Origin: Chloroflexota bacterium
GTDB taxonomy: Bacteria > Chloroflexota > Anaerolineae > Anaerolineales > Villigracilaceae
DNA: 64,000 nucleotides
NCBI GenBank assembly: GCA_016234485.1
Contig: JACRBL010000046.1
Coordinates: 1-64,000 of the forward strand
Direction: 5' to 3'
Shown: in pieces, positions 1-64,000 of the stretch
Layout of the letters: each line of letters starts with the position of its first letter
How positions within the stretch are numbered: position 1 is the stretch's first letter
Notes under the pieces: generated by a model
Database searches by the model: none
Told to the model about the DNA's origin: nothing
Seen by the model: only the letters and a program-made list of their open reading frames with translations
Translations under genes and position numbers: made by a program

Positions 1-71
1 CGCTTCGCTTTAGCCACTACTTCTGTGTTGGGCATTTCTTCCTTGACCTTGTCGTTCGCATCCTGTGACAT
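1..71 (-). CDS. N-terminal fragment of an unrecognised protein
   Basis: The gene starts at 71 on the minus strand and runs off the left edge after 23 codons. A strong ribosome binding site (GGAGGAG, complement of 79-85) sits 7 bases before the ATG. The visible peptide begins MSQDANDKVKEEMPNTEVVA and is charged, with no signal peptide or membrane segment. That is too little to assign a family. It follows the lipoprotein gene at 96-491 on the same strand with about 24 bases between them, so the two may be co-transcribed. Confidence 0.6.
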   Translation of the reverse strand, partial: MSQDANDKVKEEMPNTEVVAKAK

Positions 72-95
72 GTTTTTTCTCCTCCGCCTTGCACT

Positions 96-491
96 CTAAA
101 TTATCGGCTGGAGTTGTCTCGCCATTATAGTCACAGAGGGGACTCCAAAATAACCCAATTCAAGATTCTTGTTATCTAGAGAAGTCACAATAAATGCAAC
201 TTCTCCAGCCCCACTCCCATCATATGAAGCGCTTGGCGTCATACGCTTATTAACCAACACCTTTCGCAAGTCAACATTCTTAATGGTTAGGGTTCCTAAA
301 ATCGGTTCCCCACCATGATACGATGTTTTATCCAATTCCAAGATGAGGACAAGTCCATTTTGTCCTTTTGGCGTGGAAGGAATGAAGGCTGGCGTCTCGA
401 AATGATTTTCTGAAAGCGTAAAAAAACAACCCGCCAACATAATGGAAAGGAGGACAAACCCCAAAATGATTGTTGCTATCCGCTTTTTCAT
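96..491 (-). CDS. Small secreted lipoprotein, function unknown
   Basis: The predicted protein is 131 residues. It opens with MKKR, a hydrophobic stretch and a lipobox ending LAGC at residue 22, so it should be lipidated and anchored outside the cytoplasmic membrane. I chose the ATG at 491 because AGGAGG lies 7 bases upstream; an upstream in-frame ATG at 515 would spoil the signal peptide. The mature part reads as a beta-rich domain ('LDKTSYHGGEPI' and 'GTLTIKN' look like the start of an Ig-like or intracellular-proteinase-inhibitor-like fold), but I cannot name a family. The region is AT-richer than the genes to its right. Its neighbour at 583-1023 is another lipoprotein on the same strand. 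Confidence 0.75.
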   Translation of the reverse strand: MKKRIATIILGFVLLSIMLAGCFFTLSENHFETPAFIPSTPKGQNGLVLILELDKTSYHGGEPILGTLTIKNVDLRKVLVNKRMTPSASYDGSGAGEVAFIVTSLDNKNLELGYFGVPSVTIMARQLQPII

Positions 492-582
492 TGCGCGCCT
501 CCTGTGACAAATCATCTTTCTTCAAATCGCGGTATCTGAACTGTCTTGTTCGGTGGAGTAAATTCCCATTCCTGAAACGATC

Positions 583-1023
583 TCACCGACCAAGGGTTTT
601 TCGCCAAAAGGCTTGTAGCTTTCGGAGATTATTCCCATCAAAAGTCGTTCTCCCGTCAGCGTAAATTTGAACCTTTAAACCACACCATTCTTCAACTGGA
701 TCTTCCCCTTTACAGAAAACCTTTTCTTCAGGTGTACGGTAAGTAAGCAAGACATGTGCGGCTACGAATTTATTTTCATCGCGTAACGCTTCGATTAAGT
801 ATTGGGTAATATCCTCAGGCGCTTCCACCAGAGAGAGGGTCGCGCCAGTAAGTTCTGGAATCAGGCCAACAAAAGTGTCATACCAGATAATATCCTCGTT
901 TTTCATTTTGACTAAAAGGTCGTTTGTGGAGGCGCTAAATTGTGTCCCATCCAGCCGATTTTCGATGGGTCGGCATGAAGTTACGAGAACACAAAAAACG
1001 AGAATTAAAATCTTGATTTTCAT
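583..1023 (-). CDS. Small secreted lipoprotein with possible HEAT-like helical body
   Basis: The predicted protein is 146 residues, with MKIKIL, a hydrophobic run and a lipobox ending VTSC at Cys17, so it is a probable lipoprotein. The start at 1023 is preferred because the longer in-frame extension puts charged sequence ahead of the signal peptide. A weak AGGA precedes it. The mature part contains 'DTFVGLIPELTGATLSL' and 'YLIEALRDENKFVAAHVLLTYR', which reads like a helical-repeat segment (HEAT or armadillo style). This is inference from pattern only. It ends just before the lipoprotein at 96-491 and lies 10 bases downstream of the phosphatidyltransferase gene on the same strand, so these genes may share a transcript. 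Confidence 0.7.
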   Translation of the reverse strand: MKIKILILVFCVLVTSCRPIENRLDGTQFSASTNDLLVKMKNEDIIWYDTFVGLIPELTGATLSLVEAPEDITQYLIEALRDENKFVAAHVLLTYRTPEEKVFCKGEDPVEEWCGLKVQIYADGRTTFDGNNLRKLQAFWRKTLGR

Positions 1024-1033
1024 GGCTTCGATC

Positions 1034-1690
1034 CTATTCTGCGATTCGCTCTTTCTTCCTCTCATGCGCCTGCTTGCGGACAAAAAAGATTCTCTGCAAG
1101 GCGGTGAAGTTGGCGAAGATGGCGATGAACCACACTGCCCAGATGGGACGGTTGAACAGCAACAGCGGACCGAGAACGAGGTAACGCTCCACGCGCGTCA
1201 GGAAGCCGACTTTGGCCGAGAATCCCACCGCTTCGGCGCGGGCTTTCACGTACGAGACCAGCACCGTCCCTGCCGCGGCGGCAAAGGTCGCGACAGCCGA
1301 AACCGAATCGCCTGTGGTGGAAAAGTAATAAGACAAGCCGCCAAGGATGGCTAATTCCGTGTAACGATCGGTGACCGAGTCCACGAAGGCGCCCCAGTCG
1401 CTGGCATCGCCGCGCAGGCGCGCCATCGTCCCGTCCAGCGCGTCGAAAGGGGTGGTGATGAGCATGATCAAGCCGCCGAGCGTCATCCGTCCCGTCGCGA
1501 CGAAATAAGCCGCCACGAAATTCCCCGCCAGCCCCATCAACGTCATCATGTTGGGGGTCAGGCCGATGCGGTTGAAGAACGCGGCTACGGGGTCGAGAAA
1601 CCACTTGAACCAAATTCGCAGAAGATCGCTGAACGCGATCTTGGGGTTGGGGTTTGAATTCTCCAAGTCAAATCCTTTACACACTACCAT
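1034..1690 (-). CDS. CDP-alcohol phosphatidyltransferase
   Basis: This integral membrane enzyme moves a phosphatidyl group from CDP-diacylglycerol to a hydroxyl acceptor in phospholipid synthesis. The full family signature is present: D86-G87-x2-A90-R91-x8-G100-x3-D104-x3-D108, whose aspartates bind metal and the CDP-lipid. The 218-residue length and several hydrophobic segments (about 45-65, 70-82, 115-130, 140-160, 175-200) fit the family. The acceptor cannot be read from sequence; family members of this size include phosphatidylinositol-phosphate synthases. The start at 1690 is chosen because further upstream the frame runs into the palindromic repeat at 1696-1783. No good ribosome binding site is visible, so a later TTG start near residue 9 is possible. 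Confidence 0.88.
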   Translation of the reverse strand: MVVCKGFDLENSNPNPKIAFSDLLRIWFKWFLDPVAAFFNRIGLTPNMMTLMGLAGNFVAAYFVATGRMTLGGLIMLITTPFDALDGTMARLRGDASDWGAFVDSVTDRYTELAILGGLSYYFSTTGDSVSAVATFAAAAGTVLVSYVKARAEAVGFSAKVGFLTRVERYLVLGPLLLFNRPIWAVWFIAIFANFTALQRIFFVRKQAHERKKERIAE

Positions 1691-1695
1691 ACGCC

Positions 1696-1783
1696 CGTCA
1701 TTGCGAGGAGGGCGATCTTCCCGACGAAGCAATCCCCCTCCCAGGGCGCGGAGATTGCTTCGCAAAGAGCGCTCGCAATGACG
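1696..1783. repeat. Palindromic dispersed repeat, copy A (uninterrupted form)
   Basis: This is an 88-bp element with perfect 12-bp terminal inverted repeats, CGTCATTGCGAG at 1696-1707 and CTCGCAATGACG at 1772-1783. A second copy occurs at 4061-4210, where the same sequence is interrupted by a 63-bp insertion. Copy A therefore shows the empty form. It lies between the phosphatidyltransferase gene and ftsK, both on the minus strand. Confidence 0.9.
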
Positions 1784-1805
1784 ATAAACTTGTGATTTAC
1801 TGAAA

Positions 1806-1840
1806 TTAACCTTTGCGCTCTTCGCGTGCTTTGCGGTTAA
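1806..1840. repeat. Short imperfect palindrome 3' of ftsK
   Basis: TTAACC at 1806-1811 and GGTTAA at 1835-1840 flank a run of CTTTGCG/CTTCGCG/CTTTGCG sub-repeats. It lies 2 bases beyond the ftsK stop codon and resembles dispersed repeats elsewhere in such genomes. It could act as a processing or termination hairpin for ftsK, but it lacks a convincing U-tract. Confidence 0.5.
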
Positions 1841-1842
1841 AA

Positions 1843-4023
1843 CTATTCTTCTTCGTCCATTTCGTCTTCGGGACCGACCAGCACATCGCGCTCGCGGCCG
1901 CCGCCCTGCGATTCGCTGACGATGCCCATCTCTTCGAGTTGATCGAGCAGACGCGCCGCGCGCGGATAGCCGATCCGCAGGCGCCTCTGCAACAACGAGG
2001 CCGAGGCTCGGTTCGTGCCGCGGACGATGGAGATGGCCTGCTCGATGAGGCCGTCGTCTTCGCCCTCGCTTTGTTCATCCGAAAGCAGTTTCTCCCACGG
2101 CGGAAGTTCCTCCGAGTAGGTGGTGGTCTTCTGCCAGTGGCCGATGAGCCGCTCGATCTCCTGGTCGGTGATGAGCACGCCCTGCGCGCGGATAGGACTG
2201 CCGACCTCCGGATTCAGGAAGAGCATGTCGCCGCGTCCGAGCAAGCTTTCCGCGCCGACGGTATCGAGGATGACGCGCGAATCTATGCCCGAGGCCATCG
2301 AGAAGGAAATGCGGGCGGGGAAGTTGGCCTTGATGAGACCCGTCACCACGTCGGTGGATGGACGCTGTGTCGCGACCACGAGGTGGATGCCTGTGGCGCG
2401 CGCCATCTGCGCCAGGCGGACGAGGTTATGTTCCGTCACGTCGGGCGCGGACATCATCAGGTCGGCCAGCTCGTCAATGATGACGACGATGCGCGGGAGC
2501 GGGGTCACGCCGTCTTTGCGGCGCGAGAGTTTGCGGTTGTACGCGTTCAAGTCGCGGGCATGGACGGATTCGAGCAGGCGGTAGCGATGCTCCATCTCCA
2601 CCACCACCCAGCGCAACACGCCGAGGATGCGTTGGATGTCCGTCTCCACTTTGCCATAGAGATGTGGCAGGCCGTTGAAGCGGATCAACTCCACCATCTT
2701 GGAATCGATCAGCACCAGGCGCAGGTCTTCGGGCGCGTTGTTGATCGCGAGACAAGCCGCGATGGATGTGATGCAGACCGACTTGCCCGAGCCAGTCGCG
2801 CCCGCCACGAGCAGATGCGGCATCCGCGCCAGATCCGCCACGAGTGGCTGGCCTGAGACGTCGCGTCCGAGCGCGATCGCCAGCGGAGACGTGACTTTGT
2901 TAAACGTCTCCGTCTCCAAAATGGGACGCAGACGCACGACCGAGGTGCGCGAGTTCGGCACTTCGATGCCCACGTAGGGTTTGCCAGGCACGGGCGCTTC
3001 AATACGCAGACGTTCCGCCGATAGCGCCAGCGTTAGGTCTTTTTGCAGGGCGGCGATCTGCGCCACGCGCACTTTCATTTGTTGCGCGTCGTCTTCGTTC
3101 GTGCCAGGCTTTTTGATGAAGCCCGGCTGGACGGCAAACTGCGTCACCGAGGGGCCGACGCGGTAGCCGATCACCTGCGCGGGGATGCCAAACTCGGAGA
3201 GCGTCTTCATAATGAGGCCCGCGGTCTGGTTGATCGTCTGCTCGTTGGGACGGGAGGATTGCTCGCCAGGGAAAAGGTTCAGCGGAGGCAGGCGTTCGCC
3301 GCGCGGCAACGGTTTGGCGGGTTTCTCGTCTTTCGTTTCTTGTGCGCGCAACGATGTGCGAAATTCAGGAGGGATGGCGGGCGCGCGCTTCTTCTGCTCG
3401 CGCGGTTTTGATTCTTCGTGCTTAGGTTCCTCCTGTTGCGGTTGCGCTTCCGCGACGGGTAGGGCGGACTGTTCCTCCGCGAGATGGAGCAGGCGTTTTT
3501 CCACCCACGCCCAAACGTTGAACGCGCCCAGCGTGAAGAACAGCCAGAGGAACGCCAAAAGGACGATGCCCCAAACGGGGCCAGCGATGATAGTGAAGAA
3601 CGTCCCCACGCCCCAGCCGATCTTGCCGCCGTCCAGGCCGAGCTCCGCGCGGACGAGGTCAAAGCCTCCGATGGCCGCGAACAGGCCCAAGGTCAGGAGC
3701 GAAGCGATTTCAAAGGCGATGACCCAGCCAAATTGAATCGGTCGGTCGTCGCGTCGCAGGAGGTAAAGTCCGCCGAAGATCATCCCCAACACAAAGAGGT
3801 GCGCGCCGAAACCCATCCAATGCTCGAGGAAGGTTTTCCAGGGCGTGAGCAAAATGCCATCGGAGATACCCCAAAGCGCGAGCAGGGTCATGGCCGCGAG
3901 GGCCAGGACGCCCACGCCAAAGGCATCGCGCAAAAAACGCCCAAAGCGCGCGTTGAAACGCGAAAGGCGGTCGAGCCAATCGTTTTTGGGTTCTTCTGGA
4001 TGGGTGGGTGTTTGTTCAGGCAT
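1843..4023 (-). CDS. ftsK: FtsK/SpoIIIE-family DNA translocase
   Basis: This 726-residue protein should pump chromosomal DNA at the division septum and help resolve sister chromosomes. Four membrane segments lie near residues 36-57, 70-90, 98-120 and 138-170, followed by a charged Pro/Glu-rich linker to about 255. The motor follows: the alpha/beta part, a Walker A motif GATGSGKS at 408-415, and a Walker B region (IVVIIDELADL) at about 512-522. The C-terminal gamma winged helix (about 660-720, 'ASLLQRRLRIGYPRAARLLD') is the part that reads polar KOPS-type sequences in known homologues. All key motifs are present, so the gene looks intact. It stands alone between two palindromic repeats. Confidence 0.97.
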   Translation of the reverse strand: MPEQTPTHPEEPKNDWLDRLSRFNARFGRFLRDAFGVGVLALAAMTLLALWGISDGILLTPWKTFLEHWMGFGAHLFVLGMIFGGLYLLRRDDRPIQFGWVIAFEIASLLTLGLFAAIGGFDLVRAELGLDGGKIGWGVGTFFTIIAGPVWGIVLLAFLWLFFTLGAFNVWAWVEKRLLHLAEEQSALPVAEAQPQQEEPKHEESKPREQKKRAPAIPPEFRTSLRAQETKDEKPAKPLPRGERLPPLNLFPGEQSSRPNEQTINQTAGLIMKTLSEFGIPAQVIGYRVGPSVTQFAVQPGFIKKPGTNEDDAQQMKVRVAQIAALQKDLTLALSAERLRIEAPVPGKPYVGIEVPNSRTSVVRLRPILETETFNKVTSPLAIALGRDVSGQPLVADLARMPHLLVAGATGSGKSVCITSIAACLAINNAPEDLRLVLIDSKMVELIRFNGLPHLYGKVETDIQRILGVLRWVVVEMEHRYRLLESVHARDLNAYNRKLSRRKDGVTPLPRIVVIIDELADLMMSAPDVTEHNLVRLAQMARATGIHLVVATQRPSTDVVTGLIKANFPARISFSMASGIDSRVILDTVGAESLLGRGDMLFLNPEVGSPIRAQGVLITDQEIERLIGHWQKTTTYSEELPPWEKLLSDEQSEGEDDGLIEQAISIVRGTNRASASLLQRRLRIGYPRAARLLDQLEEMGIVSESQGGGRERDVLVGPEDEMDEEE

Positions 4024-4060
4024 GAGGCAAAAGAGTATCGCAAGATTTGCTACGGTACTC

Positions 4061-4210
4061 CGTCATTGCGAGGAGGGCGCTCTTCCCGACGAAGCAATCT
4101 CCGCGCCGTGGGAGGGGATTGCTCACCTGCACTGCACCACATCTGCCCTGGCGGGCGATGCCAGGGAACGCAGTGCGGTGCAAGTGTCGCAAAGAGCGCT
4201 CGCAATGACG
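4061..4210. repeat. Palindromic dispersed repeat, copy B (interrupted by a second element)
   Basis: This has the same 12-bp termini as copy A (4061-4072 and 4199-4210) and near-identical flanking interior, but is 150 bp long because 4124-4186 is inserted in its right half. It occupies most of the gap between ftsK and the S1-repeat gene. Confidence 0.9.
4124..4186. repeat. Nested palindromic element inside repeat copy B
   Basis: Compared with copy A, this is a clean insertion of about 63 bp. Its ends are imperfect inverted repeats (CACCTGCACTGCACC against the complement of GCGGTGCAAGTG) around an inner hairpin CCCTGGC...GCCAGGG. The 60 bases at 4127-4186 recur at 57161-57220 with one mismatch. 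There is no coding capacity and no obvious target-site duplication. Confidence 0.85.
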
Positions 4211-4238
4211 GGTTTACAGGGGGGGTATTTACAGGCCG

Positions 4239-5261
4239 TTAATGAACAGGCTCCATATTAACTTGCAGACTCAACCCAAGCCGCTGGCGCGAGGCATCCA
4301 CGTGCAAAATGCGGACGGTGATGCGCTGGCCTTCCTGCAAAACATCCTTCACGGTATGGCCTTCCACGAGCGGGATTTCGGAGGAGTGAATGAGACCCTC
4401 CACGCCGATATCGAGTTTGGCGAACGCGCCATATGAAAGCACCGCCGTGACGGTGGCCGGCAAAATCTGATCCACGGCGTAATCGCGCCCGACCAAAACC
4501 CACGGGTTATCGTGAAGACGTTTAAGGCTGAGCGCCACGCGGCAACGTTCGGCGGCCACATCCATCACCAGCGCTTCCACGCTCTGGCCGAGTTTCACGA
4601 TCACGCTCGGATGCGTCACGCGGCCCCACGAAAGTTCGGAGATGTGGATGAGTCCCTCCACGCCGCCGAGATCCACGAACACGCCGAAGTCGGTGATGTT
4701 AGTGACTTGTCCCGTCACCCTTTGCCCCGAATGTAAACTGCCAAAAATCTTCGAGCGCCGACCCGGCTCGGCCTGCGCGGCGCGCTCCGAAAAAACCACG
4801 CGTCCATCTTCTGGCACGCACTCGATCACTTTCAAATGCAGGTCACGCCCCACGTAACCGCCCAGCGCTTTTTCGCGGTCGGCTGGCTCGCGTCCCGCCA
4901 ACTCCACAAGATGCGAGAACGGCACGAAGCCAAATAAACCACGGCCCTCCACCAGCAGGCCGCCGCGGTTGAATCCTGTAACGGTCAATGCGACGATCTC
5001 ATCGCCATGATACAGACTCTTAATCTGATTCCAGTCCGCGGGCGGCTTCTCCGTGGACTCGACCCTCGCAACCTTTTCCTGGACGTGGTCCGCGGCGCGG
5101 CTCTTCGGCGCCTCCACCGGGACAGCGGGTCGCTCCGCGCTCGCCCGCGCGGGACGCGGCGGAATGGCGGTGCGATGCCGCTCCTCCTCGGCCAGCACGG
5201 ACTCCCACCATCCGTCATCCAGCGTGGCTGGGGCTTCTACTAAATTCTTTTGATTGTTCAT
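4239..5261 (-). CDS. Three-repeat S1 RNA-binding protein (ribosomal protein S1-like)
   Basis: This 340-residue protein has three S1 OB-fold repeats at about 85-160, 177-247 and 263-335. The last two carry the typical 'GVEGLIHISEL' and 'GVEGLIHSSEI' blocks. The first is divergent ('GRGLFGFVPFSHL') but follows the pattern of the first domains of bacterial S1. Residues 1-80 are a low-complexity Ala/Pro/Arg/Glu tail. It probably binds mRNA and assists translation initiation. Full S1 has four to six repeats, so this is a short form. The start has AGGAGG 5 bases upstream, and that site overlaps the stop codon of the upstream 7TM gene (5271-7196), so the two are probably translationally coupled. Confidence 0.88.
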   Translation of the reverse strand: MNNQKNLVEAPATLDDGWWESVLAEEERHRTAIPPRPARASAERPAVPVEAPKSRAADHVQEKVARVESTEKPPADWNQIKSLYHGDEIVALTVTGFNRGGLLVEGRGLFGFVPFSHLVELAGREPADREKALGGYVGRDLHLKVIECVPEDGRVVFSERAAQAEPGRRSKIFGSLHSGQRVTGQVTNITDFGVFVDLGGVEGLIHISELSWGRVTHPSVIVKLGQSVEALVMDVAAERCRVALSLKRLHDNPWVLVGRDYAVDQILPATVTAVLSYGAFAKLDIGVEGLIHSSEIPLVEGHTVKDVLQEGQRITVRILHVDASRQRLGLSLQVNMEPVH

Positions 5262-5270
5262 AACGGCCTC

Positions 5271-7196
5271 CTACCTCAATAATTGTTTTTCAGATTCCAT
5301 TTCCAAAATCGCGCGGGCAACCGCTTCCACTGCCACGCGTTGTTTGCGATACAAATCGGCCTCCGACATCGCCAGCCGCGAAGCCACTTCGCGCACCTTG
5401 CGCCCCTCGATGAATTTCATCTCGAGGATGTTGAACAAAATCCATTCGCTGGTAAATCGGCGCTCGCCCTCGGGCCGCACCTGATCCACAGCTTTCCGCA
5501 GGAGGGCGCGCAGGGCGTTGGCCGCGTTGCCTTCGTGATCGTCGGCCAGTTCCTGCACCACCTGCAATTTGATGAGCGGACTCTGCGTCAATTTCGGGCC
5601 GCCCCAATAGTGCGTGAGCGCGTCCTTCACCCAGTTGGCGAGGTCCGATTCGGGCGGCAGTTCCTCGGCCAGCAGGTTGACGCGCGTGTCGTAGCGGCCA
5701 AAAGCGCGCAGGCGTTGGAGCATGTCCATTTTCGGTTGCAGGGTTTCGAGCGAGCGGAAGAGTTGTCCCTGCAACTGACGATCTTCCAGCGCGAGGCCGG
5801 CGCGTTCTGCCAGCAACCAGAGCGAGTCGCGCTGGTCCGAGTCGAGCGGCTTGTCGGAGCGACGCGCCACGCCAAGCAGGCCCAACAGCGCGGGGACTTC
5901 GTCCGCGTCGCTGTCGGCGCGCATGCGCTTGCGGATGGGCAAAATCCAGAAATCGCCCCAGATGAATTCATGCCGTCCGTTGCCGTTTTCGCGTCCCGCT
6001 TCGTGCAGGGCCTCGTCGAGAGTTTCCTGCTCGAGCAGGTTGCGATTCCCCGCGCTGACGATGAGCGACAACTCCTCCCCGTCCAGCGCGGCAACGAAGG
6101 CCGCGGGCGATTGCATGTGGTCGCGCACGGCGGCCAGCACGGTTTCGAGAAATTGTTGCAAGTCGCCGCGCGTCAACATGCGTTCTTCGATATTTTGTAA
6201 AAGCGTCAATTCGGCGCGGTCGCGTCCAAAGAAGAGCCAGCGCTCCCAGAGAGGCGAGGTCAATGTGATGGCGTGTTCAAAGAGAAGCACGATCGCCACC
6301 ACCGAAAGAGGCACGAAGGCGTTGTATTCCTCCCCACCGAAGAGCACGCCGCCGCGTCGGACGACGGTCATCACGCCCAACGCCGCCGATGCTGTGACAG
6401 GTCCGCGCATGATCCATTTGACGAGGCGGCTCTTGATCACGCGGTCGGGCCACGAAACGCCGAAGAAGGCCACTGCGTAGGCCATCACCACCACCAGCGC
6501 TCCAACCAGCAGGTTGATGACGGTGGCGGCGATCCAGAATAAATAGGGATGTTGCGCGGCGATATTGAATCCAAACAACAGGAAGGGATAGGAACCCAGC
6601 GCGGGCGCGGTGGCTCCCGCCATCAGGTAGAACATGCGGCGGCGGCCCGAGCGCGTCAACATGCGGCCATAGGCGCGCGCAAAGTTGACCCAGGCCCACA
6701 CCATCGCGCCAACGTAGTAGATGGTAAAGACGTCGGTCCAAAGCGTGCGCTCGAGGTGCGGGGCGGGTTGGCCATCTGGCACAAAATCGCCGAGCAGGTA
6801 GCCCATCCCCAGCAGTAGGAGGAAAATAGCCGAGAGCAGATACGTCAAACGGACGGCGACCCGCCTGCGTCCACGCGAGGGGCGGCCGGCCGTCACCAGC
6901 AGGGCATCGGAGAGGTGCAAATACGCGGCGGGCAGGAAGACGATCCCGACCCACTGCAATTGCAACAGCAACTCCACGATCTGGTCTGAAACGGCTCTGG
7001 TTTGGATGGCATCGGTGGTGAAGACGATCACGACCCCCAAAAGAATCAGTGCAAATGAACGAGCCACCCGATCGCGCAAATTGAACGAAAGGGCGTATAG
7101 AAACAACGAAAAGGCCGTAATGGCGATACCGGCCGTTAAGATCTGGTTTACCGTCTGGATCCCCGCCAGCAGGCTTTCCGTCCAACCGTTAAACAT
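5271..7196 (-). CDS. 7TM receptor-like protein with GAF-like region and C-terminal HTH-like tail, no kinase domain
   Basis: Seven to nine hydrophobic segments fill residues 1 to about 300 and match the N-terminal 7TM module found on many sensor kinases. A cytosolic region at about 340-480 resembles a GAF sensor ('ENGNGRHEFIWGDFWILPI'). The last 130 residues are helical and end in a segment, 'KVREVASRLAMSEADLYRKQ', that reads like a helix-turn-helix. There is no histidine phosphoacceptor, ATPase, GGDEF or HD-GYP domain, so the output is unknown. The 641-residue protein starts at an ATG preceded by GGAAGG. It is followed 9 bases later by the S1-repeat gene, which suggests a link between sensing and RNA binding; that is inference. 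Confidence 0.8.
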   Translation of the reverse strand: MFNGWTESLLAGIQTVNQILTAGIAITAFSLFLYALSFNLRDRVARSFALILLGVVIVFTTDAIQTRAVSDQIVELLLQLQWVGIVFLPAAYLHLSDALLVTAGRPSRGRRRVAVRLTYLLSAIFLLLLGMGYLLGDFVPDGQPAPHLERTLWTDVFTIYYVGAMVWAWVNFARAYGRMLTRSGRRRMFYLMAGATAPALGSYPFLLFGFNIAAQHPYLFWIAATVINLLVGALVVVMAYAVAFFGVSWPDRVIKSRLVKWIMRGPVTASAALGVMTVVRRGGVLFGGEEYNAFVPLSVVAIVLLFEHAITLTSPLWERWLFFGRDRAELTLLQNIEERMLTRGDLQQFLETVLAAVRDHMQSPAAFVAALDGEELSLIVSAGNRNLLEQETLDEALHEAGRENGNGRHEFIWGDFWILPIRKRMRADSDADEVPALLGLLGVARRSDKPLDSDQRDSLWLLAERAGLALEDRQLQGQLFRSLETLQPKMDMLQRLRAFGRYDTRVNLLAEELPPESDLANWVKDALTHYWGGPKLTQSPLIKLQVVQELADDHEGNAANALRALLRKAVDQVRPEGERRFTSEWILFNILEMKFIEGRKVREVASRLAMSEADLYRKQRVAVEAVARAILEMESEKQLLR

Positions 7197-7279
7197 ACAC
7201 CTTCCCGAAACTAAAAGTTCTATGCAGTGACAATCTCAATCGTCTGGAACGACTGAAATTATTACTACATGGTTTTGTA

Positions 7280-7813
7280 TTATTTCAATGTTCGTCCAAA
7301 AAATAAGGCTACATCCTGGTTGGCGTAGTAGTGGTCATTATACCCGCAGAATTCCAGGCCAGCCTTCATTGCAAGGCGAATGGCGGGCTGGTTTTTGGCC
7401 TGCGCTTCAAACATGAACATGCGACTGCCGCGCTCGCGTGCCCAATCTTCGGCGGATTTGAGAAGGAGCATGCCGATGCCGCGGCGGCGCTGACGGGCAT
7501 CCACCACCAGGTCGGTCACCCACGCGACGGTGGCCGCGCTCTGCTCGAAGATGCAGGCGTAGCCGATAAGGTGCGCGTCCACCGCCACCAGGACAGCGGC
7601 CTTGCGTTGCCATTCGTCGGCCAACGCGAACGGGTTGCGCGGATACGGCACGGTGACGGGGCGCGGCAATCGCACCTCGCGCAGGCTGGCCGAGACCTGC
7701 CCTGTTTCGCGGCGCAAATCCAATTGCCAGACGTAATCGCTGGAGACGGAGTGATCCATGCCCATCAAGCGCGGCAGGTCGGCGGCAACGGCGGGACGAA
7801 TTTCAAGCGGCAT
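7280..7813 (-). CDS. GNAT-family N-acetyltransferase
   Basis: This 177-residue protein has the GCN5-related fold that transfers acetyl from acetyl-CoA to an amine. The acetyl-CoA pyrophosphate loop is clear as 'RQRRRGIGMLLL' (about residues 109-120), after the strand 'AWVTDLVVD'. The C-terminal part, 'NQPAIRLAMKAGLEFCGYND', is the usual motif B region. The substrate is unknown. It is the last gene of a tight operon: it starts 5 bases after the membrane protein at 7819-8493, which itself starts 2 bases after purine nucleoside phosphorylase. A GGAAAT site lies upstream at long spacing, so translation may depend on coupling. Confidence 0.9.
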   Translation of the reverse strand: MPLEIRPAVAADLPRLMGMDHSVSSDYVWQLDLRRETGQVSASLREVRLPRPVTVPYPRNPFALADEWQRKAAVLVAVDAHLIGYACIFEQSAATVAWVTDLVVDARQRRRGIGMLLLKSAEDWARERGSRMFMFEAQAKNQPAIRLAMKAGLEFCGYNDHYYANQDVALFFGRTLK

Positions 7814-7818
7814 CGGGG

Positions 7819-8493
7819 TTAATTTCCTTTAATCCGAATCGAGATGACGCAGGTTCCGATCACCTGCGCGGAATTATCCAACACGACCACGCGCAGGAGA
7901 TAATCTCCGGGGGTGAGGATGCTGGTGTTCAGTTCTCCCAAATCCGCGTTCTTTTTCACTTCACTGCTCGCGGAGATGGTGCTCCAAACGTCCGTGCCGC
8001 GCACAGACACTTCATATTTATAGAAACCAAAGTTTGGCACATCCACCGTGCCAACCAGCGTGACGATGCCGCTAATGTCGGTATTCGGACGCGGGGAGGT
8101 GATCTCTAACTTCCCTGGCAGGCATCCCTCGGAGCCTGGCGCGGTGGGAAGGGGCGTGGCGGCGGAGGTCAAAGCGGCTTCGCCCACTTGCGCCGCGCCG
8201 GGCGTAGCGAGGATGTCTATGGTGGGCGTGGCGAGCAACGCGTCGGCAGGCATGGCGGGGACAACGAAGGTGGAGATGAAGAAGACGCCGCACATCAGAA
8301 CCAAGATGACCACCGTCCCTGCGCTGGCCTGCGCCAGTTTACGCATGGCGATCTCGCGCTCGAGTCCAAAGAAGGCATTACGCCATTCCTTTAATGCCAG
8401 CCACAACCAGCGCGCAAAGGAGAAGCCCGTCAGCGCGAGGATGAGATAGAGAATTGGCTGATTTTTTTCGAGAAAGAGGAAGATTTGTTGCAT
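7819..8493 (-). CDS. Two-TM membrane protein with extracellular Ig-like domain
   Basis: The protein is 224 residues, with membrane segments at about 12-33 and 57-80. A Thr/Pro/Ala-rich stalk (about 85-120) is followed by a beta domain (about 122-222: 'LEITSPRPNTDISGIVTLVG' and 'YEVSVRGTDVW') that reads like an Ig-like or Big domain displayed outside the cell. The stalk style matches other surface proteins in this window. No enzymatic motif is visible. It lies between purine nucleoside phosphorylase and a GNAT acetyltransferase in a tightly packed minus-strand operon, but its role there cannot be inferred. Confidence 0.78.
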   Translation of the reverse strand: MQQIFLFLEKNQPILYLILALTGFSFARWLWLALKEWRNAFFGLEREIAMRKLAQASAGTVVILVLMCGVFFISTFVVPAMPADALLATPTIDILATPGAAQVGEAALTSAATPLPTAPGSEGCLPGKLEITSPRPNTDISGIVTLVGTVDVPNFGFYKYEVSVRGTDVWSTISASSEVKKNADLGELNTSILTPGDYLLRVVVLDNSAQVIGTCVISIRIKGN

Positions 8494-8495
8494 TC

Positions 8496-9332
8496 TTACA
8501 TCGAGCGCAAAAAGCCGCGGATGATCTTTTCCATTTTGGGCGTGATGACGCGGCCGGCTTCCATCACTTCATCGTGGGTGGTGATGGTGGAGCCGTCGAG
8601 GTTGGCCTTGTTGCTGATGCCAGAGAATCCGAGCGCTCGCATCCCGCCGTGACGCGCCACCGTCACTTCGGGGACGGTGGACATGCCCACCGAGTCGGCG
8701 CCAGCCACGCGCAGGAAGCGCAGGTCGGCGGGCGTCTCGAAGGAGGGACCGCTGAGGCCCGCGTAGACTCCCTCGCGCAGGAGAATCCCCTCGCGCTTGG
8801 CCGCGGCCCGCGCGAGGTCCAGATAGGCGCGATCATAGGCCTGGCTCATGTCGGGGAAGCGCGGCCCGATCTCGTCCAGATTGGGGCCGATGAGAGGATT
8901 AAGTCCCGCCATGCCCGCCAGGTTGAGGTGGTCGGTGATGAGCATCACGTCGCCCGGCGTGAAATCGGGATTGATACCGCCCGCCGCGTTGGTGACGATG
9001 AGGGTTTCCATTTTCAGCGCCTGCATCACGCGCACGGGCAACGTGACCTGCGACATGCTGTAGCCTTCATAATAATGGACGCGTCCCTGCATCACGAGAA
9101 CGGGCTGGCCTTCCAACTGGCCGACGACCAATTGCCCGCTATGGCCCATCACAGTTGAAAGGGGCCAATGAGGGAGTTCGCGAAAGGGTATAATCTGTGC
9201 GTTTTCCACAGACTCGGCCAACGCGTTAAGACCCGAACCAAGAATGAGTCCAACGCGCGGCGCAATGGCAAGACGGGCGCGCAAAGCGGAGGCCGTCTCT
9301 TTGATCTGATCGAGAGTGATTTGTGCGTGCAT
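8496..9332 (-). CDS. punA: Purine nucleoside phosphorylase, trimeric (PNP) class
   Basis: This cytosolic enzyme splits purine (deoxy)nucleosides with phosphate to give the base and (deoxy)ribose-1-phosphate in purine salvage. The 278-residue length and motifs fit the trimeric class: 'GLILGSGL' near the N-terminus, the phosphate-loop 'MGHSGQLV', 'GRVHYYEGY', 'VTNAAGGIN', 'YAGLSGPSFETPAD' and 'VGMSTVPE'. The usual catalytic Asn is seen in 'GISNKANLDG'. AGGA precedes the ATG by 7 bases. It heads a three-gene operon (PNP, membrane protein, GNAT). A TATAAT with a poor -35 lies about 70-80 bases upstream. Confidence 0.95.
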   Translation of the reverse strand: MHAQITLDQIKETASALRARLAIAPRVGLILGSGLNALAESVENAQIIPFRELPHWPLSTVMGHSGQLVVGQLEGQPVLVMQGRVHYYEGYSMSQVTLPVRVMQALKMETLIVTNAAGGINPDFTPGDVMLITDHLNLAGMAGLNPLIGPNLDEIGPRFPDMSQAYDRAYLDLARAAAKREGILLREGVYAGLSGPSFETPADLRFLRVAGADSVGMSTVPEVTVARHGGMRALGFSGISNKANLDGSTITTHDEVMEAGRVITPKMEKIIRGFLRSM

Positions 9333-9411
9333 TGTGAATCCTAGTGAAAGACTTTACCTGCAAAGGCCCTGGAAAGCAAGCGCCCCGTCAGGCATTTTTC
9401 CAGCGGCAAAA

Positions 9412-9440
9412 ATTATATCAGAGAAATCCATCGGCCAAAA
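9412..9440 (-). promoter_or_regulatory. Candidate sigma-70-type promoter for the purine nucleoside phosphorylase operon
   Basis: Read on the minus strand there is TTTTGG, a 17-base spacer, then a perfect TATAAT (complement of 9412-9417). The -35 box is weak. The predicted leader is about 70 bases. Confidence 0.5.
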
Positions 9441-9455
9441 TTCGCCAAACCCTCC

Positions 9456-12400
9456 ATGAATCGTCGCGCATCAGATCCTCTTATCACGTTCACAGCCCTG
9501 CTCCTGTTGGCGCTGGGGCAGAGCGCCCTGCTCATCCCCCAGCGCCTCGCGACCTTGCTGGAACGATTCCCTGATTGGGTTATTGTAATGGGGGGATTTT
9601 TCTTTCACTTGATCGCAATTGTGGCAGTTTCGCAAATTCCCATTCCCACTAAAACATGGAAAATATTCCTCGCCTATGCGGCCCTGGCGCTGGGATTATT
9701 GGCGCTTTGCGCGGCATACGTTTTGGACGGCCGCATTGTGGAAGCATCCATTTTTAGCGGATGCGCCCTGCTCATTCCCGTTTCGGTGATTCAGGAGGAA
9801 CGCGCCACGCGTCCAGATCGTGACTATTTGATCGCGGCCGCGGCGGTCTTGAACCTCGCGGCCGGTCTTGGACTTTTGGCGTGGCCGGCCCTTCTGACCG
9901 TTGAGGCCTATCAGCCGATCACACCCTATCGCCCAACCCTGGCTGCGCTTTTCCTGATCACCGCGTTGCTCGGTGGGGCCGGCGTGGGACAGAAAAATCC
10001 CAACTTGAAAGGCATCTTCGGCAAGTCCATGACGATTCCCTGGTTGGGGTGGGCTTTGGTCTTTGGGTTCGCCCGCGATCTGGCGGGCATCATTCCTGCC
10101 CTGGGGTTTTCCCTCTGCATCCTCATCACCGATATGATTCCCTGGTCGCGATTGAAATTAACGACCATGGATATTTTGGGGAAACGCATCATCGTTCTTA
10201 CCGCCATTCTTCAAACCGCATTTTTGGTGGCGGTGGTTTTTCTGCTCGAAAATGCAAAAATAGAAAACATCTCAAGCGTCAGCGGCTGGGGTTTCTTTCA
10301 ACTCAACAACAGCGAGCTTGCCTTTCTGCTCATTATGAGCGTCGAAATCCTATTGCTTTACAGCATCATATCGTTTTTGATGATCCTCCATGGGCCGGCG
10401 CGCAAAGCGGAAGGCGAAGAAGCCGCGAAAACACCGGGCGACGACAGCGACGAACGCCTCCACTGGACGCGCCGCATCGAACGACTGATCGGCCCTTTGG
10501 CAACCGCCGAACCCGACACGCGCCGACGGGCCGAGCTGAATGCGCAACAGATCCAAAACCTGAGCGATCAACTCGCCGCCGAAAAGAGACGAACCGCCCA
10601 ATTGACCCTGCTCTCGGAATTGAGCCAGCAACTGGAGAGTCAGTTGGACGTGCCAGTGGCCTCGCAACTGGCAGTGAACACATTACAGCGTTCGCTCAAT
10701 TGCACGCTGGTCGCGCTCTACATCCACGACCAGGATCGACGCGAGTTGGTGGCGCTCGCGTCGGCAGGGACGCGTCTCAGCGGCCTCCCTCCTGGCTACC
10801 GTCAGGGAATGAACGCAGGCGTCCTGGGGCGCGCGGCCCGATTGCGTAAAACGCAGGTGATTTCCGACTCGCGTCTCGAAACCGAATTTGTAAAATTAAA
10901 CGATGAAAAAACTCATTCCATCGTAGCCATCCCGCTTGTGGATCATGGGCATCTTAAAGCCATGTTGGAGATCAGCGACGATCGCGTGAATGCCTTCGGC
11001 AGTTCCGACGTGCAGATCGCGGAGGCGGTGGCGGCGGAACTTTTGCGAGCCTGGGAACGCTCAGAATATCATCAGCGGTTGACCGAGTTGATCCAGGCGG
11101 GCATCTCGCTCACCACACAACCCGACCCGCAAGCCGCCGTGCAGGAGGTGGCCTCCATCACGCGGCAGACCCTGCGAGCCCGCTTTGCCTTCGTCACATT
11201 GCTCGACCAGGAGGGGAACTTCACCCGCACCGCCTGGGCAGGGCAGGCGCCGCGCCTGTTGAAATCTTTGCGACAGAATCCCAACAACGAACCGTTGATG
11301 CAAGCCGCGCTCAATTCCATGCAGACCTTCCGCGTGCGCGACATCCGCAAATACAAATACGCCTCGCACATTGACCTGGATATGTCTTCGCTCCGAAGCA
11401 TGATCGCCATCCCCATCCGTATGCACCGCCTAAGCGTTGGCGCCATGCTGGCCTTTGGCAAACAGGGCGAAGTCTTCTTCACGGAAAACGATGAATCGCT
11501 GGCGAGTTTACTTTCCTCGCAGGCCGCGGCCGCCATTGAAAGCGCCTGGCTCTCGCATGAATTGAGAAGCAATTTAGCCAGCGCCACGCAGTTGTATCAA
11601 CTCAGTTTCCACATCATCCAGGCGCAGGAGTTGACCGAAGGCGCGCGCTACATTGCCGAGACCGCGCAAAAAGTGAGCGGGGCCAGGTCGGCGGGCATCA
11701 TCCTTTTAACGCCCGATAAAAAAGTGGAAGCGGAAGTGCAACTGGACGAGAAGGGAGAGCACACTGCAACCGCGCACCCAATGGAGTTGGTCCAGCGCGC
11801 CATGGATAGCGGGCAAAGCATCTTCCTTTCCTCCGAGGAGGAATCGTCCAACGTCTGCTTCCCATTGAAGACCGCCGTACGGTCGTATGGCGCGCTGTGG
11901 CTTTCGATCCCCGACCGCAACAACGCGCGTTACGCCACCAACCTGCAAACGCTCGCCAACCAGGCCGCCGTCGCGCTGGAACGCTCCATCCTGCTGGTGG
12001 AATCGCGGGCGCAGGCGCGCGAATTGGAAGCCGCCTATCGCGAGTTGGAAACCACCTACGACCACACCTTGATCGCGCTCATGTCCGCGTTGGACGCGCG
12101 CGACCGCGAGACGGAAGGTCACAGCCTGCGGGTGGCGCGTATCGCAGGTTTGCTGGGCAAGCATCTTGAGTTGAATCCCATGCAACGGAAAGCGTTGGAA
12201 CGCGGCTCGCTCCTGCACGACATCGGCAAGATCGGCATCAGCGACACCATCTTGCACAAACCTGGGCCACTCGATGTGGCAGAGTGGAAGATCATGCGCC
12301 TGCATCCCGATATCGGCGCTCGCATCGTGGAGGGAATTCCCTTCCTGCAAGATACGCTGTCGGTGGTGCGCTACCACCAGGAACGTTGGGACGGAAGCGG

Positions 12401-12632
12401 GTATCCCGTCGGCTTGAGCGGCAAAGACATCCCCTATCTGGCGCGCATCTTCGCAGTAGCCGACGCGTTCGACGCGCTCACCAGCAATCGCCCCTATCGC
12501 ACGCGCGTGGAGCCAGAGGAGGCCGTCCAATATTTGCGCGAACAGGCGGGCATTCTCTTCGACCCGCTCGTTGTTCAAACCCTGGAAGAACTCTCTGCTC
12601 TAGGATCATTGGAAGGCCTGGACGGACAATGA
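9456..12632 (+). CDS. Membrane-bound multi-GAF HD-GYP protein (cyclic-di-GMP phosphodiesterase)
   Basis: This 1058-residue sensor-effector has an N-terminal membrane part (about 8-310, roughly eight hydrophobic segments), a linker and coiled coil at about 320-390, and GAF-like domains at about 395-530, 545-690 and 700-845. A C-terminal HD-GYP domain spans about 865-1045. The catalytic HD pair lies at about 921-922 ('LLHDIGKIG') and the GYP signature at about 982-984 ('RWDGSGYP'), so hydrolysis of cyclic-di-GMP is expected. The stop codon overlaps the start of the next gene, a diguanylate cyclase, in an ATGA arrangement, so the degrading and synthesising enzymes are co-translated. No clear ribosome binding site is seen before the ATG. 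Confidence 0.92.
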   Translation: MNRRASDPLITFTALLLLALGQSALLIPQRLATLLERFPDWVIVMGGFFFHLIAIVAVSQIPIPTKTWKIFLAYAALALGLLALCAAYVLDGRIVEASIFSGCALLIPVSVIQEERATRPDRDYLIAAAAVLNLAAGLGLLAWPALLTVEAYQPITPYRPTLAALFLITALLGGAGVGQKNPNLKGIFGKSMTIPWLGWALVFGFARDLAGIIPALGFSLCILITDMIPWSRLKLTTMDILGKRIIVLTAILQTAFLVAVVFLLENAKIENISSVSGWGFFQLNNSELAFLLIMSVEILLLYSIISFLMILHGPARKAEGEEAAKTPGDDSDERLHWTRRIERLIGPLATAEPDTRRRAELNAQQIQNLSDQLAAEKRRTAQLTLLSELSQQLESQLDVPVASQLAVNTLQRSLNCTLVALYIHDQDRRELVALASAGTRLSGLPPGYRQGMNAGVLGRAARLRKTQVISDSRLETEFVKLNDEKTHSIVAIPLVDHGHLKAMLEISDDRVNAFGSSDVQIAEAVAAELLRAWERSEYHQRLTELIQAGISLTTQPDPQAAVQEVASITRQTLRARFAFVTLLDQEGNFTRTAWAGQAPRLLKSLRQNPNNEPLMQAALNSMQTFRVRDIRKYKYASHIDLDMSSLRSMIAIPIRMHRLSVGAMLAFGKQGEVFFTENDESLASLLSSQAAAAIESAWLSHELRSNLASATQLYQLSFHIIQAQELTEGARYIAETAQKVSGARSAGIILLTPDKKVEAEVQLDEKGEHTATAHPMELVQRAMDSGQSIFLSSEEESSNVCFPLKTAVRSYGALWLSIPDRNNARYATNLQTLANQAAVALERSILLVESRAQARELEAAYRELETTYDHTLIALMSALDARDRETEGHSLRVARIAGLLGKHLELNPMQRKALERGSLLHDIGKIGISDTILHKPGPLDVAEWKIMRLHPDIGARIVEGIPFLQDTLSVVRYHQERWDGSGYPVGLSGKDIPYLARIFAVADAFDALTSNRPYRTRVEPEEAVQYLREQAGILFDPLVVQTLEELSALGSLEGLDGQ

Positions 12633-14197
12633 CCAAAACGCGCCCAACGCTCCGCGACCTGACATCGCAGGAATATCGCGCCTTCCTGTTCCCAAACGCG
12701 CTGGCTGGCTTGACCGTGATCGCGGCCCTGCTTCTGAACATCGCCATTGACCCAAGTTTTTTTTCCGCCGAGCGCGAGGCGGTGATTGTCATCGCGCTCG
12801 GGGCGGCAATCTACATCGTTGTCTTTAGTTTTTACATTATTCCGATCCGAAAAAATAAAGACCTGCTGATTTGGATGAACTCCGTGTTCAGCGGCGCGGG
12901 CTTTTGGGCCTTGGCATATTTTTTACAAGATAACTTGATGGTTTATCAAAACCTCTTATTGTTCGTTTCCGTCACCTCTGTTTCCACTTTTGCGGGGCGG
13001 CCTGCAACATGGACGATGATCCTGCTGGCGTCTTCATCGCATTTCTTTTTTCACCCTGAAGTCCTTGCAACCATTATCGAGTGGGTGCGCCATTTGGGGG
13101 CTCCTTTTGTCGCAATCTTGATCGCCGAAACCGCCGTCCGCATTCAGAACATTTCTCGCCAACAGATTCACCGCCTCGAGACCGTCAATCAATTCAGCCG
13201 CGAGATCGCGTCCATTCTCGACAGGGAAACGATCATCGAGCAGATGAAGGTTGCCATCCCGCGCGCGGTACACGCCGACTCATATTACATTTCCGTCGTT
13301 GAAAATAATGACGCACATCTGCTCCTCTGTTATGACGACGGCGAATATTTCCCGCGGCGCGTCATCCCCGCGGGCGGCACGCTGACCAACTGGGTGGTGC
13401 AAAACCAAAAGGAATTGTTCCTGCCCGACCTGCGCCAACCCATCAACCTGGAAGGCGTGCAACACATTCTCGTCGGCAAGGAGAAGACCAGCCTCTCGTG
13501 GATCGGCGTGCCGATGATCAGCCCGTCGTTCAAGGGAGTGATCGCGCTGGCCTCCTACCAGCCCAACGCATTTAATCGCGGCGACCTGGAATTACTTTCC
13601 AGCCTGGCGAGTCACGCATCCATGGCGTTCGAGAACGCGGCGCGCCACGCCGAAGTGGAAGAACGCGCCCGCCTCGACAGTTTGACGGGCGTTTTCAATC
13701 ACGGGCATTTTCTCACTGTCCTGCAAAAACACGCGGCCGATTCGCTGGCATATCAATCTCCCCTCAGCCTCATCATGCTCGACGTGGATTTCTTCAAACG
13801 ATACAACGACACCTACGGACATCTCGCGGGCGACGCCATTCTGACCCTGCTCTGCCAGACCATCCGTCGTCACATCAAAAACGCCGACGCGGTGGGACGC
13901 TGGGGCGGCGAAGAGTTCATCATTTCCCTTCGCAACACGAACGCGGCACAGGCGTTTGTGGTGGCGCAGCGCATCAGCGTCTCCATGCGAAAAGTGATCA
14001 TTCCAGGCAGGGACGGGACAGAAATCCCCTCGCCCACCGTGAGCCAGGGCATCGCGGTCTTTCCGTCCGAAGCGGGGGAGATTTACAAACTGATTGATCT
14101 CGCCGACCAGCGGCTATATGTGGCAAAACAGCGCGGACGCGACCAGATCGAATCCGTTACATCGGACGGCGCGGACGCGATCCAAATTCAACATTAA
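12629..14197 (+). CDS. Membrane GAF-GGDEF diguanylate cyclase
   Basis: This 522-residue enzyme makes cyclic-di-GMP from GTP. Hydrophobic segments at about 20-170 form a membrane sensor, a GAF domain spans about 195-345, and the GGDEF domain covers about 350-510. The active site is GGEEF at 426-430, with the upstream metal and base-binding block 'DVDFFKRYNDTYGHLAGD' present, so catalysis is likely. The product-inhibition site (RxxD five residues before the active site) reads KNAD, so classical I-site feedback is probably lost. The start at 12629 overlaps the previous stop codon by 4 bp, which implies coupling to the HD-GYP gene. Confidence 0.93.
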   Translation: MTKTRPTLRDLTSQEYRAFLFPNALAGLTVIAALLLNIAIDPSFFSAEREAVIVIALGAAIYIVVFSFYIIPIRKNKDLLIWMNSVFSGAGFWALAYFLQDNLMVYQNLLLFVSVTSVSTFAGRPATWTMILLASSSHFFFHPEVLATIIEWVRHLGAPFVAILIAETAVRIQNISRQQIHRLETVNQFSREIASILDRETIIEQMKVAIPRAVHADSYYISVVENNDAHLLLCYDDGEYFPRRVIPAGGTLTNWVVQNQKELFLPDLRQPINLEGVQHILVGKEKTSLSWIGVPMISPSFKGVIALASYQPNAFNRGDLELLSSLASHASMAFENAARHAEVEERARLDSLTGVFNHGHFLTVLQKHAADSLAYQSPLSLIMLDVDFFKRYNDTYGHLAGDAILTLLCQTIRRHIKNADAVGRWGGEEFIISLRNTNAAQAFVVAQRISVSMRKVIIPGRDGTEIPSPTVSQGIAVFPSEAGEIYKLIDLADQRLYVAKQRGRDQIESVTSDGADAIQIQH

Positions 14198-14222
14198 TTC
14201 TGCAAACCAAAAGCGAGGCAAC

Positions 14223-15263
14223 ATGGAAAACTTTATCAACGGCGTATTTAAATTCGTGGCGGCGGTACTCGTCTTCCTGTTCATGTTTTCCGCGGGCGCC
14301 GCGCTGGTTTTCTTCAACGCAGAGAAGAGACTCTTCGACGAAAGACTCTACGCCCAGGCGCTGGAGAAACAGAATTTTTACGAACGCCTGCCCGCCATCG
14401 CGGCCGAAGCGCTGACCGCCCCGCCGCAGGAAGGCGAAAGTTTCAGCGCTGTCCGTTCAGCGCTAATCATTGTCCCCACGGAACATTGGGAGTCAGCCTT
14501 GCGCGCCCTCCTGCCCGCCGAAGTGAGCAAGCCGATGACGGAGGAAGCCCTGGCTTCGATCTTCGCCTACCTGGATGGCAAAAACGAGACCGCCTCCATT
14601 TCGCTCGCGGGATTCAAAACGCGCATGAGCGACCCCGCCAGCGCGCAAGCCTTCGTGGATATTCTGCGCATCCAACCCGCCTGCACCCTCGATCAATTGG
14701 CCGAGATGACCTTCAGCGCCATCGCGGGAAATCCCAAGCTCATCTTTTGCAATCCACCTGATGACGCGCTGGGGCTGATCCAACCGCTCATCCAATCGGG
14801 GCTGGCGAGCGCCGCCACAGGCGTGCCAGATTCCGTCACGCTCATCGAGCCAGGCGACGCGAATAGCCAGAGCGCGCTCGAAAGCCTACGCGCGGCGCGT
14901 TCGTTGATGCAATTCAGCCCCATCGTTCCCGCGCTGCTCCTCGTCTTCATCGCCATCTTCGCGGCGCGCAGTTGGAAGGACTTGCTGGCTTGGTGGGGAT
15001 TGTCCCTCCTGCTAGGCGGCATTTTCGGCGCAGTCGCGGTCGCGCCCATCGCGCCCATCTTCGAGCAGGGCTTCGCGGAACGCATCCTGCCGCGCCTGCC
15101 CGCTTCGATGCCCGATTCGCTGCGCGAGATTCTACGCGGCATAGTCGGCGCGGTGATGGAAGGCGTCGTCACGCCGATCATGATCCATTCGGCGGTTATG
15201 GCCGGGGTCGGGATCATCCTGCTCATCGCCGCCGGTATTGTTGGCAAAAAGCAGGCCACATAG
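14223..15263 (+). CDS. Membrane protein of unknown function in the cyclic-di-GMP cluster
   Basis: The protein is 346 residues. One N-terminal membrane segment lies at about 8-33, a soluble extracytoplasmic body at about 35-240, and two to three membrane segments at the C-terminus (about 240-262, 268-290, 318-340). The body contains 'NFYERLPAIAAEAL' and 'LRIQPACTLDQLAEM' with conserved-looking cysteines, but I recognise no family. GAGG sits upstream of the ATG. It lies 25 bases after the diguanylate cyclase and about 45 bases before the tandem GGDEF protein on the same strand, so it may belong to that signalling unit. Function is not inferred. Confidence 0.8.
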   Translation: MENFINGVFKFVAAVLVFLFMFSAGAALVFFNAEKRLFDERLYAQALEKQNFYERLPAIAAEALTAPPQEGESFSAVRSALIIVPTEHWESALRALLPAEVSKPMTEEALASIFAYLDGKNETASISLAGFKTRMSDPASAQAFVDILRIQPACTLDQLAEMTFSAIAGNPKLIFCNPPDDALGLIQPLIQSGLASAATGVPDSVTLIEPGDANSQSALESLRAARSLMQFSPIVPALLLVFIAIFAARSWKDLLAWWGLSLLLGGIFGAVAVAPIAPIFEQGFAERILPRLPASMPDSLREILRGIVGAVMEGVVTPIMIHSAVMAGVGIILLIAAGIVGKKQAT

Positions 15264-15307
15264 GAGAAGCCTGACTTGACGAACGACAGCAGAAAAGGAT
15301 TCCCTCC

Positions 15308-16477
15308 ATGCACCCCGACTCCTCCGAACTCTTTCGCATCGACTCGCTGACCGGCTGTAAAAACTATCTGGGGTTTCTCGAACACCTTGCCAACCTGTCG
15401 CCCGCGGATCTGCCTGCGGCCAACGTTGAGTTCGAGCCGCAAACCTTGTGGGAGCAGGATACGTCCCTCCTGTTCTTTGAAGTCATCAACATGAAATCTG
15501 TCAACGCCACGCGTGGACATGTGTACGGCGATTCCGTCATCAATTGGCTGGCGATCCTGCTCGCCGAGGAAAGCGAAGCGGCAGTCTACAGGGTGGGAGG
15601 CGTCGAATTTGCGGTCATCCTCTCCGCAGGGACGTTTGCGCGTCACGAAGAGATAATGAAGCATATCCTTGCCCGCATCGCCAACGAAGCGGGCAAGATG
15701 GGTCTGTCCGATCCCGCCGTCCATGTCGTCATCATCCATTATCCAAAAATGTCATACGCCAGCCCCACGTCTGTGTTGCTCCAAATGACAGAGGCCATGC
15801 TGGCGCTCAAGACCGATCGGCAAAATTCATCCAAAGTCTTCCTGGCAGATGATTTACAGGTGGCAACGGCGCTCTACAACAATTGGAGTCCCGACAACGA
15901 AACTGACGCCGTCTACAAGAGCAGGTGGATCGCCCGCCGAAACGTCCACTCCACGCTGGCGATGGGAAAAAAACTCGATCAAGTTCAAAGGGAAGCTTAC
16001 ACAGATTTGATTTCGGGTATCCCCAATCTTAAGGCGGCGCTGCTCAATCTTGAAAAGGTCTTGAATAACTCCCTGGCAGATCAAAGACCATTCTCCTTGA
16101 TGATGATAGACGGCGACAACATCCGCGCCTATAACAATATCAACTATGCCGCAGGCGATGAAATGATCCGCGACCTTTGCGCGGTGTTCAATGACAACAT
16201 ACGCCCCAACGATTTTGTTGCCCGCTGGCGCAGTGGCGATGAATTTATGCTGATCCTGCCCGACACGCCCTGCGAAGGCGCGCAAATTCTCGGTGAGCGG
16301 ATTCGGCTGGCTGTCAAAGAGGCGTCGAAAGCCTGGCGATTTCCCGTCACCATTTCGATTGGGCTTGCCAGCTACCCACTGCATGGAGATACCGTCAATG
16401 CGTTGATAGACAAGGCCGAGGCGGCCAATAAACACGCAAAAGAGCGGGGCAAAGATCAGGTGTCTCTGCCTGATTAA
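15308..16477 (+). CDS. Tandem GGDEF protein: degenerate N-terminal and probably active C-terminal domain
   Basis: The protein is 389 residues with no membrane segment. The N-terminal half begins 'RIDSLTGCKNYLGFLEHL' and carries GGVEF at 97-101 in place of GGDEF. The C-terminal half begins 'AYTDLISGIPNLKAALLNL', has the metal block 'MIDGDNIRAYNNINYAAGD', SGDEF at 309-313 and an intact I-site R-P-N-D just before it. The first domain is probably a GTP- or effector-binding pseudo-domain, and the second a diguanylate cyclase with product inhibition, although Ser replaces the first Gly. It ends the cyclic-di-GMP cluster. A palindrome array and a bidirectional terminator follow. Confidence 0.88.
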   Translation: MHPDSSELFRIDSLTGCKNYLGFLEHLANLSPADLPAANVEFEPQTLWEQDTSLLFFEVINMKSVNATRGHVYGDSVINWLAILLAEESEAAVYRVGGVEFAVILSAGTFARHEEIMKHILARIANEAGKMGLSDPAVHVVIIHYPKMSYASPTSVLLQMTEAMLALKTDRQNSSKVFLADDLQVATALYNNWSPDNETDAVYKSRWIARRNVHSTLAMGKKLDQVQREAYTDLISGIPNLKAALLNLEKVLNNSLADQRPFSLMMIDGDNIRAYNNINYAAGDEMIRDLCAVFNDNIRPNDFVARWRSGDEFMLILPDTPCEGAQILGERIRLAVKEASKAWRFPVTISIGLASYPLHGDTVNALIDKAEAANKHAKERGKDQVSLPD

Positions 16478-16532
16478 TTTTACAGAAGAAAATCAAGTCG
16501 CCGCTTCCCCATCATCCCGATCCTTCCCCTTT

Positions 16533-16592
16533 ACGAGTCTAGACTCGTCGCCTTATGAGTCTAGACTCGTTGCCCGATGAGTCTAGACTCGT
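16533..16592. repeat. Array of three 16-bp palindromes at exact 22-bp period
   Basis: Copies lie at 16533-16548, 16555-16570 and 16577-16592. Each contains the perfect palindrome GAGTCTAGACTC flanked by AC or AT on the left and GT on the right. The 6-base spacers differ (cgcctt, tgcccg). A 22-bp period places each dyad on the same DNA face. The array lies between the convergent tandem-GGDEF and PLP-enzyme genes. Confidence 0.92.
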
Positions 16593-16642
16593 TTGAGCAA
16601 GAGCCTCAGACCTTTTTGGAAGCGGCAATTACTGTCTATACG

Positions 16643-16684
16643 AAAAAAAGAGACGGTCGCCTTGAAGCGACCGTCTCTTTTTTT
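16643..16684. terminator. Bidirectional intrinsic terminator
   Basis: A 12-bp perfect stem (16649-16660 with 16667-16678) and 6-base loop are flanked by A7 on the left and T6 or more on the right. It can terminate both the cyclic-di-GMP cluster (plus) and the PLP enzyme gene (minus). Confidence 0.93.
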
Positions 16685-16691
16685 GTACAAA

Positions 16692-18161
16692 CTACTTCAC
16701 CAACCCCACATCCGTATTGAACGCCACGATCAACTCATCAATTTCATCGGCTTGACCTTGAACGTCCGTCCAGTAATTCGGCTGATACCACTGCTGTTGG
16801 ATCTCTTCGTACGTGCGACCCTGCTGTTCGACCCAGGTGTAGTACTTCAAATTGTGGACGCGGCGTCGATCGGGGTAGCGCAGTTCGAGCATGTTGTCGG
16901 TGGACTGTTGCAAAATCCAGCGGGCGTAATCGGCGGCGGCGTTGGTGTCGGTGTAATCGCCCATCTCGCCGCGCATCTCTCCGATGCGGGAGTGATACAG
17001 TTCCATCGAGTCGGTCAACACGGTGATGATGACATCGTTCTCGTCCATCTCGTAATACTTTGCCATCTTGACCGCCGTCAACACGTTGGAGATGCCCGAG
17101 AATCCGAGCAGATCGAGTTGTCCGACCAATTTTTCGGGGACGCCGCGCTCGACCAGGTAGGCGCGTCCCGCCTCTTCGTTGAAGAGACGCGAGACGTTGA
17201 CCACCGCGTTGTCGTCCACTGCCACCACGAGGTCGGTGTTCTTCGAATTGTGAATCCACGGGACGTGTTTATCGCCGATGCCCTCGATGCGATGCGAACC
17301 GAATCCGTTTTCCAAAAGCGTCGGACATTGCAGGGCTTCGCTGGCCGCGATCTTGCTATCGGGGAAGATTTTCTTCATGTAATCGCCGCTGGCAATCGTC
17401 CCCGCCGAACCCGTCGCGGACGTGATGCCGCGGAATCGGTCGCCTGGGCGCGCGGCGTGTTTGAAGACTTCTTCCATGGCGTGGCCGGTCACTTCAAAGT
17501 GCCACAGGTAGTTGCCGAACTCCTCGAACTGGTTGAAGATCATCAAATCCTGACCGGACTTGCGAAGTTCCCAGCACTTATCGAAAATTTCCTTTACGTT
17601 CGATTCCGAGCCGGGGGTTTTGATCGTCTCGCCCGCCACTTTCGAGAGCCATTCAAATCTTTCTTTCGACATGCCTTCGGGCAGAATGGCGATGGATTCG
17701 CATCCAAGCAAAGCGGAGTCGTACGCGCCGCCGCGACAGTAATTTCCCGTCGAAGGCCAAACGGCCTTCTGTGTGGTCGGGTCGAACTGACCTGTGACGA
17801 GCCGCGGCACCAGGCACGAAAAGGCCGCGCCCACTTTATGCGCGCCCGTCGGGAACCACTTGCCCACGATGGCGAGAATGCGCGCTGGCACGCCCGTCAG
17901 CGAGGAGGGAAGCTCGAGGTAGTTGACTCCGCCGAACGTCCCGCCTGAAGCGAGGGGCTGGTTGTGCCAGTTGATGCGGAAAAGGTTCCGCGGGTGAATG
18001 TCCCAGAGTCCGATGCCCTTCAATTCATCCTTCACGTTCGAGGGAATCTTCGAGGGGTCTTTCATCTGGGCGTAGGTGGGGATGACAATGTTGCGCTCGC
18101 GGGCGCGTTTAACAGCCCGGGCGCGTCGGTCTTTATCAATGGCAAGGTCAATTGTGGTCAT
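16692..18161 (-). CDS. PLP-dependent fold-type II enzyme (cysteine synthase / threonine synthase-like)
   Basis: This 489-residue cytosolic enzyme belongs to the fold-type II PLP superfamily, which carries out beta-replacement and elimination on amino acids. The Schiff-base lysine is probably K109 in 'TGAHKVGAAF', and the phosphate-binding loop is 'SATGSAGTIASG'. The C-terminal half ('LLGFSGISNVLTAVKMA') is typical. It is longer than cysteine synthase (about 310) and tryptophan synthase beta (about 400), with an extra 100-residue acidic C-terminal region rich in Trp and Tyr. The exact reaction cannot be assigned. GGAGAAACCT precedes the ATG. It is a single gene ending at a strong bidirectional terminator. 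Confidence 0.85.
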   Translation of the reverse strand: MTTIDLAIDKDRRARAVKRARERNIVIPTYAQMKDPSKIPSNVKDELKGIGLWDIHPRNLFRINWHNQPLASGGTFGGVNYLELPSSLTGVPARILAIVGKWFPTGAHKVGAAFSCLVPRLVTGQFDPTTQKAVWPSTGNYCRGGAYDSALLGCESIAILPEGMSKERFEWLSKVAGETIKTPGSESNVKEIFDKCWELRKSGQDLMIFNQFEEFGNYLWHFEVTGHAMEEVFKHAARPGDRFRGITSATGSAGTIASGDYMKKIFPDSKIAASEALQCPTLLENGFGSHRIEGIGDKHVPWIHNSKNTDLVVAVDDNAVVNVSRLFNEEAGRAYLVERGVPEKLVGQLDLLGFSGISNVLTAVKMAKYYEMDENDVIITVLTDSMELYHSRIGEMRGEMGDYTDTNAAADYARWILQQSTDNMLELRYPDRRRVHNLKYYTWVEQQGRTYEEIQQQWYQPNYWTDVQGQADEIDELIVAFNTDVGLVK

Positions 18162-18207
18162 AGGTTTCTCCGGGGAAGTTGTCTGACAAATTTATTATAA
18201 CGCAAGT

Positions 18208-18251
18208 AGCGCAATTTGCTAAATTGCGCTTGTAAGCAAATTGGCAATTTG
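18208..18251. repeat. Two adjacent AT-rich hairpins in a divergent intergenic region
   Basis: AGCGCAATTT (18208-18217) pairs with AAATTGCGCT (18221-18230) around a 3-base loop. CAAATTG (18237-18243) pairs with CAATTTG (18245-18251) around one base. They lie between divergent genes (PLP enzyme and surface protein) and could be operators or a dispersed repeat. Confidence 0.6.
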
Positions 18252-18313
18252 TCCAACACGTTGATAGAATGGAACATATCTCCCATATCGTCGTCTCATC
18301 AATGAGGTGAATC

Positions 18314-19456
18314 ATGGACAACTCCAACCAGCCGCGCCCCGCCGTTAATTACACGCCCGCCTTTTTGATCGGAATTTTGGGGACAGGATTGCTCGGCCTG
18401 CTTTGCATCATCATCGTCGGCGGACTAGCCTACTTTCGTGGATTTTCGCCGACCGCGCCCACACAGACGTTCACCCCCGCCCCGCTGACGATCACGCCTC
18501 TTTCCACAGGGACTGCGGGCGCGTCCACCCTCACACCGACCGCCACTTCGACCGCGATTCCATCTGCCACCTTCACCTTCGCGCCGACGCTCACGCCCTC
18601 GGCCACTTTCGTTTATTACACGCCCACCTTCCTGCCCACTCGTACACGCACGCCCACCTCCGCGCCAACGAAAACCTTCACGCCAACGCCCACGCGCACA
18701 CCCACGCTCGACACTATCCACGATACAAGCTACGCGATCACATACGACTCCTGGGTCGGCCTGCCCGATAGCCAAGCGCTTGGCAGGGGTCTGCGATGCT
18801 CCGGCCGCAAAGGCGAAGTGTTGGCGTTCGACGTTCCGGCAAACACAATGAAACTATCGCTGTTCTTTTATCGCGGACCGAATCAAGGCAAAGCCAGAAT
18901 CATCCTTGATGACACCGCCGTGGACACGCTCGATTTATACAAGGATAACGAGCAATATCAATTTGTTTACGATGTTTCTCTAGCTCCCCCACGGCAGAAG
19001 CACGAATTAAGGATCGTTGCGTTGCACGAAAAACGGAATGCGTCTTCGGGGTATCAAGTCTGCTTTGACGGGCTTCGGGTCAACAACAAGCCCGTGGACG
19101 ATAATCACTTCGGCGTCCGTTACGACGCGTGGACGGGAATCGCGAACGGCCACGCGGTTGGGGGAACCTATCGTATCGCGTCCATCGCCAATTCCGTTGT
19201 CACCTTCGATATCAGCGGAAGCCAATTCGACTGGGTCACCGCCCGTGGCCCCAACTTTGGGCTGGCCGAAATCTACGTGGATGACCGACTCGTGATGACG
19301 GTTGATCTCTACTTCCGCGCCATGAAATGGAATCACGCCGTCCATATTCAAAATCTTGGCGGCGGGGGGCACACGGTCAAGATCGTGGTCAAAGGCGAAC
19401 ACAATCCGCAATCGGGAGGAGATGGGGTTGTGTTCGATGGATTCCGCGTGCCGTAA
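18314..19456 (+). CDS. Membrane-anchored surface protein with two repeated beta domains
   Basis: The protein is 380 residues. An N-terminal membrane anchor lies at about 17-42, then a Thr/Pro/Ser-rich stalk (about 43-137), then two homologous domains of about 115 residues. The repeats align as 'YDSWVGLPDSQALGRGLRCS' and 'YDAWTGIANGHAVGGTYRIA', each ending in a 'FDGLRV'/'FDGFRV' motif. They look like carbohydrate-binding or jelly-roll beta domains exposed outside the cell. That fold is inferred from pattern and from 'IILDDTAVDTLDLY'/'IYVDDRLVMTVDLY'. No catalytic residues are evident. The gene stands alone behind a hairpin-rich promoter region. Confidence 0.85.
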   Translation: MDNSNQPRPAVNYTPAFLIGILGTGLLGLLCIIIVGGLAYFRGFSPTAPTQTFTPAPLTITPLSTGTAGASTLTPTATSTAIPSATFTFAPTLTPSATFVYYTPTFLPTRTRTPTSAPTKTFTPTPTRTPTLDTIHDTSYAITYDSWVGLPDSQALGRGLRCSGRKGEVLAFDVPANTMKLSLFFYRGPNQGKARIILDDTAVDTLDLYKDNEQYQFVYDVSLAPPRQKHELRIVALHEKRNASSGYQVCFDGLRVNNKPVDDNHFGVRYDAWTGIANGHAVGGTYRIASIANSVVTFDISGSQFDWVTARGPNFGLAEIYVDDRLVMTVDLYFRAMKWNHAVHIQNLGGGGHTVKIVVKGEHNPQSGGDGVVFDGFRVP

Positions 19457-19458
19457 CA

Positions 19459-19533
19459 CCCTCAGCCTAACCCTCTCCCAAAGGGAGAGAGCAACTCCCT
19501 TCCCCCGTTGTGCGGGGAAGGGCTGGGGTTGAT
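19459..19533. repeat. Dispersed repeat with two stacked hairpins
   Basis: CCCTCTCCC pairs with GGGAGAG, and CCTTCCCC pairs with GGGGAAGG. A related CCTTCCCCC hairpin occurs at 37193-37228. The repeat follows the surface-protein stop codon and may also serve as a terminator. Confidence 0.65.
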
Positions 19534-19605
19534 GGAATTTTCCCTGTTACCTTTTCCCCGCCTCCTGCAACTTAACTATGCGCGCAAAAATCACACAGGA
19601 GGCTT

Positions 19606-20181
19606 ATGGTTTCCACAGCCCTTCATACGGAAAGCCCACCCATGAATGAACTCGAACTCGCCCGCGCGGCGCTCGACGACGCGCAGGCCTTTGCCGAACT
19701 CTATCGCCGCCACGTGACGCGCGTCTATCGCTATCACATGGCGCGCACAGGCAACGAAAAAGACGCCGAAGACCTGACATCGCAGACCTTTATGGCCGCG
19801 CTGGAAGGCATCCGCTCCTTTCGCGGCGAGGGCGTCTTCGCGGCCTGGTTGATGGGCATCGCTTCTAAAAAGCTGGCCCTCTTCTATCGCGGACGCCGCC
19901 CCGAAGTCCCACTTGAAGCGGCGCTGAACGTCCCCGCGACGGGCGCGCCCACCGAAAAGTCCGCGGCGATGCGGATACAGGTCGAATCGGTGGCGCGGGC
20001 GCTGAACCAACTCAGCCCCGACCGCGCCGAGTCTGTGGCGCTCGTCCACTTCAGCGAGTTGACGTATGCCGAAGCCGCAAGTGCGCTCGGCAAAAGCGAA
20101 GCCGCCGTCAAAATGCTCGTCTCGCGCGGGTTGCAAGATTTGCGCGAGCGTACCTCCCTTGCATTGGAGGTGGAACAATGA
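19606..20181 (+). CDS. ECF-type RNA polymerase sigma factor
   Basis: This 191-residue sigma-70-family factor has only regions 2 and 4, as in the ECF group. Region 2 spans about 25-95 ('FAELYRRHVTRVYRYHMARTG' and 'DAEDLTSQTFMAAL'). Region 4 spans about 135-185, with the helix-turn-helix 'TYAEAASALGKSEAAVKMLV'. AGGAGG lies 5 bases before the ATG at 19606, so the start is secure. The stop codon overlaps the start of the next gene (ATGA), a single-pass membrane protein in the classical anti-sigma position. Its targets cannot be read from this window. Confidence 0.93.
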   Translation: MVSTALHTESPPMNELELARAALDDAQAFAELYRRHVTRVYRYHMARTGNEKDAEDLTSQTFMAALEGIRSFRGEGVFAAWLMGIASKKLALFYRGRRPEVPLEAALNVPATGAPTEKSAAMRIQVESVARALNQLSPDRAESVALVHFSELTYAEAASALGKSEAAVKMLVSRGLQDLRERTSLALEVEQ

Positions 20182-22631
20182 CTCACGAAAATATGAATCC
20201 CCGCGACGATGAGATGCAGGAAAAACTGGAGCGCATCGCAGAAGGCATCCAGCCCAGCCCAGCCTTCGTCGCAGAATTGGAACGAAAATTGAAAAACGTA
20301 CACCAACCCAAGCGTGGGTTTTCCCTGCCCAGCTTGCGCGAGATGTTCCCCGCGCTGGGGCTTGCGCTCGCGTTGATCGCGCTGGGTTTCGGCTTGAATT
20401 ACATCCTGCGGACTCTGGCTCCCGTCCAGCCACAGCCGTCGGTGGAAGAAACGCTGGCGCCCGTCCCTGAAGAGATATCCCCAACACCCACAGGCGAGGA
20501 ATATAACCGCTACGGGACGACAATGTACATGCAGACCGCGTTGCCCGCCAGCCCTGCGGAGGCTTTCGTCTACAACTACCTGCCTGAGCAGAAGGCCACG
20601 CTCGAAAGCGCCCGCTCGCTTGCCGCGCAATTTGGCTTTAACGGCGCGGCGTATCAACCTCCCAGCATTTTGCCCGACCAAAGCGACTTCCTTATCGTGG
20701 ACGGGAACCAATGGTTGAGCGTGCACTCGGATCAACACTTTGAGTTCTTTCCCGATTTTCCGCGCTATACCTCCGCGATCAACGGAGGAAGCCTGCCTCA
20801 AAACACGAACGCGATTGACGAGTTTCTCCAATCGCACGGATTTGGCTTCGATTACGAAATCCTTCCAAGCGAAATGTACGGCGGATTCCTGGCCGCGCCA
20901 CTCACGCCCGATGGACGCGTGATTTGTTACGAATACTTCAAGTGTGCGGGCCTGCGCTTCACATTTGACGACAACGACATTCTATCTGTGAGCGGCGATC
21001 TGCCCAAGTATGAACCCATCGGCCAATACGGAATCATCAGCGCGGAGGCGGCCTTTCAGTTGCTCCTGCACCCTGAAAACATCACCTACGATCTGGGCGC
21101 GACTGGCACACTGGAAGGACAGCACGCCTATAGCCCGCCGATTCAAACCTGGCTCCGTCCGCACCCCATTGAAGAGGCCATCACGCTCTTCGGCTGGATG
21201 AAATCCGTCCCCTCGGCGGAGGGAGGCGCGCCGCTCGTCACATTGGACGGTTACGCGGTGACTGGAAACATCGCTGACATCGCGCCTTCGATGGAAAATA
21301 CTTTCGTCGAAGCGGTGGGACAATTCCGCGAAGAAAATGGCGCGAAGACCTTTGCGCTCGAATCACAGAAAACCTGCGAGAGGTGCGAAGAAGGCCTGCT
21401 CGGCTCGATCAGCCAGGCGGGAGACCGCGTCATCCTGACCACGCTGGAGGGCGAGACTCTTGTCCTGCCCGACGCGTCTGACCTGCCCCTGCCGCTGGAT
21501 AACGTTTACGTCATCGGCGCACGCGTCGGCGAGACCTTCGAATGGAAGTCCATTGACAGCCGCAACATGTCGGGCGGAGGCGGAGGCGGAGGCGGTTTCG
21601 GCTTCTTCAAACTCAACCTCACGGGCATCCCCGTCCCGTTCCCCACGCCCAAACCCGTATCCGAGTTGGGCAGCGGCGAGCCGTTTGCCTATACTGTTGT
21701 TTCGGGCGACACCTGTCAAAGTATCGCATACGCGTTCGGCGTCTCCACCGAGGAAATAATCGCGGCCAACAACATGCCCGCGGATTGCTCCACGCTCACT
21801 ATCGGCCAGGTTTTGAACATCCCCGCTCCGGCCTCGTTATCCACCGAAACAGTCGAAGGCCTGCGCGGGATGATAAACGTCACCATTTACAAACAGGCCA
21901 ACGGCAGTCAGCGCGTAGGTTACGGCTTCATGGGCGCCACCGACCCGTATCCCTACTATTTACTGCAAGGCGAAAACCTCGAGGAATTGCAAGCGTACCA
22001 GAACAGGCCAGTGGACGTGTGGGGAACAGTGGAATACAAAGAGGAAGGCGCCATTCTCACCGTAGAACGCTACGAAATTCCCTTCCCCGATTTGCAATTC
22101 CAAATCTTGCGCGGCTCGCAATCCCTGACCACGCTCGAAGGCCAGCCCGCCGCGCTCTTCACCACTGACGACGGGCAAACCTACGTCCAGTTCTACCCCG
22201 GCGGCGGAGTGGACGGCAATCTGATGAGCAAACCAGGCGATGCAATGCTGATCGAAGCCCTGCTGATTCCAGGCGAAACCTTCGGCGGCTATCCCGTCGT
22301 GCGGGCGTATGGCGCGTCCATGGCAGTTAACCCCAAGAATGGAGAAGCGGCGGAACTGCAAATTACGGCAAGCCAGATCAACGTCATAGACGAAACGGTG
22401 GAGCCAGAATTCACCCCGCCCACGCTCACCATCGAACGCGTCATGCTCGTCTACTACATGCCCGATCCGATCTTCGTCACTGGCGAATTCCAACCCGACC
22501 AGCGCTATATCCAACCCGCCTGGCTGTTCATCGGTCACTACAGCAATGGGAGCGAGTTCTTCTTCCTCGTGCAGGCGCTCCAGCGTCCATTCCTTTTGCC
22601 TGAACCCGCGCCGCTCACCCAGCCGGGGTAA
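20178..22631 (+). CDS. Probable anti-sigma-type membrane protein with extracellular LysM domain
   Basis: The protein is 817 residues. A short cytosolic N-terminus (1-50, with 'MQEKLERIAEGIQPSPAFVA' as a candidate sigma-binding helix) precedes one membrane segment at about 55-75 and a large extracytoplasmic part. That part holds a Gly-run hinge (about 464-475) and a LysM domain at about 503-549 ('YTVVSGDTCQSIAYAFGVST'), which would bind peptidoglycan or another N-acetylglucosamine polymer if one is present. The 4-bp ATGA overlap with the sigma gene argues that it controls that factor; this is inferred from position, since no canonical zinc anti-sigma motif is visible. A terminator follows. Confidence 0.82.
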   Translation: MTHENMNPRDDEMQEKLERIAEGIQPSPAFVAELERKLKNVHQPKRGFSLPSLREMFPALGLALALIALGFGLNYILRTLAPVQPQPSVEETLAPVPEEISPTPTGEEYNRYGTTMYMQTALPASPAEAFVYNYLPEQKATLESARSLAAQFGFNGAAYQPPSILPDQSDFLIVDGNQWLSVHSDQHFEFFPDFPRYTSAINGGSLPQNTNAIDEFLQSHGFGFDYEILPSEMYGGFLAAPLTPDGRVICYEYFKCAGLRFTFDDNDILSVSGDLPKYEPIGQYGIISAEAAFQLLLHPENITYDLGATGTLEGQHAYSPPIQTWLRPHPIEEAITLFGWMKSVPSAEGGAPLVTLDGYAVTGNIADIAPSMENTFVEAVGQFREENGAKTFALESQKTCERCEEGLLGSISQAGDRVILTTLEGETLVLPDASDLPLPLDNVYVIGARVGETFEWKSIDSRNMSGGGGGGGGFGFFKLNLTGIPVPFPTPKPVSELGSGEPFAYTVVSGDTCQSIAYAFGVSTEEIIAANNMPADCSTLTIGQVLNIPAPASLSTETVEGLRGMINVTIYKQANGSQRVGYGFMGATDPYPYYLLQGENLEELQAYQNRPVDVWGTVEYKEEGAILTVERYEIPFPDLQFQILRGSQSLTTLEGQPAALFTTDDGQTYVQFYPGGGVDGNLMSKPGDAMLIEALLIPGETFGGYPVVRAYGASMAVNPKNGEAAELQITASQINVIDETVEPEFTPPTLTIERVMLVYYMPDPIFVTGEFQPDQRYIQPAWLFIGHYSNGSEFFFLVQALQRPFLLPEPAPLTQPG

Positions 22632-22659
22632 ACATAGACGGGTAACCAAGTACACACGG

Positions 22660-22697
22660 AAACATGTCGCTGTTGAAAAATAGCGACATGTTTTTTT
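22660..22697 (+). terminator. Intrinsic terminator of the sigma / LysM-protein operon
   Basis: A 12-bp stem (22660-22671 with 22682-22693), a 10-base loop and a T-run through 22697. A TATAAT at 22703-22708 just beyond it could be the -10 box of the next operon. Confidence 0.93.
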
Positions 22698-22729
22698 AAC
22701 TGTATAATTGGCGACGAAAAGGAGTTCCC

Positions 22730-23482
22730 ATGATTACGGACTACTTCCGCCCGCAGACTCTCGACGAAGCCCTCGCGCTCCTCTCCCGCCCAAACACCCT
22801 GCCCCTCGGAGGCGGCACGCTTCTTTCCCACCTTCAAGCGGACTCTGTCTCCGTGGTGGACCTCCAACGCCTCGGCCTGGACTCGCTCCGCGCCAAGGGA
22901 AATGAGTTGGAGATCGGCGCGACCGTCACGCTCCAACAACTTCTCGAATCCGAGCATTGCCCCGCCGCGTTGAAATCCGCGCTCAAATTGGAAGCGCCGT
23001 TAAATCTGCGAAATTCCGCGACAGTCGCTGGGACACTCGTCTCTTGCGATGGACGATCCAGTTTTGCAACTGCACTGCTCGCGCTGGATGCGAAGATCGA
23101 GCAGGCGATATACGATAATTCGATAATCGTATATCGAGTATCGAATATCGGGGAATACATGCCTTTACGTTCGACAAAACTCATTACCAAAATCACAATT
23201 CCGCTCAATGCCAAACTTGCCTTTGAATACGTCGCGCGGACGCCGTCCGATAAGCCAATTGTCTGCGCAGCGCTCGCGCAGTGGGGCGGAAAACGCGCCC
23301 GTCTCGCGGTGGGCGGCTGGGGAAAATCGCCGTCCCTCGCGATGGACGGAACCGAGGCCGAGGGTCTCGAATCCGCCGCGCAGAACGCCTGTCACGAAGC
23401 GACGGATGATTGGGCCTCCGCCGAATATCGCATGGATGTCGCGTCCACGCTGGCGAAGAGATGTTTGGTAGCGCTTCAATAA
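22730..23482 (+). CDS. FAD-binding subunit of a molybdenum hydroxylase (CoxM/XdhB-like)
   Basis: This 250-residue subunit should hold FAD and pass electrons from the Mo/Fe-S subunit to an acceptor. The first FAD motif is present as 'LPLGGGTLLSHL' (about 23-34). The second is weak: 'NSATVAGTLVSCDGR' has AG where homologues have GGN. The C-terminal domain is shorter than usual (typical length is 270-290). Residues about 126-140 are encoded by a palindromic repeat (23106-23150). AAAGGAG precedes the ATG. Two small membrane-protein genes separate it from the catalytic subunit at 24669-27665 in the same operon. Confidence 0.85.
   Translation: MITDYFRPQTLDEALALLSRPNTLPLGGGTLLSHLQADSVSVVDLQRLGLDSLRAKGNELEIGATVTLQQLLESEHCPAALKSALKLEAPLNLRNSATVAGTLVSCDGRSSFATALLALDAKIEQAIYDNSIIVYRVSNIGEYMPLRSTKLITKITIPLNAKLAFEYVARTPSDKPIVCAALAQWGGKRARLAVGGWGKSPSLAMDGTEAEGLESAAQNACHEATDDWASAEYRMDVASTLAKRCLVALQ
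23106..23150. repeat. Palindromic repeat captured in frame in the FAD-subunit gene
   Basis: CGATATACGAT (23106-23116) and ATCGTATATCG (23126-23136) form a perfect 11-bp inverted repeat with a 9-base loop, followed by AGTATCGAATATCG. It is AT-rich inside a GC-rich gene and encodes a Tyr/Ile/Asn-rich stretch (about residues 126-140). Confidence 0.8.
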
Positions 23483-23492
23483 AAGGACAACC

Positions 23493-23687
23493 ATGACTGA
23501 AGAAAAGAAACCCTCGCAGGAAAATAAAAGTAAAAACGATTCGATGGGATTTTGGATCATCATCGGCATAACAATTGGGGTTGCGGGAGGCGGCGCGTTC
23601 GATAACATCGCCATAGGCGTAGCCCTCGGCATCGCGCTCGGCGTCGCGATGGGCGCGTCGGTGCAAAAGCAGAAGAAGCAGGAATAG
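23493..23687 (+). CDS. Small glycine-zipper-like membrane protein
   Basis: The protein is 64 residues: a charged N-terminus of about 17 residues, then a hydrophobic Gly/Ala/Ile/Val-rich region (about 19-56) that could form one long or two short membrane helices, then a Lys-rich tail. AAAGGA lies upstream of the ATG, and the gene begins 10 bases after the FAD subunit. Its alternating Gly pattern ('IGVALGIALGVAMGASV') resembles glycine-zipper proteins. Function is unknown. Its place inside the molybdenum hydroxylase operon is the only clue. Confidence 0.7.
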   Translation: MTEEKKPSQENKSKNDSMGFWIIIGITIGVAGGGAFDNIAIGVALGIALGVAMGASVQKQKKQE

Positions 23688-23706
23688 TGTAACAGTTGGG
23701 TAAACC

Positions 23707-24672
23707 ATGATCAAAATCACATCCTTCTATCCATTTGCAGGCTGGCTGAGAGTAACTCAGGAATTTTATGAGGATAAATTTATCGTCAAATCGAAATCCT
23801 TGACCTTCGAGCAGGAAACAGAATTTTCGTATGATCAAGTGGCTGAAATTTCCGATGCATACCAATCAACAAGCAGCCAAATGACTTTTGGGTTTTGGAT
23901 TGTGCTCATGGTTAGCGTCGCATTCCTTGTTGCCTGCAATCCGATATGCGCCAACATCGCCCTTCTCCGAAGTGTCCAAATAATTTATATGTGTGGGGTT
24001 TTGTTGTTCCTCACTGGCTACATCAAAGGTTGGTATATTCTTTTAATAGACAACGACGGCAGCATTCTGACCACCATCAAACAGACATCACGTAATCACG
24101 AATCAATTTCTCAAATCACAGAGTTGATTAAAAACAAGTCAAATAAGGTTGAGGAAATATCAGTGACGGCGCCATTTCCCAATGAAAAGCCAGTGTTCGA
24201 GTATATTTATTATGATGCTTCCAATTTAACCAAGACAACCGATAGATTCTACGAAAAGGAAATGGTCGGTTTCGAAAAGGGCATTTTTTACGAGAGGGCT
24301 TACACAATTAAATATTCCGAGTTAGGTGGAAAACAAATTAAAGGAGCAAAGGGAATTAATTTTTTTGGAGGGTTCTTTACCATATTTGCTTTTGTCTTTT
24401 TTTCCGCGGCTGGTCTATACCGAGCATTTAACATCCTGCCTCGATTTATATTTGACCATACCTATTATGCGTTTCTAGCTTTATTAGCCCTCACTTTTTT
24501 ACTGCAATTCGTAAAACGAGAAACAATTGGGCTATACAGCAAAAATGAAAAACTAAAATATTGGGCGTATGTCAATCGGGGAGAGAAAGAAAAAGTCAAC
24601 AAGATCGTCGATTTCATCCAATCGCGCGTCCCCGCAGAAAACAAAGAAGCCTCTCCCAAGGAGACACAATGA
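23707..24672 (+). CDS. Internally duplicated membrane protein of unknown function
   Basis: The protein is 321 residues and visibly AT-richer than its neighbours, so it may be a later arrival. Both halves share one layout. A beta-rich segment starts with FYE (20-48 'FYEDKFIVKSKSLTFEQETE', 181-211 'FYEKEMVGFEKGIFYERAYT'). A pair of membrane helices follows (about 60-78 and 88-108; 218-238 and 250-270). Each half ends in a strand-helix segment (108-144 and 272-307, ending ITELIKNK and IVDFIQSR). This looks like a duplicated PH-like domain plus two helices. The stop codon overlaps the start of the molybdenum hydroxylase gene in an ATGA, so it is translationally coupled to it. Confidence 0.78.
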   Translation: MIKITSFYPFAGWLRVTQEFYEDKFIVKSKSLTFEQETEFSYDQVAEISDAYQSTSSQMTFGFWIVLMVSVAFLVACNPICANIALLRSVQIIYMCGVLLFLTGYIKGWYILLIDNDGSILTTIKQTSRNHESISQITELIKNKSNKVEEISVTAPFPNEKPVFEYIYYDASNLTKTTDRFYEKEMVGFEKGIFYERAYTIKYSELGGKQIKGAKGINFFGGFFTIFAFVFFSAAGLYRAFNILPRFIFDHTYYAFLALLALTFLLQFVKRETIGLYSKNEKLKYWAYVNRGEKEKVNKIVDFIQSRVPAENKEASPKETQ

Positions 24673-27665
24673 ACCTCACCCTCCACATCAACGGCATTGA
24701 CCACCAAATCGAGACTCCCGTCCACACCACGCTCCTTTCCGCCCTGCGCGGACTGGGTTTCCACGGCGTGAAATTTGGCGACGAACACGGACTGACCGGC
24801 GTGGACACTGTCCTGCTGGATGGCCGTCCCGTTAACGCGGGGTCGTTGCTGGCCGCACAGGCCGAAGGTCACAAGGTCGCGACCATCGAAGCGCTCGGCG
24901 AGCATCCCGAACAAGGATGGAAAAAAACCGACGGACTCCATCCATTGCAAAAAGCGTTTGTAGAGAACGGCGCAATCCAGTGCGGATACTGCACGCCCGC
25001 GCAAATTCTGGCGGCGAAGGCGCTGCTGGAAAAGAATCCGAATCCGAGCGAGGCCGATGTCCGCGAGGCCATCTCTGGCGTGTTGTGTCGTTGCACGGGG
25101 TATCTTAAACCTGTGCAGGCGGTGTTGAGGGCCGCGGCGGAGATGCGCGGAGAAGAACAGGTCAATTGGGAATCGGTACATTGGGACTTGGGAAATCGGG
25201 GCGATCAGCCGACCAATTTACCCACCGACCAATTTACCAATGTTATGACCCGTCCAAAAGTGGTGGTCACGCCCGATAAGCAAACTTGGCAGACAGTGGG
25301 CAAGCCAGAAATTAAAGTGGACGCGGTGAAACTCGTGCAGGGCAAACCTGCTTTTGCCGCTGACTTGGAAAAGCGCGGACTGCTCCACGCCAAAGTTTTA
25401 CACTCGCCGCACGCGCACGCTCGCATCAAGCGGATAGACGCCCGCCGCGCGCGTGACCTGGAGGGGGTCGCGGCGGTACTGACGTGGTTGGACATCCCGC
25501 GCGTCGTCTACTCCACGGCGGGGCAGTCCGACCCGATCCCTGGGCCGCTGGATACGTTTTCGCTGGACCACAAAGTCCGCTTCGTGGGCGACCGCGTGGC
25601 GTTCGTCGCGGCGGAGACTCCTGAGATCGCGGAGAAGGCTTTATCGCTGATCGAAGTCGAATACGAAATCCTGCCCGCCATTTTGGATTTGCGCGAGGCG
25701 CTTAATAATCCGACCATTATCCACGACGAAACAGAATATGTGAACTTCGCGGATTCGCACCCCGCTAAAAATCTGGCCGCGGAGATCCGCATCGACATCG
25801 GCAACGTGGACAAAGGATTCGCGGAAGCAGATGAAATTTTTGAGGCCGAGTATATTGTGCCGAAGGTTCAACAGGCGCATATTGAGCCGCACGTGGCGGT
25901 GACGTATTGGGACGAGGACGACCGTCTCGTGATTCGCACGTCCACGCAGGTTCCGTTCCACGTGCGGAGAATGCTCGCGCCCGTGCTGGGACTACCCATC
26001 AAACGCATCCGCGTCATCAAGCCGCGCATCGGCGGCGGATTCGGTGGCAAACAGGAAGTGTTGATGGAAGACGTGGCCGCGCATCTCACCATCGCGACCA
26101 AGCGGCCTGTCATCTACGAATACACGCGCGAGGAAGAATTTATCGCGGCGCGTTCGCGTCATCCCATGCGCGTCAAAATGAAGACGGGCGTGAAGAAAGA
26201 CGGCACGATCACCGCCAATGAGATGTACGCACTTTCAGACACGGGCGCGTACGGCTGTCACGCGTTGACCGTGACGGGCAACACTGGGCACAAGTCCATG
26301 GCGTTGTACGTCGGCGATGGCGAATATCGGAAGAGTCCCAACATCCGTTTTTACGCGGACGTGGTCTACACCAACACGCCGCCCGCGGGCGCGTTCCGTG
26401 GCTACGGCGTGCCGCAGGGATATTGGCCGCTGGATCGTCACCTGGAAAAGATCGCCCGCGCGATGGGTTTCGACCCGATTGACTTCCGTTTGAAGAATGC
26501 CATCCACGCAGGCGAATATCATCCGTTCTCGACGGCGTGGAACGAAGGCCGCGAGCCGCGTCCCGAAATTATTCACACGGTTGGATTGGAACAATGTGTC
26601 GCGCAGGGCAAAGCCGCCATAGATTGGGATTCCAAATTCGGAAATGAAGCCTGGCATTCCACGCAATCGAAAATCCGAAGAGGCATCGGCATCGCGCTCG
26701 TCATGCAGGGAACGGCGATTCCGTATCTCGACATGGGCGGCGCGTCCATTAAGATGAACGATGACGGCTCGTTCAATCTGCTCGTCGGCGCGACGGATTT
26801 GGGGACGGGCTCCGACACCGTCCTTGCCCAGATGGCCGCGGAAGTGTTGGGCGTCCCCGTGGATGACATCCTGTGCTACTCATCCGACACCGATTTCACG
26901 CCGTTCGATGTTGGCGCGTACGCGTCCTCGACAACGTACATCTCAGGAACGGCCGCGACGAAGGCCGCGCAGATTTGCGCCGAGCGAATCAAGATTCGGG
27001 CGGCTAAAATGCTAAGTCGAAAGCCTGCCCTGAGCAACGTCGAAGGGTCGAAAGTCCAAGGTCAGGAAGGAGACCTTCGACCTGATGACATTCGACTTGC
27101 CAACCGAAAAGCATTTGCTCCCGATGGAAGTTTTGTGACTCTAGCCGAAATCGCGCTGGATACATTGCACAAGAGCGAGCAGGAACAGATCATGGGCGTC
27201 GCGAGTTACGTTTCGCCATCGTCGCCTCCTCCCTTTGCGGCACAGTTCGCCGAAGTGACGGTGGATACCGAGACGGGCGCGGTGACGGTGGACAAACTCG
27301 TCATGGCCGTCGACTCCGGCATCATCGTGAATCCGGCCACAGCGTCCGGACAGATCGAGGGCGGGATGACGCAAGCGCTCGGCTACGCGGTTTGCGAGGA
27401 GATGCGCTACGACGAGAAAGGTCAAGCCATTGAGCGCGATTTCGATCGCTATCACATCTTCCGCGCAGACGAGATGCCCGAATTGGAAACCATCTTTGTG
27501 GAAACGTTCGAGCCGACGCACCCGTTCGGGGTCAAGGCTGTGGCGGAAATCCCAATGGACGGGGTCGCGCCCGCGGTCGGCAACGCGATTCTCGATGCGG
27601 TTGGGGTCAATGTGGACGAGAATCCAGTCACGCCTGAGAGGGTGTGGCGCGCAATGCGAGCATAA
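24669..27665 (+). CDS. Fused 2Fe-2S / molybdopterin subunit of a xanthine dehydrogenase-family hydroxylase, ferredoxin cluster cysteines lost
   Basis: The protein is 998 residues. Residues 1-160 are the Fe-S subunit and about 195-998 the Mo-binding subunit of the xanthine dehydrogenase / aldehyde oxidase / CO dehydrogenase family, which oxidises a C-H bond with water. The second [2Fe-2S] site is intact (C105, C108, C140, C142). The N-terminal ferredoxin-type site has D38, T43, D46 and G58 exactly where the four cysteines belong. Mo-domain motifs are kept: 'IGGGFGGKQEV', 'GAFRGYGVPQG', 'GATDLGTGSDTVLAQ', and a Glu in 'AVAEIPMDG' at the usual catalytic position. Residues about 165-190 and 780-815 derive from repeats. 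The start at 24669 overlaps the upstream stop. The substrate is unknown. Confidence 0.9.
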   Translation: MNLTLHINGIDHQIETPVHTTLLSALRGLGFHGVKFGDEHGLTGVDTVLLDGRPVNAGSLLAAQAEGHKVATIEALGEHPEQGWKKTDGLHPLQKAFVENGAIQCGYCTPAQILAAKALLEKNPNPSEADVREAISGVLCRCTGYLKPVQAVLRAAAEMRGEEQVNWESVHWDLGNRGDQPTNLPTDQFTNVMTRPKVVVTPDKQTWQTVGKPEIKVDAVKLVQGKPAFAADLEKRGLLHAKVLHSPHAHARIKRIDARRARDLEGVAAVLTWLDIPRVVYSTAGQSDPIPGPLDTFSLDHKVRFVGDRVAFVAAETPEIAEKALSLIEVEYEILPAILDLREALNNPTIIHDETEYVNFADSHPAKNLAAEIRIDIGNVDKGFAEADEIFEAEYIVPKVQQAHIEPHVAVTYWDEDDRLVIRTSTQVPFHVRRMLAPVLGLPIKRIRVIKPRIGGGFGGKQEVLMEDVAAHLTIATKRPVIYEYTREEEFIAARSRHPMRVKMKTGVKKDGTITANEMYALSDTGAYGCHALTVTGNTGHKSMALYVGDGEYRKSPNIRFYADVVYTNTPPAGAFRGYGVPQGYWPLDRHLEKIARAMGFDPIDFRLKNAIHAGEYHPFSTAWNEGREPRPEIIHTVGLEQCVAQGKAAIDWDSKFGNEAWHSTQSKIRRGIGIALVMQGTAIPYLDMGGASIKMNDDGSFNLLVGATDLGTGSDTVLAQMAAEVLGVPVDDILCYSSDTDFTPFDVGAYASSTTYISGTAATKAAQICAERIKIRAAKMLSRKPALSNVEGSKVQGQEGDLRPDDIRLANRKAFAPDGSFVTLAEIALDTLHKSEQEQIMGVASYVSPSSPPPFAAQFAEVTVDTETGAVTVDKLVMAVDSGIIVNPATASGQIEGGMTQALGYAVCEEMRYDEKGQAIERDFDRYHIFRADEMPELETIFVETFEPTHPFGVKAVAEIPMDGVAPAVGNAILDAVGVNVDENPVTPERVWRAMRA
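25162..25240. repeat. Heptamer-type and 16-bp tandem repeat captured in the Fe-S / Mo domain linker
   Basis: TTGGGA/TCGGTA-like heptads are followed by two 16-bp units sharing GACCAATTTACC (25211-25222 and 25227-25238). They encode about residues 165-190, the linker joining the Fe-S and Mo parts, where extra length is tolerable. Confidence 0.7.
27006..27110. repeat. Dispersed repeat captured in frame in the Mo-binding domain
   Basis: AAGTCGAAAG, GTCGAAGGGTCGAAAGTC, ACCTTCGACC and CATTCGACTT form overlapping inverted repeats. The encoded peptide includes 'KPALSNVEGSKVQG', about residues 780-815. Related GTCGAAAGTC sequence occurs between genes at 43362-43421, and TGAGCGAAGTCGAAG at 33358-33373. 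Confidence 0.75.
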
Positions 27666-27684
27666 ACCCAAATCAGCATGGATC

Positions 27685-27720
27685 AAAAAATTGACGCGGA
27701 AAACTCCGCGTCAATTTTTT
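27685..27720. terminator. Bidirectional-type intrinsic terminator of the molybdenum hydroxylase operon
   Basis: A 16-bp stem including A6 and T6 (27685-27700 with 27705-27720) and a 4-base loop. Confidence 0.95.
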
Positions 27721-27798
27721 GGTAGTGGGTCGCGCTACATGATGAGCAAAATGAAAAAACGCTTGCCATCATTTATCCAAACCCACTACCAATTTTTT
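27719..27798 (+). other. Long nested stem-loop after the molybdenum hydroxylase terminator
   Basis: TTGGTAGTGGGT (27719-27730) pairs perfectly with ACCCACTACCAA (27781-27792), followed by T6. Inside the 50-base loop, ATGATG-A-GCAA can pair with TTGC-CATCAT. The structure starts where the preceding terminator ends. It could be a second terminator, a small structured RNA or a repeat element; the sequence alone does not decide. Confidence 0.6.
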
Positions 27799-27917
27799 CT
27801 CAGACGCGTAGAGAAAGTCAAAATCTGAAATTTTGCGCGCACAAAAATAATTTTCGGGTATCATCCAGCAAGAACATTTTCCCCTTTTATTTCTGACCGA
27901 ATACTTGGAGATTGACA

Positions 27918-29594
27918 GTGCCACTATCGAGCGCAGAGATAGCATATCTAATTCCATACCTGCTCTCCCTCGGCCTGTCGTGGGGAATTTTGATTTACGC
28001 CTGGCGCTTCAAAAAAACAAAAGGAGCAAAGGCATACAGTCTCTACCTTTTGGGACAATCGATGATGAATCTAGGATTCATCATCGAACTCACCAGCGCA
28101 GGCTTGCAGGCAAAAATCTTTTGGGACTCTTTCCAATGGCTGGCAAGCGTTTTGGCGATCATTGGCTTTCCAATCTTTGCGGTTCAATATTCAGAAAGAA
28201 AACTAAGGCGGCCGCGCGCGACGCTGGCTTTCTTTCTACTCATCCCCGCGCTGTTTAGCATGCTTCTCATCACTGACGGTTGGCATCGCCTGATCTATGC
28301 CGAGCCGTCGCTAAATTCCGCCGCTCCATTTCCCGAATTGATCTACCCTTTCACGCCTGTCGTTTACGCGTTTTCAATCTTTGTATACGCGTCAACAATT
28401 TGGGGTATCGTCCAGCTTGTCCGCCGCGCCATCCACGCCCAAAGATTTTACAGCGCACAAGTCTGGATCATCGTCGTCGGCTTTTTAATTCCCATGGTCG
28501 GAACCATGCTCACCATCCTGGGAGTCCAATTCGCGCCGCAAAGGGACGCGACCCCGTTCACGTTTGCGATTGGAAACCTGATCGTGGCCTGGGGACTTTT
28601 CCGCTTCCGCATCTTCGCTCTGACCCCCGTCGGGCGCGACAGCGTTTTTGAAGCGATGGTGGACCCCGTGGTCATCCTCGACGCGAAGCACGCCATAGTT
28701 GACATCAACCCAGCCATGCTGGATCTGCTCGGCCTGCGCTTCGATGAGACCGTCGGACAATCTGCAAAAAAGGTCTTCGCCGATTTTCCCATTCCCATCA
28801 AACTCTACACCGATGTGACCTACGCCCGCGCCGAGGCATCCTTCCCGATTCGCGACAAAACGGTCTTTTATGAACTCAGCGTCTGGCCGCTGATTGATAT
28901 GGACAGGAACGTGACGGGACGCGTCTACGTCTCGCACGATATCACCGCCTTGAAGGAACTGGAAAACGACCTGCGCGGCCTCAATCAACTGCTCGAACAA
29001 CGCGTCGTCGCGCGGACTCGCGAGCTGGCCGAGGCCTACGACACGACCCTCGAAGGGTGGGCGCTGGCGCTCGAACTGCGCGACAAGGAAACCGAGGGGC
29101 ATTCGCGTCGGGTGACAGAGACCACCATAAAGGTCGCGCGCGCGCTCGACATCCCCGAAGAGCAGATCGTCCACATCCGCCGCGGCGCCATCCTGCACGA
29201 TATCGGCAAGATGGCCATCCCCGACGACATCTTGCACAAGAATGGGTCGTTATCCGAATCGGACAGGAAGATCGTCATTGATCACCCACTCACCGCGCAC
29301 CGACTTCTATCGCGCATCCCGTTCCTACAAAAGGCGCTCGATATCCCCTACTGTCATCACGAAAAATGGGACGGCACAGGCTACCCGCGCGGCCTGAAGG
29401 GCAGGGAAATTCCGCTGGCGGCGCGCATCTTTGCGGTGGTGGACGTGTGGGACGCGGTGCAATCGGAACGACCGTATAAAAAAGCCTGGTCTCGTGAAGA
29501 GGCGCTCGCCTATCTCGAATCGCAGGTGGGTTTGCACTTCGACCCGCAAATTGTGGATCTCTTCCTGCGCCTGGCGCGGGACGGCAGGATATAA
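27918..29594 (+). CDS. 7TM-PAS-HD-GYP protein (cyclic-di-GMP phosphodiesterase)
   Basis: The protein is 558 residues. An N-terminal 7TM sensor module spans about 5-235, a PAS domain about 245-355 ('MVDPVVILDAKHAIVDINPA'), a coiled coil about 350-375 and an HD-GYP domain about 378-555. The catalytic H427-D428 pair, H480-H481-E482 and G488-Y489-P490 are all present, so cyclic-di-GMP hydrolysis is expected. I chose the GTG at 27918 because TTGGAG is 8 bases upstream; a TTG at 27912 is also in frame but too close to that site. It heads a close-packed run of genes ending in xdhC. Confidence 0.92.
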   Translation: MPLSSAEIAYLIPYLLSLGLSWGILIYAWRFKKTKGAKAYSLYLLGQSMMNLGFIIELTSAGLQAKIFWDSFQWLASVLAIIGFPIFAVQYSERKLRRPRATLAFFLLIPALFSMLLITDGWHRLIYAEPSLNSAAPFPELIYPFTPVVYAFSIFVYASTIWGIVQLVRRAIHAQRFYSAQVWIIVVGFLIPMVGTMLTILGVQFAPQRDATPFTFAIGNLIVAWGLFRFRIFALTPVGRDSVFEAMVDPVVILDAKHAIVDINPAMLDLLGLRFDETVGQSAKKVFADFPIPIKLYTDVTYARAEASFPIRDKTVFYELSVWPLIDMDRNVTGRVYVSHDITALKELENDLRGLNQLLEQRVVARTRELAEAYDTTLEGWALALELRDKETEGHSRRVTETTIKVARALDIPEEQIVHIRRGAILHDIGKMAIPDDILHKNGSLSESDRKIVIDHPLTAHRLLSRIPFLQKALDIPYCHHEKWDGTGYPRGLKGREIPLAARIFAVVDVWDAVQSERPYKKAWSREEALAYLESQVGLHFDPQIVDLFLRLARDGRI

Positions 29595-29601
29595 TTGCCC
29601 C

Positions 29602-30945
29602 ATGACAGATTCCATCCACGTAATTGGACACGTTAATCCCGACACCGATTCGATTGCCGCCGCCATGGGCTACGCCTGGCTGTTACGAGCGCGCGACGGA
29701 GCCAATACCATCGCGGCCCGCGCAGGCGCGCTCAACCCGCAAACTGCCTGGGTCTTGAAAACTTTAGGGTTGGACGCGCCCGTTCTCCTCACCGACGCGT
29801 CGCCGCGCTTTGAGTCGGTGATGCGCCGCCTCGACACGCTCGCGCCCGATGCCCAACTTGGCGCGGCGTGGACGCTCGCCAGCAAAACAGGCGGCCTCGC
29901 GCCCGTCGTCAACGAAGACGGCAAACCGTACGGCCTCATCAACGGTCTCAGTCTATTCAGATATTTTTCCGATGTGCTAGGCCCGCGCCCAGGCGATACC
30001 ACCGTGCGCGAAATGATGTCCGCGCCTTGCAAAGACGCCGCCGACACGACCGTCCCGAAATACGCGGCCAATGCCCACATCCGCGACGCACTGAACAGAA
30101 TCCTGCGCGGCGAACACGACGACTACTGGGTCGTGGACGAGAACGGGCGTTACCTCGGCATCGCCCACCAGCGCGACGCGCTCAACCCGCCGCGTCTCAA
30201 AATCATCCTCGTGGATCACAACGAGCCTCGCCAGGCCATCGCCGCGCTCGAAGAAGCCGAACTGCTCGAAATTCTCGATCATCATCGCCTCGGCAATCCA
30301 CACACCCACACGCCCATCCGCTTCACTGTGGACATCGTCGGTTCGACTTCCACGCTCGTGACAGAACAGACCGCCGAGGCGGGACTCTCCATGCCCCCCG
30401 CCCTCGCAGGCACGCTTCTCGCGGGGCTGTTGGCCGATACGCTCATCTTCACCTCCCCCACCTGCACGCCGCGCGACAAAGCCGCGGGCGAACGCTTGGC
30501 GCGCTGGGCCTTCGTGGGCGGAAGTCCGCTTCAAGGCGAGACGTTGCAATCCTACGGACAAAAGATCCTCTCCGCAGGCGCCGGACTCTCGAACCGCAAA
30601 CCCGAAGAAGTGGTCAGCACAGACATCAAGCCCTTCGAGGCCGGCGGATTCAAATTCGCCGTCGCCCAGGCCGAAGTGACCGACCTCGTGCAAATCGGGG
30701 AACACCTCGCCCCCCTCACGTCCGCGCTTGACGCGCTTAGAGACAAGCGCGGCCTCGATTTCGCCGTCCTCCTCATCACCGACGTGGTGCGCGGGACGAG
30801 TCGCCTGCTCCTCACCTCGTCCGCCCCGCCCGTCCTAAACGACCTGCCCTACCCGCCCCTCCCCGACGGCACGCGCGACGCGCAAGGCGTGGTCTCGCGC
30901 AAGAAACAATTGTTGCCGGTGGTGCTGGGATTGTTGGAGAGATAA
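29602..30945 (+). CDS. ppaC: Family II (Mn-dependent) inorganic pyrophosphatase with CBS insertion
   Basis: This 447-residue cytosolic enzyme hydrolyses pyrophosphate. Metal-binding motifs are H10-x3-D14-x-D16 ('GHVNPDTDS'), D205-H206-N207-E208 and D226-H227-H228. The C-terminal substrate motif is SRKKQ at 432-436. Between the first and second motif about 130 residues form a pair of CBS domains ('PVVNEDGKPYGLINGLS' and 'YWVVDENGRYLGIAHQRD'), known in this family to bind adenine nucleotides and tune activity. No DRTGG domain lies between them, so this is the compact CBS-PPase form. It starts 7 bases after the HD-GYP gene; no clear ribosome binding site is visible. Confidence 0.94.
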   Translation: MTDSIHVIGHVNPDTDSIAAAMGYAWLLRARDGANTIAARAGALNPQTAWVLKTLGLDAPVLLTDASPRFESVMRRLDTLAPDAQLGAAWTLASKTGGLAPVVNEDGKPYGLINGLSLFRYFSDVLGPRPGDTTVREMMSAPCKDAADTTVPKYAANAHIRDALNRILRGEHDDYWVVDENGRYLGIAHQRDALNPPRLKIILVDHNEPRQAIAALEEAELLEILDHHRLGNPHTHTPIRFTVDIVGSTSTLVTEQTAEAGLSMPPALAGTLLAGLLADTLIFTSPTCTPRDKAAGERLARWAFVGGSPLQGETLQSYGQKILSAGAGLSNRKPEEVVSTDIKPFEAGGFKFAVAQAEVTDLVQIGEHLAPLTSALDALRDKRGLDFAVLLITDVVRGTSRLLLTSSAPPVLNDLPYPPLPDGTRDAQGVVSRKKQLLPVVLGLLER

Positions 30946-30960
30946 CAAATACGAGCATTT

Positions 30961-31368
30961 ATGGACACACAGATCGCCGCCTTTTTCACATCCTACGACG
31001 CGACCTGGAGCCGCCACGACGCCGCTGCGTTCACCAATCATTTTCTGGAAAACGCCTCCGCCCAATTCCACGCGCTGGATGGAAAGAAGACCGAACTAAA
31101 CAGCCGCGCCGAAATGCCGGCATTCTACACGCCCAGTTTTAAAAGCCTCCAATCCAGGCCGACTGTCGGCCATATCACAGAAATCAACCGAATGCAGAAT
31201 CTATTGTCCAATCTAATGCTTGCAGATGGAGACGCGCTCATCACCGAACAAAATGCTGAAGGCGCAACCGTGACGATACGGAAATGGGCGGTGTCATTCG
31301 TTTTGCAACAGCTCGAATCTGGGTGGAAAATTTTATCCTTGCGGGCTAGCGATAGACCGTTGACATAA
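30961..31368 (+). CDS. NTF2-like (SnoaL/DUF4440-type) protein
   Basis: This 135-residue soluble protein has the pattern of the cone-shaped NTF2-like fold. An N-terminal helix pair ('FFTSYDATWSRHDAAAFTNH') is followed by alternating strands ('NASAQFHALDGK', 'ALITEQNAEGATVTIRKWAV') and the closing strand 'SGWKILSLRAS'. Such proteins include isomerases, hydrolases and pure binding proteins, and no catalytic residue can be named here. It starts 15 bases after the pyrophosphatase and ends 3 bases before the PD40 protein, so all three are probably on one transcript. Confidence 0.75.
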   Translation: MDTQIAAFFTSYDATWSRHDAAAFTNHFLENASAQFHALDGKKTELNSRAEMPAFYTPSFKSLQSRPTVGHITEINRMQNLLSNLMLADGDALITEQNAEGATVTIRKWAVSFVLQQLESGWKILSLRASDRPLT

Positions 31369-31371
31369 CTC

Positions 31372-32436
31372 ATGTCCCTCCCCAACCTCGACGGCAAATA
31401 CACCTCAGGCAAGCGCCGCAAAAAACTGTTCAGCGATTCGCCGCGGCGCAAAGTTGCCATTCCCGCCAGCATCGTCATCATCGGCATTCTGCTTCTGCTG
31501 TTTTGGCTGGTTCCCGTTTACACCATCGAGCCCGTCCTTCCCATCCAACCCGAAGACCTGCCCACCACCACGCCCGTCCCCACCCTCACGCCAACGCCCA
31601 CAGCCACATCCGTTTTCGCCAGTTTCGGCGGACGCATCGTCTTCACCTGCACGCGCGGCGAGATCAACCAAATCTGCGCCGTCAACGCAGACGGGACTAA
31701 CTACAAACAGATCACCGAGAGCGAGCGCAACAACTACTACCCCACCTTCACGCCCGATATGAAAGGCGTCGTCTTCGCGACCAACGAGGGCGACTACTTC
31801 GACCTCTTCCTGCTCAACTTCGACGACTCCAAACTCACCCGTCTCACCACCTACATCGGTAACGCCTTCTCGCCCAAATTCTCGCCCGACGGTTCCCAAA
31901 TCCTCTTCCTCAATTTGACAAAAGACACACACGCCTCTCTCTGGAGCATGGGCGGGCGCGGCGAAAACCCGCGCCTCCTCTACCTCGGGCCGCGCAAGAT
32001 CGTCGGCGCCGATTGGTCGCCCGACGGGAAGACGATTGCTTTCGCGATGGCCGCGGAGCAGGTCAACGCCTACGAGATTTTCCTCCTCAACGCCTCCGAC
32101 CCGACCGCGCCGCCGCGCCGCGTCACCCAGGCCATTGAGGGCGTGACGGGCAGCCTCGACTGGGCGCTGGACGGCAAGTCCCTGCTCCTGTGCATGGGAC
32201 CCGCCGGCGACAAGGACGTCTTCCGCCTCGACCTCGCCACGGGCAACGCCATCCAACTGACCTTTGGCGGCAACAACGCCTCCGCCTCCTACTCCCCCGA
32301 TGGACAATACATCGTCTACAACTCACTCCGCAATGACGGCCAGGCCGACCTCTTCATCGTCCGTGCGGACGGACACTCCACACGCCTGCTCCTCGACAAT
32401 CCCGAACCCGATTGGCAACCTGTGTGGGGGCCGTGA
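31372..32436 (+). CDS. Membrane-anchored PD40/TolB-type beta-propeller protein
   Basis: The protein is 354 residues. A basic N-terminus and one membrane segment (about 28-50) precede a Thr/Pro stalk (about 60-80) and a propeller of six or so WD40-like PD40 blades. The blades show the standard signature: 'SPKFSPDGSQILFLN', 'GADWSPDGKTIAFAM' and 'SASYSPDGQYIVYNS'. It should sit outside the membrane and bind protein or polysaccharide partners. The N-terminus is inside by the positive-inside rule. It follows the NTF2-like gene by 3 bases and precedes xdhC by 20 bases. Confidence 0.87.
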   Translation: MSLPNLDGKYTSGKRRKKLFSDSPRRKVAIPASIVIIGILLLLFWLVPVYTIEPVLPIQPEDLPTTTPVPTLTPTPTATSVFASFGGRIVFTCTRGEINQICAVNADGTNYKQITESERNNYYPTFTPDMKGVVFATNEGDYFDLFLLNFDDSKLTRLTTYIGNAFSPKFSPDGSQILFLNLTKDTHASLWSMGGRGENPRLLYLGPRKIVGADWSPDGKTIAFAMAAEQVNAYEIFLLNASDPTAPPRRVTQAIEGVTGSLDWALDGKSLLLCMGPAGDKDVFRLDLATGNAIQLTFGGNNASASYSPDGQYIVYNSLRNDGQADLFIVRADGHSTRLLLDNPEPDWQPVWGP

Positions 32437-32456
32437 AATCGGATAGAATCAAACCA

Positions 32457-33248
32457 ATGAAATCCATCTACCTCGCCCTCTCCGAACTCGAATCAAACAA
32501 TGGCTCCGCCGCTTTATGCACGGTCGTCAAAAGCGAAGGCTCCACGCCGCGGCATGTGGGCAGTAAAATGCTGGTCTATCCCGATGGAAAATTCATCGGC
32601 ACAGTCGGTGGCGGGGAATTGGAGAATCGCGTCATCAAGGCCGCGAAAGAATCGCTGACAGATGAACAGCCGCGCCATCTGCACTACAACATGAACGATC
32701 CCTCGCGCGGCGACCCAGGCGTGTGCGGCGGACAAGTGGAGGTATTTGTGGAACCGATCCTTCCTGCCCCAATGGTGATCGTCATCGGCGCGGGACACGT
32801 GGGCAAGGCCGTGGCGCATCTCGCCAAGTGGATGGGATTTCGCGTGGCCGTCAGCGATGACCGCGCCGAATTTTGCAGCGCGGAGACCGTCCCCGATGCG
32901 GACGCATATTACCCCGTCGCAATGGACAAGTTGATGGAACACGTTAAAGTGACGCGGCAGACTTATTTGGTCCTCACCACGCGCGGGTCGAATGTGGACG
33001 CGGCAGGGCTAGGTCCGCTCCTCGAAACAGAGGCCGCCTACATCGGAGTCATCGGGTCGAAGCGGCGGTGGCTGGAGACGGTCAAAGCGCTGAAAAAGCA
33101 GGGAGTGTCCGAAGCGAAGATCGCGAAAGTCCATTCCCCCATCGGGTTGGAGTTGCAAGCCGAAACGCCCGAAGAGATTGCCGTCAGCATCATGGCGGAG
33201 GTGTTGATGGTGAGGAACAAGGGGACGGGAAAAGTGATGAGCAAGTGA
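32457..33248 (+). CDS. xdhC: XdhC/CoxI-family molybdenum hydroxylase maturation protein
   Basis: This 263-residue protein belongs to the family that binds the molybdenum cofactor, aids its sulfuration and inserts it into xanthine dehydrogenase-type enzymes. The N-terminal domain has 'GSTPRHVGSKMLV', 'GTVGGGELENRVI' and the Cys-Gly-Gly motif at C90. The C-terminal Rossmann domain begins 'VIVIGAGHVGKAVAHLA' (about 107-123). The start at 32457 is chosen because the longer frame overlaps the previous gene. It probably serves the hydroxylase encoded at 22730-27665, about 5 kb upstream; no other client is visible in the window. Confidence 0.92.
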   Translation: MKSIYLALSELESNNGSAALCTVVKSEGSTPRHVGSKMLVYPDGKFIGTVGGGELENRVIKAAKESLTDEQPRHLHYNMNDPSRGDPGVCGGQVEVFVEPILPAPMVIVIGAGHVGKAVAHLAKWMGFRVAVSDDRAEFCSAETVPDADAYYPVAMDKLMEHVKVTRQTYLVLTTRGSNVDAAGLGPLLETEAAYIGVIGSKRRWLETVKALKKQGVSEAKIAKVHSPIGLELQAETPEEIAVSIMAEVLMVRNKGTGKVMSK

Positions 33249-33254
33249 GCAGTG

Positions 33255-33411
33255 ACCAGTAATCAGTTTTCAGTAGCCCGAAGGGCTTCGTGTGTGAGCG
33301 CGGGGATGGAATCCCCGCCGCGGCGCCCACCGAAGCAGAGTCCCGCGAAAGGCTTGCGCTGAGCGAAGTCGAAGCATCGGGAGTGAGGCGCAACGTCCTC
33401 GGAAATTTTGC
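33255..33411. repeat. Cluster of dispersed repeat fragments
   Basis: The stretch contains AGCCC-GAA-GGGCT, a perfect GCGGGGAT-GGA-ATCCCCGC hairpin (33300-33318) and a CTGAGCGAAGTCGAAG fragment (33358-33373) of the type also found inside the molybdenum hydroxylase gene. No coding potential is seen. Confidence 0.6.
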
Positions 33412-33427
33412 GTAATAGAAATGGTTC

Positions 33428-33456
33428 TTGTAACCGAAAGTCGGTTCGACTATAAT
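33428..33456 (+). promoter_or_regulatory. Strong sigma-70-type promoter of the SPFH gene
   Basis: TTGTAA (33428-33433), a 17-base spacer and TATAAT (33451-33456). The start site would lie near 33463, and AAGGAG precedes the ATG at 33486. Confidence 0.85.
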
Positions 33457-33485
33457 GCAAGTGTTAATTCACAAAGGAGAAAATC

Positions 33486-34529
33486 ATGGCTAGAATTTTT
33501 GATGTCATCGAGTATCCGAATGAGATGGCGAATGAGATCGTCCATCGCTTCCCCGAAACGGGCATCGGCGATTTTCGCATTGGCTCGCAATTGATCGTAC
33601 GCGAAAGCCAATGGGCGGTGTTCTTCCGCGATGGGAATGCGCTGGACGTGTTCAAAGCGGGACGCCATACCATTTCCACCGCGAACGTCCCGCTCTTGAT
33701 TGACCTGATCGGCAAAGCCTTTAACGACCGCACGCCGTTCCCCGCCGAAGTTTACTTTGTGGCTCGCAAAGAATTCGCGAGCATGAAGTGGGGCACGTCG
33801 AACCCGATCCTTGTTCGCAACCCAGGCATGGGACTCGGCGCGGTGTTGATGCAGGGCTACGGCACGTATTCCTTCCAGGTGAAAGATCCGCAACAGTTCG
33901 TGACGCAGGTCGTCGGCACGCGCGGCGCCTACGGCACGAACGAGATCGAAGACCGTCTGCGCGACATGTTGCTCTCGAAGGTGCAGGATGTATTGACCGA
34001 AGCCGCCATTAAAAACGCGGCGGACGTGATGGGCGCGATGAACGAGGAGATCGGCGCGGCGGTGCGTGCCAAGGCGCAGGATGATTTCGAAGCCCTCGGC
34101 CTCACGCTCAAGACGTTCTACATCGGCAACATGCGCCCCTCCAGCAAGACCGCGCAGGAACTTCGCGACATGGGCGTGCTTGACCCCGCCACCTACGCCC
34201 AACTGCAAGCCGCCGACGCGATGCGCGAAGCGGCCAGCAACCCCAGCGGCGGCGCTGGCCTCACGGCTGGCATCGGCGCAGGCATGGGCATTGGCAATCT
34301 GATGCAACAGGCCACCTCTGGCATGGCGCAACAACAGCAAGGCGCGGCGGGCGGCGGCGCGGCCAAAGTCTGGCCGGACGTGATGACCCCAGGCGAGGCG
34401 GCCTCATACATGAAAGTGACCGAAGAAGATGTGATGGCCGCGATCAAAGACAAAAGCCTGAAGGCCAAGAAAGTCGGTAACGCGTATCGCATCAGCAAGG
34501 CTGTGATTGACGAGTATTTGGCGAGCTAA
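33486..34529 (+). CDS. SPFH-domain protein with C-terminal excisionase-like HTH
   Basis: The protein is 347 residues. Residues about 24-230 form an SPFH/band-7 domain of the YdjI type ('GSQLIVRESQWAVFFRDGNA', 'FPAEVYFVARKEF'), a scaffold that assembles at membranes. A Gly/Ala/Gln-rich linker (about 240-295) is followed by a 50-residue helix-turn-helix of the excisionase/MerR-like type (about 297-347: 'MTPGEAASYMKVTEEDVMAA' and 'KVGNAYRISKAVIDEYL'). Homologues of this group usually end in a zinc ribbon or short hydrophobic tail, so the DNA-binding-like tail is unusual. It is a single gene with a strong promoter, an AAAGGAG site and its own terminator. Confidence 0.87.
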   Translation: MARIFDVIEYPNEMANEIVHRFPETGIGDFRIGSQLIVRESQWAVFFRDGNALDVFKAGRHTISTANVPLLIDLIGKAFNDRTPFPAEVYFVARKEFASMKWGTSNPILVRNPGMGLGAVLMQGYGTYSFQVKDPQQFVTQVVGTRGAYGTNEIEDRLRDMLLSKVQDVLTEAAIKNAADVMGAMNEEIGAAVRAKAQDDFEALGLTLKTFYIGNMRPSSKTAQELRDMGVLDPATYAQLQAADAMREAASNPSGGAGLTAGIGAGMGIGNLMQQATSGMAQQQQGAAGGGAAKVWPDVMTPGEAASYMKVTEEDVMAAIKDKSLKAKKVGNAYRISKAVIDEYLAS

Positions 34530-34551
34530 AACGCATTGCATAGTGAAAGCG

Positions 34552-34582
34552 AAGGAGTCTGGTTGAAGCCAGACTCCTTTTT
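34552..34582 (+). terminator. Intrinsic terminator of the SPFH gene
   Basis: An 11-bp stem (34552-34562 with 34569-34579), a 6-base loop and T5. Confidence 0.9.
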
Positions 34583-34607
34583 GATTCAAAACGTTGAACG
34601 TTTAACG

Positions 34608-36164
34608 TTAAACGTTGAGTTCCGCCATCACATCATTGACGCAATCGAGGACATCGCCCGCCAGCACGGACGCGGCGCTTCCGACCTCGCTGAGGGCGGA
34701 CAGCCCAGCCTGCGCGTGGATCCACGCCCCGGCCGCGGCGGCCTCGAACGCGTCCACGCCCTGGGCGCGCAGGCCGACGATGAGCCCCGCGAGAACATCA
34801 CCCGTCCCTGCGCGGGCAAGCGCGGGAGAGGCAAACGGCAGGACGGCGGTTCTTCCATCGGGAGAGGCAATCACGGTGAACGCGCCTTTTAGCACGACGA
34901 TGTGTCCCCAATCTTGCGCGTATTTTTCCGCGATGAACTCGCGGTTGTTTTGGATGTCGTCTTTCGAGAGTCCCGTCAGCACGGACATTTCGCCTGGGTG
35001 CGGAGTGAGAACGGTGAGCGCGGGGAGTTTGTTATGCCAGTCGGGAATCTGTGCGAGGAGTTTCAGGCCGTCGGCGTCAATCACGAGCGGCGGCATCTTC
35101 GGTGCTTCGAGAAGTTTGGCAAGGAAATCGCGAGTGGTCTCTTCGAGGCCGAGTCCACAACCGACGAGGAGGGCGGTGGCGCGTCCGAGATTCTGCGCGA
35201 CAGAGATGGCGCTCGCGTGGGCGATGAATCCGTTTTCGTGCGGGAGAGGAATCCAGGTCACTTCGGGGAGGTGACCCGCGAGAGCCGCGTGCAGTGGCGC
35301 AGGCGCGGCCAGCGTCACCAGTCCCGCGCCGACGCGGTAGGCGGCTTTGGCAGAGAGGTAGGCCGCGCCTGTGTAAGCGATTGATCCCGCCGCGACGAGG
35401 GCGGTACCAAACGTCCCTTTGTGCGCGTCGGAGGGACGCGGCGGCAGATGGTCAGCGACCCACTCCACGTCGGGGACGAAGCGAGGGATGTCCGCGAGCG
35501 CGGGGAGGTCGTCGGGGAGTCCGATATCCACCACGTCGAGTTCGCCCACGAGGTCGAAGGCGGGGAAGCAGAGCAGTCCCTGTTTGACGCAGGCCATCGT
35601 GACGGTGAGGTCGGCGGGCAGGGTTTCATCGGCGGCCGCGCCAGTGTCGCAATCCACGCCTGAGGGACAGTCCACGGCGACGATGAAGGGAGGCTCGTCG
35701 AGGGAGGCGAGGATGGATTGCACGCTGAAAAGCAGGTTGGCGATTTCGGGTTTGAGCGGGAGTTGGATGCCCGTGCCGAGCAGACCGTCGAGGAGCAGGT
35801 CGGCGGTTTCGAGGCAGGCCGCGAGGGAATCGAATTCGTCATCTTCTTCGGCGAGGAGGATTTCGCCGCCCGCGTCGAGGAGGCGTTGAACGAGTTCATC
35901 ATCTTTCGTTTTACGTTTTACGCAATACGCTTTCGCTCTCCATCCCGCGCTCGCAAGATACGCCAGGGCAACCAGCGTATCGCCGCCATTGTTGCCCGAG
36001 CCAACGAGACCGAGGACTTCGTCCCAGCCGTTTTCTTCGCCCACCGCGTAGACGATGTCCGCCATGCCGCGGCCCGCGTTTTCCATCATTTGAGAGTAGG
36101 CGAGGCCGCTGGCGTCGGCTTCGCGTTCGATGGCTTTCATTTGGGAGACAGTGACGAGTTTCAT
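34608..36164 (-). CDS. nnr: Bifunctional NAD(P)HX epimerase / ADP-dependent dehydratase
   Basis: This 518-residue cytosolic enzyme repairs hydrated NADH and NADPH. The N-terminal YjeF domain (about 8-215) interconverts the R and S hydrates and shows 'GLVGSGNNGGDTLVAL'. The C-terminal ribokinase-like domain (about 235-510) dehydrates the S form using ADP, with 'VIDADGLKLLAQ', 'TPHPGEMSVLTG' and 'ARAGTGDVLAGL'. The start at 36164 matches the usual 'MKLVTVSQMKAIE' beginning and has GAGG upstream. Residues about 79-87 ('AYCVKRKTK') are encoded by an ACGTAAAACG repeat (35905-35930), and the last residues derive from an ACGTTAAACG repeat. Confidence 0.95.
   Translation of the reverse strand: MKLVTVSQMKAIEREADASGLAYSQMMENAGRGMADIVYAVGEENGWDEVLGLVGSGNNGGDTLVALAYLASAGWRAKAYCVKRKTKDDELVQRLLDAGGEILLAEEDDEFDSLAACLETADLLLDGLLGTGIQLPLKPEIANLLFSVQSILASLDEPPFIVAVDCPSGVDCDTGAAADETLPADLTVTMACVKQGLLCFPAFDLVGELDVVDIGLPDDLPALADIPRFVPDVEWVADHLPPRPSDAHKGTFGTALVAAGSIAYTGAAYLSAKAAYRVGAGLVTLAAPAPLHAALAGHLPEVTWIPLPHENGFIAHASAISVAQNLGRATALLVGCGLGLEETTRDFLAKLLEAPKMPPLVIDADGLKLLAQIPDWHNKLPALTVLTPHPGEMSVLTGLSKDDIQNNREFIAEKYAQDWGHIVVLKGAFTVIASPDGRTAVLPFASPALARAGTGDVLAGLIVGLRAQGVDAFEAAAAGAWIHAQAGLSALSEVGSAASVLAGDVLDCVNDVMAELNV
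35905..35930. repeat. Short ACGTAAAACG-type repeat captured in frame in nnr
   Basis: Two CGTTTTACGTTTTACG units followed by CGCAATACGC. A related AACGTTTAACGTTAAACGTT repeat overlaps the 3' end of the same gene at 34591-34616. Confidence 0.55.
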
Positions 36165-36305
36165 GGGAGCCTCTTTTCTGAGGGTATTATAGTGCGAATG
36201 GGACGCGGAGAACGCGGATGGACGCGGAAAAATTTGCTGGTTCTTATTGGCAAGGTCTGGAATATAATTCAGAAACACTATCTAAAACTTGAGGAGATCG
36301 TCAGC

Positions 36306-36890
36306 ATGTTACTCATTATAGAACTTCTCTTTTTTGGCGCAGGTCTATGGGCGGTTATTTCGGGTAAATTACCAACGGCGCTTTTTTCCATTCTGTTCGG
36401 GAGGGGAAACTACGAATTGTCACCTGCTAAAACGCGACTCTTCGCATTATTTCTCCTTTCTCCACTTCCCTTAACTTACCTGGTCTCATTCCTGCTTACT
36501 GTATTACTAGGGACAAAAGGCACGGGATATGCAATACTATTTGAGATTGTTTACGTCCTTTCGACGATCTTCGCGTCAGTCATCGTAGCCCGAAAAATTC
36601 GTCAGCCAGAAATTCAAACGACGGATAAACAACCAGATTCAACAGCCTCAGAACATAAAACCGTCAACTATGGCGCTAAGCTGGGGATTATATTTGGCAT
36701 TGTTGTATTTATCTGCATAACGGCAACCACTGGCTTATCGCTGATAGGATTAATCATCTCGGCTTTAACTGGTGGAACTCGCTTGGTGGGAAATTTCATG
36801 GCAGATATATTCCCGTTTATCCTTTTGGCTGTCATCACAGGCGTTGGCGCATTTGGCATTTACAAACTTGTCATTATCCTTCGTAAATAG
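36306..36890 (+). CDS. Four-TM membrane protein, function unknown
   Basis: The protein is 194 residues with hydrophobic segments at about 2-20, 45-70, 75-98, 120-150 and 160-190. A polar loop (about 100-118, 'QPEIQTTDKQPDSTASEHKT') lies in the middle. GAGGAG lies 9 bases before the ATG at 36306, and a TATAAT lies at 36263-36268, so the start is reasonable. Codon use is AT-richer than the surrounding genes, like the membrane protein at 23707-24672, which hints at a different origin. I recognise no family. It is divergent from nnr and convergent with the alpha-2-macroglobulin gene. Confidence 0.7.
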   Translation: MLLIIELLFFGAGLWAVISGKLPTALFSILFGRGNYELSPAKTRLFALFLLSPLPLTYLVSFLLTVLLGTKGTGYAILFEIVYVLSTIFASVIVARKIRQPEIQTTDKQPDSTASEHKTVNYGAKLGIIFGIVVFICITATTGLSLIGLIISALTGGTRLVGNFMADIFPFILLAVITGVGAFGIYKLVIILRK

Positions 36891-37136
36891 ATCAGGCTAT
36901 TATTTCCCAAATTCCACGCCCACCTATTCAAATTTGAATCAGGGATGCGCGAGCAATGACCAGCGGATGCCTTCGGCAAAGGGACACCTGCACCGACCGC
37001 AGGTGCGGTGTAAGCGGATGAAAGTCACCAAGGCAAAGAGTCGCCCCATCCGTTTATCCGCTTCAATCCGCTGACCATCACCTTCACGCCGCGTTGGGGT
37101 CTGGGGACGAATGGAAGTCACACCAACATAAAAAAT

Positions 37137-37169
37137 ACGGACTCCGAAGGCTGAGCCTTCGGAGTCCGT
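37137..37169 (-). terminator. Strong terminator of the alpha-2-macroglobulin gene
   Basis: A 15-bp perfect stem (37137-37151 with 37155-37169) and 3-base loop. On the minus strand it is followed by ATTTTTTAT. It could also serve the convergent plus-strand gene, less well. Confidence 0.88.
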
Positions 37170-37192
37170 TCTTCATTACTTCTTGTTTTTCC

Positions 37193-37228
37193 CCTTCCCC
37201 CATTTCCGATCTTCGAAATGGGGGAAGG
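37193..37228. repeat. 14-bp-stem hairpin immediately 3' of the alpha-2-macroglobulin gene
   Basis: CCTTCCCCCATTTC pairs perfectly with GAAATGGGGGAAGG around an 8-base loop. It resembles the CCTTCCCC hairpin at 19459-19533, so it is probably a dispersed repeat that may also stabilise the mRNA end. Confidence 0.7.
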
Positions 37229-37242
37229 ACGGGATGGGGGTT

Positions 37243-40200
37243 TTACGGCCTCACCACAAACACCGTTCCATCGCCTCTGCCATACACATCAGGGAAGTAG
37301 AACTCGTACGCTGTGGTCGGGATGACGTTGAACGTTCCCGCCGTGCTGGCGCGGGCGAGGTACGTGAAGACATATGTCCCTGCGGGCAGGTAATCGGCAG
37401 AGAGGACGACCTTCTCGTCGCGGAGTTCGGTGTGGGTGAAGTACCACCAGCCCCAGCCGCGGCGGGCAAAGTCGAGCGCTGTGTAGGTGTACGGGACTTG
37501 CACATCCGTCAGCAGGGACGAGTCCACGGCCTCGAGGCCAGCGGGAAGCGGATCGTTGACCACCACATAATGCAACGCGGCGGGCGCGACGATGGTGACG
37601 CGCACGTTGACCAGGTCGCCGCGCTGGACTTCGGCGATCGGTTTCTTGGCGTCATCAATGCTGAAGTATTGCCGCGAGACGATGATGCCACGATCCAACG
37701 CTTTGACATCCTTCACGGGCAACTCGGCGTTGAGATAGGCGGTGTAGTACAGGTTGCCTGTCCCTGCGCCACGCGCGATGACGAGATAATTCACCTGCTC
37801 GGAGAGTTGTTCGTCTGTGATCGCCACGTTGATTGACGTGGTCAGGTTCTCAACAGAGGCCTGTCCCTGCGCGAGCGAGTCGCCGTTGATGCCGACCGCG
37901 TAGGAGTAACTCGATTCAAATTCCTTCGAGTAGTTCAGCCAATCGGTGAGGGCAAGTAGAGTCCACGCGGTTTCCTGGGTGGAGCCCCAGCCGTCGGAGC
38001 CGCGGTGCGCCATCAGCCAGCGGACGGCGTCGGTGGTGTGAGCCGCCTCGGGGTTGATCCGAACGAACGCGTCCAGCACGATGGCCGTCGAGCGCAAGTC
38101 CGTGTTCCAGTTCCAGTAGTCCGTCTCGGCTTCTTCCCAGTGCGCGCCCGCGGCGGAGAGAACGGCCGCGGAGGTCAGGTCAGACATCAGCGTTTTGACG
38201 CGCGTGGATTTTTCGTCGTCCATGAAGAAGGCTTGCGCGAGGTAGGCCTTGCCATAGTTGCCGAGGCGCAGGCGGTTGTCGTAGAGGAAGTTGGCGGGGG
38301 TGTAGGGCAGTTCGCCCGCGCGGGTGAGCGCGTAAACGATGAAGGCCTGACGGTTGTATTGCCAGGTCGCGTCGTTGCGGTCGAGGCGCGGCATGTTTTC
38401 GAGCAGATAACCGATGGCATTGCCGAACACGTCCGCGTCGATGTCGTAGCCCGTGGCCTTCGCTTCCACGAGGCCGAGCAAAATGTAGGCGCTGGTCTGC
38501 GGGTCGCTTTCCTGTCCATCCCACCAACTCCAGCCGCCGTCGGCCATTTGCTTGGCGTAGATGCGTTGGAGCGCGGCGCTCACTTGCCCATCCAGTTTCG
38601 CGCGCAATTCTTCGGAGGGTTGTCCCGCGAGTTCGAGCGCGCGCAACGCCGCCAGGTTCGGCAGGATGCGCGAGACGGTCTGCTCCATGCAGAGGTATTC
38701 AAAATCTTCGAGCGCTTGCAGGCCGTCGAGCATCGAAGCCGCGAGTGAGGGCGAGAGTTCCACGTTGACCGCCGCGGATTTATACGGGATGGACGTGGGG
38801 ATGGCGATTGCCTCGGTGACGGAGTTCGCGTCTCGCAACACGCCCGACGTCCCGACAGTCTCTTCGACGTGGAAGGTGTACACGGGGATGCCCTGCGCGT
38901 CCAATGTGCCGACGGCGGGTTTGCTGGCATCCGAATATTTTCCACCCTTCGCGCTGACGGTGAGATCAACCCGCATCGCGTCGCGATTCACCTTCACGTC
39001 CCACGTGACATATTCCTGCTGACCCGCGCCGACTTCGACAGTCTGCTCGACATCGGATTGGATTTCAACTCCCTCCGCTTCGAGCCTGACCTTGACGGTG
39101 AGCGGCTCCTTCGTGTTGTTGTGCACGCTCGCGCCGACCCGCGCGCTATCTTCGACGATGAAGAAGCGCGGCGCCTGCGCGTTGACGAGCAACGGCTTGC
39201 TACTCACGATCTCGTGGATCTCCTCGCCGACGAGGGAATCCTTGGTAACCACGCGCGCCTTCATTTGCCACGTGGTCAAATTTTCGGGCAACGTGACGGT
39301 GACTTTCGCCTGCCCGCTTCGGTCGGTTTGGACTTGCGCTTCGTAGAAGGCGGTGTCGCGGAAATCCTGGCGAATGGTCATCACGCCGAAATCGCCGCCG
39401 CCTTTTCCGCCGCCGCTTCCGCCGCCCTGACCGTCCATGACGGCCTCGCGGTACTTATCGTTGTAATCGTCCGCGTTCAAGACGATGCCCAGCGCGGTTT
39501 GGACGCTGAGCCAGCGTTCGGGATAGAAGGCCGAGAGGATGGGCGGCGTGTTTGTCGGGGCGAGGGCCAGCACGGCTTTATCCACCAGCGCCAGCGAGAC
39601 TTCGGCCTGCACGGGTTTGCCCGCGTAGTCTTTGACGGTGACGGTGTACGTCACCTTGTCGCGCGGCCCCGCGGACTCTTTGTCCGCTTCGATGGACACG
39701 CTCAATTCCTGTTGTTTCAAATCCACGTCCAGCCGCGCCATGCCAACTTTGAAATCGGGGCCAGAGGTTTCGTCCGCGCCTTTGATGACGACGACGGAGA
39801 CGTAGGCAACGGGAGCCATGTCTTTGGTAATTGGCAATTCGTAAATGGTCGAGTTGCCGTCGAGTTTGACAACTTCTTGTTTGTAGATGTGGCCGCGCTC
39901 GTACGTGACCAGCGCATAATGCTCGCCTTCAAACGGTTGGGCGATGAGCAGTTTGGCGGTATCGCCGACCGAATAGAAATCCTTGTCCTTCACGAGTTGG
40001 AAGGAGCGGTCGTTCGTCTGTTGCCACGGGATATATTCCTTGCCCGCGACCCAGATAAATTGCGACGATTTCTGCTGATTGCCCTTTTCATCCTGCACGT
40101 GGACAACGGCCTTGTAGACGCCGCCTTGCGTGGGCGTGAACGAGACCTGGGCGAGGCCATCCTTGTCGGTGGTCACTTTCAAGCCAGTTTCCGCGGGGAC

Positions 40201-43143
40201 GTCTTTCACCGTCGTCACCCAGCGGAGCGTGCCTTGCGCGTCCTCTTCCTGCACGCTGTACCACTCGCGGCGGACGATATCGATCATCAGTTCCTGATTG
40301 GCGATGGGATTCGATTCCCAATCCAACACGACAAGCTCGAACACAGATGGCAGATTCTCGATGCCGACATAACTCTGCGAGCGGATGCCCGCGTAGATGA
40401 GGCTGGGATGTACGTGGACGCTCGTCCCCCCGCTAACGAGATTCCCCGAAACGTCGGTCACGTTCGCGGCGAATTGAACTTCGCTACCGTTAGTGTGCTT
40501 GCCGAGGGTAGATGTCTCGGTGATTTCAAGATGGCCGTTCGCGTCCAGTTTGTCCTTGCCCTCGTCGAGGGTGGCGGTTGGGGCATATTCTTCAGGCTTA
40601 TCGAAGTCGAAATCAGAGAAGGAGAAATTCTGGTATTCCGCGGCAGGCGTGAAAGACGAGGAGAAGGCCGAGAGAAACCAATCCACGGCCGCGCCGCCAA
40701 CGAAGCCGCCAGAGTAGTAGGTCGCGTCCACCGCGAGGGTGAACGGGTCGCCCGCCAGCACGTCCGTGATATTGGGTGTGGCGGTCACTTCAAATTCAGG
40801 TTTGCGATATTCGGCCACGCGGAAGGTGTGATAGGCAAACGAGGCTTCATCCGCTTTCTCGAATCGGACGGAGACGTCGTACGTGCCAAGCGAAACGTCC
40901 GCGCCAAGTTTGTAATCAATGGCGAAGGTTCCCATCTCATTGAGCGATACTTCCTGTTCGTAGAGAGTCTCGCCTTCAAATTGAATCGTCACCCAAACCG
41001 ATTCCTGCTTCGGCAGGCTGTAATGCAGATCGTCATTCTGGCGGACAATGCCCTTGATGAACACATCCTGATTCGGGCGGTAAATGGGACGTTCGGTGTA
41101 GACGAACGCGAAAGGTTGATTGGGCGATGACCAGTAATCCTGATTGATGCCAAAGTCGCCCGCCGAGACGCCGCTGCCCCAATGTTGCGCGGCAAACGCG
41201 AGACGTTCTTTATCGTCGGTGCGGGCGTAGTAGGGCTTGGCGAGGTCTTCGGCGTAGGCGAGGCCATTTCGGTCGGTGGTGGCCGTGCCGAGGCGCTTGC
41301 CGTCCATGTCGTAGAAGACCACGTCCACGTTCTTCACGGGCGCGCCCGTTTCAAGGTCCGTGAGCCAGGCGAGGCCTTCGCTCTCGGTCATCTTGAAGGT
41401 CAGGTTATCGGTCGCGACGACGGCGACCGCGCCTTGCAGGAAGTTCGTATTCGATTCAAATGGCTCGGCCTTCACGCCAATGAAATAATATCCAGGCGCG
41501 AGCGGCTTGCCATCGGCGCCTTGCAAATTAAATTCTGCCACTTGTGATTCATTGCGCGGAACATTCATGTCGGGAGTCCACGCGCGGAGCGGCTTGGCTT
41601 CGGGCGCGAAATTTTCAAACGAAAGGTCGCCGCGCTGGAGGCTGATGAAGATGTCGGCGTCAATTGGGTAAAGTTGGAGTTCCGCCGAATCGAGATTGGT
41701 GTATTCAAAGAAGAAACTCTGATCGCCGCCCACGCGATAGATGAGCGCGTTCGGAATCGAAAGCCACGCGCTGGGGAACACATCGCCCGTGCGGAATTCC
41801 CACGAGTATTCGGTCTTGATCGTGTTACCGTAAATATCGGCCATGCCAGGCAGAACGCGCACGATGTAATCGGTGGACGGATCGAGGCCGATGATATTCA
41901 AGTCCCACGTATATTCGTTGTAGTAATAACGCAATTCCTTTTTCGGCGCGGGCGTAATGACGACGCGATTTTTCAACGAGTCGAAATCCATCGGCGAAGT
42001 GAAACCGATCGTCATCCACGCGTCGTAGTAATCGGCAATAGCGTTTGGCACAGGGTTCACGCTTCGGATGCGCGGCAAAGACAAAGTGGAAAAGCGGAAA
42101 TTCAAACCATCCGCCAGCGGCGCGCCATCTTCGGCCAGCGCGGTCTTTGCAACTTCAAGTTGATAATAGCCAGACAAATTATAAAAGGCTTCAGGCGAGA
42201 TCAAAATGGAGGTGTTGTCGTCCGCCCACTTAAATTTCAAGGGGAAGGGCTTGCCCGATTCGCGGTCGGTCAATTTCACCGCGGCTTCGGTGGAGGCCTT
42301 GTCCATCGGCTGGAGGAAGTTGACGAGAAAGCCCTGGTCAAGCAGGACGTTTTCGATATCCGTCGGTGGGTTGCTCTCGCCGTTGATGAGCGAGAAGAAG
42401 GCGATGCCGGGCGCGCGCGTGTTGAACTTCCAGACGTACGACTCGCCGAGCGCCATGCCCAACGTGTCGGTGAGTCCCGCGTCCACGCTGACCAGATATG
42501 CGGCGCCGCTATCGAGACCTTTCTCTGGCTGAAACACATACACCGACGAGCTGACCCACTGCCCGGTCCCCGCCACTTCGGGTTGGATCGTGAGCGGCTG
42601 GGGCAGATCTTTCTGCTCCTCGGCGATCGTCACAGGGATGATGGGACGGTTGAAGATGACCGTGATGGTCGAATCCAAATCCACTTCGGACGTATCGGGC
42701 GCGGGGAAGACTTGTCCCACGGCGAGCGACTCCACCGTCCGAAACTCGGCGCGGACTCCCTCGGCCAGCGCGACGCCGTCGGCGCTTTTCGCGGCGGCCG
42801 AAACGGACGCGAAATACGTTGCCGACGCGGCCAGCGCGAGGTTCGGGGTGAAGCGCAGGGTGCGCGCGTCGGGCCAGGTAAACGTCCCCGCGACTTTGTC
42901 GCCTTTGGAGTCAGTCAACGCGAAGGCGGATTCGGTCGAGGCGGAATCCATATCGCGGTCAAAGATCAGGTCGAAGGAGGAATCCAGCATGAGACGCTCG
43001 CCCGCTACGGGAAGTTGTCCCGCGAGCCGCGGCGTCTGGCTGACGGTGGGGACGACCGGCGGAGGCTGAAGCGTGGGCGTCACCTGTCCGCAAGAGGTCA
43101 GGATGAAGGAAGCGAGGAGAAGGATAGAGAGGAATTTTTTCAT
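37243..43143 (-). CDS. Bacterial alpha-2-macroglobulin lipoprotein with intact thioester motif
   Basis: This 1966-residue giant lipoprotein has a lipobox ending LTSC at Cys18 and so should be anchored outside the membrane. An N-terminal Ig-like domain with 'FDRDMDSASTESAF' and a series of macroglobulin-type beta domains fill the first 1200 residues. The thioester motif C1485-M-E-Q1488 is intact, followed by the alpha/alpha toroid ('GGWSWWDGQESDPQTSAYIL') and a C-terminal receptor-like domain. Family members trap attacking proteases and cross-link to them through the thioester. No penicillin-binding protein 1C gene, the usual partner in Gram-negatives, is next to it. AAAGG precedes the ATG, with a good promoter upstream. 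Confidence 0.94.
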   Translation of the reverse strand: MKKFLSILLLASFILTSCGQVTPTLQPPPVVPTVSQTPRLAGQLPVAGERLMLDSSFDLIFDRDMDSASTESAFALTDSKGDKVAGTFTWPDARTLRFTPNLALAASATYFASVSAAAKSADGVALAEGVRAEFRTVESLAVGQVFPAPDTSEVDLDSTITVIFNRPIIPVTIAEEQKDLPQPLTIQPEVAGTGQWVSSSVYVFQPEKGLDSGAAYLVSVDAGLTDTLGMALGESYVWKFNTRAPGIAFFSLINGESNPPTDIENVLLDQGFLVNFLQPMDKASTEAAVKLTDRESGKPFPLKFKWADDNTSILISPEAFYNLSGYYQLEVAKTALAEDGAPLADGLNFRFSTLSLPRIRSVNPVPNAIADYYDAWMTIGFTSPMDFDSLKNRVVITPAPKKELRYYYNEYTWDLNIIGLDPSTDYIVRVLPGMADIYGNTIKTEYSWEFRTGDVFPSAWLSIPNALIYRVGGDQSFFFEYTNLDSAELQLYPIDADIFISLQRGDLSFENFAPEAKPLRAWTPDMNVPRNESQVAEFNLQGADGKPLAPGYYFIGVKAEPFESNTNFLQGAVAVVATDNLTFKMTESEGLAWLTDLETGAPVKNVDVVFYDMDGKRLGTATTDRNGLAYAEDLAKPYYARTDDKERLAFAAQHWGSGVSAGDFGINQDYWSSPNQPFAFVYTERPIYRPNQDVFIKGIVRQNDDLHYSLPKQESVWVTIQFEGETLYEQEVSLNEMGTFAIDYKLGADVSLGTYDVSVRFEKADEASFAYHTFRVAEYRKPEFEVTATPNITDVLAGDPFTLAVDATYYSGGFVGGAAVDWFLSAFSSSFTPAAEYQNFSFSDFDFDKPEEYAPTATLDEGKDKLDANGHLEITETSTLGKHTNGSEVQFAANVTDVSGNLVSGGTSVHVHPSLIYAGIRSQSYVGIENLPSVFELVVLDWESNPIANQELMIDIVRREWYSVQEEDAQGTLRWVTTVKDVPAETGLKVTTDKDGLAQVSFTPTQGGVYKAVVHVQDEKGNQQKSSQFIWVAGKEYIPWQQTNDRSFQLVKDKDFYSVGDTAKLLIAQPFEGEHYALVTYERGHIYKQEVVKLDGNSTIYELPITKDMAPVAYVSVVVIKGADETSGPDFKVGMARLDVDLKQQELSVSIEADKESAGPRDKVTYTVTVKDYAGKPVQAEVSLALVDKAVLALAPTNTPPILSAFYPERWLSVQTALGIVLNADDYNDKYREAVMDGQGGGSGGGKGGGDFGVMTIRQDFRDTAFYEAQVQTDRSGQAKVTVTLPENLTTWQMKARVVTKDSLVGEEIHEIVSSKPLLVNAQAPRFFIVEDSARVGASVHNNTKEPLTVKVRLEAEGVEIQSDVEQTVEVGAGQQEYVTWDVKVNRDAMRVDLTVSAKGGKYSDASKPAVGTLDAQGIPVYTFHVEETVGTSGVLRDANSVTEAIAIPTSIPYKSAAVNVELSPSLAASMLDGLQALEDFEYLCMEQTVSRILPNLAALRALELAGQPSEELRAKLDGQVSAALQRIYAKQMADGGWSWWDGQESDPQTSAYILLGLVEAKATGYDIDADVFGNAIGYLLENMPRLDRNDATWQYNRQAFIVYALTRAGELPYTPANFLYDNRLRLGNYGKAYLAQAFFMDDEKSTRVKTLMSDLTSAAVLSAAGAHWEEAETDYWNWNTDLRSTAIVLDAFVRINPEAAHTTDAVRWLMAHRGSDGWGSTQETAWTLLALTDWLNYSKEFESSYSYAVGINGDSLAQGQASVENLTTSINVAITDEQLSEQVNYLVIARGAGTGNLYYTAYLNAELPVKDVKALDRGIIVSRQYFSIDDAKKPIAEVQRGDLVNVRVTIVAPAALHYVVVNDPLPAGLEAVDSSLLTDVQVPYTYTALDFARRGWGWWYFTHTELRDEKVVLSADYLPAGTYVFTYLARASTAGTFNVIPTTAYEFYFPDVYGRGDGTVFVVRP

Positions 43144-43160
43144 GGCACACCTTTATTTGT

Positions 43161-43189
43161 AGTATGCACCTTGTCGGAGGTGGTGTCAA
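43161..43189 (-). promoter_or_regulatory. Promoter of the alpha-2-macroglobulin gene
   Basis: On the minus strand: TTGACA (complement of 43184-43189), a 17-base spacer and CATACT (complement of 43161-43166), close to the start codon at 43143. Confidence 0.75.
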
Positions 43190-43200
43190 GTTGGGGATTA

Positions 43201-43277
43201 GCGGTTGGCGGTTGGCGGTTGGCGGTTGGCGGTTGGCGGTTAGCTGTTAGCGGTTGGCAATTGGTAATTGGTAATTG
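43201..43277. repeat. Eleven-unit heptamer tandem repeat
   Basis: Seven-base units run GCGGTTG x5, GCGGTTA, GCTGTTA, GCGGTTG, GCAATTG, GTAATTG x2, with a strict 7-bp period over 77 bp. The tract lies just upstream of the alpha-2-macroglobulin promoter. Variation among units suggests slippage with drift. Confidence 0.92.
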
Positions 43278-43328
43278 AGGGCTGAGTAATGAACGAGGGA
43301 GAGGGGGGTTGTGTTCCGCGTTTTAATG

Positions 43329-43361
43329 AAAAAGCCCGCTCTGCGAGAGAACGGGACTTTT
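43329..43361 (-). terminator. Terminator of the dedA-type gene
   Basis: Read on the minus strand, GTCCCGTTCT pairs with AGAGCGGGC, followed by T5. The stem has one or two mismatches. Confidence 0.65.
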
Positions 43362-43421
43362 AGGACGCCAAGTCGAAAGTCGCGCGACCTTTGATTTTTG
43401 ACCTTCGACTCGAGACTTTCC
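43362..43421. repeat. GTCGAAAGTC-type dispersed repeat
   Basis: AGTCGAAAGTC and its partners CCTTCGACT and GACTTTC form an imperfect palindrome with a GCGCGACC-rich core. It is the intergenic counterpart of the sequence captured in the molybdenum hydroxylase gene at 27006-27110. Confidence 0.65.
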
Positions 43422-43429
43422 ATGTTTCG

Positions 43430-44077
43430 CTACGCGGATGATTCTTTCTTCTCCCGTCGCGCTTTCCACCATTCGACGCCGATGGGGATGACCGAGAGGA
43501 GGATGATGGCGATGATGACGAACTCGAAGTTTTGCTTCATAAAGGGGATGTTGCCGAAGAAGTAACCCGCCAGGGTGAACAAGACCACCCAGGTGATGCC
43601 GCCGATAATGTTCCAGCGGAAGAAAAAGCCATAGGACATGCGTCCGATGCCGGCGACGAAAGGCGCGAAGGTGCGGACGATGGGAACGAAGCGGGCGAGG
43701 AAGATGGTCTTGCCGCCGTGCTTCTCGAAGAAGGCGTGAGTCTTGTCGAGGTATTCCTTCTTGATCCATTTGATGTTGTAGGCGCGGTCGCCGAGATAGT
43801 GACCGATCCAATAGTTGACGGTGTCGCCGAGGATGGCCGCGACCATGAGCAGGACGAGCAGGACGATGATGTTGAGTCCGCTATCGAGAGCGGCGAACGT
43901 GCCCGCCGCGAAGAGGAGGGAATCGCCTGGGAGGAAGGGCGTGACGACGAAGCCCGTCTCCATGAAGATGACGAAGAAAAGGATGGCGTACGTCCACAGG
44001 CCATAATCCGCGATGATCTGCGCGAGATATTCGTCGAGGTGGAGGAAGAGGTTGATCAGAAATTGAATGGTTTCCAT
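43430..44077 (-). CDS. DedA-family membrane protein
   Basis: This 215-residue polytopic protein of the DedA/SNARE-associated family has members that act as lipid scramblases or undecaprenyl-phosphate flippases and support envelope homeostasis. Family motifs are clear: 'FMETGFVVTPFLPGDSLLFA' (about 39-58), 'GDTVNYWIGHYLG', and 'FLARFVPIVRTFAPFVAGIG' with its conserved arginines (about 126-145). Membrane segments lie at about 28-45, 50-90, 145-175 and 180-200. The C-terminus is Lys/Arg-rich. AGAGAG precedes the ATG. A terminator follows, and upstream is a perfect 15-bp hairpin. Which lipid it handles is not evident. Confidence 0.93.
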   Translation of the reverse strand: METIQFLINLFLHLDEYLAQIIADYGLWTYAILFFVIFMETGFVVTPFLPGDSLLFAAGTFAALDSGLNIIVLLVLLMVAAILGDTVNYWIGHYLGDRAYNIKWIKKEYLDKTHAFFEKHGGKTIFLARFVPIVRTFAPFVAGIGRMSYGFFFRWNIIGGITWVVLFTLAGYFFGNIPFMKQNFEFVIIAIILLSVIPIGVEWWKARREKKESSA

Positions 44078-44096
44078 TGGTTTCTCTCTGGTTATA

Positions 44097-44129
44097 AATT
44101 GACAGTCACTTGCGAAGTGACTGTCAATT
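44097..44129 (-). terminator. Perfect 15-bp hairpin between a lipoprotein gene and dedA
   Basis: AATTGACAGTCACTT (44097-44111) and AAGTGACTGTCAATT (44115-44129) flank a 3-base loop. On the minus strand it sits 35 bases after the lipoprotein stop codon; the U-tract is poor, so it may be an attenuator or repeat rather than a full terminator. Confidence 0.6.
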
Positions 44130-44164
44130 CGGTTTGCAGGCGGGCATTATAACCAGTTTTCGGA

Positions 44165-45061
44165 TTAATTTCCCGTTTTCACCAACACCCCGCTACTCTC
44201 GCCGTAACTCGGATGCCGGCTTCGATACATCAACGTGCCGGCGGGGAGCAGTTCAAGGGAATCAGTTGCGCCTTCGGTGCAGGAGCCGTCAAAGTTGCCG
44301 CCTTCGACGCGATAGATTTTCCCGTCCACGCCCGTCAGTTTGTAGGTTCCAGAGCAGGGCATACTTGGGATTTCAAACGTAGCGCAAACGACGCCGACCA
44401 CGCATCCCCAATTGACCGTGATGGTGATCTCGAACGAAAAACTCCCGTTGCTGGCTGTCCCCTTCCACGTGCCAGCGATGGCATTGGTGTTGGCGATGGC
44501 CTTCGGGGGTTCCCACGTCGGGGGGACGTTGGAGGCGGGCGGATTCTCGCCAGAATTCGCGGGCGCGTCGGCTCCTTCCAGCGGAATCAATTGATTCTCT
44601 GGGAAGATCATCGTCAGCGATTTGGATATCTTTTTGATGGGGAAAATCCATTCCGCTTTTCCCGTTGCCAATATGGTGGAAATGCTGGGAAAAACAAAGT
44701 TGCCGCTATCATCCACCACGGAAACGGTCAGTTCGGAGACAGCCTGAAGATCGCCCGCGAGCATGTCTGCTTGAACGAATAGGAAGGTCGTGGACGGGTC
44801 GGCGGGCGTGTAGGTCTGCTTGGCGATGGGAGAGGTGTACGAATCCACCTTTGACACATTCGTGATCTGCAACTGAATATCCTGAACCAGGATGGGCGGG
44901 TAATCTGCCTGGACGGGCGCGGGCGGTACAGTCGCCTCGTTTGCCGCTGTTGGAGAGGGCGAGCTGATTGGAGACGTCCCCGCCACAAAATTACACGCCA
45001 GGGTAAGGACAAGAATCAAGGCCAGCAGAGATGAACCAAAGACTGGGTTTTGCTTTTTCAT
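44165..45061 (-). CDS. Secreted lipoprotein, function unknown
   Basis: The protein is 298 residues with the signal MKKQNP, a hydrophobic run and a lipobox ending LTLAC at Cys23. A Ser/Pro/Thr-rich stalk (about 28-52) is followed by a beta domain (about 55-165, 'LQITNVSKVDSYTSPIAKQT') resembling DUF4352-like stalks. A second beta domain (about 190-295) contains 'GTWKGTASNGSFSFEITITV' and four cysteines that could form disulfides, in a lipocalin- or META-like pattern. No enzymatic motif is visible. AAAGG precedes the ATG. A perfect hairpin follows, then the DedA gene. Confidence 0.8.
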   Translation of the reverse strand: MKKQNPVFGSSLLALILVLTLACNFVAGTSPISSPSPTAANEATVPPAPVQADYPPILVQDIQLQITNVSKVDSYTSPIAKQTYTPADPSTTFLFVQADMLAGDLQAVSELTVSVVDDSGNFVFPSISTILATGKAEWIFPIKKISKSLTMIFPENQLIPLEGADAPANSGENPPASNVPPTWEPPKAIANTNAIAGTWKGTASNGSFSFEITITVNWGCVVGVVCATFEIPSMPCSGTYKLTGVDGKIYRVEGGNFDGSCTEGATDSLELLPAGTLMYRSRHPSYGESSGVLVKTGN

Positions 45062-45127
45062 GGGATGAACCTTTCTACAATGATGGGAAGCCGAGGAAAA
45101 ACAAGCCCACCTTCCCGAAAGAATTCG

Positions 45128-45742
45128 TCAGCGAGTGTCTGCGCGGCTGGCGCGGCGGATTATTAAAACGCCTCCCACAACCATAAGTGAGCCAAGCATA
45201 AAGAGTGGCGCTCCGCAAACCAATAGTGCAATCCGTAATTGCCCCATTTGGTTCGAGAGTACGGGATCAGACAAATACGCCACCAACAGAATTGAACTCA
45301 AGCAGATGGCAACAATTGCAGTCAGGATGCCCAAAATTAGCAGGATAAATCCTGCTATTGGCCGCCGAGGCTTTTTGCTTTCATTTGCAGACTTCCCTGT
45401 TGGAACGCTTGGTGTCTTCTGCGCAGGTTGGGGAGGTTGGACATAGGAAGGCGCCGACGGCACGGAATATTTTAGAATGCCCTTTGCTTCCAGGGGCAAT
45501 AAAGAATCTTTCAAACCAGGGACGTGGTAAATCACCTCTCTCATCTTGCAATAGGGACTACCCAGCACCTCCTCCAATTCTTCGATGGTACGGCAACACC
45601 CAAAGTAAGCGCCCATGCTCTCGAACTGAACAATGGCTATATAACCATCTTGTTTTGCCAGATGATTAGCAATTTCAAATCTATCCTTGCCAACATATTC
45701 GGGTAGCCCCTGCAAAAATTCCAATCGGAGTGTGGACGCCAT
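45128..45742 (-). CDS. Two-TM protein with soluble N-terminal domain, unknown
   Basis: The protein is 204 residues. A soluble alpha/beta N-terminal domain (1-90) contains 'DRFEIANHLAKQDGYIAIVQ', 'GAYFGCCRTIEELEEVLGSP' and 'VPGLKDSLLPLEAKGIL'. A Pro/Ser linker (95-127) precedes two membrane helices (about 128-155 and 165-192). GAGG lies 7 bases before the ATG at 45742. The composition is more AT-rich than average for the window. I recognise no family. The N-terminal domain faces the cytosol if the basic residues around 125 follow the positive-inside rule. Confidence 0.72.
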   Translation of the reverse strand: MASTLRLEFLQGLPEYVGKDRFEIANHLAKQDGYIAIVQFESMGAYFGCCRTIEELEEVLGSPYCKMREVIYHVPGLKDSLLPLEAKGILKYSVPSAPSYVQPPQPAQKTPSVPTGKSANESKKPRRPIAGFILLILGILTAIVAICLSSILLVAYLSDPVLSNQMGQLRIALLVCGAPLFMLGSLMVVGGVLIIRRASRADTR

Positions 45743-46132
45743 GAAGACCTCTCTTCAGTAATGGTCGGGATGAGTAACAACGAATCCACTATACCCAGTT
45801 TCCCAGCCCAATTCATCTGTCATTTGTCACTTAATTCGAGGGAAATGACGGCGGGAGGCGAAAAAGGGGTCTGCGGATGCCCGGGAGAGGGTTAAACCGA
45901 TGGGTAGGGATGGCAGATCGGTTGGAAGGAACGGCAAATCAATGCCGATGATTGGGTTAATCAACGCCGATGATTCAGTCAATCAACGCCGATGATTCGA
46001 GCAATTGACGCCGATGATTTGGGCAAACATTGGGGATTATTAATTTTTTGAAGCCTGTTTTGAAGCCTGCCAACCATAGAATGGGGGATAACATCCTCAA
46101 AGGATGAAATCCATTTTCCACAGGAGTACCCT
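45743..46132. other. 390-bp gene-free stretch containing the second palindrome array
   Basis: It contains an inverted repeat GTCATTT/AAATGAC (45819-45825 and 45843-45849), an AACCGAT/ATCGGTT inverted pair near 45896-45923, the four-copy 22-bp array at 45937-46024, and a 12-bp tandem TTTTGAAGCCTG pair near 46045-46069. The stretch leads into the HU-like gene. No RNA gene or short coding frame with a ribosome binding site is evident. Confidence 0.7.
45937..46024. repeat. Array of four 17-bp palindrome-like units at exact 22-bp period
   Basis: Units AATCAACGCCGATGATT (or variants) begin at 45937, 45959, 45981 and 46003. The 5-base spacers differ (gggtt, cagtc, cgagc, tgggc). Each unit has AATCA-aC / GaTGATT arms. 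Changes between copies are confined to three positions of the left arm. The array is about 110 bp upstream of the HU-like gene. Confidence 0.92.
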
Positions 46133-46528
46133 ATGGCGTCCCGTATCCAAGCAATTGGCGCCCTGCGCCCCCGTATCGAACTCGACAAGACCGCCCAAAA
46201 GGCCGAGTTGGTGCGCGTGCTCGCCCGCGCTACTTCTCTGACCGAAGGCTCGGTGGATTTGGTCATTAAGGAATTGCGCGACCAGATCATCGAATATTTC
46301 CGCACCGGACGGGCGGTCAAGATCGAAGGCCTCGGCACCTGGACGCCCAACATTGAATTGGATGGTAGGCTGGATGTGCAATACCGCGCTGATACGGCCC
46401 TGATCAACGGCATCAACATGGAGGGCACATTCACCGGCAACGTGATCAACCGCGAGAATATCGGCAAGACCGGCGAGCAGTTAGTGGCGCTCTGGAACGA
46501 ACGTAATCCACAAGATCAGGTGGAGTAG
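46133..46528 (+). CDS. HU-like DNA-binding protein
   Basis: This 131-residue protein is related to the HU/IHF DNA-bending family. The N-terminal helices include 'KAELVRVLARATSLTEGSVD' and 'LVIKELRDQIIEYFRTGRAV', followed by the family strand 'VKIEGLGTWTPNIEL' equivalent to the usual GFGTF motif. It is longer than HU (90) at both ends, and the DNA-binding arm region is replaced by 'RADTALINGINMEGTF', which resembles HU-HIG-type variants. AGGAG lies 6-8 bases before the ATG. A four-copy palindrome array lies upstream and a terminator follows, so it forms a single-gene unit. Confidence 0.85.
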   Translation: MASRIQAIGALRPRIELDKTAQKAELVRVLARATSLTEGSVDLVIKELRDQIIEYFRTGRAVKIEGLGTWTPNIELDGRLDVQYRADTALINGINMEGTFTGNVINRENIGKTGEQLVALWNERNPQDQVE

Positions 46529-46551
46529 GATCAGGATACATCGGAACGAAG

Positions 46552-46582
46552 GCCTCCGGGGATTGTTTCTCCGGGGGCTTTT
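46552..46582 (+). terminator. Intrinsic terminator of the HU-like gene
   Basis: An 11-bp GC-rich stem with two G-T pairs (46552-46562 with 46568-46578), a 5-base loop and T4. Confidence 0.85.
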
Positions 46583-46615
46583 GTGTGTAATGATGAAAAT
46601 CGTGACAAATGCCTA

Positions 46616-46644
46616 TTGAATTTAGCGGTTGTTTTTCCTATAAT
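46616..46644 (+). promoter_or_regulatory. Promoter with a long leader ahead of the secreted protein gene
   Basis: TTGAAT (46616-46621), a 17-base spacer and TATAAT (46639-46644). The leader of about 140 bases contains GAGATG/CATCTC and CTTGAC/GTCAAG inverted repeats, the second close to the start codon. Confidence 0.75.
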
Positions 46645-46790
46645 AATTTCAGCGTGTAAATGAATAAGGAAACCTCATACAATAATGCGTTAGAGAGTGC
46701 GCACTCCGTCTTTTTGTAGGGAGATGTTCTCCATCTCTGACGTCGCTTGACTTACTCGATAGGTCAAGGAATAAAACACAGGTGAAGATT

Positions 46791-49772
46791 ATGAAATCAA
46801 AAATGCAGACACATATTTCAAGAATTTGGTCAGTTATGATAGTGACATCCATGCTTGTTAGCATATTAAGCATGGTCTTGCCAACTCCCGCTTTGGCCGC
46901 TGGGGTAATAGGAACGATTACACATTCAGGTTTTTTTCCCAGAGCCATAGCCCTCGATGAGACCAGAAATCGTTTGTTTGTTTTTGCTTCAGGGCATGTG
47001 TTTTTTTATGACGCTACCACATTCCAAGAGATTGGAAGCGTCACAACAAGTCTGGGCGATTCTTTATCAATGGTAGTAGATAAAAGCGAGGGAAAGTTGT
47101 ATGTGGGTTATTTTGGATCAGGCGTAACTATAAACGAGGGAATTGCTGTCATTGATATCCCCTCAGTAACGCTGACCACATACCTTCCATCGGGAGGCTA
47201 CACCTATCTTGTTAACGACGAAGATCTTGATGTTGTTTACGCGTCCAGTAATATGGGCATTACACAAATTGGTGTAACATCCGACTCACAAACTCAAATT
47301 GCAGGAATTATTGGCAATTTGTATACCAGTATGGCCGTTAACCCAGTGACCCACGAGCTTTTTGTTGCAAACTGGTCGCAGAATAATGGAAATTTGTTCA
47401 TCGTTGATCCAACGACTCTGGATACCACAGCGATCCCTGAAATGAATGGTTTTGGCGTGGCAGTTAATTGGACGGAGAACAAGGTGTATGTGTCTTATTG
47501 CCAACCTGCGGGGTGGGAAGCAGTGTGTATCCTTGATCGCGACACTAATACAAAGACCCCAATTCACACAGGAAACGACTCAACACAACCGCTGGTATTC
47601 AACCCATCAGTTAATCGCTTATATTCAAACACAGAGGTAAATGCCATTGCAACCATCATGGATGGCGCCGCCGATACCTTTACCAACATCCCCCTAACTG
47701 GTGGTTTGGCAACAGTTGGAGTACGCTATTCAACAGATAATGTGTATCTTATCGATGAATCAGGTACTTACGTAATGAAAGGTAGCACCGGCGAAATTGT
47801 AGCAGAATTTCCGACAGGAGGATCCTGTAGTGTATGCACTGGCGCCGTGGTTATAAACCAAACTTCCGGGATGGTCTACATAATCAATGAAACTTCATTA
47901 GGGTCGGTAACGATCGTTCAGGATGGGATATTTCTCCCAACAGCCTTCAACAAGAGTAGTCCTGCGAACGGCATAACAGATCAAACTACGAGTCCCACAT
48001 TGAATTGGGAAAGGAGCACAGGAGCTTCATCATATGAGTACTGTTACGACACATCCAATGACAACGACTGCTCGAATTGGATCAGCAATGGCAACTCCAC
48101 CGGTAAAGCGCTGAGTGGCTTGGAAACTGGAGCAACCTACTATTGGCAAGTGCGTGCCATCAACTCAGACGGAGTCGCCTACGCCGATAGTGGCCCAACG
48201 GCTTTCTGGTCGTTCTCAACTAAACCCGTTCCACCCGGCCCTTTCAATAAATCATCGCCTGCCAACAATGCGATCAACCAACCCATTAATCCCACCCTTT
48301 CGTGGGGAGCCAGCACAAATGCAACGTTCTACGAATACTGCTACGATACATCGGGGAATGACGCCTGCGATAGCGATTGGACTTCCACAGGCACAATCAA
48401 ATCAGCCGACTTCGCTGGCCTAGCCTACAACACCACCTACTATTGGCAGGTTCGCGCAACCAATACAGATGGAACTACTTATGCAAATAGTGGCGATTGG
48501 TGGTCATTCAGCACACAAAACGCCCCCCCAAGCAATGATGATTTCAATAATGCGATCACTGTCATCGCGCCGTATAGCGATACTCAAAACGTGGCGTATG
48601 CGACTACGGCGGTTGACGATCCATTGACATGTTCGTTCAACCAACAGAAGTACATGACTGTTTGGTATAAATATACTCCTTCAGCGAATGGAGAATTGAC
48701 CGTCAGCACAACCGGCAGCGACTATAGTACTATATTGGCTATTTGGACAGGGACTCGCGGCAATCTCCAAAGTCTGGGATGTGATCAGTTTGGTTATGAT
48801 GTTACTGTTGATGTAACTGCTGGAGCAACCTATTTCATTGAAGTGGCAAATTTCTTTTCAAGCGTTCTTTACGGCGAAACACTGAATATCGCTGTTAGTC
48901 AAGTGGATTTGCCGGGTGCATTTAACAAGACCGCGCCTGCAAACGGCGCGACCAACCAGCCGCTCAATCCAACCATCCTGTGGGGTACAAGTACCGGTGC
49001 GACCAGTTACGAATACTGCTACGACACCACCAACGATAACGCCTGCTCCACGTGGATAAATAATGGCGCGTCCACCAGCAAGTCTTTGTCTGGATTGGCA
49101 TCCAATACCACATATTATTGGCACGTTCGAGCAATCAACGCGGTCGGGGCAACCTATTCAAATAGCTCTGCATCCACATTTTGGTCATTCAAAACTAAAA
49201 CCCAAACTCTTACTTTTCCCTCTGCCTCTGGGCAGGATGGTTGGATTCTCGAATCCTCCGAAACCAGCGCCGTGGGCGGAACAATGAACTCCTCCGCCAC
49301 TACCTTCCGCCTCGGCGATGACGTGGCGAAGAAGCAGTATCGCTCCATCCTCTCCTTCAATACATCCGCATTGCCCGACACCGCCGTCATCACCAAAGTC
49401 ACACTCAAGGTGAAACAACAGGCAATCATTGGCGGCGGCAATCCTGTTACCACATTCCAAGGCTTCATCGTGGACATGCGGAAAGGCACGTTTGGCACAT
49501 CCGCTCTGCAAGTTGCCGATTGGCAGGCAAACGCCAACAAAACCTACGGCCCGTTCACGCCCGCGCTGACGGGTGGATGGTACACCTTCAACCTCACCAG
49601 CGCCAAAGCCTACATCAACAAACTCGCGACTGGTAGCGGTTTGACCCAAATCCGTCTACGCTTCAAGCTGGATGACAACAATAACGCTGTCGCCAACTAC
49701 CTGAGCCTGTACAGCGGAAACGCGGGCGCGGCCAGTCGTCCGCAACTCATCATCGAATACTACGTGCCGTAA
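46791..49772 (+). CDS. Large secreted multidomain protein: propeller, FN3-like repeats, PPC-like and DNRLRE domains
   Basis: The protein is 993 residues with a signal peptide (1 to about 37, ending 'PTPALAAG'). A beta-propeller of YVTN/NHL type spans about 38-382. FN3-like repeats at about 383-478, 481-578 and 705-800 all begin FNKS(T)SPANG and contain EYCYDT and TTYYWQVRA. A PPC-like domain ('SNDDFNNAITVIAPYSDTQN') spans about 580-700, and a C-terminal DNRLRE/CBM96-like domain about 803-993. It is probably an extracellular adhesin or polysaccharide-binding protein. I chose ATG 46791 because AGGTGA lies 5 bases upstream. It is AT-richer than its surroundings and has its own promoter and terminator. 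Confidence 0.88.
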   Translation: MKSKMQTHISRIWSVMIVTSMLVSILSMVLPTPALAAGVIGTITHSGFFPRAIALDETRNRLFVFASGHVFFYDATTFQEIGSVTTSLGDSLSMVVDKSEGKLYVGYFGSGVTINEGIAVIDIPSVTLTTYLPSGGYTYLVNDEDLDVVYASSNMGITQIGVTSDSQTQIAGIIGNLYTSMAVNPVTHELFVANWSQNNGNLFIVDPTTLDTTAIPEMNGFGVAVNWTENKVYVSYCQPAGWEAVCILDRDTNTKTPIHTGNDSTQPLVFNPSVNRLYSNTEVNAIATIMDGAADTFTNIPLTGGLATVGVRYSTDNVYLIDESGTYVMKGSTGEIVAEFPTGGSCSVCTGAVVINQTSGMVYIINETSLGSVTIVQDGIFLPTAFNKSSPANGITDQTTSPTLNWERSTGASSYEYCYDTSNDNDCSNWISNGNSTGKALSGLETGATYYWQVRAINSDGVAYADSGPTAFWSFSTKPVPPGPFNKSSPANNAINQPINPTLSWGASTNATFYEYCYDTSGNDACDSDWTSTGTIKSADFAGLAYNTTYYWQVRATNTDGTTYANSGDWWSFSTQNAPPSNDDFNNAITVIAPYSDTQNVAYATTAVDDPLTCSFNQQKYMTVWYKYTPSANGELTVSTTGSDYSTILAIWTGTRGNLQSLGCDQFGYDVTVDVTAGATYFIEVANFFSSVLYGETLNIAVSQVDLPGAFNKTAPANGATNQPLNPTILWGTSTGATSYEYCYDTTNDNACSTWINNGASTSKSLSGLASNTTYYWHVRAINAVGATYSNSSASTFWSFKTKTQTLTFPSASGQDGWILESSETSAVGGTMNSSATTFRLGDDVAKKQYRSILSFNTSALPDTAVITKVTLKVKQQAIIGGGNPVTTFQGFIVDMRKGTFGTSALQVADWQANANKTYGPFTPALTGGWYTFNLTSAKAYINKLATGSGLTQIRLRFKLDDNNNAVANYLSLYSGNAGAASRPQLIIEYYVP

Positions 49773-49792
49773 TCTCGTTCAACCTGTTTTCG

Positions 49793-49821
49793 AAGCCTCG
49801 CGGAAACGCGAGGCTTTTTTT
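49793..49821 (+). terminator. Intrinsic terminator of the secreted protein gene
   Basis: A 10-bp stem (49793-49802 with 49807-49816), GAAA tetraloop and T7. Confidence 0.95.
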
Positions 49822-49890
49822 GCGAATCTGTAAGAAAAAGCGGACGGTTTTTGCTGATTTGCTGTAAAATCAACCAAAGGGATAACGCTC

Positions 49891-50019
49891 ATGCCACTCA
49901 CACCGCAGGATTTCGTCAGCAAGTGGAAACGCGCCGAAGCGCGCGCTGGCGAATTATCGTACCACCTGGTTGGAGTTGGCGCACAAGAAACTTGATGAAG
50001 CCGTCTTCGCCGCGTATCG
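49891..50019 (+). pseudogene. Deletion relic of a DNA methyltransferase (type II/IIL restriction-modification type)
   Basis: The ATG at 49891 begins 'MPLTPQDFVSKWKRAEARA', which resembles the start of large class I DNA methyltransferases of the MmeI-like group. From 49949, in the +1 frame, the sequence reads 'ANYRTTWLELAHKKLDEAVF' followed by AAY, which resembles the conserved C-terminal block of the same proteins (typically YNxRPxWLxxAHxxLDxAVxxAYGW). About 20 N-terminal and 25 C-terminal codons are thus joined directly, in different frames, with the catalytic body missing. I infer a large internal deletion. No intact restriction system is present nearby. The assignment rests on remembered family motifs. 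Confidence 0.6.
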
Positions 50020-50039
50020 CGTAGCAATTAAGGCAAGCG

Positions 50040-50603
50040 TCAGCTTGATACCCGTTGCGCGATGCCCCTCACCGCCAGTTTGCGGAACATCTCATCCATC
50101 TGTTCGGGGGAATAGATCATCTTGTTATCCAGCCACCACTTGAGCAGGGAAAGCAAACCGCCCGCGATGAAATTTGCCGCGACGAGAGGCGGCACATCCA
50201 GATTGCGTCCGCTCGCCAAAAGCCGCGCTTCGATCTTGGCGCTGATGGATTTTTGCAGATGTTGGGTGTGCAGGCTGTTCGATTCCCACGAGAGAATTTT
50301 ATAGAGTTTCCACTGTTGTTGGACATGTTGAAACAACCCAAGGCTGGGAAAGAACGGGTTCTCCTCCGAGACCTCCTGCGAGGTGTGCTGGATGAGCATC
50401 TCCAACATGAAGTCCAGCTGGCTAGCAAACAGGTCGTCCTTGTCCGCGAAATGGGCGTAGAATGTGGAGCGCCCCACATTGGCGCGGTCAATGATGTCTT
50501 TGATGGATACGGCTTCGTAGCCCTTTTCCATCATCAGGTGATGGAAGGCTTCCCCAATCGCCTGGCGCGTGCGCTGACTGCGGCGGTCACTCTTATCGTT
50601 CAT
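50040..50603 (-). CDS. TetR/AcrR-family transcriptional regulator
   Basis: The protein is 187 residues. The N-terminal helix-turn-helix (about 8-58) has the family signature 'IKDIIDRANVGRSTFYAHFA', followed by 'DKDDLFASQLDFMLEML'. The C-terminal ligand domain is helical and ends in a Trp-containing dimer helix ('GGLLSLLKWWLDNKM'). I prefer the ATG at 50603 over one 12 bases upstream because GGAGA is 6 bases before it. It is divergent from a SAM methyltransferase gene with 120 bases between them, the usual arrangement for local control; the inducer is unknown. Confidence 0.92.
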   Translation of the reverse strand: MNDKSDRRSQRTRQAIGEAFHHLMMEKGYEAVSIKDIIDRANVGRSTFYAHFADKDDLFASQLDFMLEMLIQHTSQEVSEENPFFPSLGLFQHVQQQWKLYKILSWESNSLHTQHLQKSISAKIEARLLASGRNLDVPPLVAANFIAGGLLSLLKWWLDNKMIYSPEQMDEMFRKLAVRGIAQRVSS

Positions 50604-50723
50604 GCGAATCTCCATTGCTGAACACTTTGGCGATTTTGTCCATTACGGGACATTCTACCCGCATTGATGATTGATTTCCAAAGCCGCACCCGATAAAATC
50701 CCTGCAAACAAAAAGATGTAAAA

Positions 50724-51392
50724 ATGCACACACATTCTCATCCGCACGCATCGCCCACCCTAACCGAGGGACGCCTGATCCGCTGGGCATCCTTCTACGA
50801 CACGTTCACAAATATCCTGACGCTCGGCCACATCGGCATGTTGCGCTCCATGACCGTGGACCTTTCCCAACTCAAGCCTGGCGAAAAAGTTCTGGATGTC
50901 GGTTGCGGCACGGGCGGCGTGACCATCCCCGCCAAACAGCGCGTCGGCCCCAACGGAACGGCGACGGGCGTGGACCCCGCGCCCGAGATGATCGCCGTTG
51001 CCAAAAAGAAAGCGGCTCGCGCGGGGCTGGAAGTGGACTTCCGCATCGGCGTGATCGAATCCCTGCCTTATCCTGACTCTTCGTTCGACGTGGTCACCTC
51101 AAGTTTGATGATGCACCACCTGCCGCACGAAGTGCAGGTTCGGGGGCTGACAGAAATTCGGCGCGTACTCAAACCAGGCGGGCGCATCTTCATCGCGGAT
51201 ATGCTCCGCCTGAGCAAATCCCTGCACGACCGGCTGTTTGCCACGTTGACCTTGCACGGCGGGCGCATAGAGCGCTTAGGGATTCAAGATTTGCCGAAAA
51301 TAATGGAAGATGCTGGATTCGAAAATGTCCAATTGCTAAAGGAAAGTTTCTTGACGATTGGATTCCTGCGGGCAAACAAACCAGCCGCATAA
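50724..51392 (+). CDS. Class I SAM-dependent methyltransferase (UbiE-like)
   Basis: This 222-residue cytosolic enzyme has the Rossmann SAM-binding signature 'VLDVGCGTGGVTIP' at about 57-69, then 'GVDPAPEMIAVAKKKA', motif IV region 'SFDVVTSSLMMHHLP' and 'EIRRVLKPGGRIFIADML'. The N-terminus is His-rich (MHTHSHPHASP), unusual for the family and possibly metal-binding. The C-terminal domain could accept a small-molecule or quinone-like substrate. It is divergent from a TetR gene and followed by a CPBP protease 31 bases later. The methylated substrate cannot be inferred. Confidence 0.88.
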   Translation: MHTHSHPHASPTLTEGRLIRWASFYDTFTNILTLGHIGMLRSMTVDLSQLKPGEKVLDVGCGTGGVTIPAKQRVGPNGTATGVDPAPEMIAVAKKKAARAGLEVDFRIGVIESLPYPDSSFDVVTSSLMMHHLPHEVQVRGLTEIRRVLKPGGRIFIADMLRLSKSLHDRLFATLTLHGGRIERLGIQDLPKIMEDAGFENVQLLKESFLTIGFLRANKPAA

Positions 51393-51423
51393 CCGGGTAG
51401 TGCGACTTAAAGGAATGATCAAT

Positions 51424-52245
51424 ATGAGCGATTCGGAACGAAAGAAAACCATCTGGCGAGTTGTGATCTTCTTAGCCGTAGTTATGATCCTGACGTGGGT
51501 CAGTCCGTTGCTGGGAGGAAGTCCAGCCAATATGGGGCCAGGATTCATCCTGTGGGGAATGACTCCCTTGCTGGCGGCTGTGGGGATGCGCCTCGCCACA
51601 CGCGACTGGGCGGACTTCGGAATCAAGCCTGGATTCAAAAAGAACGCGCTGTGGTATGTCGTCAGTTTTATCGCCATTCCTATCTTGATGCTTCTGGCGT
51701 TATGGAAAGGCGTTTTGACTTCGATCACCTCCATCTCAGGATTCTCGCTTGGAGAATTCCTCTCAACCATGCTGATCGCACTGCCCATCTTCTTCATCTT
51801 TGCCATCTTTGAAGAAGTCGGCTGGAGGGATTATCTGTCTCCCAAACTGGATTCGCTTGGCGTCAATCGTTTTACGGCATCTGCGATTGTTGCGGCAATT
51901 TGGGCGACATGGCATCTGCCTTACATCACCGAACTGACGTGGGCATTTAGTTCGGGAGATTTAGCCGTCTTTCTTCCCAGGTTCTATCTGGTTTGTTTTG
52001 CCCTGTCCATCCTTTACGGCGAACTCCGAAGCGTATCTGGTACGTTCTGGACCGCAGTCCTGATGCACGCAGTCAGTAATTCCTTCGGTCATCCACTGGC
52101 GGCAGAGTATGTTACGTACGCGGCTGGCAGGGAGTTGTTTGCAGATATTGGCAATGGTCTTATCTTTATCGTTCTTGTGAGCATTCTGGGGATGGCCTTT
52201 AACCGATGGCGGTCAACAAGAACAACGTCGCGCACGCCAGGTTGA
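51424..52245 (+). CDS. CPBP-family intramembrane metalloprotease (CAAX/Abi type)
   Basis: This 273-residue protein with about eight membrane helices belongs to the CPBP family related to the CAAX protease Rce1. Catalytic motifs are E130-E131-x3-R135 ('IFEEVGWRDYL'), H164 in 'ATWHLPYI' and H215-x3-N219 ('LMHAVSNS'), all in order, so it is probably active. Substrates in bacteria are mostly unknown; some members process bacteriocins or anti-sigma factors. I chose ATG 51424 because AAAGGA lies 9 bases before it. It follows the SAM methyltransferase gene closely on the same strand. Confidence 0.9.
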   Translation: MSDSERKKTIWRVVIFLAVVMILTWVSPLLGGSPANMGPGFILWGMTPLLAAVGMRLATRDWADFGIKPGFKKNALWYVVSFIAIPILMLLALWKGVLTSITSISGFSLGEFLSTMLIALPIFFIFAIFEEVGWRDYLSPKLDSLGVNRFTASAIVAAIWATWHLPYITELTWAFSSGDLAVFLPRFYLVCFALSILYGELRSVSGTFWTAVLMHAVSNSFGHPLAAEYVTYAAGRELFADIGNGLIFIVLVSILGMAFNRWRSTRTTSRTPG

Positions 52246-52301
52246 ACGCCGGGTGTTCGTTCCTGTAGTTGTACTCCTTTCAACCGTGTGATGTTTGTCA
52301 C

Positions 52302-52330
52302 TGGCAACAAAACACACCATCGGCTAGAAT
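52302..52330 (+). promoter_or_regulatory. Promoter of the metal-resistance operon
   Basis: TGGCAA (52302-52307), a 17-base spacer and TAGAAT (52325-52330). The -10 box overlaps the left edge of the 39-bp palindrome, as expected for repression. Confidence 0.55.
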
Positions 52331-52367
52331 AGCGTCCGCATCCCCCCTGGGGGGATGCGGACGCTAT
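52329..52367. promoter_or_regulatory. 39-bp perfect palindrome, probable CsoR-type operator
   Basis: Two 19-base perfect arms lie around a single T, with core C6-T-G6 flanked by GCAT/ATGC. A G/C-tract core is characteristic of CsoR/RcnR-family operators. It lies between the -10 box and the csoR start codon at 52398. Confidence 0.85.
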
Positions 52368-52397
52368 CACTTTCACCGCTGAAAGATACAGGCTGAC

Positions 52398-52685
52398 ATG
52401 AACAAAACAGAAACTCCTCACGCGCACGAAAACAATGAAGCCGTGCTCAAACGGCTTGCGCGCATCGAAGGGCATGTGCGCGGCATCAAACGCATGGTCG
52501 AGGAGGACACTCCCTGCCCCGATGTGCTGGTGCAGATTGCGGCGGTGCGCTCCGCGCTTAACAACGTCGGGCAAATCATCCTTGAGGATCATCTACGCAA
52601 CTGCATGGTCCGCGCGGTCGAGGATGGGGATTTCGAACACGCGATGAGCGACCTGAAACTTTCGCTGGATCGCTTCATTCGATAA
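52398..52685 (+). CDS. csoR: CsoR/RcnR-family metal-sensing repressor
   Basis: This 95-residue all-helical repressor releases DNA on binding metal. The ligand set C40, H65, C69 matches the Cys-His-Cys spacing (25 and 4) of copper-sensing CsoR, rather than the His-rich set of nickel/cobalt RcnR. The N-terminus carries a short His cluster (HAH at 8-10). Helix 1 contains 'RLARIEGHVRGIKRM', the usual DNA-contacting start. It heads an operon with a cation diffusion facilitator, chromate resistance genes and an MFS transporter. The perfect palindrome directly upstream suggests autoregulation. Whether copper or another metal is the signal remains open because the cargo genes do not point to copper. 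Confidence 0.93.
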   Translation: MNKTETPHAHENNEAVLKRLARIEGHVRGIKRMVEEDTPCPDVLVQIAAVRSALNNVGQIILEDHLRNCMVRAVEDGDFEHAMSDLKLSLDRFIR

Positions 52686-52753
52686 AGATGCGATGCGTTG
52701 GCGGATAAAAACCAAGCGTCTCGCGGCGCTAAACAATTCAATCGGAGAGAGAC

Positions 52754-53887
52754 ATGAAACATTCAGAAGAACACAACCATCCCCACCCTCATGAACATGA
52801 TCACAACGAACACGACCATGACCATCCTCACGAGCATGACCACGAAGAAGGTCACGACCACGATCATGGACACGACCGCTCGCACTCCTCCAATCCGGTG
52901 ATCGCCTGGCTGCAACATTTATTTGCGCCGCACAGCCACGGACACCAGCAAGCCGCGCTCGACCCCACTTTGGCGACAGATCGCGGAATTTGGGCGTTGA
53001 AAGTTTCACTGGTCGGCTTGCTCGTGACAGCCACCTTCCAGGTGGTAATTGTTGCAATCAGCGGCAGTGTGGCGTTGCTGGCAGATACCATCCACAACTT
53101 TTCAGACGCGCTAACCGCCATTCCGCTTGGGCTGGCATTCTGGCTTTCGCGCCGCCCGCGCAATCGCCGCTACACCTATGGTTACGGGCGCGCAGAGGAT
53201 ATTGCGGGCGTCATCATCGTGATCATGATCGCTTTCAGCGCAGGGATTGCGATCTATCAATCCATTTTGAAGATCATCGATCCCCAGCCGCTTAGTAATC
53301 TTGGTTGGGTGGCCGCCGCGGCCATTATCGGATTCTTCGGGAACGAACTGGTGGCGGTTTTCCGAATTCGTATCGGCAAAGAGATCGGTTCCGCCGCGTT
53401 GATCGCGGACGGGTATCATGCCCGCACGGATGGGCTGACCTCGCTGGCAGTGTTGGCTGGCGCAATTGGCGTCTGGCTGGGCTTCCCGCTCTTCGACCCC
53501 ATCGTCGGTTTGGGAATCGGCATCGCCATCCTCGGCATCGTCTGGAAGACCGCGCAAGATATGTGGCATCGCATGATGGACGCGGTGGACCCCGAAATCC
53601 ATGAGGAGTTCAAACATACCGCCTCGCATATCCCTGGCGTATTGGATGTTCACAATACGGCCATTCGCTGGCTGGGTCATCGTCTATATGGCGAGATGCA
53701 CATCACCGTGAATTGCCAGCAAACCACCCTGCAGAGTCACTTCATCGCCGAGGAGGTCCGTCACAGCCTGTTCCATAAACTGCCTGCGTTGGTGGAGGTG
53801 GTCGTCCACACCGACCCGTGCGAATGTGACGAGGCAATGGAATACCATCCGACCAAACACCATCAATTCCTGTCCGCCGCAGATTAA
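52754..53887 (+). CDS. Cation diffusion facilitator metal efflux protein
   Basis: This 377-residue transporter is of the CDF (CzcD/ZitB-like) family and exports divalent metal by proton antiport. The first 45 residues hold 18 histidines, a metal-binding tail. Six membrane helices follow. Transport-site residues are D111, H114 and D118 in 'DTIHNFSDA' and H222 with D226 in 'DGYHARTDG'. The C-terminal domain (about 290-370) is the cytosolic dimerisation ferredoxin-like fold. The His/Asp site suggests zinc, nickel or cobalt. It lies 68 bases after csoR, with GGAGAG upstream of the ATG, and before the chromate genes. Confidence 0.94.
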   Translation: MKHSEEHNHPHPHEHDHNEHDHDHPHEHDHEEGHDHDHGHDRSHSSNPVIAWLQHLFAPHSHGHQQAALDPTLATDRGIWALKVSLVGLLVTATFQVVIVAISGSVALLADTIHNFSDALTAIPLGLAFWLSRRPRNRRYTYGYGRAEDIAGVIIVIMIAFSAGIAIYQSILKIIDPQPLSNLGWVAAAAIIGFFGNELVAVFRIRIGKEIGSAALIADGYHARTDGLTSLAVLAGAIGVWLGFPLFDPIVGLGIGIAILGIVWKTAQDMWHRMMDAVDPEIHEEFKHTASHIPGVLDVHNTAIRWLGHRLYGEMHITVNCQQTTLQSHFIAEEVRHSLFHKLPALVEVVVHTDPCECDEAMEYHPTKHHQFLSAAD

Positions 53888-53915
53888 GCGCAGGCATTTC
53901 TTCAAGGAGATTCCC

Positions 53916-54356
53916 ATGAAATGGATCACCCGTTCCCACGTCCACGTTGACCGAGTCGCCTGTCCGTGGCTCATCACCCGCTTCATAGATAGCGAAGCCG
54001 AATTTCTATTCGTCCCTGCCAACCAGATCGAAACAGTCGTCAAAGAGACCGGCGCGATTCCCTACGATGCGCCAAACGTGGAACTCGGTCACGTGGACGG
54101 GCGCTGTTCCTTCGAGTCCATCATCCTGAAATATGGATTGAAGGAACCAGGTCTCTTGCGTTTGGCGAAAATCGTCCATGCCGCGGATGTAGACAAAGAT
54201 ATTGACACCGATCCCATCGCGCGCGGTCTCGAAGCCATCGCCAGCGGATACAGCCTGCGCTTCCCCGATGACCTGGAAAATATCGAAAACCAGTTCGAGG
54301 TCTACGACGCGCTCTACGCCTGGTGCCGATTGGACGTGGCGCGCGGAAACAAATAA
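53916..54356 (+). CDS. Chromate resistance protein, ChrB C-terminal-domain type
   Basis: This 146-residue protein corresponds to the stand-alone C-terminal domain of ChrB, which in known systems enables chromate-responsive expression of chrA. The family start 'HVHVDRVACPWLITRFID' is intact with its Cys-Pro-Trp, followed by 'LGHVDGRCSFESIILKYGL' and 'IVHAADVDKDI'. The N-terminal regulatory half of full ChrB is absent, so sensing may fall to CsoR or another regulator. AAGGAG lies 8 bases before the ATG. It is 27 bases upstream of chrA in the same operon. Confidence 0.92.
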   Translation: MKWITRSHVHVDRVACPWLITRFIDSEAEFLFVPANQIETVVKETGAIPYDAPNVELGHVDGRCSFESIILKYGLKEPGLLRLAKIVHAADVDKDIDTDPIARGLEAIASGYSLRFPDDLENIENQFEVYDALYAWCRLDVARGNK

Positions 54357-54383
54357 CCGAACTCCGCTCAAAAGGAATCGAAA

Positions 54384-55595
54384 ATGACTGATTTATCGGT
54401 AAACAACTACAACATCCCGCGCGAATCGTACATTCGAATCTTCCTGCGCTTTCTCAAATTCGGCTTGCTTGCCTGGGGCGGACCCGTCGCGCAAATCGCG
54501 ATGATTCGGCAGGAATTGGTGGAAGACGAAAAGTGGATCCCCCCTGAACGATTCAATCGAGCGCTGGCGGTGTATCAAGTGTTGCCTGGCCCCGAGGCGC
54601 ATGAGTTGTGCGTGTATTTCGGAATGCTCGCAGGCGGGCGCATCGGAGCATTCCTCGCAGGGTTGGGCTTTATGTTGCCAGGCTTTGCGTTGATGTTCCT
54701 GCTCTCCTGGTTCTATGTGACGGTGGGAATTTCATCGCCGTTATTTCAAGCCGTGTTTCTGGGAATGCAACCCGCCGTCGCGGCATTGGTCGTACGCGCC
54801 GCGCATCGCATCGGCGGTCACGCCTTGCACGATCATCGCTGGCTATGGGGCATCGCCCTGGGCGCGGCGCTGGCGCAATTGTTGGGAGTCAATTTCCTGA
54901 TCATCCTGCTCGCGGCGGGAATAATTTATGCCCTGTGGGAAATCAAACTGACCAAGGCGGCGTTTGGCGTCAGCGCGTTGTTTGCCGTGGGATTGGCGTT
55001 GACCGCGTTTGGCGTCCTTCCCCTCCCCGGCCTGCAAAGCGGCATAACCGCGCAGGCATCCACGGGCTCGCCATCTGTGATGCAATTGCTGTTCTATGGT
55101 TTGCGCGCGGGGTTGCTCACTTTTGGCGGTGCGTACACTGTGATCCCGTTTTTACAGCACGACGCAGTCAACGTGGGCGGCTGGATGACCAACGCGCAAT
55201 TTCTGGACGGAATCGCGCTCTCGGGATTGTTGCCTGCCCCACTAATCATCTTTTCAACCTTCGTCGGTTACATCGGCGCGGGCGCGTGGGGCGCAATCGC
55301 CATGACCTTGGGAATCTTTGCGCCTGCGTTTTTGTTTACAATGGTCGGCCATGATTATCTGGAACGCCTCGTGGAGAAAAAATCAGCGCACGCCTTCCTG
55401 GACGGCGTGACATCTGGCGTGGTAGGCTTGATCGGCGCGACCGCCCTCGGCATCCTCAACCAGACTATCATCGGAATCCAGGCCTGGGCGATCTTCGCAC
55501 TGGCGCTCGTCATCCTCTTCCGTTCCAGCGCCAAATGGACGGTTGTCGCCATCGTTCTCGGCGCGGGACTCTATGGCATCCTCTTTTTGCAATGA
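54384..55595 (+). CDS. chrA: Chromate transporter, bidomain type
   Basis: This 403-residue membrane protein of the CHR superfamily extrudes chromate, giving resistance. It is the long two-domain form. The first repeat holds 'FLKFGLLAWGGPVAQIAMIR' and 'YQVLPGPEAHELCVYFG', and the second 'LTFGGAYTVIPFLQHDAV' and 'IALSGLLPAPLIIFSTFVGY'. About ten to twelve membrane helices are expected. The stop overlaps the start of the downstream MFS gene in an ATGA, so both are co-translated. AAAGGA lies upstream of the ATG. Confidence 0.96.
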   Translation: MTDLSVNNYNIPRESYIRIFLRFLKFGLLAWGGPVAQIAMIRQELVEDEKWIPPERFNRALAVYQVLPGPEAHELCVYFGMLAGGRIGAFLAGLGFMLPGFALMFLLSWFYVTVGISSPLFQAVFLGMQPAVAALVVRAAHRIGGHALHDHRWLWGIALGAALAQLLGVNFLIILLAAGIIYALWEIKLTKAAFGVSALFAVGLALTAFGVLPLPGLQSGITAQASTGSPSVMQLLFYGLRAGLLTFGGAYTVIPFLQHDAVNVGGWMTNAQFLDGIALSGLLPAPLIIFSTFVGYIGAGAWGAIAMTLGIFAPAFLFTMVGHDYLERLVEKKSAHAFLDGVTSGVVGLIGATALGILNQTIIGIQAWAIFALALVILFRSSAKWTVVAIVLGAGLYGILFLQ

Positions 55596-56806
55596 AAACA
55601 AAAACAGACCTCGCCCTGCTCTTTTCCACGCGCATCATCCGCCTGTTTTGTTACGGATTTCTCTCCGTCATCCTGGCGCTCTACCTCACTGAAACTGGCC
55701 TCAACGAAAAACAGATCGGCCTATTATTTAGTTTCACATTGGGCGGCGACGCGGCCATCTCGCTCTGGCTGACCTCCTCTGCAGACCGCTTTGGCCGCAA
55801 GCGGACTCTCATCATCGGCGCGGCCCTCATGCTCGGCGCAGGCATCGCCTTCCTGCTCACGAACAACATCGTTCTCCTCATGGCCGCCGCCATCATCGGC
55901 GTCATCAGCCCCAGCGGAAACGAGATCGGCCCGTTCCTATCCGTTGAACAGGCGGGGCTGTCGCAATTGATCCCAGACGAGAAGCGCACAAAAATCTTCG
56001 CGTGGTACAACCTGGTCGGGTCCTTCGCCACCGCAACGGGCGCGCTATCGGGCGGATGGCTGGCGCAAATTTTGCAAAGCGCTGGCTGGACCGAGCTGGC
56101 ATCCTACCGCTTCGTCTTGACGGGCTACGGTCTCGGCGGTCTAGCGCTGATGCTTTTATTTTTGGGGCTTTCTCCCGCCATCGAAGTAAAGTCTTCCACC
56201 GAAACCAAACATATCCTCGGCCTGCACCGTTCGCAAAAAATCGTCCTGAAACTCAGCGCGCTCTTCGCGCTCGATGCCTTCGCGGGCGGCCTGCTCGTCC
56301 AAAGCATGATCGCCTACTGGTTTCACGTCCGCTTCGGAATCGAGTCGGGCCTGCTCGGAAGCATCTTCTTTTTCGCGAACGTCCTGGCGGGCATCTCCGC
56401 GCTTCTGGCAGTGTGCCTCGCCGCGCAATTCGGCCTCATCAACACGATGGTCTTCACGCACATTCCCTCCAACATTTTATTGCTGCTCGTACCGCTGATG
56501 CCCAACCTTCCGCTCGCGATTGGACTGTTACTCGCTCGTTTCAGCATTTCCCAGATGGACGTGCCAACGCGTCAATCCTACGTGATGGCGGTTGTGGCCC
56601 CCGACGAGCGATCGGCCGCCTCGGGCGTCACCGCCATCGCGCGTTCGGTGGGCGCTTCCCTCTCCCCCGCGCTGACAGGCGTCCTGTTTGGGATTCCCGC
56701 GTTGTTCAACGCTCCCTTCCTGCTCGCGGGAGGCTTGAAGATCGTTTACGATTTGCTTTTATACAGAAGCTTTGTCACAGTAAAACCACCCGAAGAAAAG
56801 GCATAA
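55592..56806 (+). CDS. MFS transporter coupled to chrA
   Basis: This 404-residue major facilitator has twelve predicted helices. Motif A lies between helices 2 and 3 ('SADRFGRKRTLIIGA'), with an equivalent 'VPTRQSYVMAVVAPDERSAA' in the second half. The start at 55592 overlaps the chrA stop (ATGA). MFS proteins of this type are seen next to chrA in other genomes, but the cargo cannot be read from sequence. It ends the metal-resistance operon; no strong terminator follows, only a 4-bp hairpin before a convergent small gene. Confidence 0.9.
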   Translation: MKTKTDLALLFSTRIIRLFCYGFLSVILALYLTETGLNEKQIGLLFSFTLGGDAAISLWLTSSADRFGRKRTLIIGAALMLGAGIAFLLTNNIVLLMAAAIIGVISPSGNEIGPFLSVEQAGLSQLIPDEKRTKIFAWYNLVGSFATATGALSGGWLAQILQSAGWTELASYRFVLTGYGLGGLALMLLFLGLSPAIEVKSSTETKHILGLHRSQKIVLKLSALFALDAFAGGLLVQSMIAYWFHVRFGIESGLLGSIFFFANVLAGISALLAVCLAAQFGLINTMVFTHIPSNILLLLVPLMPNLPLAIGLLLARFSISQMDVPTRQSYVMAVVAPDERSAASGVTAIARSVGASLSPALTGVLFGIPALFNAPFLLAGGLKIVYDLLLYRSFVTVKPPEEKA

Positions 56807-56817
56807 AAAGCCAGAGG

Positions 56818-57093
56818 CTATTCTTCCCCCGCCCGCGGCGGCAGGTGGATCAGCCAATCGGTCAGCGCGAGGAAGAGCAAAGAGCCGACGATGCCCATCC
56901 CCGCGTTGAACGCGCCGATCTTGAAGAAGTCCCATCCCCGCCACTCGCCGATGAAATGTCCCGCGGCAAATCCAAGCGTGGACATCACCAAATACGCCAG
57001 CAGGTGCGACCAGTCTCCGCCACGGATGAGGTGATAGAGCGCGCCGAGGACCAGGGCGATGAGCAGGGCGAAGAGGATGGAGGGGATGGTCAT
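56818..57093 (-). CDS. Small three-TM membrane protein
   Basis: The protein is 91 residues with hydrophobic segments at about 3-22, 30-48 and 60-80. A Trp-rich region lies in the middle ('GGDWSHLLAY' and 'IGEWRGWDFFKIG'), and the end is charged. I chose the ATG at 57093 because the region upstream belongs to a palindromic repeat. The ribosome binding site is weak. No family is recognised. It resembles small bacterial membrane proteins with a Gly-rich second helix. It is convergent with the chromate operon. Confidence 0.65.
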   Translation of the reverse strand: MTIPSILFALLIALVLGALYHLIRGGDWSHLLAYLVMSTLGFAAGHFIGEWRGWDFFKIGAFNAGMGIVGSLLFLALTDWLIHLPPRAGEE

Positions 57094-57102
57094 TGATTTT
57101 TT

Positions 57103-57236
57103 ACCACAAAGGGCACAAAGGTTCACAAAGTTTTTAAAGCATTTCCTTCGTGATCCTCAACTGCACTGCACCACATCTGCCCTGGCGGGCGATGCCAGGG
57201 AACGCACTGCGGTGCAAGTGTTGTGACCTTTGTGGT
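57103..57236. repeat. Palindromic repeat (ACCACAAAGG type) interrupted by the 60-bp element
   Basis: ACCACAAAGG (57103-57112) and CCTTTGTGGT (57227-57236) are perfect inverted termini of an outer repeat. The 60-bp element at 57161-57220 differs from 4127-4186 at one base. The outer repeat here is unrelated to the outer repeat at 4061-4210. Confidence 0.88.
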
Positions 57237-57246
57237 TGAATCCGTA

Positions 57247-59157
57247 TTATGGCTTGAGATACTTCGCGAAGAAGTCGGCGATGGCGTTGTAGCAGGTGAC
57301 GCGGTTTTCGTATTTCAACACGTCGTGGCCTTCATCTTCAAAGAGCAGGAGTTCGATGTCCTTGCCATCGGCCTTGAGTTGCTTCACCAGGTCTTCCGAT
57401 TCCGCCGCGACGACGCGCGGGTCGTTGCGTCCCTGAATGACGAGCATCGGGCAGGCCATCTTCGGGAGGTGTGTCTTCGGCGAACGCTCGATCAGGAATT
57501 TTTTCTCTTCGGGCTTTTCGGGGTCGCCGAGCGCGATTTTGAAATACGGCTTCCACGTCTGCGGGATGCGATCGAGGAAGGTCAACAGATCATAAGGGCC
57601 GAACATATCGCAGGCGGCTTTCCACAGGTCAGTGTGCATCGCGGCTTGCATCAGGGTCATGTAACCGCCGTAGGAACGTCCCACCACTGCGGCGCGGTTC
57701 ACGTCGAGGCGCTTGTCTTTGGGCAGAACCTTCGTCATCGCGTGGACGTGGTCGAGGCGATCCTGTCCGCCCCAGTCGCGGTCCACGTGCTTGACGTAGG
57801 AGAGTCCGTAACCCGTCGAGCCGCGCACGTTTGGCACGAAGACCGCGAAACCGCGCAAGGTCAGGAATTGAATCAACGGCATCGAGAACCAGGCGAAGTC
57901 GGGACGCTCCTGTCCCTGCGGCCCGCCGTGGATGTAGTAGACGATGGGACGCGGCCCTTTGAATCCGAGCGACTTGGCCGGCAGGTAGAGACGCGCCGAA
58001 ACGCGCAACCCGTCGAAGGAAGTGAACGACGCGTCCTCTCCCGACGAGAGGCGGGCCGCGAGAATCCCCAGCACTCTCTCGCCCGTGTGCTGGACGTATT
58101 GGTCGCGGCGCTTGCCCTCGATGGTGTAGATCTGCGTCGGCGACGTGGCGGTGGAGAACGACAGCGCGAACAGGTCGTCTTCTTTGTTGTAGTCCATGTG
58201 TTCGAGCATCCCGCCTTCGAGCGGCGCGGCCCCCGTCAGTTCATTCTTGACCGTCATCGTCAGGCGCGCTTCGTCAAAAGCCATCTCGTAGACCCACGAG
58301 CATCCGTCAATGTTGTATTCCACCAGATAGCGATTGCCCGTGAGGTGCGCGATGCCGTTCATCTCGCCCGCGCCTTCGTGGAGCAATCCCTTCGTCTTGA
58401 CAGGTTGCATCACGCCAGGTTTCTTGAAATCAATGTAGCCAAAACTGAACGTGTCCTCAAACACCGCCGAAACGAGAACAACTCCCTTCTCGCTCGGTGA
58501 GAACGCGCCATTCACCAAACCGTTCAGCGGGACACGCTCACCCTCGGCGCGCTCTTCGATGGGCTTGCCATACAGGACGGTCTTCTTGCCGTTCTGCCAG
58601 AGGAACATCACGCTATCACCCACTTCGTAGCCAGTTCCCATAATCAACTTTTTATGATCGGCCGAATGAGCCTCCACGCCAATGCCAAACTCGCTCTCGG
58701 CGATCTTGGTGAGCTTGCCTGTTTTCAGGTCGGCGCGGTAGGTCTCTTCGAGGGGCTTGTCGCGGCGTTCCGCGCGCAAATAAGCGATGTTCTTTTCCTT
58801 GTCGCACACACCCAAATGGACGCGATAACTGGCGAAGAAATTATTGAACGCTGGTTCGGGGAAACCGCCATCCAGGGGAATGAACATGGGCTGGTAGTTT
58901 TCGTCGCCATTGTTGTCAATCATCACCAGAATTTTATCGAGATCGGGGAAGACGTAAAACGAATGCCCGCCGATCAGGTGCGGATTCTGCAAGGCGATCT
59001 GCGGCGGCAAAAGCGGCTCAGGGACGCTTCCGCCATAGAACATCGCGTACAGACTCAAGCGTCCCGTGATGTTGCTGAGAAAATACAACCGTCCCCTTTC
59101 GTACTGCGGGACAACAAACAGACGTGCGGTCATGAAGGATTCAACGCGTGGGGTCAT
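57247..59157 (-). CDS. S9-family serine peptidase (prolyl oligopeptidase / acylaminoacyl peptidase type)
   Basis: This 636-residue enzyme has an N-terminal beta-propeller (about 15-375) gating a C-terminal alpha/beta-hydrolase domain. The catalytic triad is S495 in 'VGRSYGGYM', D579 in 'QGRNDPRV' and H611 in 'EDEGHDVL'. 'YYIHGGPQGQ' forms the oxyanion region. There is no signal peptide, so it is probably cytosolic and trims oligopeptides. AAGGAG lies 7 bases before the ATG at 59157, favouring it over a second Met at residue 9. It is a single gene flanked by repeats. Confidence 0.94.
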   Translation of the reverse strand: MTPRVESFMTARLFVVPQYERGRLYFLSNITGRLSLYAMFYGGSVPEPLLPPQIALQNPHLIGGHSFYVFPDLDKILVMIDNNGDENYQPMFIPLDGGFPEPAFNNFFASYRVHLGVCDKEKNIAYLRAERRDKPLEETYRADLKTGKLTKIAESEFGIGVEAHSADHKKLIMGTGYEVGDSVMFLWQNGKKTVLYGKPIEERAEGERVPLNGLVNGAFSPSEKGVVLVSAVFEDTFSFGYIDFKKPGVMQPVKTKGLLHEGAGEMNGIAHLTGNRYLVEYNIDGCSWVYEMAFDEARLTMTVKNELTGAAPLEGGMLEHMDYNKEDDLFALSFSTATSPTQIYTIEGKRRDQYVQHTGERVLGILAARLSSGEDASFTSFDGLRVSARLYLPAKSLGFKGPRPIVYYIHGGPQGQERPDFAWFSMPLIQFLTLRGFAVFVPNVRGSTGYGLSYVKHVDRDWGGQDRLDHVHAMTKVLPKDKRLDVNRAAVVGRSYGGYMTLMQAAMHTDLWKAACDMFGPYDLLTFLDRIPQTWKPYFKIALGDPEKPEEKKFLIERSPKTHLPKMACPMLVIQGRNDPRVVAAESEDLVKQLKADGKDIELLLFEDEGHDVLKYENRVTCYNAIADFFAKYLKP

Positions 59158-59186
59158 GGGATTACTCCTTGATTTGAGGGTATCTT

Positions 59187-59230
59187 ATCACTGGTAATTG
59201 GTAAGTTTGGTAGATTGGCGATTGGTAAAG
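59187..59230. repeat. Short degenerate ATTGGTA heptamer tract
   Basis: TGGTAATTGGTAAG, TTGGTAG, ATTGGCG and ATTGGTA units lie in the gap between the peptidase start and the mnmA stop. It belongs to the same sequence family as 43201-43277. Confidence 0.6.
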
Positions 59231-59292
59231 GTTCTAATCCACAAATTGACTTGCATGGCAACGATAAAGGCCATTCTGGCTACACGCATTCA

Positions 59293-60357
<1,065 letters not shown>

Positions 60358-60378
60358 TTGGTCGGATAGTTGGATGGT

Positions 60379-61545
60379 CTAGTGGTCAGTGGCTGAAAGA
60401 TGGCGGGTCTTTTCAACCAGTGATGGTAAGGTTGAGAGAAACGAATCGGTCTGCTCAGGCGTGGAATCTTTGCCGAGGGTAATTCGCAACGATCCCAGAG
60501 CCCAATCGCGGGAGAGGCCGAGGGCGGTGATGACTTCGCTGGGTTCGGGATTGCCCGTTTTGCAGGCCGAGCCAGAGGAACAGGCGAACCCTGCCGCGTC
60601 GAGAAGCTGGAGCAGGAGGTTGCCGTCCACGTCTTTGAATACGAAGGAGGCGTGATTTGGCAAACGGTTTTCGGGGTGACCCGTCAGTTGCGAGTCGGGA
60701 ATTTCTTCCAGCACGCGGCCGATGATCTGGTCGCGCAACGGTTGGACGTGGGCGACGCGTTCTTCGCGCTCCTGCGCGGTCAGACGCAACGCTTCCGCGA
60801 AGCCAACGATGTACGGCACGTTCTGCGTCCCCGCGCGCAGACCGAATTCCTGTCCGCCGCCTGTGGTGTGCGGGAGGAGTTGCGTCCCCTTTTTGACGTA
60901 GAGCGCTCCAACCCCTTTCGGTCCGTAGAATTTGTGACTGCCGAGCGAGAGCATGTCCACGCCGAGTTTGGTCACGTCCACATCGAGATAGGCGGCGGCC
61001 TGCACCGCGTCCGTGTGAAAAAGGATGCCATGCTCGTGACAGATCGCGGCCAACTCCGCGATGGGATTAATCGTGCCGATCTCGTTGTTGGCGAGCATCA
61101 CGGAAGCCAGCGCGGTTCCATCACAGACGGCATGACGCATCGCATCAGGTGTAACAGCGCCGCGCGCATCCACGGGAAGCCATTCCACTTGCACGCCATA
61201 ATATTTTTCCAATTGCTCGGCGGTCTTGCTGACGGCATGATGTTCGGTACGGGAGGTCAACAGCCAGGGGCGGTTATTTTTCAGACCGATCATCATCGCG
61301 CCGCGCAAGGCAAGATTGTCCGATTCGGAGCCGCAGGAGGTGAAGATGATCTCCTCGGGGCGGCAATGCAACACAGACGCGACCGTCTCACGCGCAGAGT
61401 CCAAGGCGGCCTCAGCCCTCTGCCCGTAGCGATGAACCGATGAAGGGTTCCCGAACGAAGCGTTGAAATAGGGCATCATTACGCCGAGCACGCGAGGATC
61501 AACGGGAGTCGTGGCGGCATAGTCGAGATAAATAGGGTCAGTCAT
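60379..61545 (-). CDS. iscS: Cysteine desulfurase
   Basis: This 388-residue PLP enzyme of the NifS/IscS class takes sulfur from cysteine as a persulfide for tRNA thiolation and Fe-S assembly. The PLP lysine is K205 ('GSHKFYGPKGVGA'), and the catalytic loop cysteine is C328 in 'CSSGSACKTGN'. The cofactor-binding stretches 'YLDYAATTP' and 'SCGSESDNLAL' are present. I chose the ATG at 61545 because it matches the family's short N-terminus. A terminator lies upstream between it and the DUF2917 gene. mnmA follows 21 bases later, a common sulfur-relay pairing. No IscU or other Fe-S gene is in the window. Confidence 0.95.
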   Translation of the reverse strand: MTDPIYLDYAATTPVDPRVLGVMMPYFNASFGNPSSVHRYGQRAEAALDSARETVASVLHCRPEEIIFTSCGSESDNLALRGAMMIGLKNNRPWLLTSRTEHHAVSKTAEQLEKYYGVQVEWLPVDARGAVTPDAMRHAVCDGTALASVMLANNEIGTINPIAELAAICHEHGILFHTDAVQAAAYLDVDVTKLGVDMLSLGSHKFYGPKGVGALYVKKGTQLLPHTTGGGQEFGLRAGTQNVPYIVGFAEALRLTAQEREERVAHVQPLRDQIIGRVLEEIPDSQLTGHPENRLPNHASFVFKDVDGNLLLQLLDAAGFACSSGSACKTGNPEPSEVITALGLSRDWALGSLRITLGKDSTPEQTDSFLSTLPSLVEKTRHLSATDH

Positions 61546-61576
61546 AAGTAGCAAGATTATACCCTCTGAAATAAAA

Positions 61577-61603
61577 GGACTCTGGGAAGGTATCCCAGAG
61601 TCC
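61577..61603 (-). terminator. Terminator after the DUF2917 gene
   Basis: An 11-bp perfect stem (61577-61587 with 61593-61603) and 5-base loop, followed on the minus strand by TTTTATTT. It separates the DUF2917 gene from iscS. Confidence 0.88.
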
Positions 61604-61623
61604 CAATCGGGGGAGGCAGCCAA

Positions 61624-61872
61624 CTAATTGGCTGTGAGGATGGTCACGTCTGCTTCGCTGAGGGCTTCAATGAGCACGTTGGCACGATTGCAAACTATCA
61701 CGCTGTGACCTGGGCGGAGCATGTAATCCTGCAGATCCTTGGATTTGGTCAACCAGACCAGCCCGCTTTCAACTCGGATGGTCGCGCCGGGCTTGACACG
61801 ATTAAGATGTTGGAAGGCGCGGCGATGCAGGTGAAGTTTTAAATTGGCTTTGGGTTCACGGATGGCGTCCAT
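61624..61872 (-). CDS. DUF2917-family protein
   Basis: This 82-residue protein matches the small DUF2917 family by its core 'ATIRVESGLVWLTKSKDLQD' followed by 'YMLRPGHSVIV' and 'NVLIEALSEADVTI'. The pattern suggests a compact cupin-like beta fold. Its biochemical role is not established. AAGGAG-like sequence (AAAGGAGACAG) precedes the ATG. It is followed by a terminator and lies divergent from the MocR regulator with 148 bases between them, so control by that regulator is possible but not shown. Confidence 0.78.
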   Translation of the reverse strand: MDAIREPKANLKLHLHRRAFQHLNRVKPGATIRVESGLVWLTKSKDLQDYMLRPGHSVIVCNRANVLIEALSEADVTILTAN

Positions 61873-61941
61873 GCTGTCTCCTTTTGGTATGCTTTCATTA
61901 TCTCTAAAAAGTAAAATAAATACAGATGCAGAGAATTCAAA

Positions 61942-61976
61942 TTGTAACCATAACAGTTTGGGCTATAATCAACTGT
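61942..61976 (+). promoter_or_regulatory. Promoter and candidate operator of the MocR-type regulator
   Basis: TTGTAA (61942-61947), a 16-base spacer and TATAAT (61964-61969). An inverted repeat ACAGTT (61953-61958) / AACTGT (61971-61976) straddles the -10 box and may be the autoregulatory site. Confidence 0.65.
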
Positions 61977-62020
61977 ACCGTTCAAATTGGAGCGAAACTG
62001 TATTGATTCCATGAGGAAGT

Positions 62021-63460
62021 ATGCCAAGGAAAACATCCAGGTTGTTTCGATATGAAAAAATTGCAAATCGAATCAAGCAACTAATCGAAAAAGGGACGTA
62101 TCGTCCGGGCGACCGCATCCCGTCCGTCCGGCAAATGAGCGAACAGCAAGTGGTCAGCATCAGTTCGGTGCTACAAGCTTATCTGCAACTCGAGAGCGAA
62201 GGTTTGATCGAAGCAAAGCCGCAATCAGGATACTTTGTTTGTGCGCCCGCCGCCTCTCCCCTGCCCGAGCCAGAGATCTCTTCGCCCGGACTCGACCCCA
62301 GCCATGTCAATCTGCACGACTTGATGATGATGGTTATGCGTGACACACTTAACCCGAAGTTGATCCAGCTCGGCGCGGCGATGCCCAATCTCGAACTACT
62401 CCCCACCGAACGGATGAACCGTATCATGGCAGGACTCGCTCGTAAAGCCAGTAAGGGCACGCACCAATATCAACTCCCGCCGGGGCTCGAAAAGTTACGG
62501 GTTCAAATCGCGAAGCGAGCGGTGAACAGTGGATGCCAACTCTCCCCCAGCGATGTTGTCATCACGTCGGGCGGCACAGAAGCAATCGATATTTGTCTCC
62601 ATGCCGTTTGCAAACCCGGTGACATTGTGGCGATCGAGTCTCCGATGTACTTTGGGACGTTACAAATTATTGAGGTCCATGGCCTGCGTGCGCTGGAAAT
62701 TCCCACGAATCCGCGCGATGGGATCAGCCTCGAGGCTCTTCAATTTGCGATCGAGCACAATCCCATCAAGGCGGTGTTGACGATCTCGAATTTCAGCAAT
62801 CCGCTAGGGAGTTGCATTCCCGATGAAAAGAAAAAGGAGCTCGTTGAACTCCTAACCAAATATGATATTCCACTCATTGACAACGATGTGTCGGGCGAAA
62901 TCTATTTCACCGAGAAACGTCCGCTCGTGACCAAGGCCTTCGACACGAAGGGGCTTGTGATGTTGTGTTCCTCCTTCTCGAAAGATATCAGCCCGTCACT
63001 GCGTGTGGGCTGGGTGACGCCGGGACGATATCAAAATGCCGTCGAGTGGTTGAAGTTTACCTTGAGCGCGTCAGCCCCGACACTTGCACAAATGGCAATT
63101 GCGGAATTTATGGAAAGCGGCGGGTATGATCACCAACTCCGGCGTCTTCGGCGCGAATATGCCGGCAATGTGTCCATGCTCTCTCAAGTCGTCACGCGAG
63201 GTTTCCCGGCTGGCACGCGTGTCACGCGCCCCTTGGGGGGATTTGTCCTGTGGGTTCAATTGCCCGAGAACGTCGATTCGCTTGACTTGTATTCGATGGC
63301 GCTCAAAGGCGGGATCACTATTACGCCCGGCCATCTCTTCTCGCCGACGAATCAATTCCACAACTTCATCCGTTTGAATGCCGCGGCATGGAATCTGCCC
63401 ATAGAACGCGCCGTTGAGAGACTCGGCAGGATGGTCAGTGAGTTGGTTGAACGGGGATAA
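62021..63460 (+). CDS. MocR-type (GntR-aminotransferase) transcriptional regulator
   Basis: The protein is 479 residues. An N-terminal GntR winged helix (about 8-75, 'YRPGDRIPSVRQMSEQQVVS') is joined by a linker to a class I aminotransferase-like domain (about 110-475) with PLP lysine K321 in 'SSFSKDISPSLRVGW'. MocR proteins use PLP or an amino acid as effector to control vitamin B6, GABA or transporter genes; true aminotransferase activity is uncommon. GAGGAAGT precedes the ATG. The next gene, an MFS transporter 42 bases downstream, is the likely partner or target. Confidence 0.92.
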   Translation: MPRKTSRLFRYEKIANRIKQLIEKGTYRPGDRIPSVRQMSEQQVVSISSVLQAYLQLESEGLIEAKPQSGYFVCAPAASPLPEPEISSPGLDPSHVNLHDLMMMVMRDTLNPKLIQLGAAMPNLELLPTERMNRIMAGLARKASKGTHQYQLPPGLEKLRVQIAKRAVNSGCQLSPSDVVITSGGTEAIDICLHAVCKPGDIVAIESPMYFGTLQIIEVHGLRALEIPTNPRDGISLEALQFAIEHNPIKAVLTISNFSNPLGSCIPDEKKKELVELLTKYDIPLIDNDVSGEIYFTEKRPLVTKAFDTKGLVMLCSSFSKDISPSLRVGWVTPGRYQNAVEWLKFTLSASAPTLAQMAIAEFMESGGYDHQLRRLRREYAGNVSMLSQVVTRGFPAGTRVTRPLGGFVLWVQLPENVDSLDLYSMALKGGITITPGHLFSPTNQFHNFIRLNAAAWNLPIERAVERLGRMVSELVERG

Positions 63461-63502
63461 AACACGAACGAAATTGCTTTCTTAAAGAGGAGATCGCTAC
63501 CA

Positions 63503-64000
63503 ATGTCGCCATCCAAACCCCTCATCAACAGCAACCTGCGCTGGTTTCTGGTTGCGATGATCCTAGCCAACATCGCGGGGCAAATGGTTTACACCAACCT
63601 CTCTCTTTACATGCTCGATCTCGGCGCAGAGATCACGCAGATCGGACTGGTGTTCACGCTGGCGTCGTTCGTGCCACTGGCATTGCAAATTTTTGGCGGC
63701 TGGCTTTCCGACACGATCGGCCGCCTGCGCGTGATCGCGTTCGGCAGCTCGGTGGCTGTTTTTGGATACTTCATTTTTTCCGTCGCGCCGAGTTGGATCT
63801 GGGTGCTGATCGGCCTGAGCGTGGAGTATGTTTCCAACTCCATGGTCGGCCCAAGTTTCAACTCCTACGTTTCCGAGCAGACCGACGACACACAGCGCGG
63901 CCGCGTCTTCGGGACGGTCTCCAGCCTCTACATGGTCGTCACCGTCATCGGCCCTGCGCTGGGCGGAGCGCTCGCGTACCGCTTCGACTTTCAACCGATG
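63503..64000 (+). CDS. MFS transporter, N-terminal part (runs off the window)
   Basis: The first 166 residues are visible, starting at ATG 63503 with AGAGGAG 10-12 bases upstream. The sequence begins 'MSPSKPLINSNLRWFLVAMI' and contains five hydrophobic helices. Major facilitator motif A lies between helices 2 and 3 ('GGWLSDTIGRLRV'), and a second motif-like 'SEQTDDTQRGRVFGT' follows. The frame is open to the last base. Its position 42 bases after a MocR regulator suggests co-expression. The cargo is unknown. Confidence 0.88.
   Translation, partial: MSPSKPLINSNLRWFLVAMILANIAGQMVYTNLSLYMLDLGAEITQIGLVFTLASFVPLALQIFGGWLSDTIGRLRVIAFGSSVAVFGYFIFSVAPSWIWVLIGLSVEYVSNSMVGPSFNSYVSEQTDDTQRGRVFGTVSSLYMVVTVIGPALGGALAYRFDFQPM

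Follow-up and report, generated by a model that had tools for sequence, protein, structure and literature searches.

A conserved XdhD-like molybdenum hydroxylase variant with the outer [2Fe-2S] ligands replaced and the inner ligands kept

We found a fused Fe-S/molybdenum-binding protein in which all four cysteines of the outer, ferredoxin-type [2Fe-2S] site are replaced, whereas the ligands of the inner cluster, the Mo site, and a FAD-binding partner gene are retained. It is encoded in a 64,000-nucleotide stretch of Chloroflexota DNA, which we refer to as the window. At the level of sequence, the loss is conserved throughout the clade of close homologues (the window clade), the FAD gene is kept in that clade, and loss of the outer site, the inner site, or both recurs among relatives. 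Molybdenum hydroxylases are textbook examples of a fixed cofactor wire composed of Mo, two [2Fe-2S] clusters, and FAD. The window protein belongs to an outer-site-lost clade that has kept its inner site. The features discussed below are compiled in Table 1.

Table 1. Features of the molybdenum hydroxylase locus, in window coordinates
Feature	Position	Strand	Evidence
FAD-binding subunit, 250 aa, YgfM-like	22730..23482	+	FAD_binding_5 78 bits; TIGR03312; orthologue in 25/25 genomes
Gene of unknown family, 321 aa, between the FAD and Fe-S/Mo genes	23707..24672	+	ORF
Fused Fe-S/molybdenum-binding subunit, molybdenum hydroxylase, XdhD-like, 998 aa, start codon ATG at 24669 and stop codon ending at 27665; outer [2Fe-2S] ligands replaced	24669..27665	+	ORF, Pfam, NCBIfam
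Outer cluster site, D38/T43/D46/G58 in place of four Cys	24780..24842	+	Alignment: 80 loci, E. coli XdhC, Cetobacterium XdhD
Inner (helical-domain) [2Fe-2S] site, C105, C108, C140, C142 intact	24981..25094	+	Alignment; Fer2_2 at residues 80-152
E626, inside an insert of about 10 residues missing from E. coli XdhA	26544..26546	+	Aligned with Glu606 of E. coli XdhD
E960	27546..27548	+	Invariant in 51 rows
XdhC/CoxI-type maturation protein	32412..33248	+	XdhC_C 139 bits, XdhC_CoxI 84.7 bits

The outer cluster site is replaced throughout the clade

In agreement with a preliminary description of this DNA, the alignment positions at which E. coli XdhC and relatives with the cluster have their four outer-cluster cysteines are occupied by D38 (24780-24782), T43 (24795-24797), D46 (24804-24806), and G58 (24840-24842). 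The protein lacks the plant-ferredoxin-type set of four cysteines, and its residues 1-104 include no cysteine at all. The Pfam profile Fer2 (PF00111) matches relatives with an intact outer site (34.4, 28.9, and 34.7 bits for loci L086, L084, and L140) and has no match on the domain of the window protein, on E. coli XdhD, or on locus L146. Its score for Cetobacterium XdhD, where the four cysteines are present, is only 14.5 bits, below the cut-off of 21. The codons GAC, ACC, GAC, and GGG are each two bases away from TGC/TGT, which bears out the earlier argument that every substitution takes at least two base changes from Cys.

The close-homologue alignment comprises 81 rows, the window protein and, from 567 confirmed relatives, the 80 best. 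Three rows (L060, L076, and L078), in which the best frame does not include the N-terminus, have gaps at positions 38, 43, and 46, which leaves 78 readable rows, and 76 of these carry D, [ST], D, and G, A, or S at the outer site. Because this many homologues share the replacement, an assembly error or local oddity is ruled out. The claim that the replacement is no sequencing slip therefore stands, and the alignment reveals the clade that the preliminary description had proposed to look for, with four replacements and a conserved Mo domain. The remaining two rows, L084 and L086, keep the outer cysteines; L084 reads GCCC in the alignment, where it has a one-residue insertion, and all four of its cysteines are present. 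Direct residue reading found the loss in all 25 sampled clade genomes, G255, G392, G337, and G072 included. Judging from the codons, Asp at positions 38 and 46 is maintained despite codon drift (for D38, 40 rows have GAC and 36 have GAT; for D46, 37 have GAC and 39 have GAT), and the mean majority share over 51 rows is 0.872 for the outer loop (residues 33-63) versus 0.865 for the Mo domain.

The inner site and the Mo domain are intact

Pfam identified Fer2_2, Ald_Xan_dh_C, MoCoBD_1, and MoCoBD_2 in the 998-aa protein. Fer2_2 scores 96.4 bits, and the four inner cysteines are present as sequence-level ligands; MoCoBD_1, MoCoBD_2, and the a/b hammerhead score 260.7, 237.4, and 89.4 bits, which places the protein in the xanthine oxidase family. 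Q427, R577, and E960 are invariant in 51 aligned rows, and we take E960 to be equivalent to the catalytic Glu that is conserved across the xanthine oxidase family. The inner cluster ligands and the Mo site are thus as complete as had been described. The best NCBIfam match is TIGR03313, the family of E. coli XdhD, with 681.5 bits (cut-off 1101.9); the XdhA profile scores nearly the same (668.1 bits) and is likewise below its cut-off, and the selenium-dependent xanthine dehydrogenase profile TIGR03311 reaches 417.2 bits (cut-off 830.45). The nearest solved relatives by sequence are 1rm6, 1sij, and 1n5w. The full-length AF2 model was weak (pLDDT 63) and was set aside. The modeled Fe-S domain (pLDDT 82) matches 1rm6_C (E 1.1e-13, TM 0.73-0.77, rmsd 5.0), and its predicted fold resembles that of subunits with the clusters.

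Cluster sites are lost in all combinations among relatives

All four possible states occur among the sampled Chloroflexota relatives: some have both sites intact, some have lost the outer one, nine genomes have lost the inner site and kept the outer, and six genomes have lost both. Both sites are also lost in five further rows, two of which still have Cys140, and L081 and L088 lack three of the four inner cysteines. S105 together with D or E at 142 is common to all four lineages with inner-site loss. The outer-site replacements vary by lineage (D-T-D-G, S-T-A-D, and S-D-S-I) and, as far as the alignment goes, demonstrate no single chemical role.

All trees were calculated from Mo-domain columns only. 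The first tree and a larger tree of 66 chosen rows are quick searches; the first includes 12 of the 80 best loci and omits 16 loci (the window's own copy and near-duplicates). Parsimony counts, which are blind to the direction of change, give four changes at the inner site in both of these trees, and four (first tree) or six (66-row tree) at the outer site. We infer loss and not gain because the outgroup rows retain Cys. A single origin of the outer-site loss was rejected by an AU test on 33 chosen rows, in which the window clade and the S-T-A-D clade were held together as one group (p-AU 1.35e-43, for groups defined after seeing a tree). In the 33-row tree, the window clade minus L086 is one side of a weakly supported branch (61/94), and in the first tree the Cys-keeping L086 pairs with the outer-lost L080 (support 93); either parallel loss or regain by recombination could account for this corner.

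Overall, the outer site, the inner site, or both were apparently lost several times. The preliminary description had foreseen one new subtype; the conserved outer-lost clade is there, but the pattern is wider, with relatives that lost the inner or both sites and E. coli XdhD lacking all eight cysteines. Sampling was centred on Chloroflexota, the plasmid searches covered the best 40 of 1292, 15 of 1050, and 15 of 1281 matching records, and cysteines were read in five plasmid records (L100-L103 and L178).

The FAD subunit persists

The FAD gene lies 1.9 kb upstream of the Fe-S/Mo gene. Its best NCBIfam match is TIGR03312 (YgfM; 74.7 bits, below the cut-off of 241.5), and an orthologue occurs in every sampled genome of the window clade, in 22 of 25 no more than 15 kb away from the Mo gene. 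We reject FAD-subunit loss for this clade, and the suggestion that the enzyme might dispense with it is not supported. A divergent FAD ORF was found in 19 of the 20 genomes that lost the inner or both sites. It is only inferred to be the partner, because in 16 of the 19 it is located apart from the Mo gene, its best blastp matches are mixed, and these genomes encode other, higher-scoring FAD proteins. Those fetched retain T[VIL]GG (16/16) and the first-motif GG[TA] (15/16), and loss of the FAD subunit seems unlikely here, too. A Gly-to-Ala change in the FAD TIGG motif of the window clade was considered as a possible mark of an altered flavin site and was dropped, because L129, L157, and L167, which have both sites, carry AG and the both-lost L146, L148, and L149 carry GG.

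Genomic context points to purines

E626 is the counterpart of a residue proposed to orient urate in E. coli XdhD (as given in the available text of PMC12507026), and the window protein has both this Glu and the surrounding XdhD-type insert. It is found in 27/27 rows without the outer site and in 28/48 rows with both sites. In a survey of 25 genomes having the window gene and 14 controls, with other Chloroflexota outside the comparison, SsnA was over cut-off in 25/25 clade genomes versus only 1/14 controls, and YqeB in 24/25 versus only 1/14. E. coli is among the control genomes over cut-off for SsnA/YqeB. In 12/25 clade genomes, SsnA lies no more than 30 kb from either the FAD or the Mo gene, counting one place per genome and preferring, if two were over cut-off, the one sharing a contig with FAD/Mo; F420 genes adjoin SsnA in L183. 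The window's own genome encodes SelD (353.9 bits) and YqeB (TIGR03309, 267.4 bits), as would be expected of a genome with a selenium-dependent molybdenum hydroxylase, and its SsnA is on a different contig (C19). It also encodes three further Mo enzymes, with YqeB near the one on C48, and SelD/YqeB and SsnA may serve these enzymes instead.

The substrate is probably a purine, most likely urate/yanthine, because of SsnA, YqeB, the F420 genes, and the shared Glu626 insert. The urate assignment rests on context, since the TIGR03313 score is below cut-off, the XdhA score is nearly equal, and the protein is far from XdhD in trees. The XdhC/CoxI-type gene, 4.7 kb downstream of the Fe-S/Mo gene, may be tied to this enzyme. 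For the 321-aa gene, searches of Pfam and NCBIfam gave nothing at E 0.001, nor did blastp against the ORFs of the 80 loci at the same threshold.

Possible electron paths

We consider it reasonably probable that the window protein is an XdhD-like purine Mo hydroxylase or dehydroxylase that lost its outer cluster and kept the rest, with a dispensable relay and electrons that bypass the canonical route. A rewired electron path is plausible in this enzyme. The two-cluster relay would be dispensable in the XdhD-like family and would have been shed one site at a time. More speculatively, the Mo site could receive its electrons from the flavin subunit without the canonical relay, with NAD(P)H or F420H2 as the donor to the flavin. 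The flavin would dock closer, or electrons would tunnel from it straight to the inner cluster or to Mo, at a rate tolerable for anaerobic purine reduction. The Asp, Ser, and Glu replacements might fill the vacant cluster loops and satisfy backbone amides that formerly faced cluster sulfides.

A different reading of the same losses is a closed-cycle Mo enzyme that performs ping-pong transhydroxylation between purines at one site, so that the relay decays and FAD is left as a structural clamp. The chain is broken once either site is gone, and the occurrence of all combinations fits a chain that no electron has to traverse; the Mo-site residues stay conserved. Yet the retained FAD motifs are unexpected for a clamp, if the ORFs are true partners, and yanthine is reported as the major product when purified E. 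coli XdhD-YgfM is supplied with urate and NADH (PMC12507026, available text). We regard a closed cycle as unlikely.

We regard as improbable that the outer site holds an atypical cluster or another metal on the oxygen ligands D38, E39, T/S43, and D46, in which case an altered relay would persist. D38, E39, and D46 are present in 17/17 window-clade rows, and E. coli XdhD, in which the outer site was lost independently, again has D38/D46. However, position 58 is Gly, Ala, or Ser in a protein without Cys before residue 105, the Asp pair is absent from the S-T-A-D and S-[DA]-S-[IV] clades, and all-oxygen [2Fe-2S] ligation is, to our knowledge, not established.

Even less probable is docking of a separate electron-transfer protein, a ferredoxin or foreign Fe-S subunit, in place of the outer cluster. 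Aldehyde oxidoreductase from D. gigas does use an external flavoprotein (PMC12316806, available text), but docking leaves the inner-lost, outer-kept lineages unexplained. Moreover, the four Fer2_2 domains in the window's own genome (94% complete) are each beside or fused to their own Mo subunit, so that a spare Fe-S subunit as a substitute, which would have undercut the preliminary description, was not found in this census. A degenerate, inactive paralogue drifting without function is scarcely credible: cofactor-site loss is a usual first step of decay, but the outer loop is conserved like the Mo domain, its codons drift under fixed amino acids, the Mo-site residues are invariant, and the FAD partner is never missing from the sampled clade genomes.

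Beyond the window enzyme, we tentatively propose, at somewhat less than even confidence, a xanthine-oxidase-fold family spanning several Chloroflexota lineages and E. coli XdhD, in which one or both clusters were deleted with converging Ser/Asp/Glu replacements and the Fe-S wire is optional, its place being taken either by direct electron transfer between flavin and Mo or by closed-cycle transhydroxylation of purines. Cluster losses alongside persisting flavin partners question whether electrons must pass along the Fe-S wire. The four presence/absence combinations are a natural deletion series, which makes testable the need for each cluster, the reach from flavin to Mo, and whether electrons must leave Mo at all.

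Comparison with known systems

E. coli XdhD-YgfM resembles the window system in that one protein unites the Fe-S and Mo parts, whereas FAD is bound by a short subunit of its own. XdhD shares D at positions 38 and 46 and the insert with Glu606/E626, and E. coli has the SsnA and YqeB families, as the window clade does. Unlike the window protein, which retains four, XdhD has none of the eight cluster cysteines in the alignment (inner site S-N-S-D), and the two are far apart in trees, with the window protein below the TIGR03313 cut-off. Cetobacterium XdhD, the sister of E. coli XdhD in trees, keeps all eight and is also below that cut-off (1032.5 bits). An XdhD without Fe-S ligands reveals that something is missing from the recent description of the anaerobic urate pathway; the available text of PMC12507026 on active XdhD-YgfM does not discuss their absence, and states that in Chloroflexota an F420-type enzyme replaces YgfK/UacX. 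Among titles and abstract openings, with subscription literature mostly outside, we found no earlier report of missing Fe-S ligands in the XdhD/Mo-hydroxylase family.

Homologues on plasmids of Haloarcula, Haloterrigena, and Halalkalicoccus are about 40-45% identical to the window protein and are encoded near yqeB/selD or a F420 reductase gene. Unlike the window protein, they have a separate Fe-S subunit, with eight cysteines in the three that were read (L100-L102). The three-part molybdenum hydroxylases E. coli XdhABC, 4-hydroxybenzoyl-CoA reductase, and CODH share the Fe-S domain fold, the Mo domains, and the FAD family with the window system. E. coli XdhC differs in having both sites complete (CCCC/CCCC in the alignment), and 4-hydroxybenzoyl-CoA reductase also has both, as does CODH (PMC12316806, available text). 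The Desulfovibrio aldehyde oxidoreductase (MOP, 1sij) resembles the window protein as a single chain with the Fe-S domains ahead of the Mo domain, and is its opposite in cofactors, with both clusters kept and the FAD domain missing (same source, available text).

Replacement of the outer cluster site is conserved in a clade

The names Fe/S I and Fe/S II have been used in two opposite senses, and we therefore call the ferredoxin-type [2Fe-2S] site (positions 38, 43, 46, and 58) outer and the helical-domain site (positions 105, 108, 140, and 142) inner. In the available text of PMC12316806, Fe/S I is the ferredoxin-type site.

The preliminary description placed D38, T43, D46, and G58 of the window's fused Fe-S/Mo protein (24669-25150) at the four outer cysteine positions and found the inner-site residues C105, C108, C140, and C142 intact; alignment with relatives bears out both readings. 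Pfam matched Fer2_2 and three Mo-protein domains on this protein and gave no match to Fer2, and by score the protein is not a member of TIGR03313. An AF2 model of residues 1-165, built with 33 rows (mean pLDDT 82; lowest over residues 31-40, with 59, and 81-90, with 54), resembles subunits that carry the cluster, 1rm6_C among them (E 1.1e-13, TM 0.73-0.77, rmsd 5.0). The enzyme is a xanthine oxidase family variant that lacks one of the family's defining features, the outer Cys set.

Coordinates of the genes and loci discussed (G000, the window's own genome; C, its contigs; L, related loci)
Feature	Location	Remarks
FAD_binding_5 protein gene	22730-23482	Pfam assignment; best NCBIfam match is the YgfM family, below cut-off
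321-aa gene	23707-24672	between the FAD and Fe-S/Mo genes; no family match
Fe-S/Mo protein gene	24669-27665	frame open from ATG 24669, stop ends 27665, 998 residues
E. coli K-12 xdhD	L089:7317-10187	annotated Fe-S binding subunit despite having none of the eight Fe-S cysteines
Cetobacterium XdhD gene	L178:7992-10856	
selD	G000:C8:234851-235783	match over 309/311 positions; a single in-frame TGA, as seen in SelD proteins that contain selenocysteine
Separate molybdenum hydroxylase locus	G000:C48:57052-62869	488-aa FAD+Fe-S fusion ORF near YqeB

We confirmed 567 relatives and aligned the best 80 of these, whose record titles are mostly Anaerolineales, Anaerolineae, or Chloroflexi, with the window protein (81 rows). 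Three rows without residues at 38, 43, and 46 were set aside; 76 of the 78 readable rows have D-[ST]-D followed by G, A, or S at position 58. The other two, L084 and L086, retain all four outer cysteines. Asp codons have drifted while the residue stayed constant (GAC/GAT 40/36 at position 38 and 37/39 at 46), and conservation of the outer loop matches that of the Mo domain (0.872 versus 0.865, 51 rows). Judged from these sequences, the outer-site replacement is a trait of a conserved clade.

Relatives have lost the outer site, the inner site, or both

Of 400 Chloroflexota genomes searched at the protein level, 198 had matches at E 1e-100. In an 89-row alignment, most rows outside the window clade have both sites intact, and five have S-T-A-D at the outer and S-[SA]-[CD]-E at the inner site (the STAD clade), two of which retain Cys140. 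L140 was the sole row with an intact outer and a lost inner site and might have been an accident, so we searched 48 genomes of its order and obtained matches in 42. Among the matches listed, 15 loci comprise nine, L140 included, that keep the outer site and have lost the inner one (S-[DE]-[SA]-E), and six that have lost both. L140 and L190-L197 (relatives of genome G192), found in nine genomes, are mirror-image enzymes, with intact outer cysteines and all inner ones replaced.

Within the window clade, L081 and L088 also lack three of the four inner cysteines. E. coli K-12 XdhD lacks all eight (D-A-D-S / S-N-S-D; its outer loop has one extra residue, and mafft placed the first position among neighbours), and its Cetobacterium relative, 45% identical, retains all eight. 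The loss in the window protein is one of several among its relatives.

Trees built from Mo-domain columns required four changes at each site with 76 rows, and six at the outer and four at the inner site with 66 rows. Counted conservatively, the outer site was lost four times (in the window clade, in the STAD clade, in the both-lost clade of the L140 order, and in E. coli XdhD), and so was the inner site (in L081/L088, in the L140 order, in the STAD clade, and in E. coli XdhD). A single group of window and STAD clades was rejected (p-AU 1.35e-43). The cysteine-bearing L086 pairs with an outer-lost row in the 76-row tree, and its placement is unsettled in the AU-test and 66-row trees; the window clade may therefore contain more than one outer-site loss, or a regain.

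All four inner-loss lineages have Ser at position 105 and Asp or Glu at 142. Ser is one base from Cys, which makes S105 weak evidence of convergence; Asp or Glu requires at least two base changes. D38 and D46 occur in E. coli XdhD as well as in the window clade and are absent from the two other outer-lost clades. We infer that the convergent replacements fill emptied cluster loops.

The flavin partner is retained

Outer-site loss was confirmed from sequence in all 25 window-clade genomes, and each of these has an orthologue of the window FAD gene (57-81% identical, the window's own aside), which starts less than 15 kb from the Mo gene in 22. Start-to-start distances between the two genes in relatives range from 0.8 to 13.5 kb; the pair appears to have been split repeatedly.

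Nineteen of the 20 inner- or both-lost genomes encode a low-scoring class of FAD_binding_5 ORF (63-97 bits), and no ORF of this class was found in the remaining one, G422 (83% complete). The ORF adjoins the Mo gene in three genomes (G184, G139, and G264) and in sixteen lies on a different contig or 0.8 Mb off. The 16 ORFs fetched all have T[VIL]GG intact, and 15 retain GG[TA] in the first motif. Because blastp gave these ORFs mixed best matches, their partnership with the inner- or both-lost Mo proteins is inferred; the higher-scoring FAD proteins in these genomes presumably belong to other Mo enzymes. If the low-scoring ORFs are the partners, the electron chain would be broken mid-way with both ends kept.

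The opposite kind of decay occurs at L134, L135, and L136, which keep both clusters: the nearby FAD ORF lacks the second glycine motif, with SL[STL]N replacing TIGG, and that of L134 also has LAGAT.

Candidate purine and selenium marker genes accompany the clade

With NADH, purified E. coli XdhD-YgfM reduces urate to yanthine (PMC12507026, with a second account in PMC12990295; both in the text available), and Glu606 of XdhD has been proposed to orient the substrate (PMC12507026). In the available main text of that paper, the terms 2Fe-2S and cysteine are absent, and Fe-S occurs twice, on YgfK. Window residue E626 aligns with Glu606, inside an insert of ~10 residues missing in E. coli XdhA, and is present in 27/27 outer-lost rows versus 28/48 rows with both sites.

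SsnA scored over its cut-off in 25/25 window-clade genomes versus 1/14 controls, and YqeB is present in 24/25 versus 1/14; the survey covered these 25 genomes and the 14 controls. Twelve of the 25 have SsnA less than 30 kb from either the FAD or the Mo gene. Near SsnA in L183 are NpdG, CofE, CofD, and CofC, each scoring above cut-off with one model or more, together with an F420-type oxidoreductase of the LLM class that falls below its cut-offs; the SsnA contig of the window's own genome carries CofD and an LLM protein of the same kind. These F420 genes agree with a remark on F420-type enzymes in Chloroflexota in the available text of PMC12507026. The own genome also has SelD; SelD and YqeB accompany the selenium-dependent class that Haft and Self described (PMC2276186, available text).

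Two observations count against a putative purine role: the own genome's SsnA is on a contig other than that of the window gene, and this genome encodes three further Mo hydroxylases (on C42, C48, and C23) in which all eight cysteines are present, one of them near YqeB. The C48 locus is a candidate for a selenium-dependent enzyme of this genome.

Electron route and comparison with known enzymes

In known members of the family, electrons pass from Mo to the inner cluster, the outer cluster, and FAD. By sequence, the missing site is the outer one in the window enzyme, the inner one in L140-type enzymes, and both in E. coli XdhD. As E. coli XdhD is reported to use NADH without either site, and the other types lack one, we favour a relay-free route for the cluster-lost enzymes, in which electrons would move from flavin to Mo by closer docking or slow tunnelling. 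The main rival is a closed-cycle Mo mechanism in place of the relay.

Among the papers listed in our literature search, no title or abstract opening describes Fe-S ligand loss in the xanthine oxidase family. Molybdenum hydroxylase loci of C. difficile vary in the FAD and Fe-S subunit genes that they hold (PMC11448449, available text).
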